A DNA stretch of 64,000 bases. Origin: Arthrobacter sp. SLBN-83. Its GTDB lineage: Bacteria; Actinomycetota; Actinomycetes; Actinomycetales; Micrococcaceae. A program made the position numbers and the translations under genes. The notes beneath the pieces are model-generated. The model was not told where the DNA came from. It was given only the letters and a program-made list of their open reading frames with translations, and made no database searches. Positions 1 through 64,000 of this stretch are shown piece by piece (the first letter of the stretch is position 1; the number at the start of each line of letters is the position of its first letter). The DNA is taken from contig NZ_VFMX01000001.1 in NCBI RefSeq assembly GCF_006715285.1, forward strand, positions 496,001 through 560,000, in the 5' to 3' direction.

Positions 1-1369
1 TGCTGCCGAGGGTCTTTCCAACCGCGGTGACGGCCGCGCCCCAGAGGGCCCCGGAGGTGCCACCTGCGCGCTCGGCCCACTGCTCCCCCGCCGCGGCGAG
101 GAGTTCCTCGAGCCCCGCGCCGGCAGCGTGGGACTTTTCGGCGGCGGCAACGGCGGCATCAACGCCGCGGCGCATGCCAATGCCGTGGTCGCCGTCCCCG
201 GCGATTGCGTCCAGCTTGCCGAGTGTTTCTTCGTGTTCGACGACGACGGCCTGAGCTTCCTTCAGCGCGTCCAGGGCCGTGGCGGCCAAGGCAGTCGACG
301 CAGGGGTGGCGGCCAGCACCGGCGCCGTCCCGGCCTCCGCGAGGGACTCCACAGACCGTGCGCGCCGGGGAGCCAGGTTGCCCTTGCGGAAGGCAGGGGT
401 GTCAGCCGGCGCGGACCAGAACTTCTCCAGTTCCTCATCCAGCCAGAACAGCGTCAGGGACAGGCCGGACATGTCCAGGCTGGTGACCAGTTCACCGCAC
501 TCGGGCTCAACGATCTCCAGTCCGGCTTCGGTGAGCAGGGCCTCGACCTTGCCGAACAGCAGGAACAGTTCGTCGTACTTGACCGTTCCCAGGCCATTGA
601 GGATGGGTGCCACCCGGCGGCCCGCAGTGTCCGGCTTGTCCTTCAGCAGACCGTCCACCAGCAACTTGGCAAGCTCGCTGGCGGTAGGCAGTGGCTGTTC
701 GGAGATGCCCGGTTCGCCGTGGATGCCCAGGCCCACCGACATCATGCCTTCGGGGACAGTGAACAACGGCTCCTCGGCTCCGGGAAGGGTGCACCCGGCG
801 AAGGCCACACCGAGCGAACGGGTGTGGTGGTTGGCCTTGATGGCGAGCCGCTCCACCTCGTCCAGGTCCAGGCCCGCTTCTGCTGCCGCCCCGGCCACCT
901 TGAAGACGGTGAGGTCTCCGGCGATGCCCCGGCGCTTGCCAATTTCTTCGAGCGGAGCGCTGGCGATGTCATCGGTAACCAGGACGGTCCGGGTTTCAAT
1001 GCCCTCGGCGTTCAGCTTCTCCTGCGCCTGGCCGAAGTGGAGCACGTCCCCCGCGTAATTGCCGTAGCTCAGCAGGACGCCGCCGCCGGTCTGCGATGCC
1101 TTGGCAACGCGGTACACCTGCCCCGCGGAGGGGGAAGCAAACATATTGCCGCAGGCGCTCCCGGCAGCGAGTCCGGCGCCCACCAGGCCGGCGAAGGCCG
1201 GGTAGTGGCCGGATCCGCCGCCGATGACCACTGCCACCTGGCCCTCGGGTGATTCGGTGGAGCGGACCACACCGCCGTCAACGCGGGCCACGTACTGGCG
1301 GTTGGCGGCGACGAAGCCGTCGAGGGCGTCGTCTGCGAACTGCGCTGGATCGTCAAATATCTTTGTCAT
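1..1369 (-). CDS. DhaKL-type dihydroxyacetone / L-erythrulose kinase (3' part outside window)
   Basis: This encodes a fused, ATP-dependent kinase of short-chain ketoses. About 456 codons are visible, starting at ATG 1367-1369, and the C-terminus lies beyond the left edge. The N-terminal DhaK domain shows GGGSGHYPAF, GNYAGD and the conserved GIHGEPG segment. The DhaL nucleotide domain follows, with the magnesium-binding AGDGDHG motif and GGTSGALWG close to the edge. The gene lies 38 bp downstream of the TIM-barrel gene on the same strand, so the two probably share a transcript. Members of this family phosphorylate dihydroxyacetone, and some phosphorylate four-carbon ketoses such as L-erythrulose. 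With no glycerol genes nearby, a C4 ketose is plausible, but this is inference from context. Confidence 0.9.
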   Translation of the reverse strand, partial: MTKIFDDPAQFADDALDGFVAANRQYVARVDGGVVRSTESPEGQVAVVIGGGSGHYPAFAGLVGAGLAAGSACGNMFASPSAGQVYRVAKASQTGGGVLLSYGNYAGDVLHFGQAQEKLNAEGIETRTVLVTDDIASAPLEEIGKRRGIAGDLTVFKVAGAAAEAGLDLDEVERLAIKANHHTRSLGVAFAGCTLPGAEEPLFTVPEGMMSVGLGIHGEPGISEQPLPTASELAKLLVDGLLKDKPDTAGRRVAPILNGLGTVKYDELFLLFGKVEALLTEAGLEIVEPECGELVTSLDMSGLSLTLFWLDEELEKFWSAPADTPAFRKGNLAPRRARSVESLAEAGTAPVLAATPASTALAATALDALKEAQAVVVEHEETLGKLDAIAGDGDHGIGMRRGVDAAVAAAEKSHAAGAGLEELLAAAGEQWAERAGGTSGALWGAAVTAVGKTLGS

Positions 1370-1407
1370 GATTCCTCGTCGAACCGGTTGTCGGTTGGGA
1401 TGCCGGG

Positions 1408-2406
1408 TTAGCGGGCCGGAACTGCCGCCGGGGTTTGCCGGCCCTGGGCCACCAGGCTGGTGCCCAGCGCGTAGCCTTCGCGCTTGGGCAGGACCTGGCG
1501 GCGCAGGTAGTCCTGGTTGGTGGCGGTGACGCTCAGGCCGTCGCCACCGTAGTGTTCGGTGCAGATGATGCCCTGGAAGCCAACGGAGATGGCGAACTGG
1601 AAGGCCTCGCGGTAGCTGATGAGGCCGGATTCCATGGGGGCCGGCATGGCGACGTACTGGTCCCGTGCCTGGTCCTCATCGCGGATGTAGTTCTTGACGT
1701 GCCAGTAGTTGGAGTACGGCAGGGTCTTGTGCACCACTTCGCGCCAGTCCTCGATGGGACGGTGAAGGCGAATCAGGTTGCCCAGGTCCGGGTTCAGGCC
1801 GACGTTGGGCAGGTCGATGTCCTGGACCAGCTGCACGGAGGAATCGGCCGTCCCCAGGTAGGTGTCCTCGTACATCTCCAGCGATACCAGGAGGCCGAGT
1901 TCCGCGGCGTGCTTGCCCACTTCACGGATGCGGGTGACGGCGTTGTTCCACGTTTCCTTGTCCCCCGCCGGATCCTTGTGGCCTTCAACGGTCCAGAACC
2001 ACAGCTGCTTCTGCTGCTCGGGGGTGATGGCCTGGTGCAGGCCGATCGACACGACCTCGCAGCCGAGGTGCGCTGCGGCTTCGAGGGTGCGGTGGGTGTA
2101 GGCCAGGTTGTCTTCCCAGTTGGCCTCCTCGATGACGCTGCGGCGGATGGCGGAGATGGAAGGCAGTCCAAGACCGGCGGCGGTGGCGGCGGACTTCAAC
2201 TCATCGAGGCGGGCGGGCGAGAGGTCGCCGGGGCGAACCCAGCTGTCGGTGAGGTCGGCGTTGGTGAAGCCGGCGTCGGCCACTTCCTCGAAGACCATCT
2301 GCCAGTCGCTGGCGGGGGCGTCCTGCACGGTGGTTCCATCGGGCCTGGTTCCCGGGAACTGCAGCAGGGCGGCGGCGATGGGCCAGTTTTCAGCGGTGTA
2401 CGGCAT
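1408..2406 (-). CDS. Sugar-phosphate isomerase/epimerase-like TIM-barrel protein
   Basis: The 332-aa product is a xylose-isomerase-like TIM barrel. The expected divalent-metal ligands are visible as E177 (in SLEMYE), D207 (in NPDLGN), H236 (in YWHVKN) and E284 (in CTEHYGG). Family members are isomerases, epimerases, dehydratases or decarboxylases of small sugars and sugar acids, and the exact reaction cannot be read from sequence. I chose ATG 2404-2406 because GGAG lies about 7 bases before it; an ATG eight codons upstream has no such site. The gene is followed by a DhaKL kinase, so its product may be a ketose, for example L-erythrulose from a 3-oxo-isoapionate-type decarboxylation. A palindromic operator lies just upstream. 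Confidence 0.85.
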   Translation of the reverse strand: MPYTAENWPIAAALLQFPGTRPDGTTVQDAPASDWQMVFEEVADAGFTNADLTDSWVRPGDLSPARLDELKSAATAAGLGLPSISAIRRSVIEEANWEDNLAYTHRTLEAAAHLGCEVVSIGLHQAITPEQQKQLWFWTVEGHKDPAGDKETWNNAVTRIREVGKHAAELGLLVSLEMYEDTYLGTADSSVQLVQDIDLPNVGLNPDLGNLIRLHRPIEDWREVVHKTLPYSNYWHVKNYIRDEDQARDQYVAMPAPMESGLISYREAFQFAISVGFQGIICTEHYGGDGLSVTATNQDYLRRQVLPKREGYALGTSLVAQGRQTPAAVPAR

Positions 2407-2431
2407 TGTCACTCCAGATCTAAATCGCATT

Positions 2432-2441
2432 TCCTATAGGA
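2432..2441. promoter_or_regulatory. Palindromic GntR/FCD operator before TIM-barrel gene
   Basis: TCCTATAGGA is a perfect 10-bp palindrome about 26 bp upstream of the TIM-barrel start. A near copy, ATCCTATAGC, lies just upstream of the GntR gene next door. FCD-type GntR regulators commonly bind short AT-centred palindromes of this kind. The match between the two sites is directly visible; binding is inferred. Confidence 0.65.
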
Positions 2442-2546
2442 TCTACGCTGCTTGTGTTCCCTGTCAAGGGCCTGTTTGTTATGCCTGCTCAGCGCAGGGT
2501 TGAGGGCGGCGGCAGCGCACCGCGAGCGTGCGCCAGGGCGGAACTG

Positions 2547-3236
2547 CTAGCTGCGAACTTCGCTGTCGTGCTGTGAGCGCTGCTTGACGCCCTCAATATG
2601 GTCGATCATTTTTTGCCGGGCCAGTTCGGCGTCGCCTGCCTCAAAGGCCTTGAGGATTTCGGTGTGCTCGGCGATGGCATAGTCGGCGTCGGTCACGCCC
2701 AAGCCGCCGAAGAAGCGGAAACGCTGTACCTGGCCGCCCAGCGCATTGTAGGCGGACAGCAGGAACTGGTTGTCCGCGAATTCTGCGATGAGGCGGTGGA
2801 AACGTTCATCGGCTTCCCAGTAGGCGCGGAATTCGGCGAAGGACGGACCGCGGGGGGCTGCCTTCAGGTCTTCGATGGCCTGTTGCAGCTGCTCGGTCAG
2901 TTCCGGATCCGCGTGCTTGCAGGCCATGAAGGCGTTGGCCGGCTCGATTACCAGCCTGGCGTCCATGAGGTCTGCCAGCTCTTCCGGCGAGAACAGTGGC
3001 GCTACGCGGTAACCGCGCAGAGCCATCCTCCGGACCATTCCGGTGGCTTCCAGCCGGGCGAGCGCCTCCCGTACTGGTGTTGGGGAAACGTCAAGTTCCC
3101 GCGCCATCCCGTCGATGCTGACGGGTGTACCGGCCTCCAGCCGGCCGTCCATCAGGGCAACAAGAAGCGCTTCATAAACGTGGTCGGCGAGGACCTGCCT
3201 GCTCACGCCGCCAGCGGCCTGCTTCTTGGTTGCCAT
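2547..3236 (-). CDS. GntR-family regulator, FCD subfamily
   Basis: The 229-aa transcription factor has an N-terminal winged helix (about residues 15-80, with VSPTPVREALARLEATGMV as the recognition region). An FCD ligand domain follows, with the usual Asp/His metal-type residues (DERFHRLI, EHTEILKAF). It is transcribed toward the TIM-barrel and DhaKL genes and separated from them by about 140 bp. The palindrome shared by its own promoter region and that of the TIM-barrel gene suggests that it represses both and responds to a pathway intermediate. The start ATG 3234-3236 has only a weak AGGA site, which lies inside the putative operator. Confidence 0.88.
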   Translation of the reverse strand: MATKKQAAGGVSRQVLADHVYEALLVALMDGRLEAGTPVSIDGMARELDVSPTPVREALARLEATGMVRRMALRGYRVAPLFSPEELADLMDARLVIEPANAFMACKHADPELTEQLQQAIEDLKAAPRGPSFAEFRAYWEADERFHRLIAEFADNQFLLSAYNALGGQVQRFRFFGGLGVTDADYAIAEHTEILKAFEAGDAELARQKMIDHIEGVKQRSQHDSEVRS

Positions 3237-3242
3237 GTAGAA

Positions 3243-3252
3243 ATCCTATAGC
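3243..3252. promoter_or_regulatory. Second copy of the GntR operator, overlapping the regulator's ribosome site
   Basis: ATCCTATAGC ends 7 bp before the GntR start codon and matches nine of ten positions of the form seen at 2432-2441. It covers the AGGA that would serve as the ribosome-binding site, so autoregulation is likely. The role is inferred from position and repetition. Confidence 0.5.
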
Positions 3253-3346
3253 CGGGAGAGGCTCGCAAACGCGAGTGTTAAGGGCACAGCGCCCTGAAGG
3301 GGCCGGGCCGCCGTGGGCAGCCCGGCGCCTTCAGGCTCGGGGGGTC

Positions 3347-4123
3347 CTAGGAGACCTGCAGGCCGCCGTTGATGTCATAGGTGGCGGCCGTGATGTAGCC
3401 GGCGTCCGCGCTGAGCAGGAACGCAATCAGCGCGGCCACTTCCTCGCGGGTGCCTACGCGGCCCATCATGATCCCCTCGGACATCTGGGCCTTGCGCTCT
3501 TCAGTCAGGGTCCCGCCCATGATGTCGGTGTCGATCGGGCCAGGCGCGATGGCGTTCACGGTGATGTTGTGCTCGCCCACTTCGCGGGCCAGGGCACGCG
3601 TGAACCCGAGAATGCCGGCTTTGGAGGCGCTGTAGGCAACCTTGGAGTAGGTGCCCCCGCCGCGCTGGGCGGAAATCGAGGAGATGCTGACGATCCTGCC
3701 CAGCTCCCGCTCGATCATGCCCTTGAGTACCCGCTGCGACACCAGGAAGGTGCCGCGCATGTTGATGGCAAAGACCTTGTCCCATTCAGCAACCGTGGTT
3801 TCCATGAAGGGGGTGGGCGAGCTGATGCCGGCGAGGTTGACCAGTCCAACGATCGGCGGAAGTGCCTGCTCGATCTCCGTGATGGCGCGGTCCACGGATG
3901 CTTCGTCCGAGACGTCCGCGCCGACGCCGATGGCCTTGACGGCCCGGCTGGAGCCGATTTCCGCGGCGGCGGCCTTGGCGTCTTCGGCATTGATGTCCAG
4001 GATGGCGATGGACCAGCCCTCGCTTGCCAGGCGGTCGGCCGTTGCGCGGCCAATGCCGCGGGCCGATGCGGCCCCGGTGAGGACTGCGGTGCGTTCTGCG
4101 GGGAATGCGTGCTGAGTTGTCAT
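3347..4123 (-). CDS. Classical short-chain dehydrogenase/reductase (SDR)
   Basis: This 258-aa NAD(P)-dependent oxidoreductase has the Rossmann motif TGAASARGIG at residues 16-25, the structural NLAG motif, the catalytic Ser in SISSIS and the YSASK Tyr-Lys pair. It ends with the D-INGG signature of FabG-like SDRs. Its start lies 9 bp downstream of the MFS stop, so it belongs to the same transcript as the permease. It probably oxidises the imported compound or an early intermediate. The substrate (polyol, aldonate or hydroxyacid) cannot be decided from sequence. Confidence 0.88.
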   Translation of the reverse strand: MTTQHAFPAERTAVLTGAASARGIGRATADRLASEGWSIAILDINAEDAKAAAAEIGSSRAVKAIGVGADVSDEASVDRAITEIEQALPPIVGLVNLAGISSPTPFMETTVAEWDKVFAINMRGTFLVSQRVLKGMIERELGRIVSISSISAQRGGGTYSKVAYSASKAGILGFTRALAREVGEHNITVNAIAPGPIDTDIMGGTLTEERKAQMSEGIMMGRVGTREEVAALIAFLLSADAGYITAATYDINGGLQVS

Positions 4124-4132
4124 TGGTATGTC

Positions 4133-5482
4133 CTAGTGGGTTTCGGCGGCAGGAACGGTGGCACCGGGTGCGGAGACACCTTCAGGCCGCTTGCGTGCGT
4201 AAAGGTAGGTGGCGGCTGCCGTCACGGCGAGGCAGGCGGCCAGGAAGACCAGGCCGGTCTGGCTGTTTCCGGTGGCGTCCTTGAGGATGCCCACGATGTA
4301 GGGGGCCACGAAGCCGCCCAGGTTGCCGAGCGAGTTGACCATGGCCAATCCCGCCGCGGCCGCAGCCCCGGTGAGGGCGGCGGAGGGCATTGCGAGGAAC
4401 GGTGCGATGGCCGAGTAGATGCCCATCGCCGCGAGGGTCAGGAACACCATGGCGAGTACCGCGTTGACCGGCAGCAGGAAGCCTGCACCCAGGAGGCCGA
4501 CGGCGGCGAGCACCATGCTGATGCTGGCGTGCCAAACGCGGTTCCCGGTACGGTCCGAGCGCTTGCTCCAGAAGTAGACGAACACTGCCGCGATGGCGTA
4601 CGGAATGAAGACGATGAATCCAACCTGCGTTGAGTCGAACGATCCGAGCGCCTTGACGATGGTGGGCAGCCAGAGGCCGAGCCCGTAGATTCCGCAGACC
4701 AGCCCGAAGTACAGCGCGGAGTAGGCGATGGTGCGGGAGTCCTTCAAGCCTGCAAGGAAGTTGTGGTTTCCGGTTTTCTGCTTGTCAGCCAGCTCCGCGT
4801 TCATGGTGATGGAGAGCCACTCGCGCTCTTCCGGCTTGAGCCATTTGGCGTGCTCGGGGCGGTCCGTCATGACGAAGGGCGTGATGATGCCCAGGATGAT
4901 CGCGGGGATGCCTTCAAGGATGTAGAGCCACTGCCAGCCGTGCAGGCCGGCCACGCCTTCCAGGTTCAGGAGCATGCCGGACACGGGAGCGCCGAGGGCG
5001 TTGGAGATGGGTTGGGCCAGGATGAAGATGCCCAGCACGGTCACGCGCTGCGCTGCCGGGAACCAGAGGGTCAGGTAGAAGAGGATGGCGGGGAAGAAGC
5101 CGGCTTCGGCAGCACCAAGGAGGAAGCGGATGACGTAGAAGGTGGCTTCGCCGTTCACCAGGAACATGGCCGTGGCGAAGATGCCCCAGCTGATCAGGAT
5201 GCGGGCAATCCATTTGCGGGCGCCGAAGCGGTACATGCCGCCGTTGCTCGGGATTTCCAGCAGGGCGTAGCCCAGGAAGAAGATGCCTGCACCCAGGCCG
5301 TAGGCGGCTTCGGTCAGGCCGATGTCCCCCTGCATGCCGAGCTTGGCGAAGCCTACGTTGTTCCGGTCGAGGTAGGCAATGAAGTAGAGCAGGACGATCA
5401 GGGGCATGAGCCTCCGGCGAACCTTGCGGAGGGTGGTCTCGCCCAGTTCGCTGAGTGCGGGGGCGGCGGCACGGGAGGTCAT
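4133..5482 (-). CDS. MFS permease, anion:cation symporter (ACS)-like
   Basis: The 449-aa, 12-helix carrier has the N-terminal signature YLDRNNVGFAKLGM and the RFLLGAAEAGFFPA segment typical of the ACS family. That family moves organic anions such as tartrate, galactarate, glucarate, phthalate and other sugar acids. With the SDR, TIM barrel and DhaKL kinase downstream, it suggests uptake of a sugar acid or related anion. The start at 5480-5482 overlaps the stop of an 18-codon leader ORF (ATGA) and has only a distant AGG of its own, so translation is probably coupled to the leader. A GntR regulator lies upstream on the same strand. Confidence 0.87.
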   Translation of the reverse strand: MTSRAAAPALSELGETTLRKVRRRLMPLIVLLYFIAYLDRNNVGFAKLGMQGDIGLTEAAYGLGAGIFFLGYALLEIPSNGGMYRFGARKWIARILISWGIFATAMFLVNGEATFYVIRFLLGAAEAGFFPAILFYLTLWFPAAQRVTVLGIFILAQPISNALGAPVSGMLLNLEGVAGLHGWQWLYILEGIPAIILGIITPFVMTDRPEHAKWLKPEEREWLSITMNAELADKQKTGNHNFLAGLKDSRTIAYSALYFGLVCGIYGLGLWLPTIVKALGSFDSTQVGFIVFIPYAIAAVFVYFWSKRSDRTGNRVWHASISMVLAAVGLLGAGFLLPVNAVLAMVFLTLAAMGIYSAIAPFLAMPSAALTGAAAAAGLAMVNSLGNLGGFVAPYIVGILKDATGNSQTGLVFLAACLAVTAAATYLYARKRPEGVSAPGATVPAAETH

Positions 5483-5535
5483 CGCGTACCTGCCGCTTCT
5501 GTGTGGGGACCCTTGAAAAGGGAATGCGCGCGCAT
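5479..5535 (-). CDS. 18-codon leader ORF coupled to the MFS permease
   Basis: An ATG at 5533-5535, five bases after a perfect AAAGGAG, opens a reading frame for MRAHSLFKGPHTEAAGTR. Its TGA stop overlaps the MFS start codon as ATGA. The best ribosome-binding site in the region belongs to this short ORF and not to the permease. Either the leader feeds ribosomes into the permease by termination-reinitiation, or the region is a translational control element. The peptide has no recognisable family. Confidence 0.55.
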   Translation of the reverse strand: MRAHSLFKGPHTEAAGTR

Positions 5536-5574
5536 GAAGACTCCTTTGGCTGGCGGCATTTTGCGGGGATGCTG

Positions 5575-5599
5575 ATATCAGATGTCTGATGTCTGACTG
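5575..5599. promoter_or_regulatory. Repeated TCTGA motif, probable regulator site before the MFS gene
   Basis: The stretch contains TCAGATGTCTGA, an inverted TCAGA/TCTGA pair, directly followed by a second copy of ATGTCTGA. It lies about 95-115 bp upstream of the MFS start and about 60 bp downstream of the GntR stop codon at 5660. This is a plausible binding region for the adjacent FCD regulator; no consensus for that protein is known to me. Confidence 0.45.
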
Positions 5600-5659
5600 A
5601 GATTGTAGTCACAGGGGAAGGCGAGCGTCAACACAGGAGTGTTGGAGCAGAAGGGCCTC

Positions 5660-6391
5660 TTAGCCGGCAGTGGCTTCCGTGCGGCTGGACATGGCAAGGA
5701 ACTGCTCGTAGTCCTCGAAGGTCTGGGTGATGTGCGCGTCCATGGTGGAGCGGGCAGTGGCAGGGTCGCCGGCGGCAATGGCAGCGAGGACCATCTTGTG
5801 GTGGTGGATCGCGTGGCGCTGGACGTCCGGGAACGCCGATGTCTCCCGCCGCATGGCATACAGCAGCGTGGACAACTGGCCCAGCAGGGCCGGCACAAAG
5901 GGGTTGCCCGAAGCGCGCAGGACTGTGTCATGGAAGGCGATGTCCGCCACGGTGAGGGCGTCAACATCGCCTGACTGGTGCGCTGCTTCCATCCGGTCCA
6001 CGCTGTCTTGCAGGGCTGCGAGATCGGCCGGCCGGTGGCGGGAGGCGGCAAGTTCAGCGGCCCCGGTCTCCACCATGCGGCGGACTTCAAGGAGCCGCAG
6101 CGCTACCTGGTCGGAGGCCACTCCCCTGGAGGCTGCCTGCATGATGGCGTCCATGCCGGTCCATCGTTCCGGAGGGTTGACGAACGTCCCGAGCCCACGC
6201 CTTACGTAGACCACGTTTTGGGCCTTCAGGACGTTCATCGCTTCACGTGCCGTCAGCCTGCTGACCCCGGACTCCTTGGCAATGTCAGCTTCAGGCGGAA
6301 GGGCGTCGTCGGCCTTAATCTCACCGCTGAGGATGTGCTCCAGGACTTTATCCACGACGGCGTCGACCAGGCTGCGTCGCTTTTCTGCCAT
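5660..6391 (-). CDS. GntR-family regulator, FadR/FCD subfamily
   Basis: The 243-aa protein has an N-terminal winged-helix domain (LPPEADIAKESGVSRLTARE at about residues 31-50, followed by the wing RRGLGTFV). Its C-terminal FCD domain contains the metal-type residues of DIAFHDTVL, HHHKMV and the late DAHI. It is encoded upstream of, and in the same direction as, the permease/SDR pair, with a repeat-rich intergenic region between. It most likely controls that transport operon, independently of the second GntR at 2547-3236. Confidence 0.87.
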   Translation of the reverse strand: MAEKRRSLVDAVVDKVLEHILSGEIKADDALPPEADIAKESGVSRLTAREAMNVLKAQNVVYVRRGLGTFVNPPERWTGMDAIMQAASRGVASDQVALRLLEVRRMVETGAAELAASRHRPADLAALQDSVDRMEAAHQSGDVDALTVADIAFHDTVLRASGNPFVPALLGQLSTLLYAMRRETSAFPDVQRHAIHHHKMVLAAIAAGDPATARSTMDAHITQTFEDYEQFLAMSSRTEATAG

Positions 6392-6510
6392 CGTCCATCC
6401 CCTGCCTGGGCGCGCGGCGCCCCCTGATTTGCCTTACTCAACATTACTCGACGCCCTCGGTCAGCCGCCCGCCGTCGTCGTTTGCTGAACCGCCGTGTTA
6501 AACAAGCAGA

Positions 6511-6525
6511 CGCGGGGCCTCCCCG
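6511..6525 (-). terminator. Possible terminator downstream of sucCD
   Basis: CGGGG and CCCCG arms separated by three bases form a short GC hairpin about 50 bp after the sucD stop. On the minus strand a T-rich TCTGCTTGTTT follows. The stem is only five base pairs, so this is a modest call. Confidence 0.45.
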
Positions 6526-6576
6526 TGCCGGCCTCCTTGAAGACCGGGCTGGGGTGACCCCGCGCCGTGCGTACTG

Positions 6577-7479
6577 CTAGAGGGCTGAGTAGACCTCGCG
6601 GAGCAGCTTGGCGGTCTCGGAAGGCGTCTTGCCAACCTTCACGCCGGCTGCCTCAAGGGCTTCCTTCTTGGCCTGGGCCGTACCGGCGGAGCCGGAGACG
6701 ATGGCGCCTGCGTGGCCCATGGTCTTGCCTTCGGGGGCGGTGAAGCCAGCCACGTAGCCGACAACCGGCTTGGTGACATTGGCCTTGATGAAGTCGGCCG
6801 CGCGCTCTTCTGCGTCGCCGCCGATTTCGCCGATCATGACGATGGCCTTGGTCTCGGGGTCAGCCTCGAACGCGGCCAGGGCGTCGATGTGGGTGGTGCC
6901 GATGATGGGGTCGCCGCCGATGCCGATGGCGGTGGAGAAGCCCAGGTCGCGCAGTTCGTACATCATCTGGTAGGTCAGCGTGCCGGACTTGGACACCAGG
7001 CCGATGGGGCCCTTGCCGGTGATGTTGGCGGGGGTGATGCCAACCAGTGCTTCGCCGGGGGTGATGATGCCGGGGCAGTTCGGGCCGATGATTCGGGTGA
7101 CCTGGTTGCCGTCGGCGTCCACCTTGGACTGGGCCAGGGCCCAGAATTCGGCGGAGTCCTGGACGGGAACGCCTTCGGTGATGACCACGACCAGGCCGAT
7201 GCCGGCCTCGATGGCTTCAACCACGGCGTTCTTGGTGAATGCCGGCGGCACGAAGACGATGGAGACGTCGGCGCCGGTTTCAGCCATGGCTTCCTTGACG
7301 GTGCCGTAGACGTTGATTTCCTTCTCGCCGTGCAGGACCGTGGTGCCGGCCTTGCGGGCGTTGACACCGCCAACGATGTTGGTGCCGGCCTTGAGCATCA
7401 GGGCGGTGTGCTTGGTGCCTTCGCCGCCGGTGATGCCCTGGACGATGACCTTGGAGTCCTTGTTGAGGTAGATAGACAT
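6577..7479 (-). CDS. sucD: Succinate-CoA ligase (ADP/GDP-forming), alpha subunit
   Basis: The 300-aa CoA-binding subunit converts succinyl-CoA to succinate with formation of a nucleoside triphosphate in the TCA cycle. The N-terminal Rossmann region ([19 protein letters not shown]) binds CoA. The active-site His that becomes phosphorylated lies in [13 protein letters not shown] near residue 240. The gene starts 10 bp after the sucC stop, the normal sucC-sucD operon order. Length and motifs are standard. Confidence 0.97.
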
Positions 7480-7489
7480 GGTGCGTCCC

Positions 7490-8659
7490 TTACTTAGCTG
7501 CGTTGGCGAGCTCGGCGGCCTTGTCGGCGCCCTCGTCCATGGTGGCGGCCAGGGTAACCAGCGGGTGGTTGGCCTCGGTGAGGATGCGGCGGCCTTCCTC
7601 GACGTTGTTGCCGTCGAGGCGGACTACCAGCGGCTTGTTGGCGGAGGTGCCCAGCTCGGCCAGTGCACCGACGATGCCCTTGGCGACGGCGTCACAGGCG
7701 GTGATGCCGCCGAAGACGTTGACGAACACGGACTTGACCTGCTCATCGCCCAGGATGACGTCCAGGCCGGCAGCCATGACTTCTGCCGAGGCTCCGCCGC
7801 CGATATCCAGGAAGTTGGCGGGCTTGACGTTGCCGTGGTTCTCGCCGGCGTAGGCAACGACGTCGAGGGTGGACATGACCAGGCCGGCGCCGTTGCCGAT
7901 GATGCCCACTTCGCCGTCCAGCTTCACGTAGTTGAGGTCCTGCGCCTTTGCCTTGGCCTCAAGCGGGTCAGCTGCGTCCTTGTCCTCAAGCTGTGCGTGC
8001 TTGGGGTGGCGGAAGTCGGCGTTCTCGTCCAGGGAGACCTTGCCGTCGAGGGCCAGGATGTCACCGTTGCCGGTCTTGACCAGCGGGTTGACCTCCACCA
8101 GGGTGGCGTCTTCCTTCTTGAAGACGTCCCAGAGCTTGAGGATGACGCCGGCAACCTTGCCGCGCAGTTCCTCGGGGAAGCCGGCGGCTGCGACGATTTC
8201 GTCGGCCTTGGCCTGGTCGATGCCCACGGCGGGGTCGATGGCGATCTTGGCCAGCGCTTCGGGGCGTTCGACGGCGAGCTGTTCGATTTCCATGCCGCCT
8301 TCAACCGAGCACATGGCCAGGTAGTTGCGGTTGGCCCGGTCCAGCAGGACGGAGAAGTAGTATTCCTCGGCGATGTCCGCACCCTGGGCAATCATCACCT
8401 TTTTGACGGTGTGGCCCTTGATGTCCATGCCCAGGATGTTGGAGGCGTGTTCAAATGCCTCGTCGGCGGACTTTGCCACCTTGACGCCGCCGGCCTTGCC
8501 GCGGCCGCCTACCTTGACCTGTGCCTTGACAACGGTAACGCCGCCGATCTTCTCGGCAGCTGCCTTTGCTTCTTCTGGGGTGTACGCCACGATGCCGGCA
8601 AGCACGGGTACACCGTGCGCCTCGAACATATCGCGCGCCTGGTATTCAAACAGGTCCAC
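7490..8659 (-). CDS. sucC: Succinate-CoA ligase, beta subunit
   Basis: The 389-aa ATP-grasp subunit partners SucD. The N-terminus [19 protein letters not shown], the [16 protein letters not shown] nucleotide-binding segment and the late [14 protein letters not shown] phosphohistidine-contact region are all present. Translation starts at a GTG (8657-8659) with AAGGA about 9 bases upstream. sucC and sucD form a two-gene operon, and no 2-oxoglutarate dehydrogenase gene is adjacent. Confidence 0.97.
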
Positions 8660-8883
8660 GGTTTAGTGTCCTTCTACGTCGAAGTAGTTTCGGTACAGTC
8701 GGGCACCATCGAAGAGACGATGACCGGGCTGCGGATTGCACGCACCGGCGGCCTGTCTGGAAACGAGCCACGCGGCGTAATGCTCCATGGGGAACTCTAG
8801 TCCTTTGGAGGGACCGGGCCGTCCCAGACTACCTCTTATGTGAGTAAGCACACTATTCTATGGGGCGTAGAAAAACCGCGGAT
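8660..8883 (-). promoter_or_regulatory. sucC upstream region
   Basis: This 224-bp gap separates the lipoprotein stop from the sucC start and must hold the sucCD promoter. A reading frame of up to 62 codons ends 3 bp before the sucC GTG, but it has no recognisable product. TGTGAGTAAGCACA near 8838 has a CRP-like outline but the wrong spacing for a GlxR site. I see no riboswitch here. Confidence 0.35.
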
Positions 8884-9591
8884 TTACGGGGTTTTTGGGG
8901 CCTCCGGCTGGGCTTTCGGGCTGTTTGCGGGCGGCCCGGCGATCAGTTCGTAACGTTCGGGGGAAACGAAAAATCCGACGCCGGCGGAGACGTTTCCGCA
9001 CGCCACTCCCCCGTTGTAGGCGGAGCAGCGCAGCCCGTTGCGTTCCAGGGTCTGGCCGTCCGGAAGCACGGGCAACTGGGTCAGTGGGCCCGCTTTGGTT
9101 CCCTTGGGTCCATAGGTTGCTTCCATGGATGTGACGCCGGAGCGGCATTCCCCGTACCCGGCGCTTTCCGGGACCAGCAGCGCAACTCCACCCAGGTAGC
9201 CCAGGTGGGTCCCGGCACAGTCGTCCTTAATGTCGCCCGGTTGCGGTGCCGGGTAGGTGGCCAGCTCGCAGTGAGCCACAGGAACGATGGGCAGCTTGTT
9301 GTTGGCGGAGTCGGTGTAGCGGTTCTGCTCATAGGGAAGGTTCAGGTGCTCGCCGCGGGCAGAGGTGAGTGAGCAGGCGACGGTCCCGTCCGCGGTAATG
9401 AAGGAGAGGACGTCGGTGCCGCTCGAAAACGCCTTCGCCTCCGCCAGGGGCGCTTTCTCAAGCTGTTCCATGGGCTTCAGCGGGGCGGGCGGGACATAGC
9501 CGGGATCCTTGGTGGTTACGCTGCACCCCGTGGCAGTGATGCAGAGAAGGGCTGCGAGCATCCCCCAAATAGTCCGTCGCATGGCCTCCAT
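8884..9591 (-). CDS. Predicted lipoprotein of unknown function
   Basis: The 235-aa product has a short basic n-region, a hydrophobic stretch and the lipobox TATGC|S near residue 23, so it should be exported and lipid-anchored. Six further cysteines in the mature part (CSL, HCE, DDC, GEC, LRC, ACG) could form disulfides, and a proline-rich C-terminus follows. An internal ATG three codons later (9580-9582) has GGAGG only two bases before it, so the exact start is uncertain. I do not recognise a domain. Its stop-to-start distance from pcrA upstream is 23 bp, so co-transcription is possible. Confidence 0.75.
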   Translation of the reverse strand: MEAMRRTIWGMLAALLCITATGCSVTTKDPGYVPPAPLKPMEQLEKAPLAEAKAFSSGTDVLSFITADGTVACSLTSARGEHLNLPYEQNRYTDSANNKLPIVPVAHCELATYPAPQPGDIKDDCAGTHLGYLGGVALLVPESAGYGECRSGVTSMEATYGPKGTKAGPLTQLPVLPDGQTLERNGLRCSAYNGGVACGNVSAGVGFFVSPERYELIAGPPANSPKAQPEAPKTP

Positions 9592-9614
9592 TATGCCCCG
9601 GGACGGGGCCCGCT

Positions 9615-12173
9615 TTAGGCGTCCAGCTTAGTCAGCGGCGCGTACCGGAGCAGCAGCCGCTTCTCGCCGACATCGAACTTGACCTTGGCTACGGTCTTGT
9701 CCCCCGCACCTTCCAGCGCCAGGACAGTCCCGTTGCCAAAGCTGGTGTGGTTGACCTTGTCCCCTACGCTGACCGCGATGATTTCCTTCTGCGGCTGCAC
9801 CCGGTTCTTGGCGATGAAGGCCGGAACATCGGCGTTGAAGCCGGCCGAGGAGTCCGCAGCTGCACCGCGGGCCGTGCCTGCTCCCCAGAAGGACCCGCTG
9901 TATCGGCCGGACCCGATGGAGCCGCCGCCCCAGCCGCCGGCCTGCCTGCTGGTTCCCTCCCGTTTCCATTCCAGGAGTTCCGCGGGGATTTCCTCCAGGA
10001 ACTGACTGGCTGGGTTGTACTGGCTCTGGCCCCACATGCTGCGCACTTCGGACCGGGTGACGTACAGGCGCTTGCGGGCACGCGTGAGGCCCACGTAGGC
10101 CAGCCGGCGTTCCTCCGCCAGTTCCTTGGGATCTGTGGCGGATCGCTGGTGCGGGAAAAGCCCATGCTCCATTCCGGTAAGGAACACCACCGGGAATTCC
10201 AGGCCCTTGGCAGTGTGCAGGGTCATGAGCGTCACCACGCCCAGCCGCTTGGCCTCGGCCACGGCTTCGTCGATGTCCGCGCCGGGGGCATCCGGGATCT
10301 GGTCGGCGTCCGCCACCAGGGACACCTGTTCCAGGAATGCCGCCAGCGACCCTTCCGGATTTTCCTGTTCGTACTCGCGCACCACGGCCACGAGCTCGGC
10401 CAGGTTCTCCACACGGGATTCGTCCTGCGGATCGGTGCTGGAGCGGAGCGCGGCAAGGTAGCCGGTCTGTTCCAGGACGGCTTCGAGTGCTGCGGCAGCC
10501 CCGGACCCGGCGGCTACCTCAGCTAGGTCATCGAGCATTTTCACGAAGCCCAGCACGGCGTTGACGGAACGGGTGGCCATTGCCGGTGCCTGGTCCGCCC
10601 GGCGCGCCGCGGCCATGAAGGATGTCCGCTCCCGCTCGGCCAGGGCTGCGATGGCTCCTTCGGCGCGGTCGCCGATGCCCCGCTTTGGCTCGTTCAGCAC
10701 CCGGCGGAGGTTGACGTCGTCGTCCGGGTTCACCAGGACGCGCAGGTAAGCCAGGGCGTCCTTGATCTCCTTGCGCTCGTAGAAGCGCGTGCCGCCAACA
10801 ACCTTGTATGGCAGGCCCACGCGCACCAGGACGTCTTCAATGGAGCGGGACTGCGCGTTGGTGCGGTAGAAGATGGCGACGTCACCGGGGCGCAAGTTTT
10901 CCTCGTCCTGGAGCCTGTCGATCTCCTTGGCAATGAACTGCGCTTCGTCGTGCTCGTTTTCGCCGACGTACCCAATGATCTTGTGGCCTTCGCCCTCGGC
11001 AGTCCACAGGCGCTTTTCCGGCCGGTTGGGGTTGCGCGAGATCACGGAGTTGGCGGCGCTCAGGATGTTCTGGGTGGAACGGTAGTTCTGTTCCAGCTTA
11101 ATGGTCCGGGCTTCCGGGTAGTCCTTTTCGAACTCCACGATGTTCCGGATGTCCGCGCCGCGGAAGGCATAAATGGACTGGTCCGAGTCGCCCACCACGG
11201 TGAGTTCCGAGGCTCCCGGCCCTTCCCCCACAATCTCCCGCACCAGCGCGTACTGGGCGTGGTTGGTGTCCTGGTACTCGTCCACCAGGACATGGCGGAA
11301 CCGGCGCCGGTAGGACTCGGCCAGCGCAGGGAAGGCCCGGAACATGTAAACCGTCTCGGCGATGAGGTCGTCGAAGTCCATGGCGTTGGCCTGGCGAAGG
11401 CGCTGGGTGTAGCCCTTGTAGACGTCCGCCACAGCGTGTTCAAAGGGGTCGTTGTAGTTGGCTGCCGAGGCAAAGGAATCGGCGTCGATCAGTTCGTTCT
11501 TCAGCGCCGAGATCTTGTGCTGGATGGCCTTGGGCGCAAACTTCTTGGGGTCCAGGTCCAGCGCCTTGGACACCTGGGTGACCAGCCGCAGGGAGTCGGC
11601 GGAGTCGTAGATGGAGAAGTTTGACTTCAAGCCAACGTTGGCCGCTTCCTGCCGGAGGATCCGGACGCAGGACGAGTGGAACGTGGAGATCCACATGATC
11701 TTGGCGCGCCCGCCCACCAGGGCCTCGATGCGTTCCCGCATTTCCGCCGCGGCTTTGTTGGTGAAGGTAATGGCCAGGATCTCGCCGTGGTGGGCCCGGC
11801 CGGTGGCGATCAGGTACGCGATCCTGTTACTGAGGACGCGGGTCTTGCCCGATCCGGCGCCGGCAACGATCAGCAGCGCCGACCCGCCGTGCTTGACGGC
11901 CTCCTCCTGCTGTGGGTTCAGCCCCTCCAGCAACTGGGCCGCGTCCGGGCGGTGGCCGCCATGGTGGTGGCCGCCGTCGTCGTGCCGGTTCCCGCCGTTC
12001 CGGTTGGCCTGCTGCCAGCCGCCGGACTGGTGCTGCCCATCCATGCCGGAGCCCGGTATTCCGCCCGGCCCGGCCGTGGTGGCAACCCCCTCCGGCCCCG
12101 TCCTGGTGCGGGCGGTAGCGGCGGGAGCGGCCTTGAACGGTCCGTCAGAGTACGGGTCAAACAACATATCCAT
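9615..12173 (-). CDS. pcrA: ATP-dependent DNA helicase PcrA/UvrD1
   Basis: This superfamily 1A helicase (852 aa) acts in repair and replication-fork maintenance. The motifs appear in order: Q-motif GLNPQQEEAV, Walker A GAGSGKT at 105-111, FTNKAAAEM, DEYQDTN, GDSDQSIYAFRGAD, QNYRST, TLHTAKGLEF and VGLTRARKRL. A C-terminal Tudor-like segment (VGDKVNHTSFGNGTV) is the RNA-polymerase-binding region known from PcrA. The first 80 residues are a low-complexity Gly/His/Gln-rich leader. I start at ATG 12171-12173 (MDMLFDPYSD); an in-frame start 11 codons upstream would extend into the probable promoter. Confidence 0.95.
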   Translation of the reverse strand: MDMLFDPYSDGPFKAAPAATARTRTGPEGVATTAGPGGIPGSGMDGQHQSGGWQQANRNGGNRHDDGGHHHGGHRPDAAQLLEGLNPQQEEAVKHGGSALLIVAGAGSGKTRVLSNRIAYLIATGRAHHGEILAITFTNKAAAEMRERIEALVGGRAKIMWISTFHSSCVRILRQEAANVGLKSNFSIYDSADSLRLVTQVSKALDLDPKKFAPKAIQHKISALKNELIDADSFASAANYNDPFEHAVADVYKGYTQRLRQANAMDFDDLIAETVYMFRAFPALAESYRRRFRHVLVDEYQDTNHAQYALVREIVGEGPGASELTVVGDSDQSIYAFRGADIRNIVEFEKDYPEARTIKLEQNYRSTQNILSAANSVISRNPNRPEKRLWTAEGEGHKIIGYVGENEHDEAQFIAKEIDRLQDEENLRPGDVAIFYRTNAQSRSIEDVLVRVGLPYKVVGGTRFYERKEIKDALAYLRVLVNPDDDVNLRRVLNEPKRGIGDRAEGAIAALAERERTSFMAAARRADQAPAMATRSVNAVLGFVKMLDDLAEVAAGSGAAAALEAVLEQTGYLAALRSSTDPQDESRVENLAELVAVVREYEQENPEGSLAAFLEQVSLVADADQIPDAPGADIDEAVAEAKRLGVVTLMTLHTAKGLEFPVVFLTGMEHGLFPHQRSATDPKELAEERRLAYVGLTRARKRLYVTRSEVRSMWGQSQYNPASQFLEEIPAELLEWKREGTSRQAGGWGGGSIGSGRYSGSFWGAGTARGAAADSSAGFNADVPAFIAKNRVQPQKEIIAVSVGDKVNHTSFGNGTVLALEGAGDKTVAKVKFDVGEKRLLLRYAPLTKLDA

Positions 12174-12239
12174 GGTGCCTACAAGTCTAGGCGGTGGGAC
12201 CGACAACGCCTTCCAGCCTGTGGATTACTGCCGTGATTC

Positions 12240-13070
12240 TTAAGCCACCGACGCTGACTCAAGGGCTGCACGCAACTGGCGTACCGCCGTCGTTCCTCCT
12301 GCTATGAACCACTCGAGCCCGTTGACCCGGACGGTGTCCACGGCGCCTCCGGCCGCACGGACGATTGCCTTGCCGGGCAGCCAGTCCCACTCCGGGCAAC
12401 TGTGCTGGAACCAGCACCCCAGCTGCCCGTCGGCCACCCTGCCCAGGTCGCAGGAACCGGAACCGAGCATGCGGAGGGACGCCGCGGAGGTGGCCGCAGC
12501 GTGCCACGGCATGGCGCACATGGGGTCCATCAGCCAGGTGGGGTGGATGTAGGTGGCCGCACCAAGTTCCGCGACAGCCGTGCTGTTGCGCTTGCCGCCG
12601 CCATCGGAAAAGGAGGTCAGCGCTTGGCCGTTCAGGGTAGCGGGCCTGTTGTGCCCGCCCAGCCACAACTTGTCCTCCTCAGGCTGGAAAACCGCGCCCA
12701 GCAGCACGTCGCGGCGGTCCTTGAGGGCGATGGCTGAACACCAATAGGTGGAGCCGTGCAGGAAGTTATAGGTGCCGTCCACGGGGTCGATCACCCAGGT
12801 ACGCCCGCTGGTGCCCTGGACGGAGGCGCCTTCCTCGCCCAGGATGCCGTCCTCGGGCCGGCAGCGCCGCAGCTGCTCCAGCACGTAGGCCTCGGCGGCG
12901 TGGTCAGCTGCCGTCACGACGTCGGACACGGAGGTCTTCTGCTCCGACTCCAGGCCGGCCATGCGCATGAGGAGCGCCAGCTGTCCGGCTTCACGGACCA
13001 GCGCCGCCGCCAGTTCGTAGTCGTCCAGTGCGGGGTCAAGAACAGCTGCGCTGTGTCGGCCAGTGGTCAT
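12240..13070 (-). CDS. Inositol-monophosphatase-family phosphatase, probable histidinol-phosphatase
   Basis: The 276-aa Mg2+-dependent phosphatase has the three metal-binding signatures: GEEGAS, WVIDPVDGTYNFLHG (motif A, near residue 92) and EWDWLPGKAIVRAAGG (motif B). Actinobacterial members include HisN-type histidinol-phosphatases, inositol monophosphatases and 3'-phosphoadenosine phosphatases, which motifs alone do not separate. It is divergent from the membrane-protein gene at 13103, and its start ATG lies only 33 bp from that gene's start, so both promoters overlap coding sequence. Confidence 0.85.
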   Translation of the reverse strand: MTTGRHSAAVLDPALDDYELAAALVREAGQLALLMRMAGLESEQKTSVSDVVTAADHAAEAYVLEQLRRCRPEDGILGEEGASVQGTSGRTWVIDPVDGTYNFLHGSTYWCSAIALKDRRDVLLGAVFQPEEDKLWLGGHNRPATLNGQALTSFSDGGGKRNSTAVAELGAATYIHPTWLMDPMCAMPWHAAATSAASLRMLGSGSCDLGRVADGQLGCWFQHSCPEWDWLPGKAIVRAAGGAVDTVRVNGLEWFIAGGTTAVRQLRAALESASVA

Positions 13071-13090
13071 GGGTTCAGTTTATGGGGCGG

Positions 13091-13096
13091 GATAAT
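13091..13096 (+). promoter_or_regulatory. -10 hexamer of a probable leaderless start
   Basis: GATAAT ends six bases before the ATG at 13103, and no ribosome-binding site lies between. This spacing places the transcription start at the start codon, a common actinobacterial arrangement. No clear -35 is visible. Confidence 0.5.
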
Positions 13097-13102
13097 GGTG
13101 CC

Positions 13103-13729
13103 ATGGCCAAAACCCCTGCCCAGCGGATCAAGAAGCACGGCGCCAACGCGGCCGTGCCGCAGCATCACCTGCCACCGGTGGTCAACCCCACCACGACGCG
13201 CACACCGGAGAAGGCGCAAGGCAACAGCAATCTCATCGTGATTGCCGGGGTGGTGGCCAGCCTGTTCCTGTTCTGGTACCTGCACCTGCTGACCCTGAAC
13301 CAGATGACGCAGCTCTCGGACGGCCAGGCCATGCCGGATTCGCTGGTGGGTGGGTTCGATGCCGGCTACATCGCCCGGTTGCAGGGCGCCATGAACGGCG
13401 ACGCCCTGGGCCAGCTGAGCTACGTCCACAAGACCGCCGGGACACTGTTCCCGCTGATCTTCGGCTTCACGTGGCTGCTGCTGATCGGAACCAACGTAGC
13501 GAAGAAAGCCTTGCGGTGGGCCCTCTGGGCGCTTCCCATGCTGTTCGTCGTGGTCCGGCTGTGGGGCAACGTGGCCATTGACGCCATGATGGGTACGCCG
13601 GGTCCCGACGCCGGGCAGGTTGCCTTGGCGTCCGGCCTCACCATTGCCGGGTGGGTGCTTTTGGTGCTGAGCCTCCTGGCCGGCGCCGCAGGGGTGTTCC
13701 TCAACAGCCGGAGGCGGAAGGACCGCTAA
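13103..13729 (+). CDS. Four-helix membrane protein of unknown function
   Basis: The 208-aa protein has a basic, proline-rich cytoplasmic N-terminus of about 40 residues. Four predicted transmembrane helices follow, with cores LIVIAGVVASLFLFWYL, LFPLIFGFTWLLLIG, WALWALPMLFVVV and GWVLLVLSLLAGAAGVF, and a basic tail RRRKDR. I recognise no domain. The chosen ATG is immediately preceded by a -10 element, so I favour it over upstream in-frame starts inside the divergent phosphatase gene. Its TAA stop overlaps the stop of the convergent DUF998 gene. Confidence 0.75.
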   Translation: MAKTPAQRIKKHGANAAVPQHHLPPVVNPTTTRTPEKAQGNSNLIVIAGVVASLFLFWYLHLLTLNQMTQLSDGQAMPDSLVGGFDAGYIARLQGAMNGDALGQLSYVHKTAGTLFPLIFGFTWLLLIGTNVAKKALRWALWALPMLFVVVRLWGNVAIDAMMGTPGPDAGQVALASGLTIAGWVLLVLSLLAGAAGVFLNSRRRKDR

Positions 13730-14493
13730 ACGGCAGCTGTCCCCGCGGCCGCAGCCCGCCGTTCCTTGCGGTGCCGGTGCACGCGCTGGGCAATAACCAG
13801 GCCTGCGGCAGCCATGCCCACCGTCACCGGATATCCCATCAGCCGTTCCAGGGTCCCGGGCTCGGGGACCATCATGCGGGTGAGGCCCCCGGTCGCCGTA
13901 GCTGCCAGCGACACACCCCCGCACACCAGGAGGAACCACGCCATGGGGGTTTTGCGCAGCCAGAGCAGGCCGAGCACCAGCAGGGCGGCCCCGCCGGTGA
14001 TGAAGTACGTGATGGCACCGGCGTAGTGCCAGGGCGATCCGAGGTCTTCCGGGACCAGCCCCACCACCACGGTTCCGGCTCCGGCCGCTCCGGTAAGCAG
14101 CCGGACCGCCGTCGCTGCAAGCCAGGGCTTCCGGCGGCGCCAATCTACCTTGGTGCCGGGCCGGGCCGCCACACGGAGCAACCCCGACGTCAGCAGCACC
14201 GCCCCCAGCAGCAGCCCCAGGCCCTGGACCACGAACGAGGCATTCATCAGCCAGTTCAAGGGTGAGCAGACATCCCGCCCGGAATAGGCGCCGCAGTGAA
14301 GCGCACCCAGGTCGCTGATGTATCCGGTCCGCAGGTCATAGGGACGGGGCCCGGCCCACGCCACAGCCACCACTGCCTCCGCGAGGAAATACTGCAGCAC
14401 GCTCAAAACAGCCCAGGCCCCGATGTAATGCCGGGTGGACGCAACGTTCGGGATGAAGGCGGCGGCGGGAGCGGCAGTGGCGGCTGGACTCAT
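13726..14493 (-). CDS. DUF998-family membrane protein
   Basis: The 255-aa polytopic protein shows the DUF998 pattern: an early QYFLAE with the acidic residue in helix 1, then ISDLG, CSPLNWLMNASFVVQGLG and a HYAGAITYFITGG segment. Five to six helices are predicted. The family is widespread in actinobacteria and has no settled function. The gene is convergent with the preceding membrane-protein gene, and the two stop codons overlap by two bases (13727-13728), leaving no room for a separate terminator. Confidence 0.82.
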   Translation of the reverse strand: MSPAATAAPAAAFIPNVASTRHYIGAWAVLSVLQYFLAEAVVAVAWAGPRPYDLRTGYISDLGALHCGAYSGRDVCSPLNWLMNASFVVQGLGLLLGAVLLTSGLLRVAARPGTKVDWRRRKPWLAATAVRLLTGAAGAGTVVVGLVPEDLGSPWHYAGAITYFITGGAALLVLGLLWLRKTPMAWFLLVCGGVSLAATATGGLTRMMVPEPGTLERLMGYPVTVGMAAAGLVIAQRVHRHRKERRAAAAGTAAV

Positions 14494-14576
14494 GCCTTGA
14501 GCGTAGTACGGCCCCGCACCTTGTATGCTTGTAACCGTGTCCGGACGGACCGGCCCCGCCGAACCACCGGATGCCC

Positions 14577-14649
14577 GCCCTCGTAGCTCAGTGGATAGAG
14601 CACGGCTCTCCTAAAGCCGGTGTCGTTGGTTCGATTCCAATCGAGGGCA
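14577..14649 (+). tRNA. tRNA-Arg (anticodon CCU)
   Basis: A full cloverleaf is visible. The acceptor arms are GCCCTCG (14577-14583) and CGAGGGC (14642-14648), the D-stem is GCTC/GAGC, the anticodon stem is CGGCT/AGCCG around loop CTCCTAA, and the T-arm is GTTGG/CCAAT with TTCGATT. The anticodon CCT reads AGG. The discriminator is A14649, and CCA is not encoded. A protein gene starts two bases after the discriminator. Confidence 0.97.
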
Positions 14650-14650
14650 C

Positions 14651-15139
14651 TTGAACTCCAGTTCCCCGGAGCCCAGCCTCCGCGATTACCTCCTCGGCAG
14701 CCTGGCGGCCAGCCCTGAACGCCGCCCCGGACACGAAGCCCGGTGGCGGGTGGAGCGGGACCTGCTGGACAGGGCGGACGGCACCCGGGGAACCTTTTCC
14801 GGCGTCGTCCTTTACACCCCAACAGACGACGGCGGCCTTGCCCTCCGCGAAGAAGGCACCATGTGCTGGCCTGCTTTCACCGGCCCCGCCTCGCGCGAGT
14901 ACGTCCTGAAGCCCGCGGCGCGGACGGACGCGCTGGACGTGTTCTTCCCGGACGGCAGGCCGTTCCACCGCATGAGCTTCACCCCTGATGCCAGCCTGGA
15001 CACCCACTGGTGCGATCCGGACACCTACCGCGTGTCCTACACCCACCAGGGCCCGGACGTGTTCAGCTACAGCTGGGATGTGAAGGGACCCCGCAAGGAC
15101 CTGCTGCTGGTCTCACACCTGGAAAGGATCCCCGAGTGA
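14651..15139 (+). CDS. DUF6314-family protein
   Basis: The 162-aa soluble protein has the family pattern: an N-terminal LRDYLLGSL, then WRVERDLLDRADGTRGTFSG, LREEGTM, REYVLKP, DGRPFH and a late YTHQGPDVFSYSWDVKGPRKDLLL. It is probably a small beta-barrel domain, and its function is unknown. The only start consistent with the conserved N-terminus is TTG 14651, which lies directly at the 3' end of the tRNA-Arg and has no ribosome-binding site. The message would therefore begin at the tRNA processing site. Its stop overlaps the NUDIX start (GTGA), so the two are translationally coupled. Confidence 0.72.
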   Translation: MNSSSPEPSLRDYLLGSLAASPERRPGHEARWRVERDLLDRADGTRGTFSGVVLYTPTDDGGLALREEGTMCWPAFTGPASREYVLKPAARTDALDVFFPDGRPFHRMSFTPDASLDTHWCDPDTYRVSYTHQGPDVFSYSWDVKGPRKDLLLVSHLERIPE

Positions 15140-15552
15140 AGGACCGGATCGTGGTGTCCGCCGTCTGTGTCTTCGACGACGCCGGACGCCTCCTGACCGT
15201 GCGGAAACGGGGAACGGCAATGTTCATGCACCCCGGCGGCAAGCCGGAACCGGGCGAAACCGCCGTTCAGGCTGCCGCCCGCGAGCTCGCCGAAGAGGTG
15301 GGCATCGTGGTCCGTCCGGAGGACCTCGACCTCATGGGCGTCTGGATCGCCGACGCCGCGAACGAGGCCGCCACCGACATCGAAGCCACCGTCTTCATCG
15401 CCCCGGGCACATGGGAGGCCACTCCCGCGGCTGAAATCGCCGAGATCCGGTGGCTGGACATCAGCGCGCCGGCGGGTGCGGCCCTCCCCCACGACCTCGC
15501 GCCGCTGCTGACGGACCACATCCTGCCCCTGCTGGCGGCGCGGGCGGTCTGA
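15136..15552 (+). CDS. NUDIX hydrolase
   Basis: The 138-aa nucleotide-diphosphate hydrolase has a complete Nudix box, from GGKPEPGETA to RELAEEVGI, around residues 34-57. The catalytic Glu residues are in the REL-EE core. The domain spans the whole protein, which starts at GTG 15136 overlapping the DUF6314 stop. The substrate is unknown; family members hydrolyse oxidised nucleotides, ADP-ribose or other X-linked nucleoside diphosphates. The tight coupling with DUF6314 is common in this family's neighbourhood. Confidence 0.9.
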   Translation: MKDRIVVSAVCVFDDAGRLLTVRKRGTAMFMHPGGKPEPGETAVQAAARELAEEVGIVVRPEDLDLMGVWIADAANEAATDIEATVFIAPGTWEATPAAEIAEIRWLDISAPAGAALPHDLAPLLTDHILPLLAARAV

Positions 15553-15573
15553 GAAACAGCCTGCGGCCGGCCC

Positions 15574-17487
15574 CTAGAACTCGGGGACGGACTCCTGCGC
15601 CACCGCCGTGGCCTCGGCAAACTGCGTCCGGTACAGCTCGGCGTAGCGGCCGTCGGCAGCCAGCAGTTCCGTGTGGGTTCCGCGTTCCACGATTCGGCCG
15701 CCCTCCACCACCAGGATGGCGTCGGCTGCGCGGACGGTGGAGAGCCGGTGCGCAATCACGACGGCGGTCCGGCCCTCGAGTGCGGCGCCCAGGGCTGCCT
15801 GCACGGCGGCTTCGTTCGTGGAGTCCAGTGCCGCGGTGGCCTCGTCGAGGATGACGACGCGGGGCTGGGCGATCAGGAGCCGGGCGATGGTCAGCCGCTG
15901 GCGTTCGCCGCCCGAAAGCCGGTAGCCGCGCTCCCCCACCACCGTCTCCAGCCCGTCCGGCAGGGACCTGATCATGGCCTCCAGCCGGGCCTGCCGCAGG
16001 ACGTCCCACATGTCCTCATCGGTGGCGTCGGGACGGGCCAGCCGGAGGTTGGAAGCGATGGTCTCATGGAACAGGTGGCCGTCCTGGGTGACCATGCCCA
16101 GGGTGTCCCGGAGCGAATCGAAGGTGGCGTCCCGGACGTCCAGTCCGGTCCCCGGCGTGGTGCCGCCAAGACGCACGGCGCCGGAGTCGACGTCGTACAG
16201 CCGCGACAGCAGCTGGGCGATGGTGGACTTGCCGGCACCCGAGGAGCCCACCAGGGCCACCGTCTGCCCGGGTTCCACCCGGAAGCTGACGCCGTGCAGC
16301 ACCTCCTCGCCGCCGCGGGTGTCCAGGGTGGAGACTTCCTCCAGGGAGGCCAGCGAGACCTTGTCCGCCGAGGGATAGGCGAACCGGACGTTGTCGAACT
16401 CCACGGACACGGGTCCGGCCGGAACCGGAACGGCGTCGGGCTTCTGCTGGATGAGCGGCTTCAGGTCCAGGATCTCAAAGACCCGTTCAAAGCTGACCAG
16501 CGCGCTCATGACTTCCACGCGGGCGTTGGAAAGGGCTGTCAGCGGAGCGTAGAGACGGGTCAGGAGGAGCGCGAGGACCACCACGTCACCGGGCGCCAGC
16601 TGGCCGCCCAGGGCGAGCCAGCCGCCCAGGCCGTAGACCAGCGCGAGTGCGAGCGCCGAGACCAGGGTCAGGGCCGTGACAAAAGTGAACTGCAGCATCG
16701 CCATGCGGACGCCGATGTCGCGGACGCGGCCGGCGCGGGCCGCGAACTCGCGGGATTCCTCGTCCGGGCGGCCGAACAGCTTCACCAGGGTGGCGCCCGG
16801 CGCGGAGAACCGTTCCGTCATCTGGGTGCCCATGGCGGCGTTGTGCGCTGCTGCTTCCCGGCGCAGGTCCGCCAGCTTGGAGCCCATCCGCCGGGCCGGG
16901 ATCAGGAAGATCGGCAGCAGCACCATGGCGAGGACAGTCACGAGCCAGGACTTGTTGAGCATCACGACCAGGGTCAGAATCAACGCCACGGAGTTGCTCA
17001 CGACGCCGGACAGGGTACCGGCAAAAGCGGACTGTGCCCCAATGACGTCGTTGTTGAGGCGGCTGACCAGTGCTCCTGTCCGGGTGCGGGTGAAGAAGGC
17101 GATGGGCATGCGCTGCACGTGGTCGAACACCCTGGTGCGCAGGTCCACGATGACGCCTTCGCCGATGGTCGAGGACAGCCAGCGGGTCAGCAGTCCCACT
17201 CCCGCTTCGCCCACGGCCACGATGGCGATCAGCACGGCCAGCCAGATCACGGTACCGGCATCGGTCTTGGCGATGATGGCGTCAACCACCTGGCCGGCGA
17301 GCACCGGGGTGGCGACGGCCAAAACGGCCGCCGCGATGGAGGAGAGCACGAAAGCGATGAGCTTGCCCTTGTGCGGGGCAGCGAAGCCCAGCACCCGCTT
17401 CAGGGTTTCCTTCGAGAACGGCTTGGAAGCGCTCTTTGCGGTGCTGATGTTGTAGAGCGAGCTCCAGGCCACGCGGTCCATGCTCAT
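15574..17487 (-). CDS. ABC exporter half-transporter (fused permease and ATPase)
   Basis: The 637-aa type I ABC exporter has six helices in the first ~330 residues. An ATPase domain follows, with Walker A VGSSGAGKST, signature LSGGERQR, Walker B VVILDEAT and the H-loop IAHRLSTV. It likely works as a dimer exporting a lipid, peptide or drug. ATG 17485-17487 is preceded by AGGAG at the right distance and lies 2 bp after the ABC-F stop, so the two genes are coupled. Pairing with an ABC-F protein suggests a joint role in handling a translation-targeting antibiotic, which is inference. Confidence 0.92.
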   Translation of the reverse strand: MSMDRVAWSSLYNISTAKSASKPFSKETLKRVLGFAAPHKGKLIAFVLSSIAAAVLAVATPVLAGQVVDAIIAKTDAGTVIWLAVLIAIVAVGEAGVGLLTRWLSSTIGEGVIVDLRTRVFDHVQRMPIAFFTRTRTGALVSRLNNDVIGAQSAFAGTLSGVVSNSVALILTLVVMLNKSWLVTVLAMVLLPIFLIPARRMGSKLADLRREAAAHNAAMGTQMTERFSAPGATLVKLFGRPDEESREFAARAGRVRDIGVRMAMLQFTFVTALTLVSALALALVYGLGGWLALGGQLAPGDVVVLALLLTRLYAPLTALSNARVEVMSALVSFERVFEILDLKPLIQQKPDAVPVPAGPVSVEFDNVRFAYPSADKVSLASLEEVSTLDTRGGEEVLHGVSFRVEPGQTVALVGSSGAGKSTIAQLLSRLYDVDSGAVRLGGTTPGTGLDVRDATFDSLRDTLGMVTQDGHLFHETIASNLRLARPDATDEDMWDVLRQARLEAMIRSLPDGLETVVGERGYRLSGGERQRLTIARLLIAQPRVVILDEATAALDSTNEAAVQAALGAALEGRTAVVIAHRLSTVRAADAILVVEGGRIVERGTHTELLAADGRYAELYRTQFAEATAVAQESVPEF

Positions 17488-17489
17488 GG

Positions 17490-19151
17490 TTACTTCTCCT
17501 GGCTTGCAGTGTGGTGGAGTTCCTGGACTTTTCCGTTGTCCAGGTGCCACCGGTAGTCGAGTCGAACGTTTTCCAGCAGGCGGCGGTCGTGGGTGACCAG
17601 CAGCAGTGCCCCGTCGTAGCTTTCAAGGGCCTCTTCCAGCTGCTCGATGGCCGGCAGGTCAAGGTGGTTGGTGGGTTCGTCCAGCACCAGCAGGTTTACG
17701 CCGCGCGCCTGGAGCAGCGCCAGCGCTGCCCGCGTCCGTTCCCCCGGCGACAGGGAATCCACGGTCCGTGCGGTGTGGTCCGCCTTGAGGCCGAACTTGG
17801 CCAGGAGCGTGCGGACGTCGGCGCCCGTCCAGTCGTTCAACACCGCTTCGACGGCGTCGCCCAGCGGCAGCCGGCCGTCCAGCAGCCCGCGGGCCTGGTC
17901 AATTTCGCCGACGGCGACGGAGGCACCCATGGAGGCGTCGCCGTCGTCCGGTGCCTGGGTTCCCAGCAGGAGGCGCAGGAGGGTGGACTTGCCCGCCCCG
18001 TTGGGGCCGGTGATGCCCACGCGCTCCCCGCCGTTGAGCTGGAGGTTGACCGGCCCCAGGGTGAAGTCGCCTTGCCGTGCCACTGCGTTGCGGAGGGTGG
18101 CGACGACGGCGCTGGAGCGGGGTGCCTGGCCGATGCTGAACTGGAGCTGCCATTCCTTCCGGGGCTCCTCCACCACGTCCAGGCGGGCGATGCGCGACTC
18201 CATCTGCCGGACCTTCTGCGCCTGCTTCTCCGCAGACTCGGTACTGGCAGCGCGCCGGATCTTGTCGTTGTCCGGGTTCTTCTTCATCGCGTTCCGGACG
18301 CCCTGCGAGCTCCACTCGCGCTGTGTCCGCGCACGGGACACCAGGTCCGCCTTGGTGGAGGCAAACTCCTCATACTTTTCGCGGGCATGCCGGCGTGCGA
18401 CGGCCCGTTCCTCAAGGAAGGCGTCGTAGCCGCCGTCGTAGACGGCCACGCTGTTCTGTGCCAGGTCCAGCTCCACCACCCGGGTGACGCATCGGGCCAG
18501 GAACTCGCGGTCATGGCTGACCAGCACCACTCCCCCGCGCAAACCGGTCACGAAGTTTTCAAGGGTGGCCAGGCCGGCGAGGTCAAGGTCGTTGGTGGGC
18601 TCGTCGAGCAGCACCACATCGAAGCGGCTCAGCAGGAGGGCGGCCAGGGCCACGCGTGCCGCTTGGCCGCCGGAAAGCCCCGTCATCAGGGCACCGGGAC
18701 CCGCATCCAGGCCCAGGTCCGCGAGCACCGCCGGGATGCGGTCGTCCAAATCCGCGGCCCCGGAGGCCATCCACCGGTCGAAGGCACGGGAGTAGGCATC
18801 ATCGGTTCCGGGAGCGCCTGAGCCCAGGGCTTCCGCCGTGGATTCCATCTCACGGGTCGCGTCGGCGCAGCCTGTCCGCCGGGCGATGTAGGCGGCCACC
18901 GTTTCACCGGGGATCCGCTCATGTTCCTGGGGCAGCCAGCCGACAAAGGCATCAGAGGGCGCAAGGCTCACTGAGCCTTCCTGCGGCTGGTCGACTCCGG
19001 CAAGGAGTCGCAGCAGCGTCGATTTTCCAGCACCGTTGGCGCCCACGACACCCACCACGTCGCCGGGGGCCACCGTCAGCGAGAGCCCTGAAAAGAGCAC
19101 GCGGTGCCCATGGCCTCCCGAGACATCCTTGGCAACAAGGGTTGCAGTCAT
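17490..19151 (-). CDS. ABC-F protein, probable ribosome-protection type
   Basis: This soluble 553-aa protein carries two ABC ATPase domains and no membrane segment. Walker A motifs are VGANGAGKST and TGPNGAGKST, signatures are LSGGQAARV and LSPGERTRA, and each half has LLDEPTNDLDL or VLDEPTNHLDL. The interdomain linker (about residues 250-310), rich in charged residues, is the part that reaches the ribosomal P/E site in this class. ATG 19149-19151 follows AAAGGA by 8 bases and overlaps the stop of a 31-codon leader ORF. The structured leader upstream resembles control regions of antibiotic-resistance ABC-F genes, although some ABC-F proteins are general translation factors. Confidence 0.88.
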   Translation of the reverse strand: MTATLVAKDVSGGHGHRVLFSGLSLTVAPGDVVGVVGANGAGKSTLLRLLAGVDQPQEGSVSLAPSDAFVGWLPQEHERIPGETVAAYIARRTGCADATREMESTAEALGSGAPGTDDAYSRAFDRWMASGAADLDDRIPAVLADLGLDAGPGALMTGLSGGQAARVALAALLLSRFDVVLLDEPTNDLDLAGLATLENFVTGLRGGVVLVSHDREFLARCVTRVVELDLAQNSVAVYDGGYDAFLEERAVARRHAREKYEEFASTKADLVSRARTQREWSSQGVRNAMKKNPDNDKIRRAASTESAEKQAQKVRQMESRIARLDVVEEPRKEWQLQFSIGQAPRSSAVVATLRNAVARQGDFTLGPVNLQLNGGERVGITGPNGAGKSTLLRLLLGTQAPDDGDASMGASVAVGEIDQARGLLDGRLPLGDAVEAVLNDWTGADVRTLLAKFGLKADHTARTVDSLSPGERTRAALALLQARGVNLLVLDEPTNHLDLPAIEQLEEALESYDGALLLVTHDRRLLENVRLDYRWHLDNGKVQELHHTASQEK

Positions 19152-19243
19152 CGATTCGTCCTTTCGCCGCTGCCCGGGCAGCCATTGACGGCCGGCAGAG
19201 GCGGCAAAAACAGGGCCGCGGCGCCGCTGGGGCTGCTGGACAT
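19148..19243 (-). CDS. 31-codon leader ORF overlapping the ABC-F start
   Basis: An ATG at 19241-19243 opens MSSSPSGAAALFLPPLPAVN and continues for 11 more residues to a TGA that overlaps the ABC-F start as ATGA. It begins immediately after the leader hairpin and contains a PP pair that could slow ribosomes. No strong ribosome-binding site precedes it; the GCGGG that might serve is inside the hairpin. It is a candidate regulatory peptide, not a proven one. Confidence 0.45.
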   Translation of the reverse strand: MSSSPSGAAALFLPPLPAVNGCPGSGERTNR

Positions 19244-19289
19244 AGAAGAACCCGCTGGTCCGGACTTGGGGGGTGTACGGACCAGCGGG
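19244..19289 (-). terminator. Perfect 12-bp hairpin with U-rich tail in the ABC-F leader (attenuator candidate)
   Basis: CCCGCTGGTCCG (19251-19262) and CGGACCAGCGGG (19278-19289) are perfectly complementary around a 15-base loop. On the transcribed minus strand the stem is followed by TTCTTCT. It begins only about five bases after the predicted transcription start. It can be read as an attenuator, a 5' stabilising stem or a protein operator at the transcription start. Confidence 0.65.
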
Positions 19290-19300
19290 CTCGACCATCA

Positions 19301-19328
19301 ACTATAGACGAATCTGGGCCAAGGGCAA
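19301..19328 (-). promoter_or_regulatory. Predicted promoter of the ABC-F/ABC-exporter operon
   Basis: On the minus strand TTGCCC (19323-19328) and TATAGT (19301-19306) are separated by 16 bp. The expected start near 19294 places the long hairpin at the extreme 5' end of the message. Confidence 0.6.
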
Positions 19329-19424
19329 AATCGGCCGTACGGCGCCCGCGCGACGCCGGCAGGGCGTTTGTCCGTGGCGGCACGGTAAAATCGTCCGGAC
19401 CACCCATTCTGCAGAGAGTCCTCC

Positions 19425-20156
19425 ATGACCCTTTCCGCCAAGGCGTTCCAGCGCTGGCTGCAAAGCATCGCACCCGATGCCAGCACCGCTGACGTCTGCC
19501 GGGTCTCGGGGATCAAGCGGACCACCCTCGCCCAGCAACTGGTCCGGGGCAAGGTCTCCGTGAGCACCGTGGTCAGCGTCAGCCGCGCCTACAACATCAA
19601 TCCTGTTGCAGGGTTGGCCGGTTTCGACGCATACAGCGTCCTTTCGGGCCCGCAGCGCCCGCCTATGCGCAGCGAGCTGGTAAGCCAGATCTCCACGGCG
19701 GACCTTCTGCGCGCGCTCCTGGCGCGGCCGGCCATGGAGCCTGCAAGGGGAGCATCCACCCCCGCACTGGGTCCCACTCCGCACGCCACCTCAGTGAAGA
19801 ACTGGGTTGATGCAATTGACGACGGCGAGGTCAGGCACCGCGTTTCGGCTGCCACCGGGGTGGCCCCGCAAAACTACTCCGCCCAGTTGACGGCAAACCG
19901 GCTGTCCCCCGAGCTCGCCGTGGCCACGGCACTGGCCGCCGGGGTTGGACCGGCCGGCGGCCTGGTGGCCACGGGCATCATCACCGAGGAAGAGGCGGGC
20001 TGGCCACCCGGGGCGCGGCAGGCGGCCCTGGAGAGCCTCTCGGACGGGGAGCTCACCGTACTGGCCGGGGAACGGCTTCAGGCATTGGGGAAAGTGCTGC
20101 GCCGGCAGGAGCAGGACCAAGCGCAGACAGAAAAGATATGGGAGAACCTGGGATGA
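19425..20156 (+). CDS. Helix-turn-helix DNA-binding protein of unknown role
   Basis: The 243-aa protein begins with an XRE-like helix-turn-helix (CRVSGIKRTTLAQQLVRGKVSVSTVVSVS, about residues 24-52). A weaker second copy with the same layout lies at about 135-180 (VRHRVSAATGVAPQNYSAQL, then ELAVATALAAGV), which suggests an internal duplication. The rest is Ala-rich, and the C-terminus is a basic, Gln-rich helix. I recognise no ligand domain. It overlaps the downstream membrane-protein gene by ATGA, so the two act as a pair. This arrangement would suit a regulator or DNA-bound protein working with a membrane partner. Confidence 0.7.
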   Translation: MTLSAKAFQRWLQSIAPDASTADVCRVSGIKRTTLAQQLVRGKVSVSTVVSVSRAYNINPVAGLAGFDAYSVLSGPQRPPMRSELVSQISTADLLRALLARPAMEPARGASTPALGPTPHATSVKNWVDAIDDGEVRHRVSAATGVAPQNYSAQLTANRLSPELAVATALAAGVGPAGGLVATGIITEEEAGWPPGARQAALESLSDGELTVLAGERLQALGKVLRRQEQDQAQTEKIWENLG

Positions 20157-20890
20157 TCGAAACACTTCAATGGACCACGCTGGCGGTTTGCGCCCTCGTC
20201 TCGGTGGCCCGCATCCCCAGCACCCTCCGCGGCGAGAACCGCTCTCTGTTCGGCATCTTCGCCTCGATGACGCTGGCCATCCTGCTGAGCATCAATGGAC
20301 CCTACCTTGTGATCGACCAGGCACTGGGCGGCATCAACCTGGCCAACCTGCTGCTGCGGTTCGTGATTTTCGGCGTCATCTTCTTCATGGGCATCCGCAT
20401 TTCCCGGGGGTTCAGCGCGGAGAGCGCCCACCGGTACATCACCGGAAGGACCGGCATGCTGGTCCTCCTCGTTATCTCAGTTGTGATGGTGGCACTGTTT
20501 TTCTCCATGGACACTGCCGGCTCCTCGGCAGGCCTGAAAGCCGTCTCCGCCAAGGATGCCCGCCACTTTGCGCTGGTTGAGTACTACGGTGCAGCCGGCC
20601 GGGCCTACCCCGCCTACGTGGCCCTGGCATTGGTTCCGGCCTTGGTCCGGGCTGCGCAGGACCGCCTTCCGGTACTGGTGCGCATCGGCGCAGCGTTGCT
20701 GGCCCTGGGCGGCGTAGCGGTCGCCCTGACGCTGCTGTTCCCGGTGATTCCGCCCGAACTCGGCCAGATTGAGTTCATCATCAACTACACCGCCATCCTG
20801 TGTTTTGTCATCGGACTGGCCCTCATCTGGGCTGCACGCGTGGTCAACGGGCGGGGCGCGGCCCGTCAAAAGACATCTACCGAAACGTAA
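20153..20890 (+). CDS. Seven-helix membrane protein paired with the HTH gene
   Basis: The 245-aa integral membrane protein has about seven predicted helices with cores TLAVCALVSVARI, MTLAILLSINGPY, LLLRFVIFGVIFFMGI, LVLLVISVVMVALFF, AYVALALVPALVRAA, IGAALLALGGVAVALTLLF and IILCF-like segments near the end. No family is recognised and there is no obvious catalytic motif. Its ATG at 20153 overlaps the stop of the HTH gene. GGAG lies within the preceding codons. Confidence 0.75.
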   Translation: MIETLQWTTLAVCALVSVARIPSTLRGENRSLFGIFASMTLAILLSINGPYLVIDQALGGINLANLLLRFVIFGVIFFMGIRISRGFSAESAHRYITGRTGMLVLLVISVVMVALFFSMDTAGSSAGLKAVSAKDARHFALVEYYGAAGRAYPAYVALALVPALVRAAQDRLPVLVRIGAALLALGGVAVALTLLFPVIPPELGQIEFIINYTAILCFVIGLALIWAARVVNGRGAARQKTSTET

Positions 20891-21184
20891 CCTTCTGCGG
20901 CTTTCACAAAATCATTAGAATGTGAAACAATCATGAATGTGTGAAGGCGGGGCCGCCTGGCATTTTCGAACGGGGATAAATTCTGAAATGCCGGCCGCCC
21001 CGGGGGCCTTTGCGCACATTGGGGGGATGAGTGGTGGCGGATCGTTGGGGACCGCCCCCACTCAGCCTGTTTAACGGCTCTTTCGCGAAAGCATACCCCC
21101 ACCGGCTCTATGAGGTCCCGGGCAGATACAAGGACTTCCACGCTCGAAATATCCTCGTACCTGCCCAAGAACCTTCCAGGGCCC
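20891..21184. other. Intergenic region with an inverted repeat
   Basis: The gap follows the membrane-protein gene and precedes the mannosidase stop. TTTCACA (20902-20908) and TGTGAAA (20921-20927) form a 7-bp inverted repeat with a 12-bp centre, and a further GTGTGAA follows. A minus-strand frame here (20866-21168) has poor codon structure and no family, so I call no gene. Confidence 0.4.
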
Positions 21185-24100
21185 CTACTTCCGGGCGAAC
21201 CTCAATGTCACCAACTGGAACGGCCGCAGCCTCAGCTCGGCCCCGCCGTCGGCTGTTGCGACGCCGGGGGCTTCAGTGACGCGTTCCAGGAGGTCCGTGG
21301 CAAGAACGTTCCGCACTGGGAAATTGGCCGTAATGCTTCCCGCAGAGCGCTGCCCCAAAGACTCGTAAAGCCGCACCACCACGTCTCCCGAACCGTCCTG
21401 GGCCAGCTTCGCGGCTTCGATCACCAAGGCCGGATTGCTGACGCTGAAGAGCGGCTCCACCGGAAAGGCACCCCGGACCAGCCTCGGCTGCAGGTTGACG
21501 CGGTACCCCTCCTGGACAGCGTCCGCAATACCGGCACCAGGCCGGATGGCCACGGTCAGCTCGTGGCGGCCGCGGTCGGCCTCCGGGTCGGGAAACTTCG
21601 GCGCCCGCAGCAGGGAGAGCCGCACCGTGGTGGTGGTGCCGCCGTCGGATTCCCTGACGCTCCTGCCAACATCGTGGCCGTATGTGCTTGAGTTGGAGAC
21701 CGCCACGCCGTAGCCGGGTTCGCCCACATGGATCCACCGGTGGGCGCAGATTTCGAACTTCGCCGCCTCCCAGGACGTGTTGGTATGGGTGGGCCGGAAA
21801 ACGTGGCCGAACTGCGTTTCGGCAGCCGACCGGTCTGCCCGCACGTCCAGGGCGAAGCCAAGTTTCAGCAGCTTTTCGCGCTCCTGCCAGTCCACCGTCG
21901 TGATGATTTCCAGTGACGGACTGCCAGGCGCCAATGTGATGCGCTGCGTCAGCTTCGACATGCCTGCCGCCCGCTCCACGACCACCACCGCACTGCCGCC
22001 TTCACTCGCAAGACGGACCGACTCTGCCTTGACCAGCGGCGTGACGTTGCGCCGATAGAACTCGTCGATATCCCAGGCATCCCACTCATTGGGAGTGTCC
22101 CGGTGCAGCTCCAGCAGGTTGCCGCGCTGGCCGGGAGCGATCGCTTCGCGGCCACTGGCATGGTCCTGCAGGGAGGACAGGAGCCCGTCGGAATCCACCA
22201 CCGCCCGGATGATCCCGTTGTCCAGGATGTAGCCGCCGTCCTTCGGCGTGGCCTGTGCCGGTTCCTGGAACGCCACGGTTTCAGCCGCGGCCAGCGCGGG
22301 GACCCCGTTGCGGGTGTGCGGAGCTGCGTTCAGCAGGAACTGCCGGTCACCGGAACCCAGCATCGCGGCAGCGGCCTGGCCGATCAGTGCCTCAAGGGCA
22401 GTTTCGATCGCCTGGTAGTTCCGCTCGGCGTCCTGGTGGACCCAGGCGATGGAGCTCCCGGGAAGGATGTCATGGAACTGCTGCAGCAGCACCAGCTGCC
22501 AGAGGCGCTTGAGTTCGGCGGCCGGATACTCGAAAGTACCCCCGCTCCGGACCGCGGCGGTGGCGCACCACAGTTCCGCTTCCCGCAGCAGGTGCTCGCT
22601 GCGCCTGTTGCCCTTCTTGGTGCGGGCCTGGCTGGTGTACGTGCCGCGGTGCAGCTCCAGGTACATCTCCCCCACCCAGACGGGCAGGGCCTGGTACTCT
22701 GCCTCGGCCTGACGGAAGAAGCTCTCGGCCGAACCGATCCTGACCTTCGGTGATCCTTCCAGGTCCGCGGTGCGGGCGGCAGCGGCGAGCATCTCCCGGG
22801 TGGGGCCGCCACCCCCGTCGCCGTAACCGAACGGCACCAAAGAGACGGAGCCGCGGCCGTGGTCCCGGTAGTTGCGCTCGGCGTGCGCCAGGTCCCGGCC
22901 GCTGAGGTCCGAGTTGTAGGTGTCCACCGGCGGGAAGTGCGTGAACAGCCGGGTGCCGTCGATCCCCTCCCAGTTGAAGGTGTGGTGCGGCATCCTGTTG
23001 GTCTGGTTCCAGGAGATCTTCTGGGTAAGGAACCAGCTGCTGCCGGCAGCTTTGACGATTTGGGGCAGGGCGGCACTGTATCCGAACGAGTCCGGCAGCC
23101 AGGCCTCCCGGCACTCGACGCCAAACTCCGCCAGGAAGAAGCTTTTGCCCTCCACGAACTGCCTGGCCATGGCTTCGCCACCAGGCATGTTGGTGTCCGA
23201 CTCCACCCACATGCCGCCCACGGGGACGAACTGTCCAGCCTGCACCTTTTCCCGGATGCGGCTGAACAGCTCCGGGTACAGTTCCTTGATCCAGGCCAAC
23301 TGCTGCGCGGATGAACAGGAGAAGACAAAGTTGGGGTCTTCGTCCATCAGGGCCACCACATTGGAAAAGGTCCTGGCGCATTTGCGGATGGTTTCCCGGA
23401 CCGGCCACAGCCATGCAGAGTCAATATGCGCATGACCCGTGACAACCAGCTCGTGTGCCGATGCGTAAGCGGGCCTGGTCAGGACGTCGGCGAGGGCCTG
23501 CCGCCCCGCCGCAGCGGTCCCGGCAACGTCGTCGGGGTCCATCACGTCCATCATGCGTTCGAGGGCCCGGAGGATCTCATGGCGCCGTGGAAGCTCAAGG
23601 GGGAGTTGTTCCATGAGACCGGACAGCGTCCAGACGTCCTGCTGGAGTTCCCACACGCACTGGTTGAGTTCAGCGATGGCGATGTTGCCCAGCCGGTACT
23701 GGGGCGCTCCCCCTGCAGTGGCCTTGTCGCCCAGAGGAGTGGCGGCGAAGGTCCAGCCCTGTGCCATGTCCGGGTTCGCGGCCGCCTCCACGTAGAAGTC
23801 CACCGCCATGCCACTGCCCAGCAGCTTCAGGGGGATGTACTGGTTGCGGGGGGAGATGGCCTTGATGATACTGCCGTCGGACCGCCAGGCAATGCCCTCG
23901 CACTGGAAGCCGGGCGCTTCGGTAGTGAACCCCAGGTCCACCACCACCTCCACAGCGGTGTCCGGGCCGCCGCCCCAGGATTCGGGGACCTCCCCCTGCA
24001 GCCGCAGCCACGTGGTGCCCCAGGGCCTGCCCCACGAGGCGCCCTGCTCCTGGGGCTGGAACTCCTGCCGCATCGCCTCGAGTGCGGGGACAGGTTCGTC

Positions 24101-24217
24101 CGGAACTTCCCAGCTGCTTAGGGCAAGCGGGACCGACCTGCCGTAGACAGCGGGGCCGATGCGCTCACGCACAAACCTTGCCAGGCGGACTTCCGTGATC
24201 CTGCGGTCGTCATGCAA
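21185..24217 (-). CDS. Glycoside hydrolase family 38 alpha-mannosidase
   Basis: The 1010-aa retaining, zinc-dependent alpha-mannosidase has the GH38 core from about residue 260: GHAHIDSAWLWPVRET holds the zinc His and Asp, WVESDTNMPGGEA follows, and WLPDSFGYSAALPQI holds the nucleophile Asp. The C-terminal beta-sandwich domains are complete. No signal peptide is present, so it should act in the cytoplasm on imported mannosides or glycans. No transporter adjoins it. A 17-bp palindrome 36-52 bp upstream of the start suggests local repression. Confidence 0.93.
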   Translation of the reverse strand: MHDDRRITEVRLARFVRERIGPAVYGRSVPLALSSWEVPDEPVPALEAMRQEFQPQEQGASWGRPWGTTWLRLQGEVPESWGGGPDTAVEVVVDLGFTTEAPGFQCEGIAWRSDGSIIKAISPRNQYIPLKLLGSGMAVDFYVEAAANPDMAQGWTFAATPLGDKATAGGAPQYRLGNIAIAELNQCVWELQQDVWTLSGLMEQLPLELPRRHEILRALERMMDVMDPDDVAGTAAAGRQALADVLTRPAYASAHELVVTGHAHIDSAWLWPVRETIRKCARTFSNVVALMDEDPNFVFSCSSAQQLAWIKELYPELFSRIREKVQAGQFVPVGGMWVESDTNMPGGEAMARQFVEGKSFFLAEFGVECREAWLPDSFGYSAALPQIVKAAGSSWFLTQKISWNQTNRMPHHTFNWEGIDGTRLFTHFPPVDTYNSDLSGRDLAHAERNYRDHGRGSVSLVPFGYGDGGGGPTREMLAAAARTADLEGSPKVRIGSAESFFRQAEAEYQALPVWVGEMYLELHRGTYTSQARTKKGNRRSEHLLREAELWCATAAVRSGGTFEYPAAELKRLWQLVLLQQFHDILPGSSIAWVHQDAERNYQAIETALEALIGQAAAAMLGSGDRQFLLNAAPHTRNGVPALAAAETVAFQEPAQATPKDGGYILDNGIIRAVVDSDGLLSSLQDHASGREAIAPGQRGNLLELHRDTPNEWDAWDIDEFYRRNVTPLVKAESVRLASEGGSAVVVVERAAGMSKLTQRITLAPGSPSLEIITTVDWQEREKLLKLGFALDVRADRSAAETQFGHVFRPTHTNTSWEAAKFEICAHRWIHVGEPGYGVAVSNSSTYGHDVGRSVRESDGGTTTTVRLSLLRAPKFPDPEADRGRHELTVAIRPGAGIADAVQEGYRVNLQPRLVRGAFPVEPLFSVSNPALVIEAAKLAQDGSGDVVVRLYESLGQRSAGSITANFPVRNVLATDLLERVTEAPGVATADGGAELRLRPFQLVTLRFARK

Positions 24218-24252
24218 TATATGTCCTCTTTAGGCTTGTGACTGGATCATCG

Positions 24253-24269
24253 TGTCCATTCGATGGACA
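24253..24269. promoter_or_regulatory. 17-bp palindromic operator upstream of the mannosidase
   Basis: TGTCCATTCGATGGACA has perfect 7-bp arms around a 3-bp centre. Its position 36-52 bp before the mannosidase start suits a repressor or sugar-responsive regulator. No cognate regulator is encoded next to it. Confidence 0.6.
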
Positions 24270-24344
24270 AATCTACCCGCTGGCGGCACTGCAACCAACC
24301 CCTTTTGCAGTTATCCGCCGGCTGTCCCGGCAGTGCAGGCGGCC

Positions 24345-25238
24345 CTATGCAGCGGGCCCCTGCGCTGCGGGCAGGGCCGGTTCGGGCCGCAGGATCCGCA
24401 CGTCACCGGTGTAGACGTTGAAACTGGTGCCCCGGCTGAATCCGGCCACCGTCAGCCCGTTGGCCTCGGCCAGTTCCACAGCCAGGCTTGAGGGGGCGCT
24501 GACGGCGGACAGGACTGGAATTCCTGCGAGGGCGGCTTTCTGTACCAGTTCGAAGGAGGCCCGTCCAGACACTTGGAGGACCGTTCCGGCCAGCGGCAGG
24601 AGGCCTTCGCGCAGTGCCCAACCCACCACTTTGTCCACGGCGTTGTGCCGCCCGACGTCCTCGCGCAGGCACAGGAGCCGCGGCCCGCCGTCGTCCTCAA
24701 TTGTGAAAAGGCCTGCCGCGTGAACGCCCCCGGTATCGTCAAAGACGCGCTGGGACTTCCGCAGCAGCGCCGGCAGGGATGCCAGGACTTTTGCGTCCAC
24801 CGTCAACGGATCCGCCTGCGGGCTGAAGTGGGACGATTTCTGGACCGCCTCGATGGAATCCGTGCCGCAGATTCCGCAGGAACTGGACGTGTAGACCTTG
24901 CGGCCGGTATCGGGAAGTGGGACATCCGGCCGCAGCTGCGCCTCCACCACGTTGAACGTCTGGACCCCGTTCTCGTCCTCGCCGGCGCAGAACCGCAGCG
25001 ATACCAGCTGTTCAGGCGCCCAGATGACGCCCTCGGACACCAGGAACCCTGCCACCAGGTCAAAGTCGTCCCCCGGGGTGCGCATGGTGACTGAGTAGGA
25101 AAGACTGCCCAACCGGATCTCGAGCGGTTCCTCCACAGCCAGGACGTCTTCGCGGTGCCGGACCGGGTACTCCAGGGCGGCCGGCGAACCGTCCAGGACA
25201 TACTTGTGCACCTTGCGGCGCTGGGTTAGGCGTCCCAT
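24345..25238 (-). CDS. fdhD: Formate dehydrogenase accessory sulfurtransferase FdhD
   Basis: The 297-aa sulfur-carrier protein takes sulfur from IscS and delivers it to the bis-MGD cofactor of formate dehydrogenases. The paired cysteines C121 and C124 sit in SSSCGICG, followed by the family motifs GGVHAAGLF, REDVGRHNAVDK and SGRASFELVQKAA. No formate dehydrogenase gene adjoins it in this window. The molybdopterin genes immediately upstream on the same strand fit a molybdenum-cofactor cluster. Confidence 0.95.
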   Translation of the reverse strand: MGRLTQRRKVHKYVLDGSPAALEYPVRHREDVLAVEEPLEIRLGSLSYSVTMRTPGDDFDLVAGFLVSEGVIWAPEQLVSLRFCAGEDENGVQTFNVVEAQLRPDVPLPDTGRKVYTSSSCGICGTDSIEAVQKSSHFSPQADPLTVDAKVLASLPALLRKSQRVFDDTGGVHAAGLFTIEDDGGPRLLCLREDVGRHNAVDKVVGWALREGLLPLAGTVLQVSGRASFELVQKAALAGIPVLSAVSAPSSLAVELAEANGLTVAGFSRGTSFNVYTGDVRILRPEPALPAAQGPAA

Positions 25239-25349
25239 ATTCCACCCTGCCTGTTCATTACTCCATCATGGCACCAACGGGACCTCCCTCAGTCCCGAGG
25301 CGCACAGCGCAGAGGCCCAACGCAACAGGCCGGAACGGGAGTTTCAGCT

Positions 25350-26828
25350 TCAACCCAGCAGCGCGCTCCAGTCCACGGGCCCGTTGGATGCCGGTTTACC
25401 CTTGGCCTGCCCGGCCCGGGCGTTGTTTCTCGGTTTGGCTTTGGCCGCCCCTTCTTTTGGCGGCGCGATGGGCGGCCCCCAAGGCAGCGCGAATGCCGGC
25501 ACCAACTCGCCCAGCTGCACGCCGTGCGGCGGCACCACCAGCACACCGTCGGCAGCGGCCAGGCCGCGCATCATGCCGGGGCCTGTGTGCTGCGCAGGGG
25601 AAGCCATTCCGTATAGCAGCCGGAAGGGCATCAGGCGGGTGCGTCCAGGATCAGCTTCGATCATGGTTCCGCACGGTACTTCCTGCACGGTGGGCATGGC
25701 CCGGTGCCCCAAGGCGGCGAACAAGGGGGCACCGACGGTGGAAAGGGCCATCATGGCTGCGAGCGGGTTGCCGGGGAGCCCAAGGACAAAGCGGCCGTCC
25801 GGCAGTTCGGCCAGGACGGCGGGGTGGCCGGGCCGCATTGCCACGCCGTCGATGATGAGCCGCCCGCCGAGTTCTGCAACGGCCCGCCGGAGGTGGTCTG
25901 TGCCTGAGCGCCCGGTGCCCCCGGTGGTAATAACGACGTCGGCCGGCAGGTCGGGCGCGTCCGGCACCTCCGGCAGCACGTCTTCGAGCGCAGCAAGCCA
26001 TTCCGCATACGAGTCGCCGATCCGCTGCTGCCCGGCATGGATACCTCCGAGCATGGCAACCACCGCCGGCAGTTGCGGGCCGAACGTATCGCGCACCTGG
26101 CCGGGAACCGGGGTACCGCGTTCCACAACCTCGGATCCGGTCAGCACCAGACGCACCACCGGCTTGCCCTCAACTTGCACTTCGTCGTAGCCTGCCAGCG
26201 CCGCAAGGGCCAGGTGTGCCGGGTTCAGTTCCACCCCGGCCTTGACCAGGATGTCTCCTTCAAGGGCTTCCTCCCCTGCCTTTCTGACGTGTTCACCCGC
26301 GCGGGGTTCGCCCGGCCGGGCCTTGCCTCCCAACATCACCACCGGGCCTTCATCGTCCTGGCCGAGGACTGCGCTCTCGGTACGGAGGACCGCTTTGCCG
26401 CCTGCGGGGATGAGGCCACCGGTGGCAATGGGACTGGCCTGGTGCGGCGCCAGCCGGGTGCCCGGCTCCACCGGGATCCATGGGCCGCTTCCATTGACTG
26501 CCCATCCGTCCATGGCCGAGGACGCATAGTGCGGCATGTCCTGGAGTGCCACGATGTCCTGGTCAAGTTTCCGGCCCAGGGCAATGTTCAGGGCCACGGG
26601 GCCGGGAGGAATCGGGGTGGCCGCATCGTAGGCAGCCTGCCTGGCCTCTTCCCACGTGTGTGCCAGGTGGTGGTGGTGGGGGCGCCCGGGTTCGGCTTCG
26701 CCCGGCTCCCTGTTGCCGGATCCGGCGTCAGCCGTACCGCTTTCCTCCGGGGCGGTTTCTCCCGGGCCGGCGTCCTCCGGGCCAGGACCGGGCGGCTCCG
26801 CCGGATCGCTCCGGGTTTCTGCAGTCAT
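25350..26828 (-). CDS. moeA: Molybdopterin molybdenumtransferase MoeA
   Basis: The 492-aa enzyme inserts molybdate into adenylated molybdopterin. Conserved stretches are YASSAMDGWAV, the TTGGTGRSGTDHL substrate loop and LPGNPLAA. The first ~48 residues are an unusual Glu/Pro/Gly-rich leader ending in a HHHH run before the domain starts, and the C-terminus has a basic tail; both lie outside the family core. Its start overlaps the DUF6457 stop by ATGA, within a three-gene coupled operon. Confidence 0.94.
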   Translation of the reverse strand: MTAETRSDPAEPPGPGPEDAGPGETAPEESGTADAGSGNREPGEAEPGRPHHHHLAHTWEEARQAAYDAATPIPPGPVALNIALGRKLDQDIVALQDMPHYASSAMDGWAVNGSGPWIPVEPGTRLAPHQASPIATGGLIPAGGKAVLRTESAVLGQDDEGPVVMLGGKARPGEPRAGEHVRKAGEEALEGDILVKAGVELNPAHLALAALAGYDEVQVEGKPVVRLVLTGSEVVERGTPVPGQVRDTFGPQLPAVVAMLGGIHAGQQRIGDSYAEWLAALEDVLPEVPDAPDLPADVVITTGGTGRSGTDHLRRAVAELGGRLIIDGVAMRPGHPAVLAELPDGRFVLGLPGNPLAAMMALSTVGAPLFAALGHRAMPTVQEVPCGTMIEADPGRTRLMPFRLLYGMASPAQHTGPGMMRGLAAADGVLVVPPHGVQLGELVPAFALPWGPPIAPPKEGAAKAKPRNNARAGQAKGKPASNGPVDWSALLG

Positions 26829-27118
26829 TCGCCGGGAGTCCCGGCGGCTTCAGCGTCGTAGTCAGCTGCCAGGGAACGGGCAACGGCCAACGCCGCGTCC
26901 ATGGAGGCCGCGTCCAGCTCCCTGCCGGGAGCGGCAGCCAGGCCTGCGGCAAAGCCGGCAATGAAGGTGGTAAGCGGAGCGGCCGGCCGGACAACGGCAT
27001 GGGCGGCAACGCCGGCGAGTGCCAGCACTGCGTTGATGTCTACCTGGACGTCCTCAAGCTTGTACGCCTGGAGAAGGGACCTGCACCATTCTTCCAGCGT
27101 TTCGTCCTGGCTTTTCAC
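26825..27118 (-). CDS. DUF6457 small protein of the molybdenum-cofactor operon
   Basis: The 97-aa mostly helical protein matches DUF6457 (LEEWCRSLLQAYKLEDV at the N-terminus, an Ala-rich helical middle with PLTTFIAGFAAGLAA). It is overlapped at both ends by neighbouring genes: its start overlaps the mobA stop and its stop overlaps the moeA start. This fixed position between nucleotidyltransferase and MoeA suggests an accessory part in cofactor assembly. No catalytic residues are evident. Confidence 0.8.
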   Translation of the reverse strand: MKSQDETLEEWCRSLLQAYKLEDVQVDINAVLALAGVAAHAVVRPAAPLTTFIAGFAAGLAAAPGRELDAASMDAALAVARSLAADYDAEAAGTPGE

Positions 27119-27858
27119 GACTTGCCTCCCACGTTAGTTCCGCCCGCGCTTGGATCCGTGCTTTCACGCTGGGTCCCGGCGGCAATCCCCAGCGCGGCAG
27201 CATCGTCCCAGGTATCCACATCGGAGGTGGACCCGGCGGGGACTGTGACAAGCTGCACGTCCAGACTAGCAAGGAGAGCCCGCACAGAGCCGTTCACCAA
27301 CCCGTTGCGGGCGGCCAACTCCGCACACGCTTGTTTTAACCCAGGCGTGCTGTAAAAAGCCGCCAGGGGCTGTGCCCTCCCGTCGCCGGACCGGGCCATC
27401 ATGCCGCCTCCACCGCCTCCCTGGGGGCGGGCGGCAGACGCAGAAAGCGCCTCCCACAACACAGCCACAGCTTCGGACGCCAGCGGCATGTCGCAGGCCA
27501 GCACCAAGGTAAAGGGTGCATCTCCGCCATTTCTCGCCAGGGCGTCCAGGCCGGCCGCGATGGCAGCCGCGGGCCCTGCCAAGGGCGGCTCCTCCCGGCA
27601 CCTGAGCACGCCGGGCGGCCAGTTGGCCGGGGATACCGGGAGTGATGGGGATACCGGGTGTGATGCAGTGCCCTGGGATGGCAGGAAGCCGCTGTCGCCG
27701 ACGACGACAGTCCGACGGGCACCGGCTGCAGCATCCAGCGCCCGTTCCAGAAGCGTCTGGCCGCGGAAGACAAGGGACTGCTTGGGTACGCCGCCCAGCC
27801 GCGATGACCTTCCACCGGCCAGAATCAAGGCATCAAAAGCCAGGCTCTTCTCTTGCAC
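27115..27858 (-). CDS. mobA: Molybdenum cofactor guanylyltransferase-like protein (MobA type)
   Basis: The 247-aa NTP-transferase of the MobA family has the signature LILAGGRSSRLGGVPKQ at residues 11-27 and the ACDMPLAS metal-binding Asp further on. It would transfer GMP to molybdopterin, making the dinucleotide cofactor used by formate dehydrogenase and related enzymes, which fits the fdhD gene nearby. A related CTP-using activity cannot be excluded. It is the first gene of a tightly coupled operon with DUF6457 and moeA. Confidence 0.85.
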   Translation of the reverse strand: MQEKSLAFDALILAGGRSSRLGGVPKQSLVFRGQTLLERALDAAAGARRTVVVGDSGFLPSQGTASHPVSPSLPVSPANWPPGVLRCREEPPLAGPAAAIAAGLDALARNGGDAPFTLVLACDMPLASEAVAVLWEALSASAARPQGGGGGGMMARSGDGRAQPLAAFYSTPGLKQACAELAARNGLVNGSVRALLASLDVQLVTVPAGSTSDVDTWDDAAALGIAAGTQRESTDPSAGGTNVGGKS

Positions 27859-27915
27859 TCCCCCAGCCTAACCACCGGCCGGCGCAGGAATCACGCCGTT
27901 TCCCCAGGACCGGGG

Positions 27916-28416
27916 TCAGGCAGCGCGTTCGGGAAGAAGGAACGGATCCCACGCGGGGGTAGGCTTCTCCAGTTCCTTGATCTGCCAGATGGTGCCGCGC
28001 GGAGGCTCGGGCACGAACCGAAGCGTCCAGCCCATCTCGGCCGGCGTGTGGTCGCCCTTGACGTTGTTGCAGCGGAGGCAGGCGGCCACCAGGTTCTCCC
28101 ACGAGTCAGCCCCGCCCCGGGATTTAGGGTGGACATGATCGATGGTGTGCGCCGCTTTGCCGCAGTACGCGCACTTATGGCCGTCGCGTCTGAGCACACC
28201 CCTGCGGCTGACAGCCGTGGAATGGTTGTATCGGGGCCGGATGTACCGGTTGAGGAGGATCACGGACGGACGGCCCAGGACGTCGGTGGGCCCCACCACG
28301 GGGTCGTCCCCCTCGGCCACGACGCTCGCCTTGCCCGTGAGCACAAGCACCAGCGCCCGGCGGAAAGTAATAACCGCCAGCGGTTCATATCCAGCATTCA
28401 GAACGAGAGTGCGCAT
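27916..28416 (-). CDS. HNH endonuclease family protein
   Basis: The 166-aa protein has an N-terminal domain (MRTLVLNAGYEPLAVITFRR) followed by an HNH nuclease fold. The fold has zinc-type cysteines CAYCG, the HNH core IDHVHPKSRGGADSWENLVAACLRCNN and a closing basic region. It is a conserved actinobacterial chromosomal protein outside any mobile element here. Its DNA target and role are unknown. AGAGG lies six bases before ATG 28414-28416. Confidence 0.9.
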   Translation of the reverse strand: MRTLVLNAGYEPLAVITFRRALVLVLTGKASVVAEGDDPVVGPTDVLGRPSVILLNRYIRPRYNHSTAVSRRGVLRRDGHKCAYCGKAAHTIDHVHPKSRGGADSWENLVAACLRCNNVKGDHTPAEMGWTLRFVPEPPRGTIWQIKELEKPTPAWDPFLLPERAA

Positions 28417-28495
28417 GCACTTACCTCTTCACGGCCGCACCCGTCAGGGGCACGAGGGCCGGCTGCCCTCGGCATGTCCGGGCTATGGATCGACA

Positions 28496-28530
28496 TCACA
28501 AGAGTAAACAGAGAAGTGCAAAATCAGGTA
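28496..28530 (-). promoter_or_regulatory. Candidate promoter of the HNH gene
   Basis: On the minus strand TTGCAC and TGATGT are separated by 17 bp, upstream of a ~75-base leader. The -10 is imperfect. The rest of the 266-bp gap (28417-28682) holds this leader and the terminator below; I see no gene in it. Confidence 0.4.
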
Positions 28531-28601
28531 ATCGCCGCCCTGGTACCGTCCCGGAAAACGGCGACGCCGGGAGGCCGTCCCCGCCTGCGGGAACTGCCTT
28601 A

Positions 28602-28637
28602 AAAAGCACAGGACCCCCGCCACGAGGGCGGGGGTCC
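28602..28637 (-). terminator. Strong intrinsic terminator after the NlpC/P60 gene
   Basis: GGACCCCCGCC (28611-28621) and GGCGGGGGTCC (28627-28637) form a perfect 11-bp stem with a 5-base loop. On the minus strand CTTTTT follows shortly after. It ends the wall-hydrolase transcription unit. Confidence 0.85.
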
Positions 28638-28682
28638 TTGGACATTAGGCACGGGCTGTCGCCTGTGCCGGACGTGGGGTGC

Positions 28683-29468
28683 TTACCTGACGTGGATGAA
28701 CACCGGTCCGGAGCCCACGTTTGCACTGAAGACTACGGTGTCGTTGCCGTTGAAGCCACCATGTACGGCCATGCCGTTTCCGGCGTAGACAGCGATGTGT
28801 GCCATTCCTCCGCCACCATCGGCGTAGTAGATCAGGTCACCGGGCTGGGCCTGGGAGGCGGGCACAGTGTCACCGAGGGACAGGTACCCGGCGGGCCAGT
28901 CGTGGAAGTGGATGCCGACGGCGGCCAAGGCGTTGGTCACCAGCATGGTGCAGTCCTGGTGGACGCCGAGCTGGGCGTAGGCGGCCGAGAGGATTGCGGC
29001 ACCCTTGCCGCTGGCGGAAGCCTGGGCTGCAGGAGCGGCCGGGGCAGTGGCGGTGGCAACCTTGGCCGTGACCTTGGGAGCGGCAACGGGCTGGGCAGCA
29101 GGCTCCGCGGCGGGAGCAGGGGCAGCTTCCTGCACTTCAACCTGGGGCTCCGGCTCGACGACCGGGGCCGGCGTGGTGGTCACAGCGGGCTTCTCAAAGC
29201 TGATGGCAATGGTGGAAGCGGCGGAAATCGGGGCGTCGACCGCGGATTCAACTTCCAGCGCGGAGGCGGGAGCGGAGTCGCGCTTGACGTTTGCGTCGGC
29301 GGCGTTCGCCGCAATGCCGCTGGTCAGGACCAAACCGGAAGCAGCGGCAATGACCGCGGCCTGGCGGCCCATGCCGCCGGCGTTGTCGCTGACAGCCTTG
29401 GCAATGACAGCGATCGAGTTGGTCTTGGTGACCTCGGCGCGGTGCCGTGCGGTAGCACGAGTCGTCAT
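28683..29468 (-). CDS. Exported NlpC/P60-type peptidoglycan hydrolase
   Basis: The 261-aa protein has a long basic leader (about 32 residues) before a hydrophobic export segment (GRQAAVIAAASGLVLTSGIAANAAD). A Pro/Ala-rich linker follows, and then a cysteine-peptidase domain with C173 in QDCTMLV and H224 in AHIAVYAG. It should cleave stem-peptide bonds in the wall. The canonical DCSG motif is changed to DCTM, so activity may differ from the sister enzyme at 29631. I start at ATG 29466-29468, with GAGAGAA just upstream. Unlike its two relatives it has no riboswitch directly before it and may be read through from upstream. Confidence 0.88.
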   Translation of the reverse strand: MTTRATARHRAEVTKTNSIAVIAKAVSDNAGGMGRQAAVIAAASGLVLTSGIAANAADANVKRDSAPASALEVESAVDAPISAASTIAISFEKPAVTTTPAPVVEPEPQVEVQEAAPAPAAEPAAQPVAAPKVTAKVATATAPAAPAAQASASGKGAAILSAAYAQLGVHQDCTMLVTNALAAVGIHFHDWPAGYLSLGDTVPASQAQPGDLIYYADGGGGMAHIAVYAGNGMAVHGGFNGNDTVVFSANVGSGPVFIHVR

Positions 29469-29522
29469 CAGTTCTCTCTTTCGTTTTCCTTGCGACCGCG
29501 TGTAGGCAGGCAAAGGGTCATA

Positions 29523-29557
29523 GACGCGCCGGCATCTTGGGGGTACGCCGGCGCGTC
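29523..29557. other. Perfect 11-bp inverted repeat between the NlpC/P60 genes
   Basis: GACGCGCCGGC (29523-29533) and GCCGGCGCGTC (29547-29557) flank a 13-base loop. It could terminate or attenuate transcription leaving the upstream hydrolase gene, but no proper U-tract follows. It lies 55 bp before the start of the downstream gene. Confidence 0.55.
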
Positions 29558-29630
29558 CCGAACGGGGATGTGGTTTCTAGCGAAAAAGCTTTGGGCAAAG
29601 AAATAGCCCTTGGAGCATGGAGCCCAAGAA

Positions 29631-30386
29631 CTACTTGTTGAGGTGGTAGTACGACGAGGTACCGGTGGCTGCAGGCGAGTGGAGCAGCGTGCCCTGCGAG
29701 GGGTTGAGTGCGCTGATCATCATGCCGTTGCCGACGTAGATGCCAACGTGCGCGCCGCCGTTCTGGACAACCAGGTCACCGGGCTGCGGTGCGGAGGTGG
29801 GGGTCATGATGCTCCACGCGTTGGTGCGGGGAATGCTGATGCCGGCCTGGGCGTAAACCCACTGCACGAAACCGGAGCAGTCCCAGCCGGTGACGGGGCT
29901 GGTGCCGCCCCACACGTACGAGTGGCCGATGCCGGTGTAGGCGATGGCTGCGATGCCTGAGGTGGCTGCGGAGGACACGGTCTCGGCGGTCTTGGTGACC
30001 GGGGAGGCGTCCTGGCCGGCGGCGGCGGCAGCAGTAGCGGTGCGGTTTGCCGTGTCGGTGGACTGCGTACGCACAGCTTCCACCTTTGGAGCAGCAGTGG
30101 TCTTGACCACGGGACGCTCGAAGGAAACTGTGGCCGTGGGGGCAGCGGTGACGGCGAGGGCCGTCTGGGCCGAACCGGATTCGGTGGAAGCTGAGACACC
30201 GGCAGTGGTGTCTGCAGCGGTGGCCGGCAGGCCCATGCTCAGGATGAGGCCCGATGCGGCTGCCACAACGGCAGCCTGGCGGCCTACGGTCCCGGCATTT
30301 GCACTCACGGCCTTGGACACGGCATCCAAGGGGTTGGTGCGAACCGTTTGCGCACGGTGGCGCGCAGAATTATGGCGTGAAGACAC
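29631..30386 (-). CDS. Exported NlpC/P60 endopeptidase under a c-di-AMP riboswitch
   Basis: This 251-aa wall hydrolase has the same leader module as its neighbour (GRQAAVVAAASGLILSMGLPATAAD, then VSFERPVVKTTAAP). Its NlpC/P60 domain is complete, with C170 in DCSGF, H213 in HVGIYVG and PQPGDLV. The start is GTG 30384-30386, 8 bases after GAGAGG at the edge of the riboswitch. Reading frames extending further upstream run through the riboswitch and should be ignored. Such enzymes trim or split peptidoglycan during growth and division. Confidence 0.92.
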   Translation of the reverse strand: MSSRHNSARHRAQTVRTNPLDAVSKAVSANAGTVGRQAAVVAAASGLILSMGLPATAADTTAGVSASTESGSAQTALAVTAAPTATVSFERPVVKTTAAPKVEAVRTQSTDTANRTATAAAAAGQDASPVTKTAETVSSAATSGIAAIAYTGIGHSYVWGGTSPVTGWDCSGFVQWVYAQAGISIPRTNAWSIMTPTSAPQPGDLVVQNGGAHVGIYVGNGMMISALNPSQGTLLHSPAATGTSSYYHLNK

Positions 30387-30394
30387 GAAGGTAG

Positions 30395-30535
30395 CCTCTC
30401 CCAATGCCTGCGAGGTGAGCTGTCGGATTCGGATGGGAGTCACCCGGCCACGCTGCTTCCTGGGAAGCTTGTGACTTAACCCCAAGGCCTTCTGGATGAA
30501 GGCCAAAATTGGTTCCCCCGCCCCTGCCAGACGAT
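30395..30535 (-). ncRNA. c-di-AMP (ydaO/yuaA) riboswitch, copy 1
   Basis: The minus strand carries the family's conserved blocks in order: GGCGGGGGAACCAATT, TTGGGGTTAAGTC, GGCCGGGTGACTCCCATC, then CCGAATCCGACAGCTCACCT and GCAGGC. These riboswitches normally switch expression off when c-di-AMP is high. Its 3' edge includes GAGAGG, the likely ribosome site of the hydrolase. Confidence 0.93.
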
Positions 30536-30564
30536 GAAATGCGAACGGACCTTGAGCGGTGGCA

Positions 30565-30612
30565 GAGTTAGGCAATCCACTCAAGAGCGTCAACTTCGGA
30601 AAAGTTGACGCG
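30565..30612 (-). promoter_or_regulatory. Promoter with overlapping 10-bp inverted repeat before riboswitch copy 1
   Basis: TTGACG (30588-30593) and TAACTC (30565-30570) are spaced 17 bp apart on the minus strand. GCGTCAACTT (30587-30596) and AAGTTGACGC (30603-30612) are perfect inverted arms with a 6-bp centre, and one arm covers the -35. This suggests a second, protein-based control layer. Confidence 0.65.
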
Positions 30613-30696
30613 AGTTAGACGGTACAGCAGTTTTGTTTCAATGTCACATTCAGGTCACGGCGGGTCACAGCGATCTGAGAGTGGACAATCATTCGG

Positions 30697-31524
30697 TTAC
30701 AACCAGCCCATGGGATCGACCACTTCGCCGTTGACCTGGACCTCGAAGTGCAGGTGGCAGCCGGTGGACGCGCCGGTTGTGCCGCTCAGCGCCACAACGT
30801 CCCCACGGGACACGGTCTGCCCCACCTTGACGTTGAAGGATGACAGGTGGTTGTACGTGGTTTCCAGCCCGTTTCCGTGGTCAATGACAACCCGGTTTCC
30901 GCCGCCGAACTGATGCCAGCCCGCGAAGGTCACGGTCCCGGTGGCAGCGGCCAGGACGGAGGTCCCGCACTGCGCCACGAAGTCCTGGCCCCGGTGGAAG
31001 TCGCCCGAACCACCGGTGATGGGACTGACCCGGTAGCCGAAGGGGGAAGCGGTGACAAGCGAGGCCAGCGGTGCGGCCAGGGTGCCGGCTGACGCGGCGC
31101 GCGTTACGGAGCCGGCCGACTGGGCACTCAGGAGTTGCTTCAGCTTTCCGTCCGGGTCCGCCTGGGTCACCACTGCCGAGCGGCTGAAGTCGATCTGGGC
31201 ACCGATATCGGCGGAGATTTGGGGCTGGGGCGTTACGGAAGAGGCTGCCACCGGGGAGCTACCGGCGGTGTCAGTGGCCATGACGGGACTCGTGGCAGGC
31301 ACGGTTACGGTCAGCACCAGGCCGGTGGCCGCAAGGGCAATGCCGGCCTTCTGACCTATGCCGCTGGCAGCGGCAAACTCCGTCATCTGGCGGAACGGAC
31401 CCCGGCGGCGGCGGGCGTCGCGATGGAGGTCGCGGGGACGCTCCGCTGCGGCAGCTTCGACAACCCGCGGCGCCGAAGGGGGGCCGGCAGCACGGCGGCG
31501 TCCCCGGGGGGTCTGCATGGTCAA
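30697..31524 (-). CDS. Exported M23-family metallopeptidase under a c-di-AMP riboswitch
   Basis: The 275-aa LytM-like wall endopeptidase has an export segment at about residues 56-85. A related IDFSRSAVVTQ linker and a C-terminal M23 domain follow, with zinc ligands H177 and D181 (HRGQD) and the H257-L-H259 pair in CHLHFEV. By alignment with the NlpC gene's start, GAGAGG lies 8 bases before TTG 31522-31524; ATG 31516-31518 two codons later is the alternative. The enzyme would cleave cross-bridges or stem peptides. Confidence 0.92.
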   Translation of the reverse strand: MTMQTPRGRRRAAGPPSAPRVVEAAAAERPRDLHRDARRRRGPFRQMTEFAAASGIGQKAGIALAATGLVLTVTVPATSPVMATDTAGSSPVAASSVTPQPQISADIGAQIDFSRSAVVTQADPDGKLKQLLSAQSAGSVTRAASAGTLAAPLASLVTASPFGYRVSPITGGSGDFHRGQDFVAQCGTSVLAAATGTVTFAGWHQFGGGNRVVIDHGNGLETTYNHLSSFNVKVGQTVSRGDVVALSGTTGASTGCHLHFEVQVNGEVVDPMGWL

Positions 31525-31532
31525 GAAGGGTT

Positions 31533-31724
31533 CCTCTCTGGAGAAGCCTGCGGAGTTAGCTGTCGGATTCGGGTCAGAGAGATCAAAGACCCGGCCCGCC
31601 AGGGGCAAGCTTCTGCGCAGGGGTATTCCCGGAAGAATCCTTCACTGGAGAGGCTTGCTGCTGACGGACTTCACCCCAAGGCAGTCCCCCGCTGCCGATT
31701 GTGGTTCCCCCGCCTCTGCCAGTA
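31533..31724 (-). ncRNA. c-di-AMP (ydaO/yuaA) riboswitch, copy 2
   Basis: The conserved blocks on the minus strand are GAGGCGGGGGAACCACAA, TTGGGGTGAAGTC, GGCCGGGT, then CCGAATCCGACAGCTAACTC and GCAGGC. A longer variable arm between the second and third block makes it larger than copy 1. It ends at GAGAGG before the M23 start. Confidence 0.94.
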
Positions 31725-31799
31725 ACGACTCGTGCACCTGACCCGCTGGCAGAGCTCGGCTCCGGATCAGGTAACGCTTAAGTTTCAACGACTGGTTCT

Positions 31800-31829
31800 A
31801 CTATAGGGGCTTAAGACCCTTGGTAACAA
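31800..31829 (-). promoter_or_regulatory. Promoter of the M23 gene
   Basis: TTGTTA (31824-31829) and TATAGT (31800-31805) are separated by 18 bp on the minus strand. This gives a leader of about 270 bases that contains the riboswitch. Confidence 0.6.
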
Positions 31830-31879
31830 TTCCGTTATCTTTGCGTTGAAGGGCAGGCGCGGGGTATGGCAGCCCGGCT

Positions 31880-34037
<2,158 letters not shown>

Positions 34038-34053
34038 GTCCTAACGGCAGCTC

Positions 34054-34075
34054 GTGCCTGCCCATCGGCAGGCAC
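34054..34075 (+). terminator. First of two hairpins after serC
   Basis: GTGCCTGCC (34054-34062) and GGCAGGCAC (34067-34075) form a 9-bp stem with a 4-base loop. There is no U-tract, but a second hairpin follows directly. Confidence 0.6.
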
Positions 34076-34087
34076 GCTTAACGTACG

Positions 34088-34126
34088 ACGGCGCCGCCCG
34101 GGTTTGTCCCGAACGGCGCCGTTTTC
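34088..34126 (+). terminator. serC terminator
   Basis: ACGGCGCCG (34088-34096) and CGGCGCCGT (34114-34122) form the outer stem and CGGG/CCCG an inner stem. TTTTCGTT follows on the plus strand. The structure sits between serC and the convergent DUF3027 gene. Confidence 0.8.
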
Positions 34127-34172
34127 GTTGTGCCCGGCAGAGGGAGGGGCCGGTTTCCCGGCGAAGGTGCGG

Positions 34173-34733
34173 CTAGGCTCCTGCCTGCGCTCCGTCGTCG
34201 TCCGTCGGTTCCCCTGGCTGCCCTGGTTCCTGCGTTCCTGCATCCCTTGCCGCTGTCTCCTGGGGTTCCGGCTCCTGCGCTTCCGGCTCGCGGGCCTCTG
34301 CTTCGTGCCCATTAACCTCGGGCTCCTGGGGCCGTTCGTCCTCGGGGCGGACTCGTTCGGCCCACGGCACCCACTCCGGCGCGAGGATGGAATCCTCGGA
34401 CGGCAGCAGGCCCAGCTCGTTTACGGTGACCACCTTGGAACGCGAGTTGCGGGTCAGCACCGCGTACCACTGCCAGCCTGCATAACCCGCCAGGCGGGAC
34501 TCGAACAGGTGCGTCACCAACCGGTCGCCCTCGCTCTTGGCCGCAAGGTGCGCCCCGATGGTGGCGGCCGGCGTGATGCTCTCCACCGCTGTGCGGGCCG
34601 CATCAACAGCCGCGGCCAGGAAAGCGTCAGGCTTGCCCGTACGCCATACGGGCAAGCCTGCCTTGCGCTTTGGCGGAGTCTTGGCAGCCTGCTCCTGCAC
34701 TGGCGCGCCCGGCTGTTCAGGTTGGGGATCCAT
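34173..34733 (-). CDS. DUF3027 protein
   Basis: The 186-aa protein has a conserved N-terminal half (TGKPDAFLAAAVDAARTAV, then HLAAKSEGDRLVTHLFESRLAGYAGWQWYAVLTR and APEWVPWAERVRPED). An acidic Glu/Pro-rich tail follows. The family is restricted to actinobacteria and has no known role. It lies 6 bp downstream of the cold-shock gene on the same strand and opposite serC, the same conserved order seen around the mycobacterial genes of this family. It probably functions with the cold-shock protein. Confidence 0.88.
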   Translation of the reverse strand: MDPQPEQPGAPVQEQAAKTPPKRKAGLPVWRTGKPDAFLAAAVDAARTAVESITPAATIGAHLAAKSEGDRLVTHLFESRLAGYAGWQWYAVLTRNSRSKVVTVNELGLLPSEDSILAPEWVPWAERVRPEDERPQEPEVNGHEAEAREPEAQEPEPQETAARDAGTQEPGQPGEPTDDDGAQAGA

Positions 34734-34739
34734 GGGCGC

Positions 34740-35123
34740 CTAAACGTCCAGCTCGTCGGCAACCTTGCGCAGGGCGGCGGCAATGGCCTTGCCTTTGTTG
34801 CCCTCCGGGTACTTGCCCTTGGACAGGGTCCCGGACAGGTTGTCCAGGACGGTCACCAGGTCCTGCACCAGCGGGGCGAGGTCCTTGGCACTGGGACGCT
34901 TGGCCTTGGCAATGGACGGGGTCTTGTCCAGCACCCGCAGGCCCAGGGCCTGTGCACCCTTGCGGCCGTCCGCCACGCCGAACTCCACCCGCGTGCCCGC
35001 TTTCAGCTCCGTTACCCCTTCGGGCAGCGACGACTTGGGCAGGAAGACCTCCTGGCCGTCTTCGCCCGCGAGGAACCCAAAGCCCTTGTCCTTGTCATAC
35101 CACTTGACCTTGCCGGTAGGCAC
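34740..35123 (-). CDS. Cold-shock-domain protein with C-terminal extension
   Basis: The 127-aa protein has an N-terminal cold-shock domain (TGKVKWYDKDKGFGFL with RNP1, then QEVFLPKSSL at RNP2). An extra 60-residue helical domain (LAPLVQDLVTVLDNLSGTL, ending KVADELDV) is absent from classical CspA. The family binds single-stranded nucleic acid. The start is GTG 35121-35123, with AAGAAGG 8 bases upstream; a longer frame has no ribosome site. It is transcribed with DUF3027. Confidence 0.9.
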   Translation of the reverse strand: MPTGKVKWYDKDKGFGFLAGEDGQEVFLPKSSLPEGVTELKAGTRVEFGVADGRKGAQALGLRVLDKTPSIAKAKRPSAKDLAPLVQDLVTVLDNLSGTLSKGKYPEGNKGKAIAAALRKVADELDV

Positions 35124-35350
35124 GTAATCAACCTTCTTCGTTCTGCTGTCATGAGACGCGGCCGCCTGCCACCGCGTCCGCATTGTTGTGCGGGTTCAAG
35201 GTATGGCATGCGCAAACCGCGTTGGTCTGTATCCTTCAAGGTTATCCTGCCGAATGCCTGATTACGCTTCCTGCAGCACTGTTCCGCCCCGGGCGCAAGG
35301 GCGGCGGGAGCGTTTAACCGCACCAAGGGAGCCGCTGTAGCGTTGCGTCC

Positions 35351-35584
35351 ATGACTCCCTCGCGTTACCGGCGGCCGTTGATGGTCCTCGCCGCTGTTAT
35401 TGCCGTGCTGTCCCTCATCGCTGTGGGGACGGTCATGGCGCTTGCCTTCGCCGGGTCGGTGGCGCCCACCTGGGTCACCTACTCTGCGTTGTACGGCCTC
35501 CCGGCGGCCTTCATCCTGATGCTCCTGGTGGTCCTCGACGGCGTTGTCGCCCGCCGGCGCGCGGGAAAGGCCGGGCGGCGGTAA
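35351..35584 (+). CDS. Small two-helix membrane protein
   Basis: The 77-aa protein has predicted helices at about residues 9-35 and 41-63 (ALYGLPAAFILMLLVVLDGVV) and basic ends. It has no recognised family. It lies immediately upstream of the helicase-like gene, whose start is 11 bp after this stop. Confidence is limited by its size and the weak ribosome site. Confidence 0.6.
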   Translation: MTPSRYRRPLMVLAAVIAVLSLIAVGTVMALAFAGSVAPTWVTYSALYGLPAAFILMLLVVLDGVVARRRAGKAGRR

Positions 35585-35594
35585 CGTTGGACTG

Positions 35595-38072
35595 ATGTCC
35601 CTCATTCGCGCGCTCGGCATGGAACTGGAGGCACGCAGCAATGATTCGCTGCGGGCGTTGTTCGCCGCGCGGCCGGACCTCATTTCCCCCTCTGTTCCGG
35701 ACTTCGCGGCGTTGGCGGCGCGCGCCAGTTCCCGTGTCAGCGTTCAGCGCGCCCTCGAGCGGCTGAACCGGCCCCAGATGCAGGTCCTGGAGACCCTGCA
35801 TCTCTGCACCAACACCGACACAGGGCACAGCGCCTCGGCAGAAGGCCTGCACCAGCTGATCAGCGGTTCCTCGCTGGCAGTTGTTGAGCAGATCATCGGC
35901 ACCCTGCAGGAGCTTGCCTTGGTCCACCCGGCCGCTCCCCCGCACGGCACCCCTGCCCCGGCCGCCGGCCAGCACTTCTTCCTGCCGGTGGGCTCGCTCA
36001 AGGACGTGGTGGGCATCTACCCGGCGGGGCTGGGCCGGAGCTACACGGAGCTGGTCCGGCTCCAGCCGGCCTTCGCACAGCGGGCGGTGCAGCTGGTCTC
36101 CGAACTGCACCGCAGCGGGTTCCCGATCCACGCCGCCACCACTCCCATGGAGGCGGCCCTGGCGCTTCAGCACTGGACAACGTCCCCGGATGCCCTGCGG
36201 GACATCCTGGCCAAGGCGCCGGAACGGACGACGGCGCTGCTCGCCAAGTTCCGGAACTGGGCCATGGGTGCCGTCCCCCAGGCGCAACGGAAAGCCTCGG
36301 TCGCTACGGAGGGGGCCGACGTCGGGCCTGTTGACTGGCTTCTTGCACGCGGGCTGCTGGTACCGCTGGACGCGGCGCACGTGGAGCTGCCGCACAGCGT
36401 AGGGGTGGCCCTGCGGGGAGGGGCGATCATCAACGACTTCACCCTTGCCCCGCCGGTTGCCGAGCTCGGCCGCACCACCGCTGCGCTGCGGAGGAACGCA
36501 GCCCTGAGCGCAATTTCCGAAACCCTCCGGCTGGTCTCCGAACTGTTGCATGCGGTTGGGGCGCAGCCGCTGGCCACATTGCGGAGCGGGGGCGTGGGGG
36601 TCCGCGAGCTGCGACGGCTCTCCGAACAGCTGCGCGTCGACCAGGGCGCGGTGGGCCGGCTGCTGGAGCTGTGCGGCCTGGCCGGCCTGATCCGCCTGGA
36701 CGTCGATTCCTCATCATGGGTCCAGCCCCCGGAGCTGGAGTGGCTGGTCCTTCCGCGGCAGGAACAATGGCTGTGGCTGGTGAACGCCTGGCTGGCCAGC
36801 GAGCGCGTGCCATCCATGGTGGGCCAGCCCGTCAATTCAGCGCCGGGAGCAGCGTCCGCCCAGTCTGCCTCCGGCACCACCATTGCTGCCTTGTCTGGCG
36901 GGGCGCAGCGCCCCGATGCCCCGGTGGTCCGCAAGCGCATCCTGGAAATCCTGCTTGAGCTGACGCGGGAAGCCGACGATGGCGACGGAGGCGCGCCGGT
37001 CCTTGATGCCGCTGCGGTGCTGCAGCGCGCCGAATGGTCCCAGCCGCGGATGGCCCGGCGGTTCAGTTCCCTCATCCGGGGCGTCCTCGCCGAGGCTGAG
37101 ATGCTGGGCCTGGTGGGCTCTGGGGCCCTGAGCCAATTGGGGAGCGCCTTTGCGGAGGACCGCCCCGACGCCGCGCTTGCCATCCTGGGCGAACACCTGC
37201 CCGCGGCCCTCAACCACGTGCTGCTGCAGGCTGACCTGACCGCTGTTGCTCCCGGCTACCTTTCCCCTGCGCTGACGGAACAGCTCCTGCTGATGGCCGA
37301 CGCCGAGGGGCAGGGTCCTGCCACCATCTACAGGTTCTCCGCGGAGTCGGTTAAGCGCGCACTGGACCGCGGCTATGACGCCGCGGGCCTGCTGGCGTTC
37401 CTCCGGGAGCATTCGGCCACGACGGTTCCCCAGCCGCTGGAGTATCTGGTGGAGGACACCGCTTCCCGGCACGGCAGGCTGCACGTGGGCCAGGCTGCGA
37501 GCTTCATCCAAAGCGAGGATGAAACGGCGCTCACCGACCTGATGTCGGGACCGAAGGCTGCCCAGCTGGGCCTGGTCAGGCTGGCCCCCACGGTTGTGGC
37601 GTCGTCGGCGCCACCCCGTGAGCTTGCCGCCGTCCTCCGCAGCCTGGGCCTTTCGCCGTCCGTGGACGGCGCCGAAGCCGCCGCGCACCTCCGCCGGCCT
37701 GCCGCCCCGCAGGAGAACCTGCGCCCGGTGTACACCGCCCCGGGAATGGCTCCCGCGGCGGAGGAGGTGGAAGCCCAACTGGACGTCCTGCGGCAGGCCG
37801 GCGCCGTCGTCGGGCACCACTCCGGTGCCACGCCCGGCAGCGAGGTTGCCACGCAACTGGGGCTGGAGGCGCTGCAAAAGGCCATCCGACTGAAGCAGCG
37901 GATCAACATGAACGTGGTGGACAACCTGGGGAATGCCAGCCTGGAAGTTGTTGTTCCGCTATCTGTGAGCGGGGGCAGGGTCCGTGTGTTCGATCCCGCC
38001 AAGGACACCGAACGGGTCCTCTCCGTCCACCGCATCATCGACATCGAGGCCGCAGAGGAACTGCGCCAGTAA
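35595..38072 (+). CDS. Helicase-associated protein, partner of XPB (Rv0862c-like)
   Basis: The 825-aa protein belongs to the actinobacterial family encoded just before XPB helicase. The N-terminal MSLIRALGMELEARSNDSLRALFAARPDL matches the family. A long middle part resembles winged-helix repeats. The C-terminal region, with IRLKQRINMNVVDNLGNASLEVVVPLSVSGG, resembles the XPB damage-recognition domain. There is no Walker A motif, so it is not an ATPase itself. ATG 35595 follows TAACGT by seven bases, so it may be leaderless. The xpb gene follows after 12 bp. Confidence 0.87.
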   Translation: MSLIRALGMELEARSNDSLRALFAARPDLISPSVPDFAALAARASSRVSVQRALERLNRPQMQVLETLHLCTNTDTGHSASAEGLHQLISGSSLAVVEQIIGTLQELALVHPAAPPHGTPAPAAGQHFFLPVGSLKDVVGIYPAGLGRSYTELVRLQPAFAQRAVQLVSELHRSGFPIHAATTPMEAALALQHWTTSPDALRDILAKAPERTTALLAKFRNWAMGAVPQAQRKASVATEGADVGPVDWLLARGLLVPLDAAHVELPHSVGVALRGGAIINDFTLAPPVAELGRTTAALRRNAALSAISETLRLVSELLHAVGAQPLATLRSGGVGVRELRRLSEQLRVDQGAVGRLLELCGLAGLIRLDVDSSSWVQPPELEWLVLPRQEQWLWLVNAWLASERVPSMVGQPVNSAPGAASAQSASGTTIAALSGGAQRPDAPVVRKRILEILLELTREADDGDGGAPVLDAAAVLQRAEWSQPRMARRFSSLIRGVLAEAEMLGLVGSGALSQLGSAFAEDRPDAALAILGEHLPAALNHVLLQADLTAVAPGYLSPALTEQLLLMADAEGQGPATIYRFSAESVKRALDRGYDAAGLLAFLREHSATTVPQPLEYLVEDTASRHGRLHVGQAASFIQSEDETALTDLMSGPKAAQLGLVRLAPTVVASSAPPRELAAVLRSLGLSPSVDGAEAAAHLRRPAAPQENLRPVYTAPGMAPAAEEVEAQLDVLRQAGAVVGHHSGATPGSEVATQLGLEALQKAIRLKQRINMNVVDNLGNASLEVVVPLSVSGGRVRVFDPAKDTERVLSVHRIIDIEAAEELRQ

Positions 38073-38084
38073 AGGATTTCCCGC

Positions 38085-39731
38085 GTGACCGACGGACCCC
38101 TGATCGTCCAAAGCGACAAGACCATCCTCCTCGAGGTGGACCACGAGCTGGCCACCGAGGCCCGGCACGCCATTGCACCCTTCGCCGAGCTGGAACGTGC
38201 GCCCGAGCACATGCACAGCTACCGGCTCACCCCGCTGGGGCTGTGGAACGCCCGGGCCGCCGGGCTGGACGCCGAAAAGGTGCTGGACGCGCTGCTGAAG
38301 TACTCCCGTTTCCCGGTTCCGCATTCGCTGCTGATCGACATCGAGGAAACGATGTCCCGGTACGGCCGGCTGCGCCTCGAAAAGGACCCTCGCCACGGAT
38401 TGGTCATGCGGACCGACGACTACCCCGTCCTGGAGGAAGTGATCCGGGCCAAGAAGATCGCCCCACTGCTCGGGCCACGGATCGACGGCGAGACTGTCGT
38501 GGTGCACGCCTCGCAGCGCGGCCAGCTCAAGCAGCTGCTGCTGAAGCTCGGCTGGCCGGCGGAGGACCTGGCAGGTTACGTGGACGGCACCCCGCACCTG
38601 ATTTCGCTCAATGAGGACGGCTGGCAGCTGCGGCCGTACCAGCGCCTGGCCAGCGAAAACTTCTGGGCGGGCGGCAGCGGAGTGGTGGTCCTGCCCTGCG
38701 GCGCCGGCAAAACCCTGGTGGGGGCCGCGGCCATGGCCACCGGTTCCACCACCACGTTGATCCTGGTCACCAACACCGTCGCCGCCCGGCAGTGGAAGGA
38801 CGAACTGCTCAAGCGCACGTCCCTTACCGAGGACGAGGTGGGGGAATACTCGGGTGCCCTTAAGGAGGTGAGGCCGGTGACCATTGCCACCTACCAGGTG
38901 CTCACCACCAAGCGGGGCGGCATCTACCCGCACCTGGAACTGGTGGACGGCCACGACTGGGGGCTGATCATCTATGACGAGGTCCACCTCCTTCCGGCAC
39001 CGATCTTCAGGATGACCGCGGACCTGCAGGCCCGGCGGCGCCTCGGGCTGACTGCCACCCTGGTCCGGGAGGACGGCCGCGAGGGCGAGGTCTTCAGCCT
39101 GATCGGGCCAAAACGGTACGACGCACCCTGGAAGGACATTGAGTCCCAGGGCTACATCGCGCCGGCGGACTGCGTCGAGGTCCGCGTGGATCTGCCCAAG
39201 GACGAACGCGTTGCCTACGCCATGGCTGACGACGCGGACAAATACCGGCTGTGCGCCACCTCCGAGTCGAAGACCCAGGTGGTGGAGGAACTGGTGGCCC
39301 GGCATGCGGGTGAACAGCTGCTGGTGATCGGCCAGTACATCGACCAGCTGGATGAGCTCGGCGAGCGCCTGCAGGCACCCGTCATCAAGGGCGACACGTC
39401 CGTCAAGGTACGGCAGAAGCTCTTTGATGCATTCCGCGCCGGGGAGCTGCAGACCCTGGTGGTGTCCAAGGTGGCCAACTTCTCCATCGACCTGCCGGAG
39501 GCCTCGGTGGCCATCCAGGTCTCGGGCTCTTTTGGGTCCCGGCAGGAGGAAGCCCAGAGGCTGGGCCGGCTGCTGCGGCCCAAGAAGGACGGTCGGGCAG
39601 CCCGCTTCTACTCCCTCGTGGCGCGGGACACCCTGGACCAGGACTTCGCGGCCAAACGCCAGAGGTTCCTGGCAGAGCAGGGGTATGCCTACCGGATCAT
39701 GGACGCCAAGGACGTGGCCGCAGCGGACTAG
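38085..39731 (+). CDS. DNA repair helicase XPB
   Basis: The 548-aa superfamily 2 helicase is related to eukaryotic XPB/Ssl2. Walker A is PCGAGKTLVG and the DEAH-type box is IIYDEVHLL. TATLVREDGRE carries the RED motif, and RLGRLLRP forms motif VI. The N-terminal damage-recognition domain is present, and length agrees with mycobacterial XPB. It starts at GTG 38085 with AAAGGA nine bases upstream. It forms an operon with the preceding helicase-associated gene and probably acts in nucleotide excision repair or 3'-5' unwinding. Confidence 0.95.
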   Translation: MTDGPLIVQSDKTILLEVDHELATEARHAIAPFAELERAPEHMHSYRLTPLGLWNARAAGLDAEKVLDALLKYSRFPVPHSLLIDIEETMSRYGRLRLEKDPRHGLVMRTDDYPVLEEVIRAKKIAPLLGPRIDGETVVVHASQRGQLKQLLLKLGWPAEDLAGYVDGTPHLISLNEDGWQLRPYQRLASENFWAGGSGVVVLPCGAGKTLVGAAAMATGSTTTLILVTNTVAARQWKDELLKRTSLTEDEVGEYSGALKEVRPVTIATYQVLTTKRGGIYPHLELVDGHDWGLIIYDEVHLLPAPIFRMTADLQARRRLGLTATLVREDGREGEVFSLIGPKRYDAPWKDIESQGYIAPADCVEVRVDLPKDERVAYAMADDADKYRLCATSESKTQVVEELVARHAGEQLLVIGQYIDQLDELGERLQAPVIKGDTSVKVRQKLFDAFRAGELQTLVVSKVANFSIDLPEASVAIQVSGSFGSRQEEAQRLGRLLRPKKDGRAARFYSLVARDTLDQDFAAKRQRFLAEQGYAYRIMDAKDVAAAD

Positions 39732-39776
39732 GAATCCAGCGTGCCAAGTTGCGGCTTCGGCGCGCACACTGGAGGC

Positions 39777-40277
39777 ATGAGAACACGAATCGTCCCGGTG
39801 GCGCCCGGACCCGGGCAGGAATCGGTGTGGGAATATCCCCGTCCGCCCCGGATCGAAGCCAGCAGCGAGCGCATCCGCATCGTCCTGGGCGGCGAGGTCA
39901 TCCTTGACACCACGGACTCGCTGCGGGTCCTCGAGACCAGCCATCCGCCGGTGTACTACGTCCTCGAGTCAGCATTTGCCGCCGGTGCGCTGGAGCCATC
40001 CTCGGGCAGCAGCTTTTGCGAGTTCAAGGGCGCGGCGAAGTACCTGACAGTCCGCGGCGGCGGGAAGGAAGCGGACAGCGCCGCGTGGTCCTACCCGGAT
40101 CCGGCGTCGGGTTTTGAGGCGCTTGCCGGCCGGGTGGCGGTATACCCAGGCCGCATGGATTACTGCGAGGTTGATGGTGAGCGGGTCACTGCCCAACCTG
40201 GCCGCTTCTACGGAGGCTGGATAACCAGCCGGGTAGTGGGCCCCTTCAAGGGCGAGCCCGGGACGATGGACTGGTAG
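39777..40277 (+). CDS. DUF427 protein
   Basis: The 166-aa protein has the DUF427 core: a repeated IRIVLGGEVILDTTDSLRVLE strand region, PPVYYV, SFCEFKGAAKYLTV and YPGRMDYCEVDGE. The family is a small beta-fold with unknown activity. ATG 39777 is preceded at only one base by GGAGG, which is too close for normal use; a GTG 12 codons earlier (39741) is an alternative. It stands alone between xpb and the two-component genes. Confidence 0.85.
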   Translation: MRTRIVPVAPGPGQESVWEYPRPPRIEASSERIRIVLGGEVILDTTDSLRVLETSHPPVYYVLESAFAAGALEPSSGSSFCEFKGAAKYLTVRGGGKEADSAAWSYPDPASGFEALAGRVAVYPGRMDYCEVDGERVTAQPGRFYGGWITSRVVGPFKGEPGTMDW

Positions 40278-40332
40278 GCCCGAGCGGAGCACCATCATCC
40301 TCACAACGAATATCCAGACAACTCCCAGAGAC

Positions 40333-40354
40333 TGGGAGCATGATGGGAGCATGA
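40333..40354 (+). repeat. 11-bp tandem duplication creating a 4-codon upstream ORF
   Basis: TGGGAGCATGA occurs twice in direct succession. Each copy carries a ribosome-site-like GGGAG and an ATG. The first ATG (40340) opens ATG-ATG-GGA-GCA-TGA, whose stop overlaps the response-regulator start at 40351. An inverted CTCCCA/TGGGAG pair lies just upstream. Confidence 0.8.
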
Positions 40355-41061
40355 ACAAGAACGGTCCAGAAGCCAGGCTGCTCGTCGTTGATGATGAACC
40401 CAACATCCGCGAGCTCCTCTCCACGTCACTGCGGTTCGCCGGCTTTGAAGTGGTCTCCGCAGCCAACGGGCGTGATGCCCTGGCAGCGGCCGACACCCAC
40501 GCCCCTGATCTGGCCGTCCTGGACGTCATGCTCCCGGACATGGACGGGTTCACCGTGACCCGCCGGCTCCGGGCCTCCGGGAAACACTTCCCCGTCCTCT
40601 TCCTCACGGCAAAGGACGATACCGAGGACAAGGTGACCGGCCTGACCGTGGGCGGGGACGACTACGTCACCAAGCCCTTCAGCCTCGACGAGGTGGTGGC
40701 CCGTATCCGGGCGGTGCTTCGCCGGACGCAGCCCCTGTTGGACGACGACGCGGTGATCCGCGTTGACGACCTGGAACTCGACGACGACGCCCACGAGGTG
40801 CGGCGCGGCGGCACTGTCATCGAGCTCTCCCCCACCGAGTTCAAGCTGCTGCGCTACCTCATGCTCAATCCCAACCGGGTGCTTTCCAAGTCGCAGATCC
40901 TGGACCACGTCTGGGAGTACAACTTCAACGGGGACGCCTCGATCGTGGAGTCCTACATCTCCTACTTGCGGCGGAAGGTCGACATCGACCCCGACGCACC
41001 GGCACTGATCCAGACCAAGCGCGGCGTGGGCTACGTGCTGCGGACGGCTGAAAAGCGCTGA
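40351..41061 (+). CDS. OmpR-family response regulator
   Basis: The 236-aa regulator has a receiver domain with D14, D15, phospho-acceptor D58 in AVLDVM, T86 and K108. Its OmpR-type winged-helix DNA-binding domain (LSPTEFKLLRYLMLNPNRVLS, then SYISYLRRKVD and the C-terminal KRGVGYVLR) is complete. It is paired with the histidine kinase starting 2 bp downstream. The closest described relatives appear to be the TcrX/TrcR class, and the signal is unknown. A minimal upstream ORF may control its translation. Confidence 0.95.
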   Translation: MNKNGPEARLLVVDDEPNIRELLSTSLRFAGFEVVSAANGRDALAAADTHAPDLAVLDVMLPDMDGFTVTRRLRASGKHFPVLFLTAKDDTEDKVTGLTVGGDDYVTKPFSLDEVVARIRAVLRRTQPLLDDDAVIRVDDLELDDDAHEVRRGGTVIELSPTEFKLLRYLMLNPNRVLSKSQILDHVWEYNFNGDASIVESYISYLRRKVDIDPDAPALIQTKRGVGYVLRTAEKR

Positions 41062-41063
41062 CC

Positions 41064-42575
41064 TTGCTGAAGCGGTGGAAGTCGGCCTCGCTCAGGTCGC
41101 AGCTGGTGGCCATGATCATGGCCCTGCTGATCGTGGCCCTGACGGTGACCGGAGCGGTGACCCTGACCCTGCTCCACAGCTACCTCCAGGGCCAGGTGGA
41201 CGACAAACTGAACGCCGCCGTCGACTCTGCCCGGAAACAGCGCTCATTCACCCAGCTGCAGGCACCCAACCCCATCCCCACCGACTATTCCCTGATGCTC
41301 TTCACCCCGGGTGAGCAGCCGTACACCTTTGGCGGGGACCCGGACGACCACCCGGACATCAGCAGCATCTCCGTGGAACAAGCCCAGGCACTCCAGCTGG
41401 CTCCCTTCCAGGTCCGCGGGACGGACGGCGAAAACTGGCGGGTGGTGGCGGTGACGGTCCAGAACGGCCCCACCACATCCGTCGTGGTGATCGGGCTGCC
41501 CCTGGAGAGCGTCGACGACGTCCTCAAGCATGCCACCCTGGTGGTCACCGGCGTCGGCCTGCTGACCCTGCTGCTCGCCTCGCTCATAGCCAGCTGGACC
41601 GTGTCGCGCGCCTTCCGGCCGCTGGCCAGGGTGGAAAAGACAGCCGCCGCCATTGCCGCCGGCGACCTTTCCCGGCGTGTGGAAGTCGAAAACCCTGCCA
41701 CCGAGCTGGGCCGGCTGAGCAGTTCCCTGAACGCCATGCTGGCACACATCGAGACCGCCTTCGCGGCGCGGACGGCATCTGAAGCAAGGATGCGCCGCTT
41801 TGCCGCTGATGCGTCCCACGAGCTGCGCACTCCCCTGGTGACCATCCGCGGGTTCTCCGAGCTCTACCGCCACGGCGCGCTGGCCACGGACGAGGACGTG
41901 GCAACCGCAATGGGCCGCATTGAAAGCGAAGCCAAGCGCATGGGTTCCATGGTGGAGGACCTGCTGCTGCTGGCCCGCCTGGATGAGCAGCGGCCGCTGC
42001 AGCAAAAGCCGGTGGACCTGCAGCTGGTTGCCCATGACGCGGTTGTGGACACCCAGGCCAGCGACCGTTCCAGGGCGATTACGCTCACGGGACTCGACGG
42101 CGGAGCAGCGGCCCCGGCCCCCGTCCTTGGCGACGAGGCCAAGCTGCGCCAGGTAGTGGGCAACCTGGTGGGAAATGCCTTGCGCTACACCCCGGAGGGC
42201 AGCCCCATCGAACTGGCCGTCGGGGTCCGCCGGACCGACGGCGGCGAACGCTCCGTCATCGAAGTACGGGACCATGGGCCGGGCATCTCCGAAGACGACG
42301 CCGCCAAGGTCTTTGAGCGCTTCTACCGGGCGGACACCTCCCGGACCAGGGAGACAGGCGGCAGCGGCCTGGGGCTGGCCATCGTGGCAGCAATCGTCGG
42401 CTCCCACGGCGGCACGGTGCGGGTGCAGAAGACCGACGGCGGCGGCGCCACCCTGGTGGTCAGCCTTCCGCGGCGGGACGACACACCGGGCAGTAACAGC
42501 GACGGCGGGGAGGACGCCGCTGACGACAGTACCGCCCGTGCGGCGGCCAGTGACGGATCGATTATCCACATATAG
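41064..42575 (+). CDS. Sensor histidine kinase
   Basis: The 503-aa membrane kinase has two helices (about residues 15-38 and 158-180) flanking an extracytoplasmic sensor domain of ~120 residues, followed by HAMP. The HisKA domain has H252 in DASHELRTPL, and the ATPase domain has N-box GNLVGNALRYT, G1 DHGPGIS, F-box FERFYR and G2 GGSGLGLAIV. The last 30 residues are an acidic, low-complexity tail. Translation starts at TTG 41064, directly after the regulator stop, so the pair is coupled. Confidence 0.95.
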   Translation: MLKRWKSASLRSQLVAMIMALLIVALTVTGAVTLTLLHSYLQGQVDDKLNAAVDSARKQRSFTQLQAPNPIPTDYSLMLFTPGEQPYTFGGDPDDHPDISSISVEQAQALQLAPFQVRGTDGENWRVVAVTVQNGPTTSVVVIGLPLESVDDVLKHATLVVTGVGLLTLLLASLIASWTVSRAFRPLARVEKTAAAIAAGDLSRRVEVENPATELGRLSSSLNAMLAHIETAFAARTASEARMRRFAADASHELRTPLVTIRGFSELYRHGALATDEDVATAMGRIESEAKRMGSMVEDLLLLARLDEQRPLQQKPVDLQLVAHDAVVDTQASDRSRAITLTGLDGGAAAPAPVLGDEAKLRQVVGNLVGNALRYTPEGSPIELAVGVRRTDGGERSVIEVRDHGPGISEDDAAKVFERFYRADTSRTRETGGSGLGLAIVAAIVGSHGGTVRVQKTDGGGATLVVSLPRRDDTPGSNSDGGEDAADDSTARAAASDGSIIHI

Positions 42576-42682
42576 CCGCACCGCCGTGGCTTCCGCCTGG
42601 TGCTGCTCCATAGGCTCGTCCCAGCAGCCCGGATCCCCGGGCGCTGGACCCTTGGGGACCCGCCCTAGCGAAAGGCACAGCC

Positions 42683-42970
42683 ATGAGCATCATTTCCGTC
42701 GACACCGAATTACTGCAGTTGAAGTCGGCCAACGTCCAGGCCACCGTGGACCGGATCAGCGCCGACGTGCAGACCATGAAACGGGGCCTGGATGAGCTGC
42801 AGGGCTCATGGCGGGGTTCCGCAGCCACCAACTTCCAGGCACTCATCACCGAATGGACCATCACCCAGGGCCGCGTGGAAGCATCGCTGGCGTCCATCAA
42901 TGCCGCCCTGGCGTCGGCGGCCGCCACGTACGCCCAGGCGGAGCAGGGAAACACTCAACGGTTCAGCTGA
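42683..42970 (+). CDS. WXG100-family protein (ESAT-6-like)
   Basis: The 95-aa helical hairpin protein has W43-R44-G45 in the turn (LQGSWRGSAATNF), the mark of type VII secretion substrates. It lacks a recognisable C-terminal YxxxE. It is encoded alone here, with no EccC ATPase or second Esx gene within the window, so its secretion system, if any, is elsewhere. AAAGG lies upstream of ATG 42683. Confidence 0.88.
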   Translation: MSIISVDTELLQLKSANVQATVDRISADVQTMKRGLDELQGSWRGSAATNFQALITEWTITQGRVEASLASINAALASAAATYAQAEQGNTQRFS

Positions 42971-43005
42971 GGCGGCCCTTCAGCAGCCTGTGGCCCGGTT
43001 TCCCG

Positions 43006-44160
43006 CTAGGCCTCCGGGGTTCCCTGGTGGAACCGCAGCCGCCACCGTCCGCCGTCGAGGACCCACAGCGAACTGCGGAGCGTCGGGCCTGAGCGGGCAA
43101 AGCTTCGGTACGTCAGCAGGACCGCGCTGGTGCCGATGCGGTCCGCACCCAGGATTTCAATGTCGGTCCGCTCGCCGGGGTCCTCCTCAAGGGCCATCAT
43201 CATGGCGTCCCTGGTCCAGACCCGGCCCGAGCTGCCGATCTCCACGAAGTCCGGGTGAAGAAGGATGGCGGTCCGGCCAATGTCCCCGCGCACCAGCGGT
43301 CCCAGGAGTTCGCGTTCGAGCTCCTCGACCAGTGCCTCGGGCGGGATGGAGCCCGCCTGCTGCGTTGCCTCGGCCACTTCAAGGGCTTCATCGTCCAGCT
43401 CGCTGAACAGGTCCAGTTCGTCGAAAGCCGATACAGGCTGGGGGGCTGGCCTGCGCTGGTTGCCCGAGGATGCAGGAACACCACCGCCGGATGCTGCCGG
43501 GCGTCCCGCTCCCCCGCCTGCCGTACCCGGGCGCGCTGGTTCCCTGCGTTCTGCCTGCGTTTGTGCAGGGACAGCAGCCGGAATGTCCAGGGTGGCCGGC
43601 GGGAGTCCCATACCGGAAGGCGCCGGTGCTTCCGGGGCACGTCCGCGGCCATCCTGGCCGTGTGAACGGTCCTGGTGCGCGCCCGGGTGGTGTCCGCCGG
43701 GGAACCCAGGGCCGGACCGTGCTGCCACGCCCTGCTGGTAGGCCGTGGCCGCGGCCCTGGCCCGCTCGTCGGCGGCCTCATTGAGGTCATGCCCGGCGTG
43801 GCCCTTGACCCATTCGAACGTGTAGGTACGCCCTGCCAGTTCGCGGTCGAGTTCCTTCAGCAGCTCTACATTCAGGACAGGTTTCCCGTCAGCCTTGCGC
43901 CAGCCCTTCCGCTTCCATCCCGGCATCCACTTGGTAATGGAGTTGATGACGTACTGGCTGTCACACAAAATGCGCAGGTCCTCCCCGGGGAGGTGTGCCG
44001 TCGCCCGCAGAAGGTCAAGGACAGCCATGAGCTCCCCCTGGTTATTGGTCCCGTGCGGCCAGCCGCCTGCCCGCCAGCAATTGTCATTCACATACCAGGC
44101 CCAGCCGGCCGGGCCGGGGTTTCCCAAGGCCGAACCATCAGCCGCTGCAGTAATCGTCAC
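43006..44160 (-). CDS. Ribonuclease HI fused to a C-terminal NTF2-like (DUF4440) domain
   Basis: The first ~145 residues are a complete RNase HI, with catalytic D8 (AADGSALGNPG), E43 (GELMAVL), D67 (CDSQYV) and D131 (NEAADERA) and the basic GWKRKGWRKADG handle. It cuts RNA in RNA-DNA hybrids. A ~110-residue Pro/Gly/Ala-rich linker follows. The C-terminal domain (ELERELLGPLVRGDIGRTAILLHPDFVEIGSSG to the WRLRFHQGTP end) has the SnoaL/DUF4440 pattern. The start is GTG 44158-44160 with AGGA upstream. The 384-aa length is more than twice that of ordinary RNase HI. Confidence 0.88.
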   Translation of the reverse strand: MTITAAADGSALGNPGPAGWAWYVNDNCWRAGGWPHGTNNQGELMAVLDLLRATAHLPGEDLRILCDSQYVINSITKWMPGWKRKGWRKADGKPVLNVELLKELDRELAGRTYTFEWVKGHAGHDLNEAADERARAAATAYQQGVAARSGPGFPGGHHPGAHQDRSHGQDGRGRAPEAPAPSGMGLPPATLDIPAAVPAQTQAERREPARPGTAGGGAGRPAASGGGVPASSGNQRRPAPQPVSAFDELDLFSELDDEALEVAEATQQAGSIPPEALVEELERELLGPLVRGDIGRTAILLHPDFVEIGSSGRVWTRDAMMMALEEDPGERTDIEILGADRIGTSAVLLTYRSFARSGPTLRSSLWVLDGGRWRLRFHQGTPEA

Positions 44161-44281
44161 CAATCCATCCTGCCAGAAGCAGCTGACAATAAGCTGCCGC
44201 GGGCGTGCTGCACCCCGTCCTTCTGCGCCTGCCGCAGCGTCGAGGCGCGTCCCGCTTCTCCGGCCTTCATGGTGAGATTTT

Positions 44282-44297
44282 CGGAAAACGCTTACCG
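44282..44297 (+). promoter_or_regulatory. LacI-type operator 1
   Basis: CGGAAAACGCTTACCG is an imperfect palindrome centred on CG, the form bound by LacI-family regulators. It lies just upstream of the predicted -35. Confidence 0.6.
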
Positions 44298-44303
44298 AAA
44301 GCC

Positions 44304-44332
44304 TTGACGAGGTTACCGTCCCGCGAAAGAAT
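44304..44332 (+). promoter_or_regulatory. Promoter of the sugar-binding lipoprotein gene
   Basis: TTGACG (44304-44309) and AAGAAT (44327-44332) are spaced 17 bp apart. The start of transcription would be near 44339, between the two operator-like sites. Confidence 0.6.
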
Positions 44333-44348
44333 CGCAGCACACCAACTC

Positions 44349-44362
44349 AGAAAGCGGTTTCT
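44349..44362 (+). promoter_or_regulatory. LacI-type operator 2
   Basis: AGAAAGCGGTTTCT is a near-palindrome with AGAAA/TTTCT arms, just downstream of the predicted transcription start. With operator 1 it brackets the promoter. Confidence 0.55.
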
Positions 44363-44425
44363 CGAATTGTCATCCTTGGCCCCAAGGCTGCCACAGCGCG
44401 ACGAAACCAACCGGAAGGAACATCA

Positions 44426-45736
44426 ATGACGATTCCAGTAGTAAGCCGCCGGAGGTTTCAGCTTGGCGCTGCGGCCGTGGCTCTATCCATCCTGGCCACG
44501 GGCTGCGGTGCCGCCGGCGGGTCCGGCGACAACGGTCAGGTAACCCTGCGGTTCACCTGGTGGGGCAACGAATACCTGAACGGACAGACAAACAAAGTCA
44601 TCGCCGCGTTCGAAGCATCCCATCCAAACATCAAGATCAAGGCCGAGCCGGGCGAATGGTCCAGCTACTGGGACAAACTGGCAACCAAGACCGCCGCCAA
44701 CGATGCGCCCGACGTCATCCAGATGGACCAGAAGTACATTGCCGAATACGGCGGCCGCGGCGCGCTGCTGGACCTGTCCAAGCAGAACGGCATCGACACG
44801 TCGAAGCTGGACAAGGAGGCACTCGCATCAGGCCAGTACAGTGGCGCGCAGTACGGACTGAGCACCGGCCAGAACGCGTATGTCATCATGGCCAACACCA
44901 AGGTGTTTGAAGCAGCAGGCGTTCCCCTTCCCAACGACAAGACCTGGACATGGAAGGACTTCACGGACACGGCGGCGAAGATCAGCGCCGCCGGCGACGG
45001 TAAAAACTATGGAGCGGCGTACGGCAGCAACGAGGCCGACCTGATCATTTGGCTCCGCCAGCATGGCGAGAACCTGTACTCAGGGGACGGGAAGCTCGAC
45101 TTCCAGGCCGCCACGGCTGCCTCCTTCTGGGAGCGGCTCAAGGAGCAGCGCGATTCAAAGGCCAGTCCACCGGCCAACGTCGCGACGGAAGACGCAGGAG
45201 CGAGCCTTGAGCAAAGCCTCTTTGGCACCAACCGGGTGGGCATGGCATGGTGGTGGACCAACCAGCTGGGCTCGCTGGAAGCCACCACCGGAAGCAGCAT
45301 CAAGATGCTGCGCGCCCCGAGCGTGGACGGCGCCTCGGCCAAAAACGGCATGTACTACAAGCCCACCATGTTCTGGTCCGCTTCCTCCCGTTCCAAGCAT
45401 CCCAAGGAGGCAGCAGAGTTCATCAACTACCTCACCAACAGCCCGGAGGCCGGCGCTATCCTCATGACGGACAGGGGCGTGCCCACCAACAGCGAAATCG
45501 TCGCCGCCATCACGCCCTCGCTGAAGCCTGCTGACACCACTGTGGTCAACTTCCTCAAGGACATCGCCCCGGATATCAAGGATGCGCCGCCGGTGCCGCC
45601 GGTGGGTGCCGGCAGCGTCCAGAACGTGATCAAGCGCTATACGGATGAAGTGTTGTATGACCGGCTGACCCCGCAGGCTGCCGCTGAAGCCTTCACGAAG
45701 GAAGTCCAGGGAATGCTGGATTCAGCCAGAAAGTAA
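44426..45736 (+). CDS. Sugar ABC transporter substrate-binding lipoprotein
   Basis: The 436-aa family 1 extracellular binding protein has an RRRF-containing n-region, lipobox LATGC|G near residue 27 and the typical VTLRFTWWGNEYLN start of the mature fold. It should deliver a sugar or oligosaccharide to an ABC importer. No permease or ATPase gene adjoins it; the next gene is the convergent groEL. The flanking LacI-like operators suggest repression until the sugar is present. Confidence 0.93.
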   Translation: MTIPVVSRRRFQLGAAAVALSILATGCGAAGGSGDNGQVTLRFTWWGNEYLNGQTNKVIAAFEASHPNIKIKAEPGEWSSYWDKLATKTAANDAPDVIQMDQKYIAEYGGRGALLDLSKQNGIDTSKLDKEALASGQYSGAQYGLSTGQNAYVIMANTKVFEAAGVPLPNDKTWTWKDFTDTAAKISAAGDGKNYGAAYGSNEADLIIWLRQHGENLYSGDGKLDFQAATAASFWERLKEQRDSKASPPANVATEDAGASLEQSLFGTNRVGMAWWWTNQLGSLEATTGSSIKMLRAPSVDGASAKNGMYYKPTMFWSASSRSKHPKEAAEFINYLTNSPEAGAILMTDRGVPTNSEIVAAITPSLKPADTTVVNFLKDIAPDIKDAPPVPPVGAGSVQNVIKRYTDEVLYDRLTPQAAAEAFTKEVQGMLDSARK

Positions 45737-45744
45737 TCCGCAGC

Positions 45745-45783
45745 AAAAATGCGGCCCCCTCACCAGGAGGGAGCCGCATTTTT
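45745..45783. terminator. Bidirectional terminator between the binding protein and groEL
   Basis: AAAAATGCGGC and GCCGCATTTTT form an 11-bp stem extended by CCCTC/GAGGG, with an A/T run on each side. It can end transcription from both converging genes. Confidence 0.9.
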
Positions 45784-45815
45784 CTGTTGGCGGGAGGCGA
45801 TCCCGGCCGGGAGGC

Positions 45816-47655
<1,840 letters not shown>

Positions 47656-47660
47656 CTCAA

Positions 47661-47689
47661 TAATTAGCACTCCCCAGGTGAGAGTGCAA
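47661..47689 (-). promoter_or_regulatory. groEL promoter
   Basis: On the minus strand TTGCAC (47684-47689) and TAATTA (47661-47666) are 17 bp apart. The -35 lies within one arm of CIRCE copy B. Confidence 0.75.
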
Positions 47690-47690
47690 G
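47664..47690. promoter_or_regulatory. CIRCE element, copy B (HrcA operator)
   Basis: TTAGCACTC and GAGTGCAAG are separated by nine bases. The first arm is perfect, and the second differs from consensus in the last three bases. The element overlaps both core promoter hexamers. Confidence 0.85.
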
Positions 47691-47740
47691 CGATAAGACG
47701 CCGGACAAGGCGCTGGCCGCAGCCCCTTCGCCCAGGGCGA

Positions 47741-49012
47741 TCAGCCGGAGTGTCCAGCTGTTTCGTGCCCGGTGGGGCTTGGGTTGTTGTCCGCTCCGTA
47801 GGTGAAGACGGAGAAGGCGGCTGTGGTGATGTCCCCCTTGGCGTCGAAGGCCACCGGGCCGGATTCGCCGTCGTAATTTATGTCCGGGCCCGCGGCGAGG
47901 CCGCCAAGGCACTCCTTGTAACTCAGGCAGGGAGCCTGCGGCGCGCCCGTTCCGGAGGCCGCCGTTCCGCCGGAGACGGGAATGAGGTTCGCGGCAATGG
48001 ACCGGCCCGCGTCATCCTGCGCCCGGGCAGCTGCGAGGGCCGCCAGCGTCACGGCGTCATACGTTTCGGCAGCGTAGGAGACGTCCTTCAAGGAGGGATC
48101 CACCGCCAGCAGCTTGGCCTGGAAGCCCGCGGTGGGGAGCTGGCCGGGGACGACAGCACGGGCGCCTTCGAGGGCCCGGGACGGCAGCACGGATCCGTAG
48201 CGGGCGAAGGCACCGTCGCTGAGGATGACCTTCGAACCGCTGACGCCGGCATTGTGGAGTTCGGCCAATGCGCCCTGGGCGCCGTCGCGGGCCACCAGGA
48301 CGACGGCGTCCGGCGCGGCTTTGGCGGCAGAACGTGCGGCTTCGGCGGCATTCCCGGGTTTGAAGCCCACCCCGGGCAGGACCTTGATTCCGGACTGTTG
48401 GGCAGCTTCGGTGACGGCGGCGGACAGGTCCTTGCCGTAGGAACCCTCCTGGTACAGCACACTGATGCTGGCGGCACCGGCGTCCTTGGCGAGTTTGGCA
48501 AGCACGGGACCTTGTGCGACGTCGGCTGCGGCCGTCCGGAAATAGTAGCCTCCGCTGGCGCTTGTGGAGAGGGCGGCAGCGGTGTTGGCCGGGGAGATGA
48601 GCGGCACGTGGGTCCGGGACAGGATGTCCACGGCGGCGGTTGCGTGGCTGGAGTCGGTGGGTCCGATCGCTACGTCCACCTTGGCAGCCACCAAATCCTT
48701 GGCCTGGGCTGCGGTGTCCTGGTCCTGGTGCACCGGAAGCAGTTCCACGGGCCGGCCCTTGTGTCCACCGGCGGCGTTGATGTCCTGGATGGCTGCCTTG
48801 GCGGCAGCCAGCTGGGGTGCGTTGAGGAAGGCATTGTCGCCGGTGTTGTCAAGGATCAAACCCACCCGGAGGACGCCGTCGCCCGAAGCCTCCGCGGGCT
48901 CCGTCCTGGCGTTGCCGCCGGTGCCCGCGCAAGCCGTCATGGAAAGGAGGCCCGCCAGGGACGCGGCAAGCACCGTGCGGACGCGGACCGGGGAGCGGTG
49001 AGCCGGCATCAT
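47741..49012 (-). CDS. Branched-chain amino acid-type ABC substrate-binding lipoprotein
   Basis: The 423-aa type I periplasmic-binding-fold protein has lipobox MTAC|A near residue 28. A LivJ-like core follows, with [59 protein letters not shown] and a late SFTYG-like end. It probably binds an amino acid or amide outside the cell. No permease or ATPase genes are adjacent. Its start ATG overlaps the cspA stop (ATGA), an unusual pairing that makes its translation depend on the cold-shock gene. Confidence 0.9.
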
Positions 49013-49215
49013 TGCGCGGGCCGGACGTTTTCTGCCTGCGGGCCCTTTTCGCCCTCGCCGAGGTCCAACTGCACCCGCTGCCCCTCGGTCAGGGCGCGGT
49101 AGCCCTCCCCCTGGACCGCGGACCAGTGCACAAAGACGTCGTCACCGGAGCCGTCAACGGTGATGAAGCCATAGCCCTTCTCAGCGTTGAACCATTTCAC
49201 GGTTCCCAGTGCCAT
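49009..49215 (-). CDS. cspA: Cold-shock protein CspA type
   Basis: The 68-aa single cold-shock domain has RNP1 KGYGFITV and RNP2 VFVHWSAV, a nucleic-acid chaperone. Its length is standard. The gene starts 6 bp after the LytR_C stop and its own stop overlaps the binding-protein start, so the three genes form a chain. It is distinct from the longer Csp at 34740-35123. Confidence 0.96.
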
Positions 49216-49221
49216 GTGCGG

Positions 49222-49857
49222 CTACCGGTAGCCCGGGCCGAGCACCACCACGAGCGGTACCTGGAATTCGGTACTGCTCACCACTGTGGGGATGTTCAAC
49301 AGTCCGGCAAGTTCCTGGGCACTGGCCAGTTGCTGCGGGCCGGCATAGAAGATCACGGACGACTTCTGCGGGGCGCCGGACCAGTTGCCTACCTGGCCGG
49401 GCCGCCAGCCGTCAGCCTGGACTGTTCCCCCCACGCGGCTGGCCAGCCCCGCCGTGCCGGCGGCGTTGTAGACGGCCACTGGCTGGGTCTTGTCGACGAC
49501 GGCCTGCTGGTTGGCGGAAGCGCTGGGCTCGGGCTCGCTGCTTTGGGTTGGTGCGGCCGACGCGGACGGCGCCGGGACGGACGCCGGTGCAGACGAGGAC
49601 TGGGTGGGCGAAGGGGTGGATCCGGTTCCGGCCAGCGGGGCTGATTCAACGGTTGCCGACGCCTGGCTGGCGGTGGAGTTGAAGCCGAGCTTGGGAAGGA
49701 TCAGGAAGGAGACCAGTCCAATGGCAAGGGCCGCAACGCCCACCGCAAGGATGGGCCACAGCCGCACACGGGACGGGGCCGATGCCGTCCGGTGGACACC
49801 TTGTCGCGACGCGGCCTCCGGGACCTTGTCGAATTCATCGCGGGCGTATCTGGTCAT
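49222..49857 (-). CDS. LytR C-terminal domain membrane-anchored protein
   Basis: The 211-aa protein has a cytoplasmic N-terminus of ~33 residues and one helix (LWPILAVGVAALAIGLVSFLIL). An extracellular Ser/Pro/Ala-rich linker and a C-terminal LytR_C domain follow (VAVYNAAGTAGLASRVGGTVQADGW, ending VPLVVVLGPGYR). LytR_C domains are found beside or in enzymes that attach polymers to the wall. The catalytic LCP domain is absent, so a regulatory or binding role is likely. Confidence 0.88.
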   Translation of the reverse strand: MTRYARDEFDKVPEAASRQGVHRTASAPSRVRLWPILAVGVAALAIGLVSFLILPKLGFNSTASQASATVESAPLAGTGSTPSPTQSSSAPASVPAPSASAAPTQSSEPEPSASANQQAVVDKTQPVAVYNAAGTAGLASRVGGTVQADGWRPGQVGNWSGAPQKSSVIFYAGPQQLASAQELAGLLNIPTVVSSTEFQVPLVVVLGPGYR

Positions 49858-49908
49858 GGTGGAAGGACATCCTTGTAGATTGCGGCTGTTGTCCCGGCCT
49901 TGGGGCGT

Positions 49909-50238
49909 CTAAGCGTCGGATCCCAGGCGCCGGGCGGTGCGTGCACGGTGGCGCGACGTACGTAGTCTACGCAATCTCTTCACCAGCATGGGATCGTGGG
50001 CCAGGGCGTCCTCGCGGTCGATCAGTGCGTTGAGGAGCTGGTAGTAATGCGTCGCGGAAAGATCGAACAGGTCACGGATGGCCTGCTCCTTGGCCCCCGC
50101 ATACTTCCACCACTGCCGTTCCAGGGCCAGCATCTGCTGTTCGCGCTCGGAGAGCGAGGACTCACGGAGGGTGAAATCCGCCAGGAGGGACTTCCCTGGA
50201 TCCTGCTCCGGCAGGTGTTCCCGGGCCGGTTCCGCCAC
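49909..50238 (-). CDS. DUF3263 protein
   Basis: The 109-aa helical protein has the DUF3263 core LSEREQQMLALERQWWKYAGAKEQAIRDLFDLSATHYYQLLNALIDREDAL, which resembles a helix-turn-helix. A basic tail rich in Arg follows. It is conserved in actinobacteria next to LytR_C and cold-shock genes. A DNA-binding role is plausible but unproven. Confidence 0.88.
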   Translation of the reverse strand: MAEPAREHLPEQDPGKSLLADFTLRESSLSEREQQMLALERQWWKYAGAKEQAIRDLFDLSATHYYQLLNALIDREDALAHDPMLVKRLRRLRTSRHRARTARRLGSDA

Positions 50239-50333
50239 GGCGCACTCCTTCGCTGGTTACGGTCAATGTATCACCCCTATGCTAGCGGCCGAATAACAGG
50301 GGTGTCATTTGCGGTGCCTGCAACAATGGAACG

Positions 50334-51104
50334 ATGTTTGAATCGGATGCGCTGTTCGAGCTGCAGCAGGAACCGGCGGACGCCATCAGCTTCGCGGACC
50401 TGGCGGAGCTACCGCTGGCGGAGCTCATGGCAGCCGATTGGGCCGCGGCCCTCCACGGCGTGGAAGGGCAACTCCGGAAGGTGCTTACTTTCGTTGCTGC
50501 AGAGGAGGCCGCCGGGCACCAAATCCTCCCGCCGCCGTCGAACGTCCTGCGCGCCTTCCGCCAGCCCTTGGCGGACGTGAAGGTGCTCATCGTGGGGCAG
50601 GACCCCTACCCCACGCCGGGACACGCCGTAGGGCTGTCGTTTTCCGTCGAGCCGCACGTCCGGCCCCTTCCCCGCAGCCTGGTGAACATCTACCGGGAGC
50701 TGGAATCGGACCTGGGCGTTCCGCCGCGCGTCCATGGCGACCTGTCTGCTTGGGCGGACCAGGGCGTGCTGCTCCTAAACCGGGTGCTCACTGTCCGGGC
50801 GGGGGCGGCCGGTTCGCACCGTGGCAAGGGTTGGGAGGAAATTACGACGGCGGCAGTCACCGCGCTGGCGAACCGCAAGGCTGCGGACGGGTCCAGGATG
50901 CCGCTGGTGGCGGTGCTGTGGGGCAAGGAAGCCGAGGGCGTCCGGCCGCTCCTGGCCGGAGCCCCCGCTGTCAGCAGCGCCCATCCCAGTCCGTTGTCCG
51001 CCTCGCGCGGGTTCTTTGGCTCCCGGCCGTTCAGCCGCGTCAACCAACTGCTGCGGGAACAAGGTGCGCTGGACGTAACCTGGGAACTGCCGCCGTCGCC
51101 CTAG
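50334..51104 (+). CDS. ung: Uracil-DNA glycosylase
   Basis: The 256-aa family 1 UDG removes uracil from DNA. The water-activating loop [16 protein letters not shown] has D90, the uracil-binding strand is [10 protein letters not shown], and the minor-groove intercalation loop is [13 protein letters not shown]. Length and motifs are standard. It is divergent from DUF3263. The short 95-bp gap contains a CACCCCT/AGGGGTG inverted pair of uncertain meaning. Confidence 0.97.
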
Positions 51105-51105
51105 C

Positions 51106-51119
51106 TTAGGCTTGCCTTA
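51106..51119 (+). promoter_or_regulatory. IdeR/DtxR iron box over a leaderless promoter
   Basis: TTAGGCTTGCCTTA matches most of an iron-box core. The embedded TAGGCT acts as a -10 hexamer six bases before ATG 51119. Repressor binding here would cover both the -10 and the start of transcription and translation. Confidence 0.7.
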
Positions 51120-51958
51120 TGAGCACTGTCCCTGCCGCCACCAGCGCCACCAAGAAGAGCCGCCCCCAGGTAAACCTGAGGGTGCTGCGCAAGGAGCAGT
51201 TGTCGCCGCACATGGTCCGGATCGTGGCCGGCGGCGAGGGCTTCAGCGACTTCACGAACAACGGGTTTGTGGACCGCTACGTGAAAATCGTCTTTCCACA
51301 GCCCGGCGTCCAGTACCCCTCCCCCCTTGACCTCTGGGCCATCCGAGAGACCATGCCGCGCGAGCAGTGGCCCTTCACCCGCACCTACACCCTGCGCTGG
51401 GTGGATCCGGAGGCCCGGGAGCTCGCCATCGACTTCGTGGTCCACGGCGACGAGGGCCTGGCTGGACCGTGGGCGGCCAATGCCCAGGCGGGCGACCTGC
51501 TCACCTTCACCGGTCCCGGTGGCGCCTACAACCCAAACCCGGACGCGGACTGGTACCTGTTTGCCGGTGACGAAGCAGCCCTGCCCGCCATCGCTGCCTG
51601 CATCGAGTCGCTGCCGGCCGAGGCAACGGGGCTGGCCTTCCTGGAGGTCGGCTCCGAGGCCGATATTCAGCCCATCTCCGCCCCTGCCGGGCTGAACATC
51701 TCCTGGCTGCCGCGCAACGGGGCACCGGCAGGTTCCAGCGACCTGCTGGTGAACGCTGTGGCCGGGGCCGAGTGGCCCGCAGGTACTGTGGATGTCTTTG
51801 CCCACGGCGAACGCGGGTACATGAAGGCCCTGCGCGAGGTGTTCTTCAAACAGCGCGGCCTGGAGCGCCGGCAGGTGTCCCTTTCCGGGTACTGGGCGCA
51901 GGGCCGGGTGGAGGACGTGTTCCAGGCCGAGAAGAAACTGCCGGTCGGCCAGATCTAG
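51119..51958 (+). CDS. Siderophore-interacting protein (FAD/NAD(P)H ferric-siderophore reductase)
   Basis: The 279-aa flavoprotein reduces ferric siderophores in the cytoplasm to release iron. The FAD-binding motif RTYTLR, the preceding DRYVKIVFP strand, GDEAALPAI and the terminal SGYWAQGRVED are all present, as in ViuB/SIP proteins. ATG 51119 has no ribosome site but sits six bases after a -10 element inside an iron box, so it is probably leaderless and iron-repressed by the IdeR encoded at 31880-32581. No siderophore uptake genes adjoin it. Confidence 0.94.
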   Translation: MSTVPAATSATKKSRPQVNLRVLRKEQLSPHMVRIVAGGEGFSDFTNNGFVDRYVKIVFPQPGVQYPSPLDLWAIRETMPREQWPFTRTYTLRWVDPEARELAIDFVVHGDEGLAGPWAANAQAGDLLTFTGPGGAYNPNPDADWYLFAGDEAALPAIAACIESLPAEATGLAFLEVGSEADIQPISAPAGLNISWLPRNGAPAGSSDLLVNAVAGAEWPAGTVDVFAHGERGYMKALREVFFKQRGLERRQVSLSGYWAQGRVEDVFQAEKKLPVGQI

Positions 51959-52024
51959 GCTCCGCCTGCTACGGCGCGGCCGGCTTGGCGGCGTCGCGCC
52001 CGGGCTGGCGGCGTCCTGCCCGGG

Positions 52025-53512
52025 CTAGCGGCGGCGGGCCCGGCGCCGCTCGTTACTGGCCAGGCTCCGGGTGAGTGGACGGGCCAGGACGTCGCCCAGG
52101 ACGATGCCGCCTGCTGTTCCCAGCACAATGGCCCCGGCACTGAGCATCCCTCCGGCGCCGGCCAGGATCTCGGCTTCTTCAACAGTGAGCACGTACATGG
52201 AGCGGAAGATCGTGAGGCCCGGCAGCAGGATCAGTGCCGCGGGTACGGCAACCACAAGCTGCGGCGCACCCATCCGCAGGGCCACCACCCTGGCCAGGAG
52301 GCCAATGACGACGGCGGCAATGGCCGGTGAGAACCTGTCGCCGATCCCCAGCAAACCGCACCCGAGCAGCACCAGGTAGCCGGCAACGCCAACGGCCGCC
52401 GTGGGCAGCAGCAGGTTCCACGTGGTCTGTTCGGTGATGCCGATGGCCATTACCGCCGCGGCCACGAAGACGACCAGGACCCAGAGATCGTAGGCGGGCG
52501 GGAACGTCTGCGTGACGTCGATGCGTTGCAGCCCGGTCAACTCCCCCACCACGAAGGCAACGGCAATTCCCGCCACGATGGCGCCGAAGGTCAGCAGCGT
52601 GGACAGGAACCGTCCCGCCGCCGTCACGGGGAAGCCGTTGATGGCGTCCTGCACGGAGGACACCAGGCGCCCGGTGGGGAGGAGCAGCAGGATGCCGCCC
52701 ACCACCACGATGGACGGCGATGCGGTCAGCCCGAACTGCCACAGCAGGAGGGCAAGGATGGTGACCACGAACGAGCAACTGGCGGTGATGAAGAAGTCCG
52801 GGACCCGCCACCGGCCCAGCTGCCTGGCAAGGAGGCTGATGCCGATGTTGGCCACGAACGCGATAATCGAGGACACCGGGCCGCCGCCCAGCACCCCTAC
52901 GAACACGGCAGCGAAAACACCGAACGCAGCCGTGACCATCCAGCGGGGGTATGGCTTGGGGCTGGTGATGGCCTCATTGAGCCTGCGGATTGCCTCGTCG
53001 CGGCCCACGCCGCCGGCGACGATGTCTGTGACCAGCTGGTGCACCTTGGCCAGGCCCGCATAGTTGTTGGTCCAGGAGCGCACCACGCGCAGCAACGCGA
53101 TGGGGGTCTGGTCCTTGGGCGCGTAGTTGATGCCGACGGACTGGTTGGTGATGTCCACCTCGATGTTCTTCAGCCCCAGGGCGGCAGTGACGGCAATGAT
53201 GCTGGTTTCCACTTCCAGGGCACCAGCCCCGTAGCGGAACATGGTCTCGGCCAGGTGCAGCGCAAAGTCGAGGGTTTTGCGCGCGGACTGATCCACGCCG
53301 CCCACCTGGATGGTGGGGTTGGCGTACGGGCTGCCGGCCAGGCGGTCAACGATACTCAGGGGGGCCGTGGGCGGATTCTCGCCCTGCACCAGGCGGCGGA
53401 TCATCCGCCGGGCCGCGGCATCCTGGCGGAGCTGCGCAGGAGTCAGCGGTTGGGTTTTGGGCAGGCCGTCAGTTTTGGGCCGGTACCCTGGCTGTTCGGG
53501 CCGGTCGTTCAT
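52025..53512 (-). CDS. thrE: Threonine/serine exporter, ThrE family
   Basis: The 495-aa exporter has a cytoplasmic N-terminal domain of ~190 residues, beginning with a Gln/Pro-rich leader. Ten predicted helices in two halves follow (ThrE and ThrE_2), as in Corynebacterium ThrE. The conserved AETMFRYGAGALEVETSI and DLWVLVVFVAAAVMAIGITEQ segments are visible. GGGAGGAA precedes ATG 53510-53512. Export of serine and threonine links it to the FemABX ligases next door and sdaA nearby, which use or destroy the same amino acids. Confidence 0.92.
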   Translation of the reverse strand: MNDRPEQPGYRPKTDGLPKTQPLTPAQLRQDAAARRMIRRLVQGENPPTAPLSIVDRLAGSPYANPTIQVGGVDQSARKTLDFALHLAETMFRYGAGALEVETSIIAVTAALGLKNIEVDITNQSVGINYAPKDQTPIALLRVVRSWTNNYAGLAKVHQLVTDIVAGGVGRDEAIRRLNEAITSPKPYPRWMVTAAFGVFAAVFVGVLGGGPVSSIIAFVANIGISLLARQLGRWRVPDFFITASCSFVVTILALLLWQFGLTASPSIVVVGGILLLLPTGRLVSSVQDAINGFPVTAAGRFLSTLLTFGAIVAGIAVAFVVGELTGLQRIDVTQTFPPAYDLWVLVVFVAAAVMAIGITEQTTWNLLLPTAAVGVAGYLVLLGCGLLGIGDRFSPAIAAVVIGLLARVVALRMGAPQLVVAVPAALILLPGLTIFRSMYVLTVEEAEILAGAGGMLSAGAIVLGTAGGIVLGDVLARPLTRSLASNERRRARRR

Positions 53513-53546
53513 GCCCGCTTCCTCCCTGTGCGCATTGGATAGTGGT

Positions 53547-53575
53547 GCGCTGGTCGCTTGATGACGCGCTGGTCG
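53547..53575. repeat. Two direct GCGCTGGTCG repeats upstream of thrE
   Basis: The 10-bp unit occurs at 53547-53556 and 53566-53575, with GATAGTG on the outer side of each. They fall in the thrE promoter region. The role is unknown. Confidence 0.5.
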
Positions 53576-53596
53576 ATAGTGCGCGGTTGGCTATGG

Positions 53597-54913
53597 TCAG
53601 GCTGCGCGCTTCAGCGGCAGCTTGCCCAACACGGTACGGGCTGCTGCCACGGCGGAGCGGGCCAGCCGGTTGGCGTGGAAGACGGCGGGCCGCACCGGCA
53701 GGACGAAGTCGCCCACCAGCTGGACCACTTCCCCACCGAATCCCTTCTTGAATTCGTAGCCGCCGTGGCCTTCCTCGTCCTGCCCGGAAATGCCGAAGGT
53801 GCCGTAGAAGTTGTAACGCGGGTACCCCTTCTCCAGCGCGTGCAGCATCATGCCCCAGTAAAGGGAGGTTGCGCCGTTGAAGTAGATGTAGTCCTGGACG
53901 GTGCCGCCGATGACGCACACCACCTCGTCGCCGTAGCAGACAAAGTGGATGGCGGCCACGGTGGCGGTCCCCACGGAATCGGGGAACCGTTCGATGTCCT
54001 TCAGGCTCCGCTCGTAGCTGTCCACCAGGTCCTGGACCACTTTGAGCCGGTTGGCTTTCTTCTTGCTGCCGGTTTCCTCCACCTCCCGGCGGAGGTCCGC
54101 TGCGGTGGCTGATTCCTCGGCCAGGCGCTCCGTGATGGATTTGCGGTAGGCCGGGATGTCGATCTTGGCCATCATCAGCTTGGTGAACTCCGGCGACGTG
54201 GTGCGGAGCAGGTGCTCGTAGTAGGCGCGTTCGCGGTAGACAAAGCCCTTTTCGTCACCGGCGCGGCTCAGGGCGCCGTAAAAATCGTCCAGGGTTTCCA
54301 GGGTGGCCTGCTCCAGGAAGACGCCGTTCTTTTCGGCTTTCCGGATGGCTTTCCGGGTGCGGTAGCTGGTGCCCATGATCAATTCCTCGGCGTCCTGGAT
54401 GCCCACGAGGTTCTTGATGAACATCCAGTTGACGTTGACGAAGTTCATGTCCAGCCCCTGGTGCTGGAACCCCAGCCGCTCCAGGTGGGCCACCAGCGGG
54501 CGGTTGTCCTCGATTTCCGGGTGCTCGGCGCCGTCGGCGTCCCGGGCGATGTACCGGATGTTGGGCGAGATCCGCAGCTCGGCAGCTTTGCGCCCTGCCG
54601 CATGCTTGCGGAGAAGTTCGACGACGGCACGCACCAGCTCCCGGTCCGTGTAGTCCATGAGGGGGCCCTTGGCGCATTCGCAGACGGTGTAGCCCAGGCG
54701 GGTGGTGGTGTAGTTCAGCTTTCCGGCGGCGACGAGTTCGCCATCGCGGCGGACCCCGAAGAGCTCCACCTGCTGGCCACGGGCACGCTGGAAGCGGGCA
54801 AAGTCGATGGACTGCAGGAAGCTGTTCTGCGGATGCTTCAGGGCGAAGGCCTCGAAGTCGGCGTCGCTGAGGTTGGCGTATTCAAGCCCGGTAGCGGCGG
54901 AAACTGTATTCAA
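53597..54913 (-). CDS. FemABX-family aminoacyltransferase (FemA-like, with coiled coil)
   Basis: The 438-aa GNAT-fold ligase adds amino acids from aminoacyl-tRNA to peptidoglycan precursors. It has the tandem N-acyltransferase domains (SFLQSIDFARFQRARG, GTSYRTRKAIRKAEKNGV and the closing YNFYGTFGISG with the EEGHGGYEFKKGFGG signature). A helical coiled-coil arm at about residues 260-320 is typical of FemA/FemB. The gene follows the second FemABX gene at 55064 on the same strand, 150 bp apart. Together they would build the interpeptide bridge of an A3-type wall. Confidence 0.9.
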   Translation of the reverse strand: MNTVSAATGLEYANLSDADFEAFALKHPQNSFLQSIDFARFQRARGQQVELFGVRRDGELVAAGKLNYTTTRLGYTVCECAKGPLMDYTDRELVRAVVELLRKHAAGRKAAELRISPNIRYIARDADGAEHPEIEDNRPLVAHLERLGFQHQGLDMNFVNVNWMFIKNLVGIQDAEELIMGTSYRTRKAIRKAEKNGVFLEQATLETLDDFYGALSRAGDEKGFVYRERAYYEHLLRTTSPEFTKLMMAKIDIPAYRKSITERLAEESATAADLRREVEETGSKKKANRLKVVQDLVDSYERSLKDIERFPDSVGTATVAAIHFVCYGDEVVCVIGGTVQDYIYFNGATSLYWGMMLHALEKGYPRYNFYGTFGISGQDEEGHGGYEFKKGFGGEVVQLVGDFVLPVRPAVFHANRLARSAVAAARTVLGKLPLKRAA

Positions 54914-55063
54914 GGGGTGACCTTCTTCTCGACTCTTCGCGGCCTTTGGGCACGCACTGTATGGAGGGTTGTTAGGCGGAGGATGTTTAGGCTGGCTGTG
55001 TTCGCGGCAGGGCCGGCTTGCCCGGCTTGGCTGCGCTGGATTTGCAGCCCTGCCGGCTGCAGC

Positions 55064-56197
55064 TCAGTAGAACTGTTGGCCGGTGCGTGCGGTTTCGATC
55101 CTGCGGAGCACCTTTTCTCCGCCGTTGACCCACAGCCGGTGCCGGAGCGGGGACAGCACGTAGTCATGGCAGCCCACAAAGTCGGTCACCGTCTTGGTGA
55201 AGCTGGTTTTGAACATCCCCATGCCGTAAAGGTTGTGGGTTTTGTCCTTGATGCGTGCAGCCGGCGGCGTCCCGCAGAAGTCGTATTCCGTGCAGCCGAG
55301 TTCCTGCATCCGTTTAATGGCAGTCCACTGCACCAGGTGCGAATCCCCGTACTGCTTGCGGTTCTGGGTGGAACCACCGTCCTTGTAGGTGGCCTTGGCA
55401 CCGTAGTTGATGACGAAGGCGCCCACGCTGGGCTTCCCGTCCTCATACGTGAAGAAGAAGTTGCCCTGGCCGCGGTTGCAGAACTCGTCCCAGAACTGTG
55501 CGTAGTAGTCGTAGCTGCGCAGGGGCATGGAACCCTTGGCGTTGACGGTGTTGGCCATCAGGTCGTACAGCGCCCGGTAAGTTTCGGGTCCCTGCTCCTG
55601 CCGGACCACCTGGCAGCCCTCCTTCTCAGCGCGCCGGACTGCATTTCTGGCGCGGGAGGAGATGGCTTTAAACACTTCCTCCCCAGTGCCGGAGATGTCC
55701 AGCAGGGCGGTGGAGTCGTTGGACTGGATGTTGGGGGCTTTGACCAGCTTGGCCGCCTGCAGTTCCCGCTGCGCGTCCGCGGAGTCGACGATGTCCGGCT
55801 CCACCTTGATGGTGAAGACGTTCAGTTTGCTGCTGCGGACGAAAGCCGCGCACGCTTCGAGGGCGGGCCGCAGGTCCGCAGCGTCCGCCAGGTCAGGACC
55901 CTTGATGAGGTACCAAAGCCGTCCCAGGACAGGGAAGCGCTTTTCCAGCACCAGGTTGTAGCTGGGGTTTCCGCCGCCTTCCATCACCAGGAACCGGACT
56001 TTCCAGCCACTGCCGTTCTTGACTGATGCGTAGGCGGCCGACTGCAGCATGTTGCCGCCGTTCGGGTTGGCCGTGACGTGCTTGTCCCAGTTCTCAATTT
56101 CCTCGGCTGTGGCAAAACGTGCGGTGAATTCTCGCAAGGGGGCCGTGTCCAATCGGGTTTGTGCGCGGTTTCGGTACTTCTGGATGCGTGCGGACAT
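55064..56197 (-). CDS. FemABX-family aminoacyltransferase (FemX-like)
   Basis: The 377-aa peptidoglycan bridge ligase lacks the coiled-coil arm, like FemX. The N-terminal GNMLQSAAYASVKNGSGWKV, ISSRARNAVRRAEKEG in the second domain and the C-terminal GMGMFKTSFTKTVTDFVG are family marks. FemX-type enzymes add the first residue of the bridge. The gene is first of a pair with the FemA-like gene downstream. The 150-bp gap between them holds a GGCAGGGC/GCCCTGCC inverted pair but no gene. Confidence 0.9.
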   Translation of the reverse strand: MSARIQKYRNRAQTRLDTAPLREFTARFATAEEIENWDKHVTANPNGGNMLQSAAYASVKNGSGWKVRFLVMEGGGNPSYNLVLEKRFPVLGRLWYLIKGPDLADAADLRPALEACAAFVRSSKLNVFTIKVEPDIVDSADAQRELQAAKLVKAPNIQSNDSTALLDISGTGEEVFKAISSRARNAVRRAEKEGCQVVRQEQGPETYRALYDLMANTVNAKGSMPLRSYDYYAQFWDEFCNRGQGNFFFTYEDGKPSVGAFVINYGAKATYKDGGSTQNRKQYGDSHLVQWTAIKRMQELGCTEYDFCGTPPAARIKDKTHNLYGMGMFKTSFTKTVTDFVGCHDYVLSPLRHRLWVNGGEKVLRRIETARTGQQFY

Positions 56198-56318
56198 GCA
56201 GCCTCAAGTCTAAAGCCTGATGCGCTCCCGGCCTTTCCCCGACCCGGTCGGAATGGCCCGTCTCACGCTGCTGGACGCCGTCTTGACGGGGCTTGGGGCG
56301 TTCAACAAGGGTGGGGGT

Positions 56319-56864
56319 ATGAGGCCGGATGGGGAAGAGACAGCCGCTCCTGCGGGCACCGGCAGGCAGCCGTACAGCGCCGGGGTTCAGGTCGCTGCGC
56401 TTATCGGGTTCCTGGTGGCGTCCCTGGTTGTGGCGGCGTTGGGCGGGCTGGCGTCGGCGGCCAATGTCACCGGCTGGTATGCCACGGCGGACAAGGCTCC
56501 CTGGTCCCCGCCGAACGGCGTGTTCGGTCCGGTCTGGACTGTCCTCTACACGGCGATGGCTGTCGCTGCCTGGCTGGTCTGGCGGAAACGGACCAACCGG
56601 ACCCGGCCGGCCATGACGGTCTATGTCCTCCAGCTGGTCCTTAACCTCGCCTGGACCCCTGCATTTTTTGCCCTGTACCCCGCCCTCGGCACGGCAGCCC
56701 TGTGGCTGGGTCTGGCGATCATCCTTGCCCTGATCGCCGCCGTCGCCTTCACGGTTTTGTATTTCGGTCCCATTAGCCGCACCGCCGGGCTGCTCCTGCT
56801 CCCCTACATCTCATGGCTGGTGTTCGCCGCGAGCCTGAACTGGTGGGCGGCAGCGCACAACTAG
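56319..56864 (+). CDS. tspO: TspO/MBR family membrane protein
   Basis: The 181-aa five-helix protein has the family signatures WYATADKAPWSPPNGVFGPVWTVLY, LNLAWTPAFFAL and PYISWLVFAASLNWW. These proteins bind porphyrins and help respond to oxygen or stress; the ligand here is not determined. A short hydrophilic N-terminus of ~22 residues precedes helix 1. I take ATG 56319 as start; a longer frame begins inside the FemX promoter. Confidence 0.93.
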   Translation: MRPDGEETAAPAGTGRQPYSAGVQVAALIGFLVASLVVAALGGLASAANVTGWYATADKAPWSPPNGVFGPVWTVLYTAMAVAAWLVWRKRTNRTRPAMTVYVLQLVLNLAWTPAFFALYPALGTAALWLGLAIILALIAAVAFTVLYFGPISRTAGLLLLPYISWLVFAASLNWWAAAHN

Positions 56865-56899
56865 CCGCGGGGCGAACACCGGCTGCATCCGTCAGCCTG

Positions 56900-56928
56900 T
56901 TCTTCCACTCCGGCTTCTTCCACTCCGG
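56900..56928. repeat. 15-bp tandem duplication between tspO and sdaA
   Basis: TTCTTCCACTCCGG is present twice with a 15-bp period in the short gap between two convergent genes. It is a simple duplication without recognised function. Confidence 0.7.
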
Positions 56929-56942
56929 GCTGTAGCCGGGTG

Positions 56943-58403
56943 TCAGCATTCGACGACGTTGACGGCGAGGCCGCCCATGGCGGTTTCTTTGTATTTGTCG
57001 CTCATGTCTTTGCCGGTTTCGCGCATGGTGATGATGACTTCGTCGAGGGAGACCCGGTGGGTGCCGTCGCCCCAGAGCGCCATTTTCGCGGCGTTGATCG
57101 CTTTGGCGGCGGCGATCGCGTTCCGTTCGATGCAGGGGACCTGGACCAGCCCGCCGATCGGGTCGCAGGTCAGGCCCAGGTTGTGTTCCATCGCGATCTC
57201 GGCCGCGTTCTCCACCTGGGCCGGGGTGCCGCCCATGACCTCGGCCAGGCCGGCGGCGGCCATCGAGGACGCGGACCCCACCTCGCCCTGGCAGCCGACC
57301 TCGGCCCCGGAGATCGAGGCCTGTTCCTTGTAGAGCACCCCGACGGCGCCGGCGGCCAGCAGGAACCGCACCACCACACCGTCCCGGTCCTGTTGCGTGG
57401 CGGTGTCCATGCCGGGGGCGAAGTGCAGCGCGTAATACAGCACCGCAGGGATGATCCCGGCCGCCCCGTTCGTGGGCGCGGTGACCACCCGGCCGCCGGA
57501 AGCGTTCTCCTCGTTCACCGCCAACGCCACCAAGTTAACCCACTCCTGCCAATACCGGGCATCGTGCGGGCCCGCGTCCCACGCCGCGTCCTGGTCCTCC
57601 TCCCGGCCGTCGGCGCATTCCTTTTTCAGCCGTTCGTACCAGTCCGGGGCCCGGCGGCGGACCTTCAACCCGCCCGGCAGCACCCCGTCCCGCTTCAACG
57701 AGGTGGCCACGCAGTTTTCCATCACGGACCAGATATGCAGCAGGCCCGCCCGGATCTCCCCCTCATCCCGGGAGGCCTTCTCATTGAGGAGCATCACGTC
57801 CGCGATGCCCAACCCGGTGTTCAGGCAGTGCTCCAGCAGCTCCGCCGCGGTCCGGAACGGCAACGGCAACTCCTCCTTGGACGCGTCCAGTTCCTGCTGC
57901 GCCGCGTCCTCCTCACCCTCACGGACGATGAACCCGCCACCGACCGAGAAGAACGTCGCCGCATGCAGGACCTCCCCGCCCGCATCCGCCACGGTGAAGG
58001 TCATCCCGTTCGTGTGCCGCGGCAGCACCGTCAACGGGCGCAGCACCATATCGCCCACCCCGTACGGCAACGCCACCCCGCCACCGGAACCCTCCACCAC
58101 GGCAGCCAGGTTCAACATCCCGGTCTCCGCGATCGACGCCAGCCGCTCCTCCACCTCATCCGGCAGGATCAGCTCAGGATGAAACCCCTCCAACCCCAAC
58201 AGGATCGCCGTCATCGTCCCGTGGCCATGCCCCGTCGCCGCCAGGGACCCATACAAATCCACCCGCAACGAAGCCACAGCACCCAACACCCCGGCCCCCA
58301 CCAACTCCTCCGCAAAAACAGCAGCAGCCCGCATCGGCCCCACAGTATGAGACGACGACGGGCCAATACCGATCGAAAAAAGATCAAAAACGCCAACAGC
58401 CAT
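56943..58403 (-). CDS. sdaA: L-serine ammonia-lyase (iron-sulfur, single chain)
   Basis: The 486-aa enzyme deaminates L-serine to pyruvate. It fuses the beta domain ([19 protein letters not shown]) and alpha domain ([17 protein letters not shown]). The 4Fe-4S cysteines lie in [12 protein letters not shown] and [17 protein letters not shown], with a further C-terminal Cys. Codon choice in the first third differs from neighbours: T- and G-ending codons (GCT, GTT, TTG, GGG) replace the usual C-ending ones. AGGA lies upstream of ATG 58401-58403. A 454-bp gap without a gene separates it from gcvT on the same strand. Confidence 0.96.
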
Positions 58404-58857
58404 GCTGGTTCCTAACTAAGAATCTGGTTCGGTTGGGGTGGCCGGGTTGGATGCACCTGGCCGAATTCCTCCGCGTGCTCGGTCGCGTAGACGCCCGCTA
58501 AGCGGACGTGACGCTCCCTTAGACGCACGGCTCCGGAACCCGCCCAGTCGCCAACGGACGTCACCAAAGCGACGCGGCGGCAGGAAACGATGCACCGGGC
58601 ATAGATTCGGCCGCCCAAGGGAAGTTCACGCACCTTGTCCGCCTACTTCCTCAGCCCTGGCCGCTGGCCAACTCCTCGCACAACTGAAACCTCCGCAGGA
58701 GGGGCCGGCGGAGCCGGACTTTTCGAAAGCGTGCTCCCCACCGTCTCCCTAACCTCGCAAGCTCGGCCAGGGAACCCTGACGGCGTGGGCCCAACGCACG
58801 CGTGAAAATGTCCGGTCCGGTGGTCCCAAAGCCAGCCACGGACCACCGCGAGGCGCC
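58404..58857 (-). other. 454-bp non-coding gap between gcvT and sdaA
   Basis: No reading frame here has a recognisable product, and GcvH is not encoded. On the sdaA-sense strand it contains CCGCTTAGCGG, two copies of GCGTCTA and several GC hairpins. It may be a structured sdaA leader or the remains of a lost gcvH, which would be of similar length. No known riboswitch consensus fits. Confidence 0.45.
58819..58847 (-). terminator. Possible terminator after gcvT
   Basis: GGTGGTCC (58819-58826) and GGACCACC (58840-58847) form an 8-bp stem with a 13-base loop just after the gcvT stop. A weak ATTTTC follows on the minus strand. Confidence 0.5.
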
Positions 58858-60006
58858 CTACTTGACCCGCTTGTAGAACGGGAGGTCGACGACTTCGAAC
58901 GGTTCTGCCTTGCCGCGGAGATCAATTTCCAGGGCCGTGCCGGGTGCCGAGTATTCGACGTCGACGTAGGCCATGGCGATCGGGTAGCCGAGGGTGGGCG
59001 AGGGCTGGCCGGAGGTGACTTCGCCGACGGTGGCGCCGTCCTTGAGGACGGGATAGTGCGCGCGGCCGGCGCGGCGGCCCTGGCCTTTGAGCCCCACGAG
59101 GCGGCGGCCGGAGGTGCTGCCGGCGCCGGCCTCCTTCTTGGCTGCCAGGGCGGCTTTGCCCACGAAGTCGCCTTCCTTGGAGAGTGCGACGACGGGACCA
59201 AGGCCAGCGGCGAACGGGTCGCCCTGCAGCGACAGTTCGTTGCCGTACAGGGGCATCCCCGCCTCGAGGCGGAGGGAGTCGCGGGAGGCGAGGCCGGCCG
59301 GAACCAGTTCCCCGTCGTCGGCGATGGCGATCAGTGCCTGCCACAGCGCGGCGGCATCGTGGTTGTCCACGAAGATCTCGAACCCGTCCTCACCGGTGTA
59401 TCCGGTACGGGCCAGCAGGAGTTCCTTGCCTGTGCCGCCCACCAGGAAGGGAACCTCGACGGCGGCGTAGTACTTCAGTTCGCTCACCAGGGAATGCTGG
59501 GCGGCCGGAACCAGGCGCAGCAGGAGTTCCTGGGCCTTGGGCCCCTGCACCGCTACCAGGGAGGTGCGGGCCGAGGCATCATCCACCACCACATCGAATC
59601 CTGCGGCACGCTCCTGCAGTGCTGCAGCCACCACGGCGGCATTGCCGGCATTGGGCACCACCAGGAAGACGTCGGTGCCATCCTGCGCGGCGGGACGCCG
59701 GTAGGTGATGAGGTCGTCGATGATCCCGCCGTCTTCATTGCAAATCAGGGAGTACTTGGCCTTGCCCACGGCCATGGCAGAGATTTTCCCCACCAGGGCG
59801 TAGTCCAGGAACGCGGCAGCGTCCGGGCCGGTCACCCAGACCTCGCCCATGTGGGAGAGGTCGAACAGGCCGGCAGCCTTGCGGACCGCGTGGTGTTCTG
59901 CCAGTTCGGAGCTGTACTTCAGCGGCATCTGCCAGCCGCCAAAATCGGTGAAGGACGCGCCCAGCTTCTTGTGCTCGTCGTACAACGCTGTGTATTTCTC
60001 GGTCAT
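58858..60006 (-). CDS. gcvT: Glycine cleavage system T-protein (aminomethyltransferase)
   Basis: The 382-aa enzyme transfers the methylene group from the H-protein lipoyl arm to tetrahydrofolate, releasing ammonia. It has GASFTDFGGWQMPLKY, AGLFDLSHMGEVWVTG, the catalytic Asp region YTGEDGFEIF and GLASRDSLRLEAGMPLYGNEL. It starts 11 bp after gcvP, so it shares the riboswitch-controlled transcript. Length is typical. Confidence 0.97.
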   Translation of the reverse strand: MTEKYTALYDEHKKLGASFTDFGGWQMPLKYSSELAEHHAVRKAAGLFDLSHMGEVWVTGPDAAAFLDYALVGKISAMAVGKAKYSLICNEDGGIIDDLITYRRPAAQDGTDVFLVVPNAGNAAVVAAALQERAAGFDVVVDDASARTSLVAVQGPKAQELLLRLVPAAQHSLVSELKYYAAVEVPFLVGGTGKELLLARTGYTGEDGFEIFVDNHDAAALWQALIAIADDGELVPAGLASRDSLRLEAGMPLYGNELSLQGDPFAAGLGPVVALSKEGDFVGKAALAAKKEAGAGSTSGRRLVGLKGQGRRAGRAHYPVLKDGATVGEVTSGQPSPTLGYPIAMAYVDVEYSAPGTALEIDLRGKAEPFEVVDLPFYKRVK

Positions 60007-60017
60007 GGTGGCAGGCC

Positions 60018-62882
<2,865 letters not shown>

Positions 62883-62942
62883 GAAGGAACTCCATTTACT
62901 CAGGCGGCGCAGGGTACGCCACAGCTATTCGGGTTCCTCCCC

Positions 62943-63163
62943 GCTCTGTATTGGACCTGAGAGTTTCCGCGGTGCCTGCCTGGCAGGATCCGCTTGCACC
63001 GTCGGTGAGCACAACAGTTCTTCGGCTCCCCAAGGGAGGAAGGGCAACTGCCTGCTGCTTTCCAGAGGCGCCTCGCCGCGGCGGTACAGGGGCCTGCGAG
63101 ATTCCTGGGGAGGATTTGCTCCTACGGCGCCTGCCTGTACTTTCGGCAGAACTCTCCCGCCGC
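62943..63163 (-). ncRNA. Tandem glycine riboswitch (two aptamers)
   Basis: On the minus strand, aptamer 1 (about 63083-63163) has GGCGGGAGAGTTC, GCGCCGTAGGAGCAAA and CTCGCAGGC. Aptamer 2 (about 62943-63068) has CTCTGGAAAGCAG, CACCGACGGTGCAAGCGG and GGAAACTCTCAGGT. These are the family's conserved parts. Glycine binding normally switches the downstream cleavage genes on, here gcvP and gcvT. Confidence 0.95.
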
Positions 63164-63262
63164 AGATCAAAGGCTATTCATTTGTTGGGTCATGACGGCC
63201 GGTGGCAGCCCTCACAACTCTCCATTGTCCTACGCCCCGCCCCTCCCGGCAAATGGCAAATC

Positions 63263-63808
63263 CTACCGGCGGAGCCGCTCCAGGGCAGCAAGGAGTTCCT
63301 CCACGTCAGCGGCCGCTCCCCCCGCCGGCGCAGGCGCCACTGACAGCATGGCGTTGAAGTACAGGCCGTCGCCCATATAGAGGACCGCCTTCGCCAGTCC
63401 CGGACCAACATCCGCGGCAATCTCGTCCAGCCAGCGCTGCTGGATGGCCGCGAACCGGCGCCGCGTCTCCTCATGCGCCACCTCGGCAAGCCTGGTGGCG
63501 GCAACGATGGCCCGGTCCAGTGGAGTGTCGGCCCACACCGAGGAACGGATGAAGTACGCGGCGGCACCTTCGCCGGCCGAGGCCATGGCATCGGCATCCT
63601 CCCGGGCCAGGCCCTCCAGCCGGTCCAGCAGTACGGCAATGAGCGCTTCCTTGTTGGGAAAGTGGTAGAGCAGGCCGCCCTTGGACACGCCGGCCTTCCG
63701 GGCGACTGCGTCAAGGGTGGCGGCGCGCTCCCCCACTTCGATCAGCAGGGATTCGAAGGCATCAAGGACCGCGTCGCGGGCTACAGGCTTCCGGGGCATG
63801 CCTCCCAT
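63263..63808 (-). CDS. TetR-family regulator
   Basis: This repressor of about 181 aa has the N-terminal HTH ATLDAVARKAGVSKGGLLYHFPNKEALI (about residues 30-57). A C-terminal ligand/dimer domain of the TetR_C type follows. Three in-frame ATGs lie near the start (63811, 63808, 63799); I favour 63808 because GGAAGG lies five bases before it. An earlier frame start would lie upstream of the predicted transcription start. It diverges from an MFS pump across a perfect palindrome and so probably represses both genes until the drug or metabolite binds. Confidence 0.9.
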   Translation of the reverse strand: MGGMPRKPVARDAVLDAFESLLIEVGERAATLDAVARKAGVSKGGLLYHFPNKEALIAVLLDRLEGLAREDADAMASAGEGAAAYFIRSSVWADTPLDRAIVAATRLAEVAHEETRRRFAAIQQRWLDEIAADVGPGLAKAVLYMGDGLYFNAMLSVAPAPAGGAAADVEELLAALERLRR

Positions 63809-63848
63809 CATGCCCTTCCCCGGGCGGGAAGGCGGAACCGGCAGGAGT

Positions 63849-63877
63849 TTCAAACTATACCGTCTGGACGGTATAGT
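63849..63877 (+). promoter_or_regulatory. TetR operator inside the MFS promoter
   Basis: CTATACCGTC (63855-63864) and GACGGTATAG (63867-63876) are perfect 10-bp arms around TG. They occupy the 17-bp spacer between TTCAAA (63849-63854) and TATAGT (63872-63877). The ATG at 63884 follows the -10 by six bases, so the pump is probably leaderless. A second TATAGT faces the TetR gene. Confidence 0.85.
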
Positions 63878-63883
63878 TATTTC

Positions 63884-64000
63884 ATGACGACTTCCACCAG
63901 CCCTGTGCCCGCACGCACGGACAAGAACGCCCCGCGGCAGCCGTGGCGCGATTGGCTGGCGCTGGGGCTGCTGATGTTTCCCGTACTGCTGGTGGCCGTG
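63884..64000 (+). CDS. MFS transporter, N-terminal fragment (cut by right edge)
   Basis: Only 39 codons are visible: a polar N-terminus, then WRDWLALGLLMFPVLLVAV, the first transmembrane helix. Divergence from a TetR gene with a shared operator is the usual arrangement of drug-efflux pumps, probably of the DHA2 type. The fragment is too short to prove the family. Confidence 0.6.
   Translation, partial: MTTSTSPVPARTDKNAPRQPWRDWLALGLLMFPVLLVAV

Follow-up and report, generated by a model that had tools for sequence, protein, structure and literature searches.

Covarying REP-like hairpins between glycine cleavage genes of Arthrobacter, and a reduced duplicate gcv operon

REP, BIME and REPIN sequences of enterobacteria and pseudomonads are short extragenic palindromes with imperfect stems, dispersed at gene 3′ ends and often arranged as inverted pairs, and intercistronic hairpins that stabilize mRNA are known, for example the malE REP sequence and the puf operon hairpin. 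Two elements found here between glycine cleavage (gcv) genes of Arthrobacter, E1 and E2, share much with these systems: E1 and the E2 family are dispersed, multi-copy extragenic palindromes that adjoin gene 3′ ends, except for a sense-oriented E2 subfamily that precedes start codons. E2 differs from REP, BIME and REPIN sequences in its greater length (95–120 nt), its conserved internal loops and strong covariation, the near confinement of its long form to one operon type, and a genome without a RAYT transposase. Like the stabilizing hairpins it lies between cistrons of one operon, where it may play a similar part, but its units are oppositely oriented at the two ends of a gap. MITEs are likewise short, non-coding, repeated and palindromic, whereas E2 covaries in a near-fixed position. 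The glycine riboswitch (RF00504) shares the operon, with a true copy upstream of gcvP, but E2 does not match that family. Overall, E2 is nearest in kind to REP-type palindromes and intercistronic hairpins, from which its greater size, its stronger structure and its tie to a single operon set it apart.

The window, a 64,000-nucleotide stretch of the single-contig genome (C1, 4.42 Mb) of Arthrobacter sp. SLBN-83, carries a gcv cluster (cluster A) in the order gcvP-gcvT-sdaA, without gcvH and glyA. All features are on the minus strand: a glycine riboswitch aptamer (63072–63169; RF00504, 61.1 bits), gcvP for glycine dehydrogenase (60018–62882; 85% amino acid identity by tblastn to gcvP of a second cluster, cluster B), gcvT for aminomethyltransferase (58858–60006; Pfam PF01571 and PF08669) and, beyond a 454-bp gap with no gcvH inside, sdaA for L-serine dehydratase (56943–58403; PF03313 and PF03315). 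This confirms the initial annotation in so far as it placed gcvP and gcvT under a glycine riboswitch with gcvH missing beside them. Elsewhere in the window, two c-di-AMP riboswitches are separated by about 1 kb (30391–30568 and 31529–31740, both on the minus strand), and two adjacent genes (53597–54913 and 55064–56197, minus strand) resemble, by eye, FemAB-type peptidoglycan bridge enzymes.

As a whole, the gap is unremarkable in folding compared to shuffled sequences (z = −1.46), and only the parts occupied by E2 (z = −2.78 on the minus strand vs. −0.48 on the plus strand) and E1 (z = −2.29) outfold them. Open reading frames in the gap gave no Pfam match, and scans for sigma-70 promoters and intrinsic terminators found none above chance; the two weak terminator sites coincide with neither E2 nor E1, and both elements lack a T-tract. 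Rfam covariance searches of the gap and of E2 returned no match at the gathering score and nothing plausible at E ≤ 10. Between the two elements, the middle of the spacer (58563–58689) holds no recognised feature, and next to sdaA a leader (58404–58442, minus strand) contains TTAGTTAGGAA (58409–58419), which is conserved among about 65 sdaA leaders compared by eye and is likely to be the ribosome-binding region. BLAST comparison of the gap with 206 genomes of the genus gave matches in 206/206; these occur at numerous sites, in either strand, and fall into two sub-regions.

Searching the rest of the genome for gcvH, one of the checks that the initial annotation had proposed, identified two full-length GcvH genes. 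One (C1:956044) belongs to the complete cluster B, gcvP-gcvT-gcvH-glyA-sdaA-lipA (C1:951.7–960.4 kb), and the other is solitary (C1:4167366), so the organism is short of nothing. Cluster B also has glycine riboswitches upstream, and these run both ways: one (L064 2967–3160, minus strand) precedes gcvP, and a tandem pair (L064 3453–3554, plus strand) precedes a divergent gene resembling an amino-acid permease. DNA identity between clusters A and B is 75.9% for gcvT and 82.6% for gcvP, compared to 94.8% for sdaA (L064 9874–11331 in cluster B); this excess suggests gene conversion between the clusters.

E2 is a 120-nt hairpin in sense orientation (58443–58562, minus strand; cmsearch with covariance model R1, 107.5 bits) that stops, on its 3′ side, about 40 nt ahead of the sdaA start. 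The hairpin sequences singled out earlier, CCGCTTAGCGG (58495–58505) and the repeated GCGTCTA (58488–58494 and 58520–58526), are indeed present, all on the minus strand within E2, and they go beyond chance, as their host element recurs in cluster B and in 197/204 genus genomes. Covariation, for which the initial annotation had also proposed a test, was found among E2 copies: the alignment of 82 copies, drawn from many species, yields one long hairpin interrupted by two internal loops that are conserved, and in it 21 of the 37 predicted pairs show changes on both sides and 95.3% of cells pair. The covariation score is 0.312 vs. 0.105 for shuffled alignments (reached in 0/500), and structures slid along the alignment score 0.035–0.084. 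G-U exceeds A-C both in sense copies (83:10) and in antisense copies (119:29), so the E2+ strand is structured whatever the direction of the operon. E2 is thus a truly structured element with compensatory base changes beyond chance. A search of the open literature found nothing relevant on Arthrobacter repeats or RNAs at gcv, and with neither an Rfam match nor a known paper E2 is apparently undescribed so far.

The E2 family has four matches in its own genome and up to 16 in relatives, with the long form alone being low-copy. The window E2 recurs in cluster B at 86% identity (E = 3e-22), where the other long copy follows gcvT in inverted orientation; short forms precede the gcvH of cluster B and occur at C1:1578667. 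Matches to the E2 covariance model, found in nearly all genus genomes, extend to only 2 of 32 genera of the taxonomic family, the own genus included; BLASTN with the window E2 as query left 91/206 genus genomes without a match. A neighbouring genus yielded one full-length, weaker match (73.6 bits) directly after an rseP-like gene (gene assigned by eye). When 84,980 species were scanned with an exact pattern, the long-form core occurred only in Arthrobacter and Pseudarthrobacter, and 42 of its 43 loci carry gcv, glyA or sdaA genes. Among 60 loci fetched by their E2 matches, and not by neighbourhood, 57 long E2 loci lie at gcv, as do all 13 of the further long-form loci in the genus; the remaining 3/60 all represent one YceI/GntR locus, directly after the YceI gene. 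At this locus (L148, L159 and L167), E2 is flanked by a YceI-like gene on one side and by a GntR regulator, convergent with it, on the other; two genomes have the long form, and the third has a partial copy that adjoins E1. The short form, which lacks the apical extension, is dispersed and mostly adjoins the 3′ ends of unrelated genes (by eye, among others, rlmB, phoH, glgP, alanine dehydrogenase and phosphoglycerate mutase).

Within gcv gaps, 134 of 140 E2 copies obey one placement rule, with antisense copies found about 30 nt past the stop codon of gcvT, glyA or gcvH and sense copies about 30–50 nt ahead of the start codon of gcvH or sdaA. Long antisense copies after stops are about twice as numerous as sense copies. 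When the 82 copies are placed on a tree, orientation switches just twice (vs. 22.7 times with shuffled labels), whereas the gap label changes 13–19 times in the two main gaps; E2 therefore comprises two old subfamilies, each fixed in place relative to the genes and exchanged between gaps. Local multiplication is seen in G085 (L166), with up to four E2 copies per gap in glyA-sdaA and gcvT-gcvH alike. Where a gap holds long copies of both orientations, the operon RNA is predicted to form a duplex of great length (z = −13.2 and −11.8), compared to z = −3.07 for the own cluster B, with one long and one short copy.

At the other end of the window gap lies a hairpin unit (58690–58835, minus strand; arms 58796–58813 and 58716–58734) whose inner part is replaced by E1, a 59-bp REP-like palindrome (TGGGCCCACGCCGTC..GACGGTGGGGA; 58735–58793, minus strand). 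About 16 further E1 copies occur in the genome (about 17 in total), several directly against stop codons and some in tandem; E1-like palindromes are also arrayed in tandem at G000:C1:36977–37150, one about every 57 bp. The arms of the window unit are 89% and 95% identical to those of the unit after glyA in cluster B, an antisense E2-like copy with a weak R1 match (29.1 bits). R1 does not find the window unit, so its assignment to the antisense type is inferred from the arms, and the window gap contains no intact long antisense E2.

We tentatively favour, at somewhat less than even confidence, the reading that cluster A is a reduced duplicate gcv operon and that its gap consists of REP-derived intercistronic hairpins acting on the polycistronic mRNA. 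The gap would then be an ordinary operon spacer built from two members of a hairpin family specific to the genus, namely the antisense-type unit after gcvT with E1 in its loop and the 120-nt sense-type E2 ahead of sdaA, while the complete cluster B would supply the gcvH and glyA lost from the window cluster. The hairpins would set mRNA processing or stability and segment the gcv message, with antisense E2 protecting the upstream message at its 3′ end and sense E2 shielding or presenting the 5′ end of the message for gcvH or sdaA, which together would allow different protein levels for each cistron. Where both long forms occur, they would form about 80 bp of dsRNA that RNase III could cut; such a dsRNA model is not general, because many gaps have one copy only. 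Two findings count against a role in gcv mRNA: the short form is dispersed at genes unrelated to glycine, and the E2+ strand is structured in antisense copies too, which a pure operon-mRNA role does not predict and which a role in single-stranded DNA or an antisense transcript would.

These same findings fit the main rival reading, which we consider a real if somewhat improbable possibility, that E2 and E1 are REP- or BIME-like repeats spread as single-stranded DNA and tolerated at gene ends without any role in glycine metabolism, the long form having multiplied locally and been copied from one gcv gap to another by gene conversion. The dispersal of the short form, mostly by 3′ ends of unrelated genes, the spread of E1 to some 17 copies, a tandem array and the loops of E2-type units, and the structuring of the E2+ strand regardless of orientation are all as expected of such repeats, and the contrast between sdaA and gcvT identities indicates that conversion between loci seems to occur. 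However, orientation-specific subfamilies with fixed placement suggest selection in place, as do internal loops that hardly vary, with stems that are compensated, in more than 100 species. Searches for the Y1/RAYT transposase family (PF01797) found no match in the own genome and matches in control genomes; a RAYT transposase as mobiliser is thus rejected here.

A ligand-sensing or protein-binding cis-regulatory leader of gcvH or sdaA, akin to a riboswitch, is improbable. Of the two subfamilies, the sense one has the orientation of a leader. Conserved internal loops and covarying stems 30–50 nt ahead of glycine and serine gene starts would suit this role, as would the glycine riboswitch already upstream of gcvP, but the long copies that lie antisense after stops are about double the sense copies, the shared core recurs at 3′ ends of unrelated genes, Rfam offers no plausible relation even at E ≤ 10, and no alternative terminator fold was found at sdaA. 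The structured sdaA leader envisaged by the initial annotation thus holds at the level of structure, in the strongly covarying sense E2 located 40 nt upstream, and fails as a dedicated sdaA leader: E2 is a repeat family, because it also occurs antisense after gcvT and glyA and, in short form, at unrelated 3′ ends. We give still less weight to E2 being a bidirectional terminator or insulator between cistrons, a very improbable reading for which its proximity to stop codons, in many cases with convergent genes on either side, would speak, but which is at odds with the missing T-tracts of E2 and E1 and with sense copies inside the operon directly ahead of start codons.

A decayed gcvH, as first proposed for the gap, deserves almost no credence despite the truncated gcvH at the same place in the relative G057, since a DNA profile of 53 gcvH genes that detects the G057 remnant at E = 4.7e-15 (positive control) finds nothing in the window gap at E ≤ 10, tblastn and six-frame searches reach noise level only, and the repeats account for every recognisable feature of the gap. 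Its gcvH-like size is a coincidence. Comparative evidence instead indicates that gcvH and glyA were deleted from the window cluster in this lineage and did not decay in place. Among 60 further genus genomes, many have a gcvT of the window-cluster type followed by gcvH, with or without glyA, and then sdaA, while in the closest relatives sdaA follows gcvT directly. In the GcvT tree, 16 clusters without gcvH, including that of the window, form one clade (support 99/95) whose sister bears gcvH, and no cluster of a wider clade of 26 has glyA after gcvT; therefore, glyA was lost first, and gcvH more than once. The truncated gcvH of G057 (L067 6190–6327), an intermediate of this loss, can still be read as a short open frame (MESTKSV...GGVL) and is preceded by a leader that resembles a ribosome-binding region.

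The deletion could have arisen by recombination between repeats on either side of gcvH-glyA. Repeats and sdaA appear to have been exchanged between loci, which blurs its end points. Reading the window gap as the former gcvT-gcvH spacer is not secure, as the unit after gcvT is closest to the unit after glyA in cluster B, and it is further weakened by the grouping of the window E2 with copies that precede sdaA. In G040 (L066, ~4900–6110), the gcvT-sdaA gap carries an IS3-family-like insertion with two transposase frames (by eye), positioned between E2 and sdaA.

The preferred reading, of intercistronic hairpins in a reduced duplicate operon, has a bolder form, which we regard as rather unlikely: that the E2 sequences make up a new class of structured intercistronic RNA, restricted to Arthrobacter and Pseudarthrobacter plus one neighbouring genus, in which one subfamily is dedicated to the end of the upstream message and the other to the start of the downstream message, and that this RNA tunes the ratio of P, T, H, GlyA and SdaA, and gcv expression, beside the glycine riboswitch. 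The apparent gene gap is explained by an operon present twice in the genome, one copy of which lacks gcvH and glyA. If true, a large and well-sequenced soil genus would harbour a sizeable covarying element that is absent from Rfam and tied to a single pathway, and its orientation-specific subfamilies would offer a testable case of dispersed palindromes turning into operon-internal regulators.
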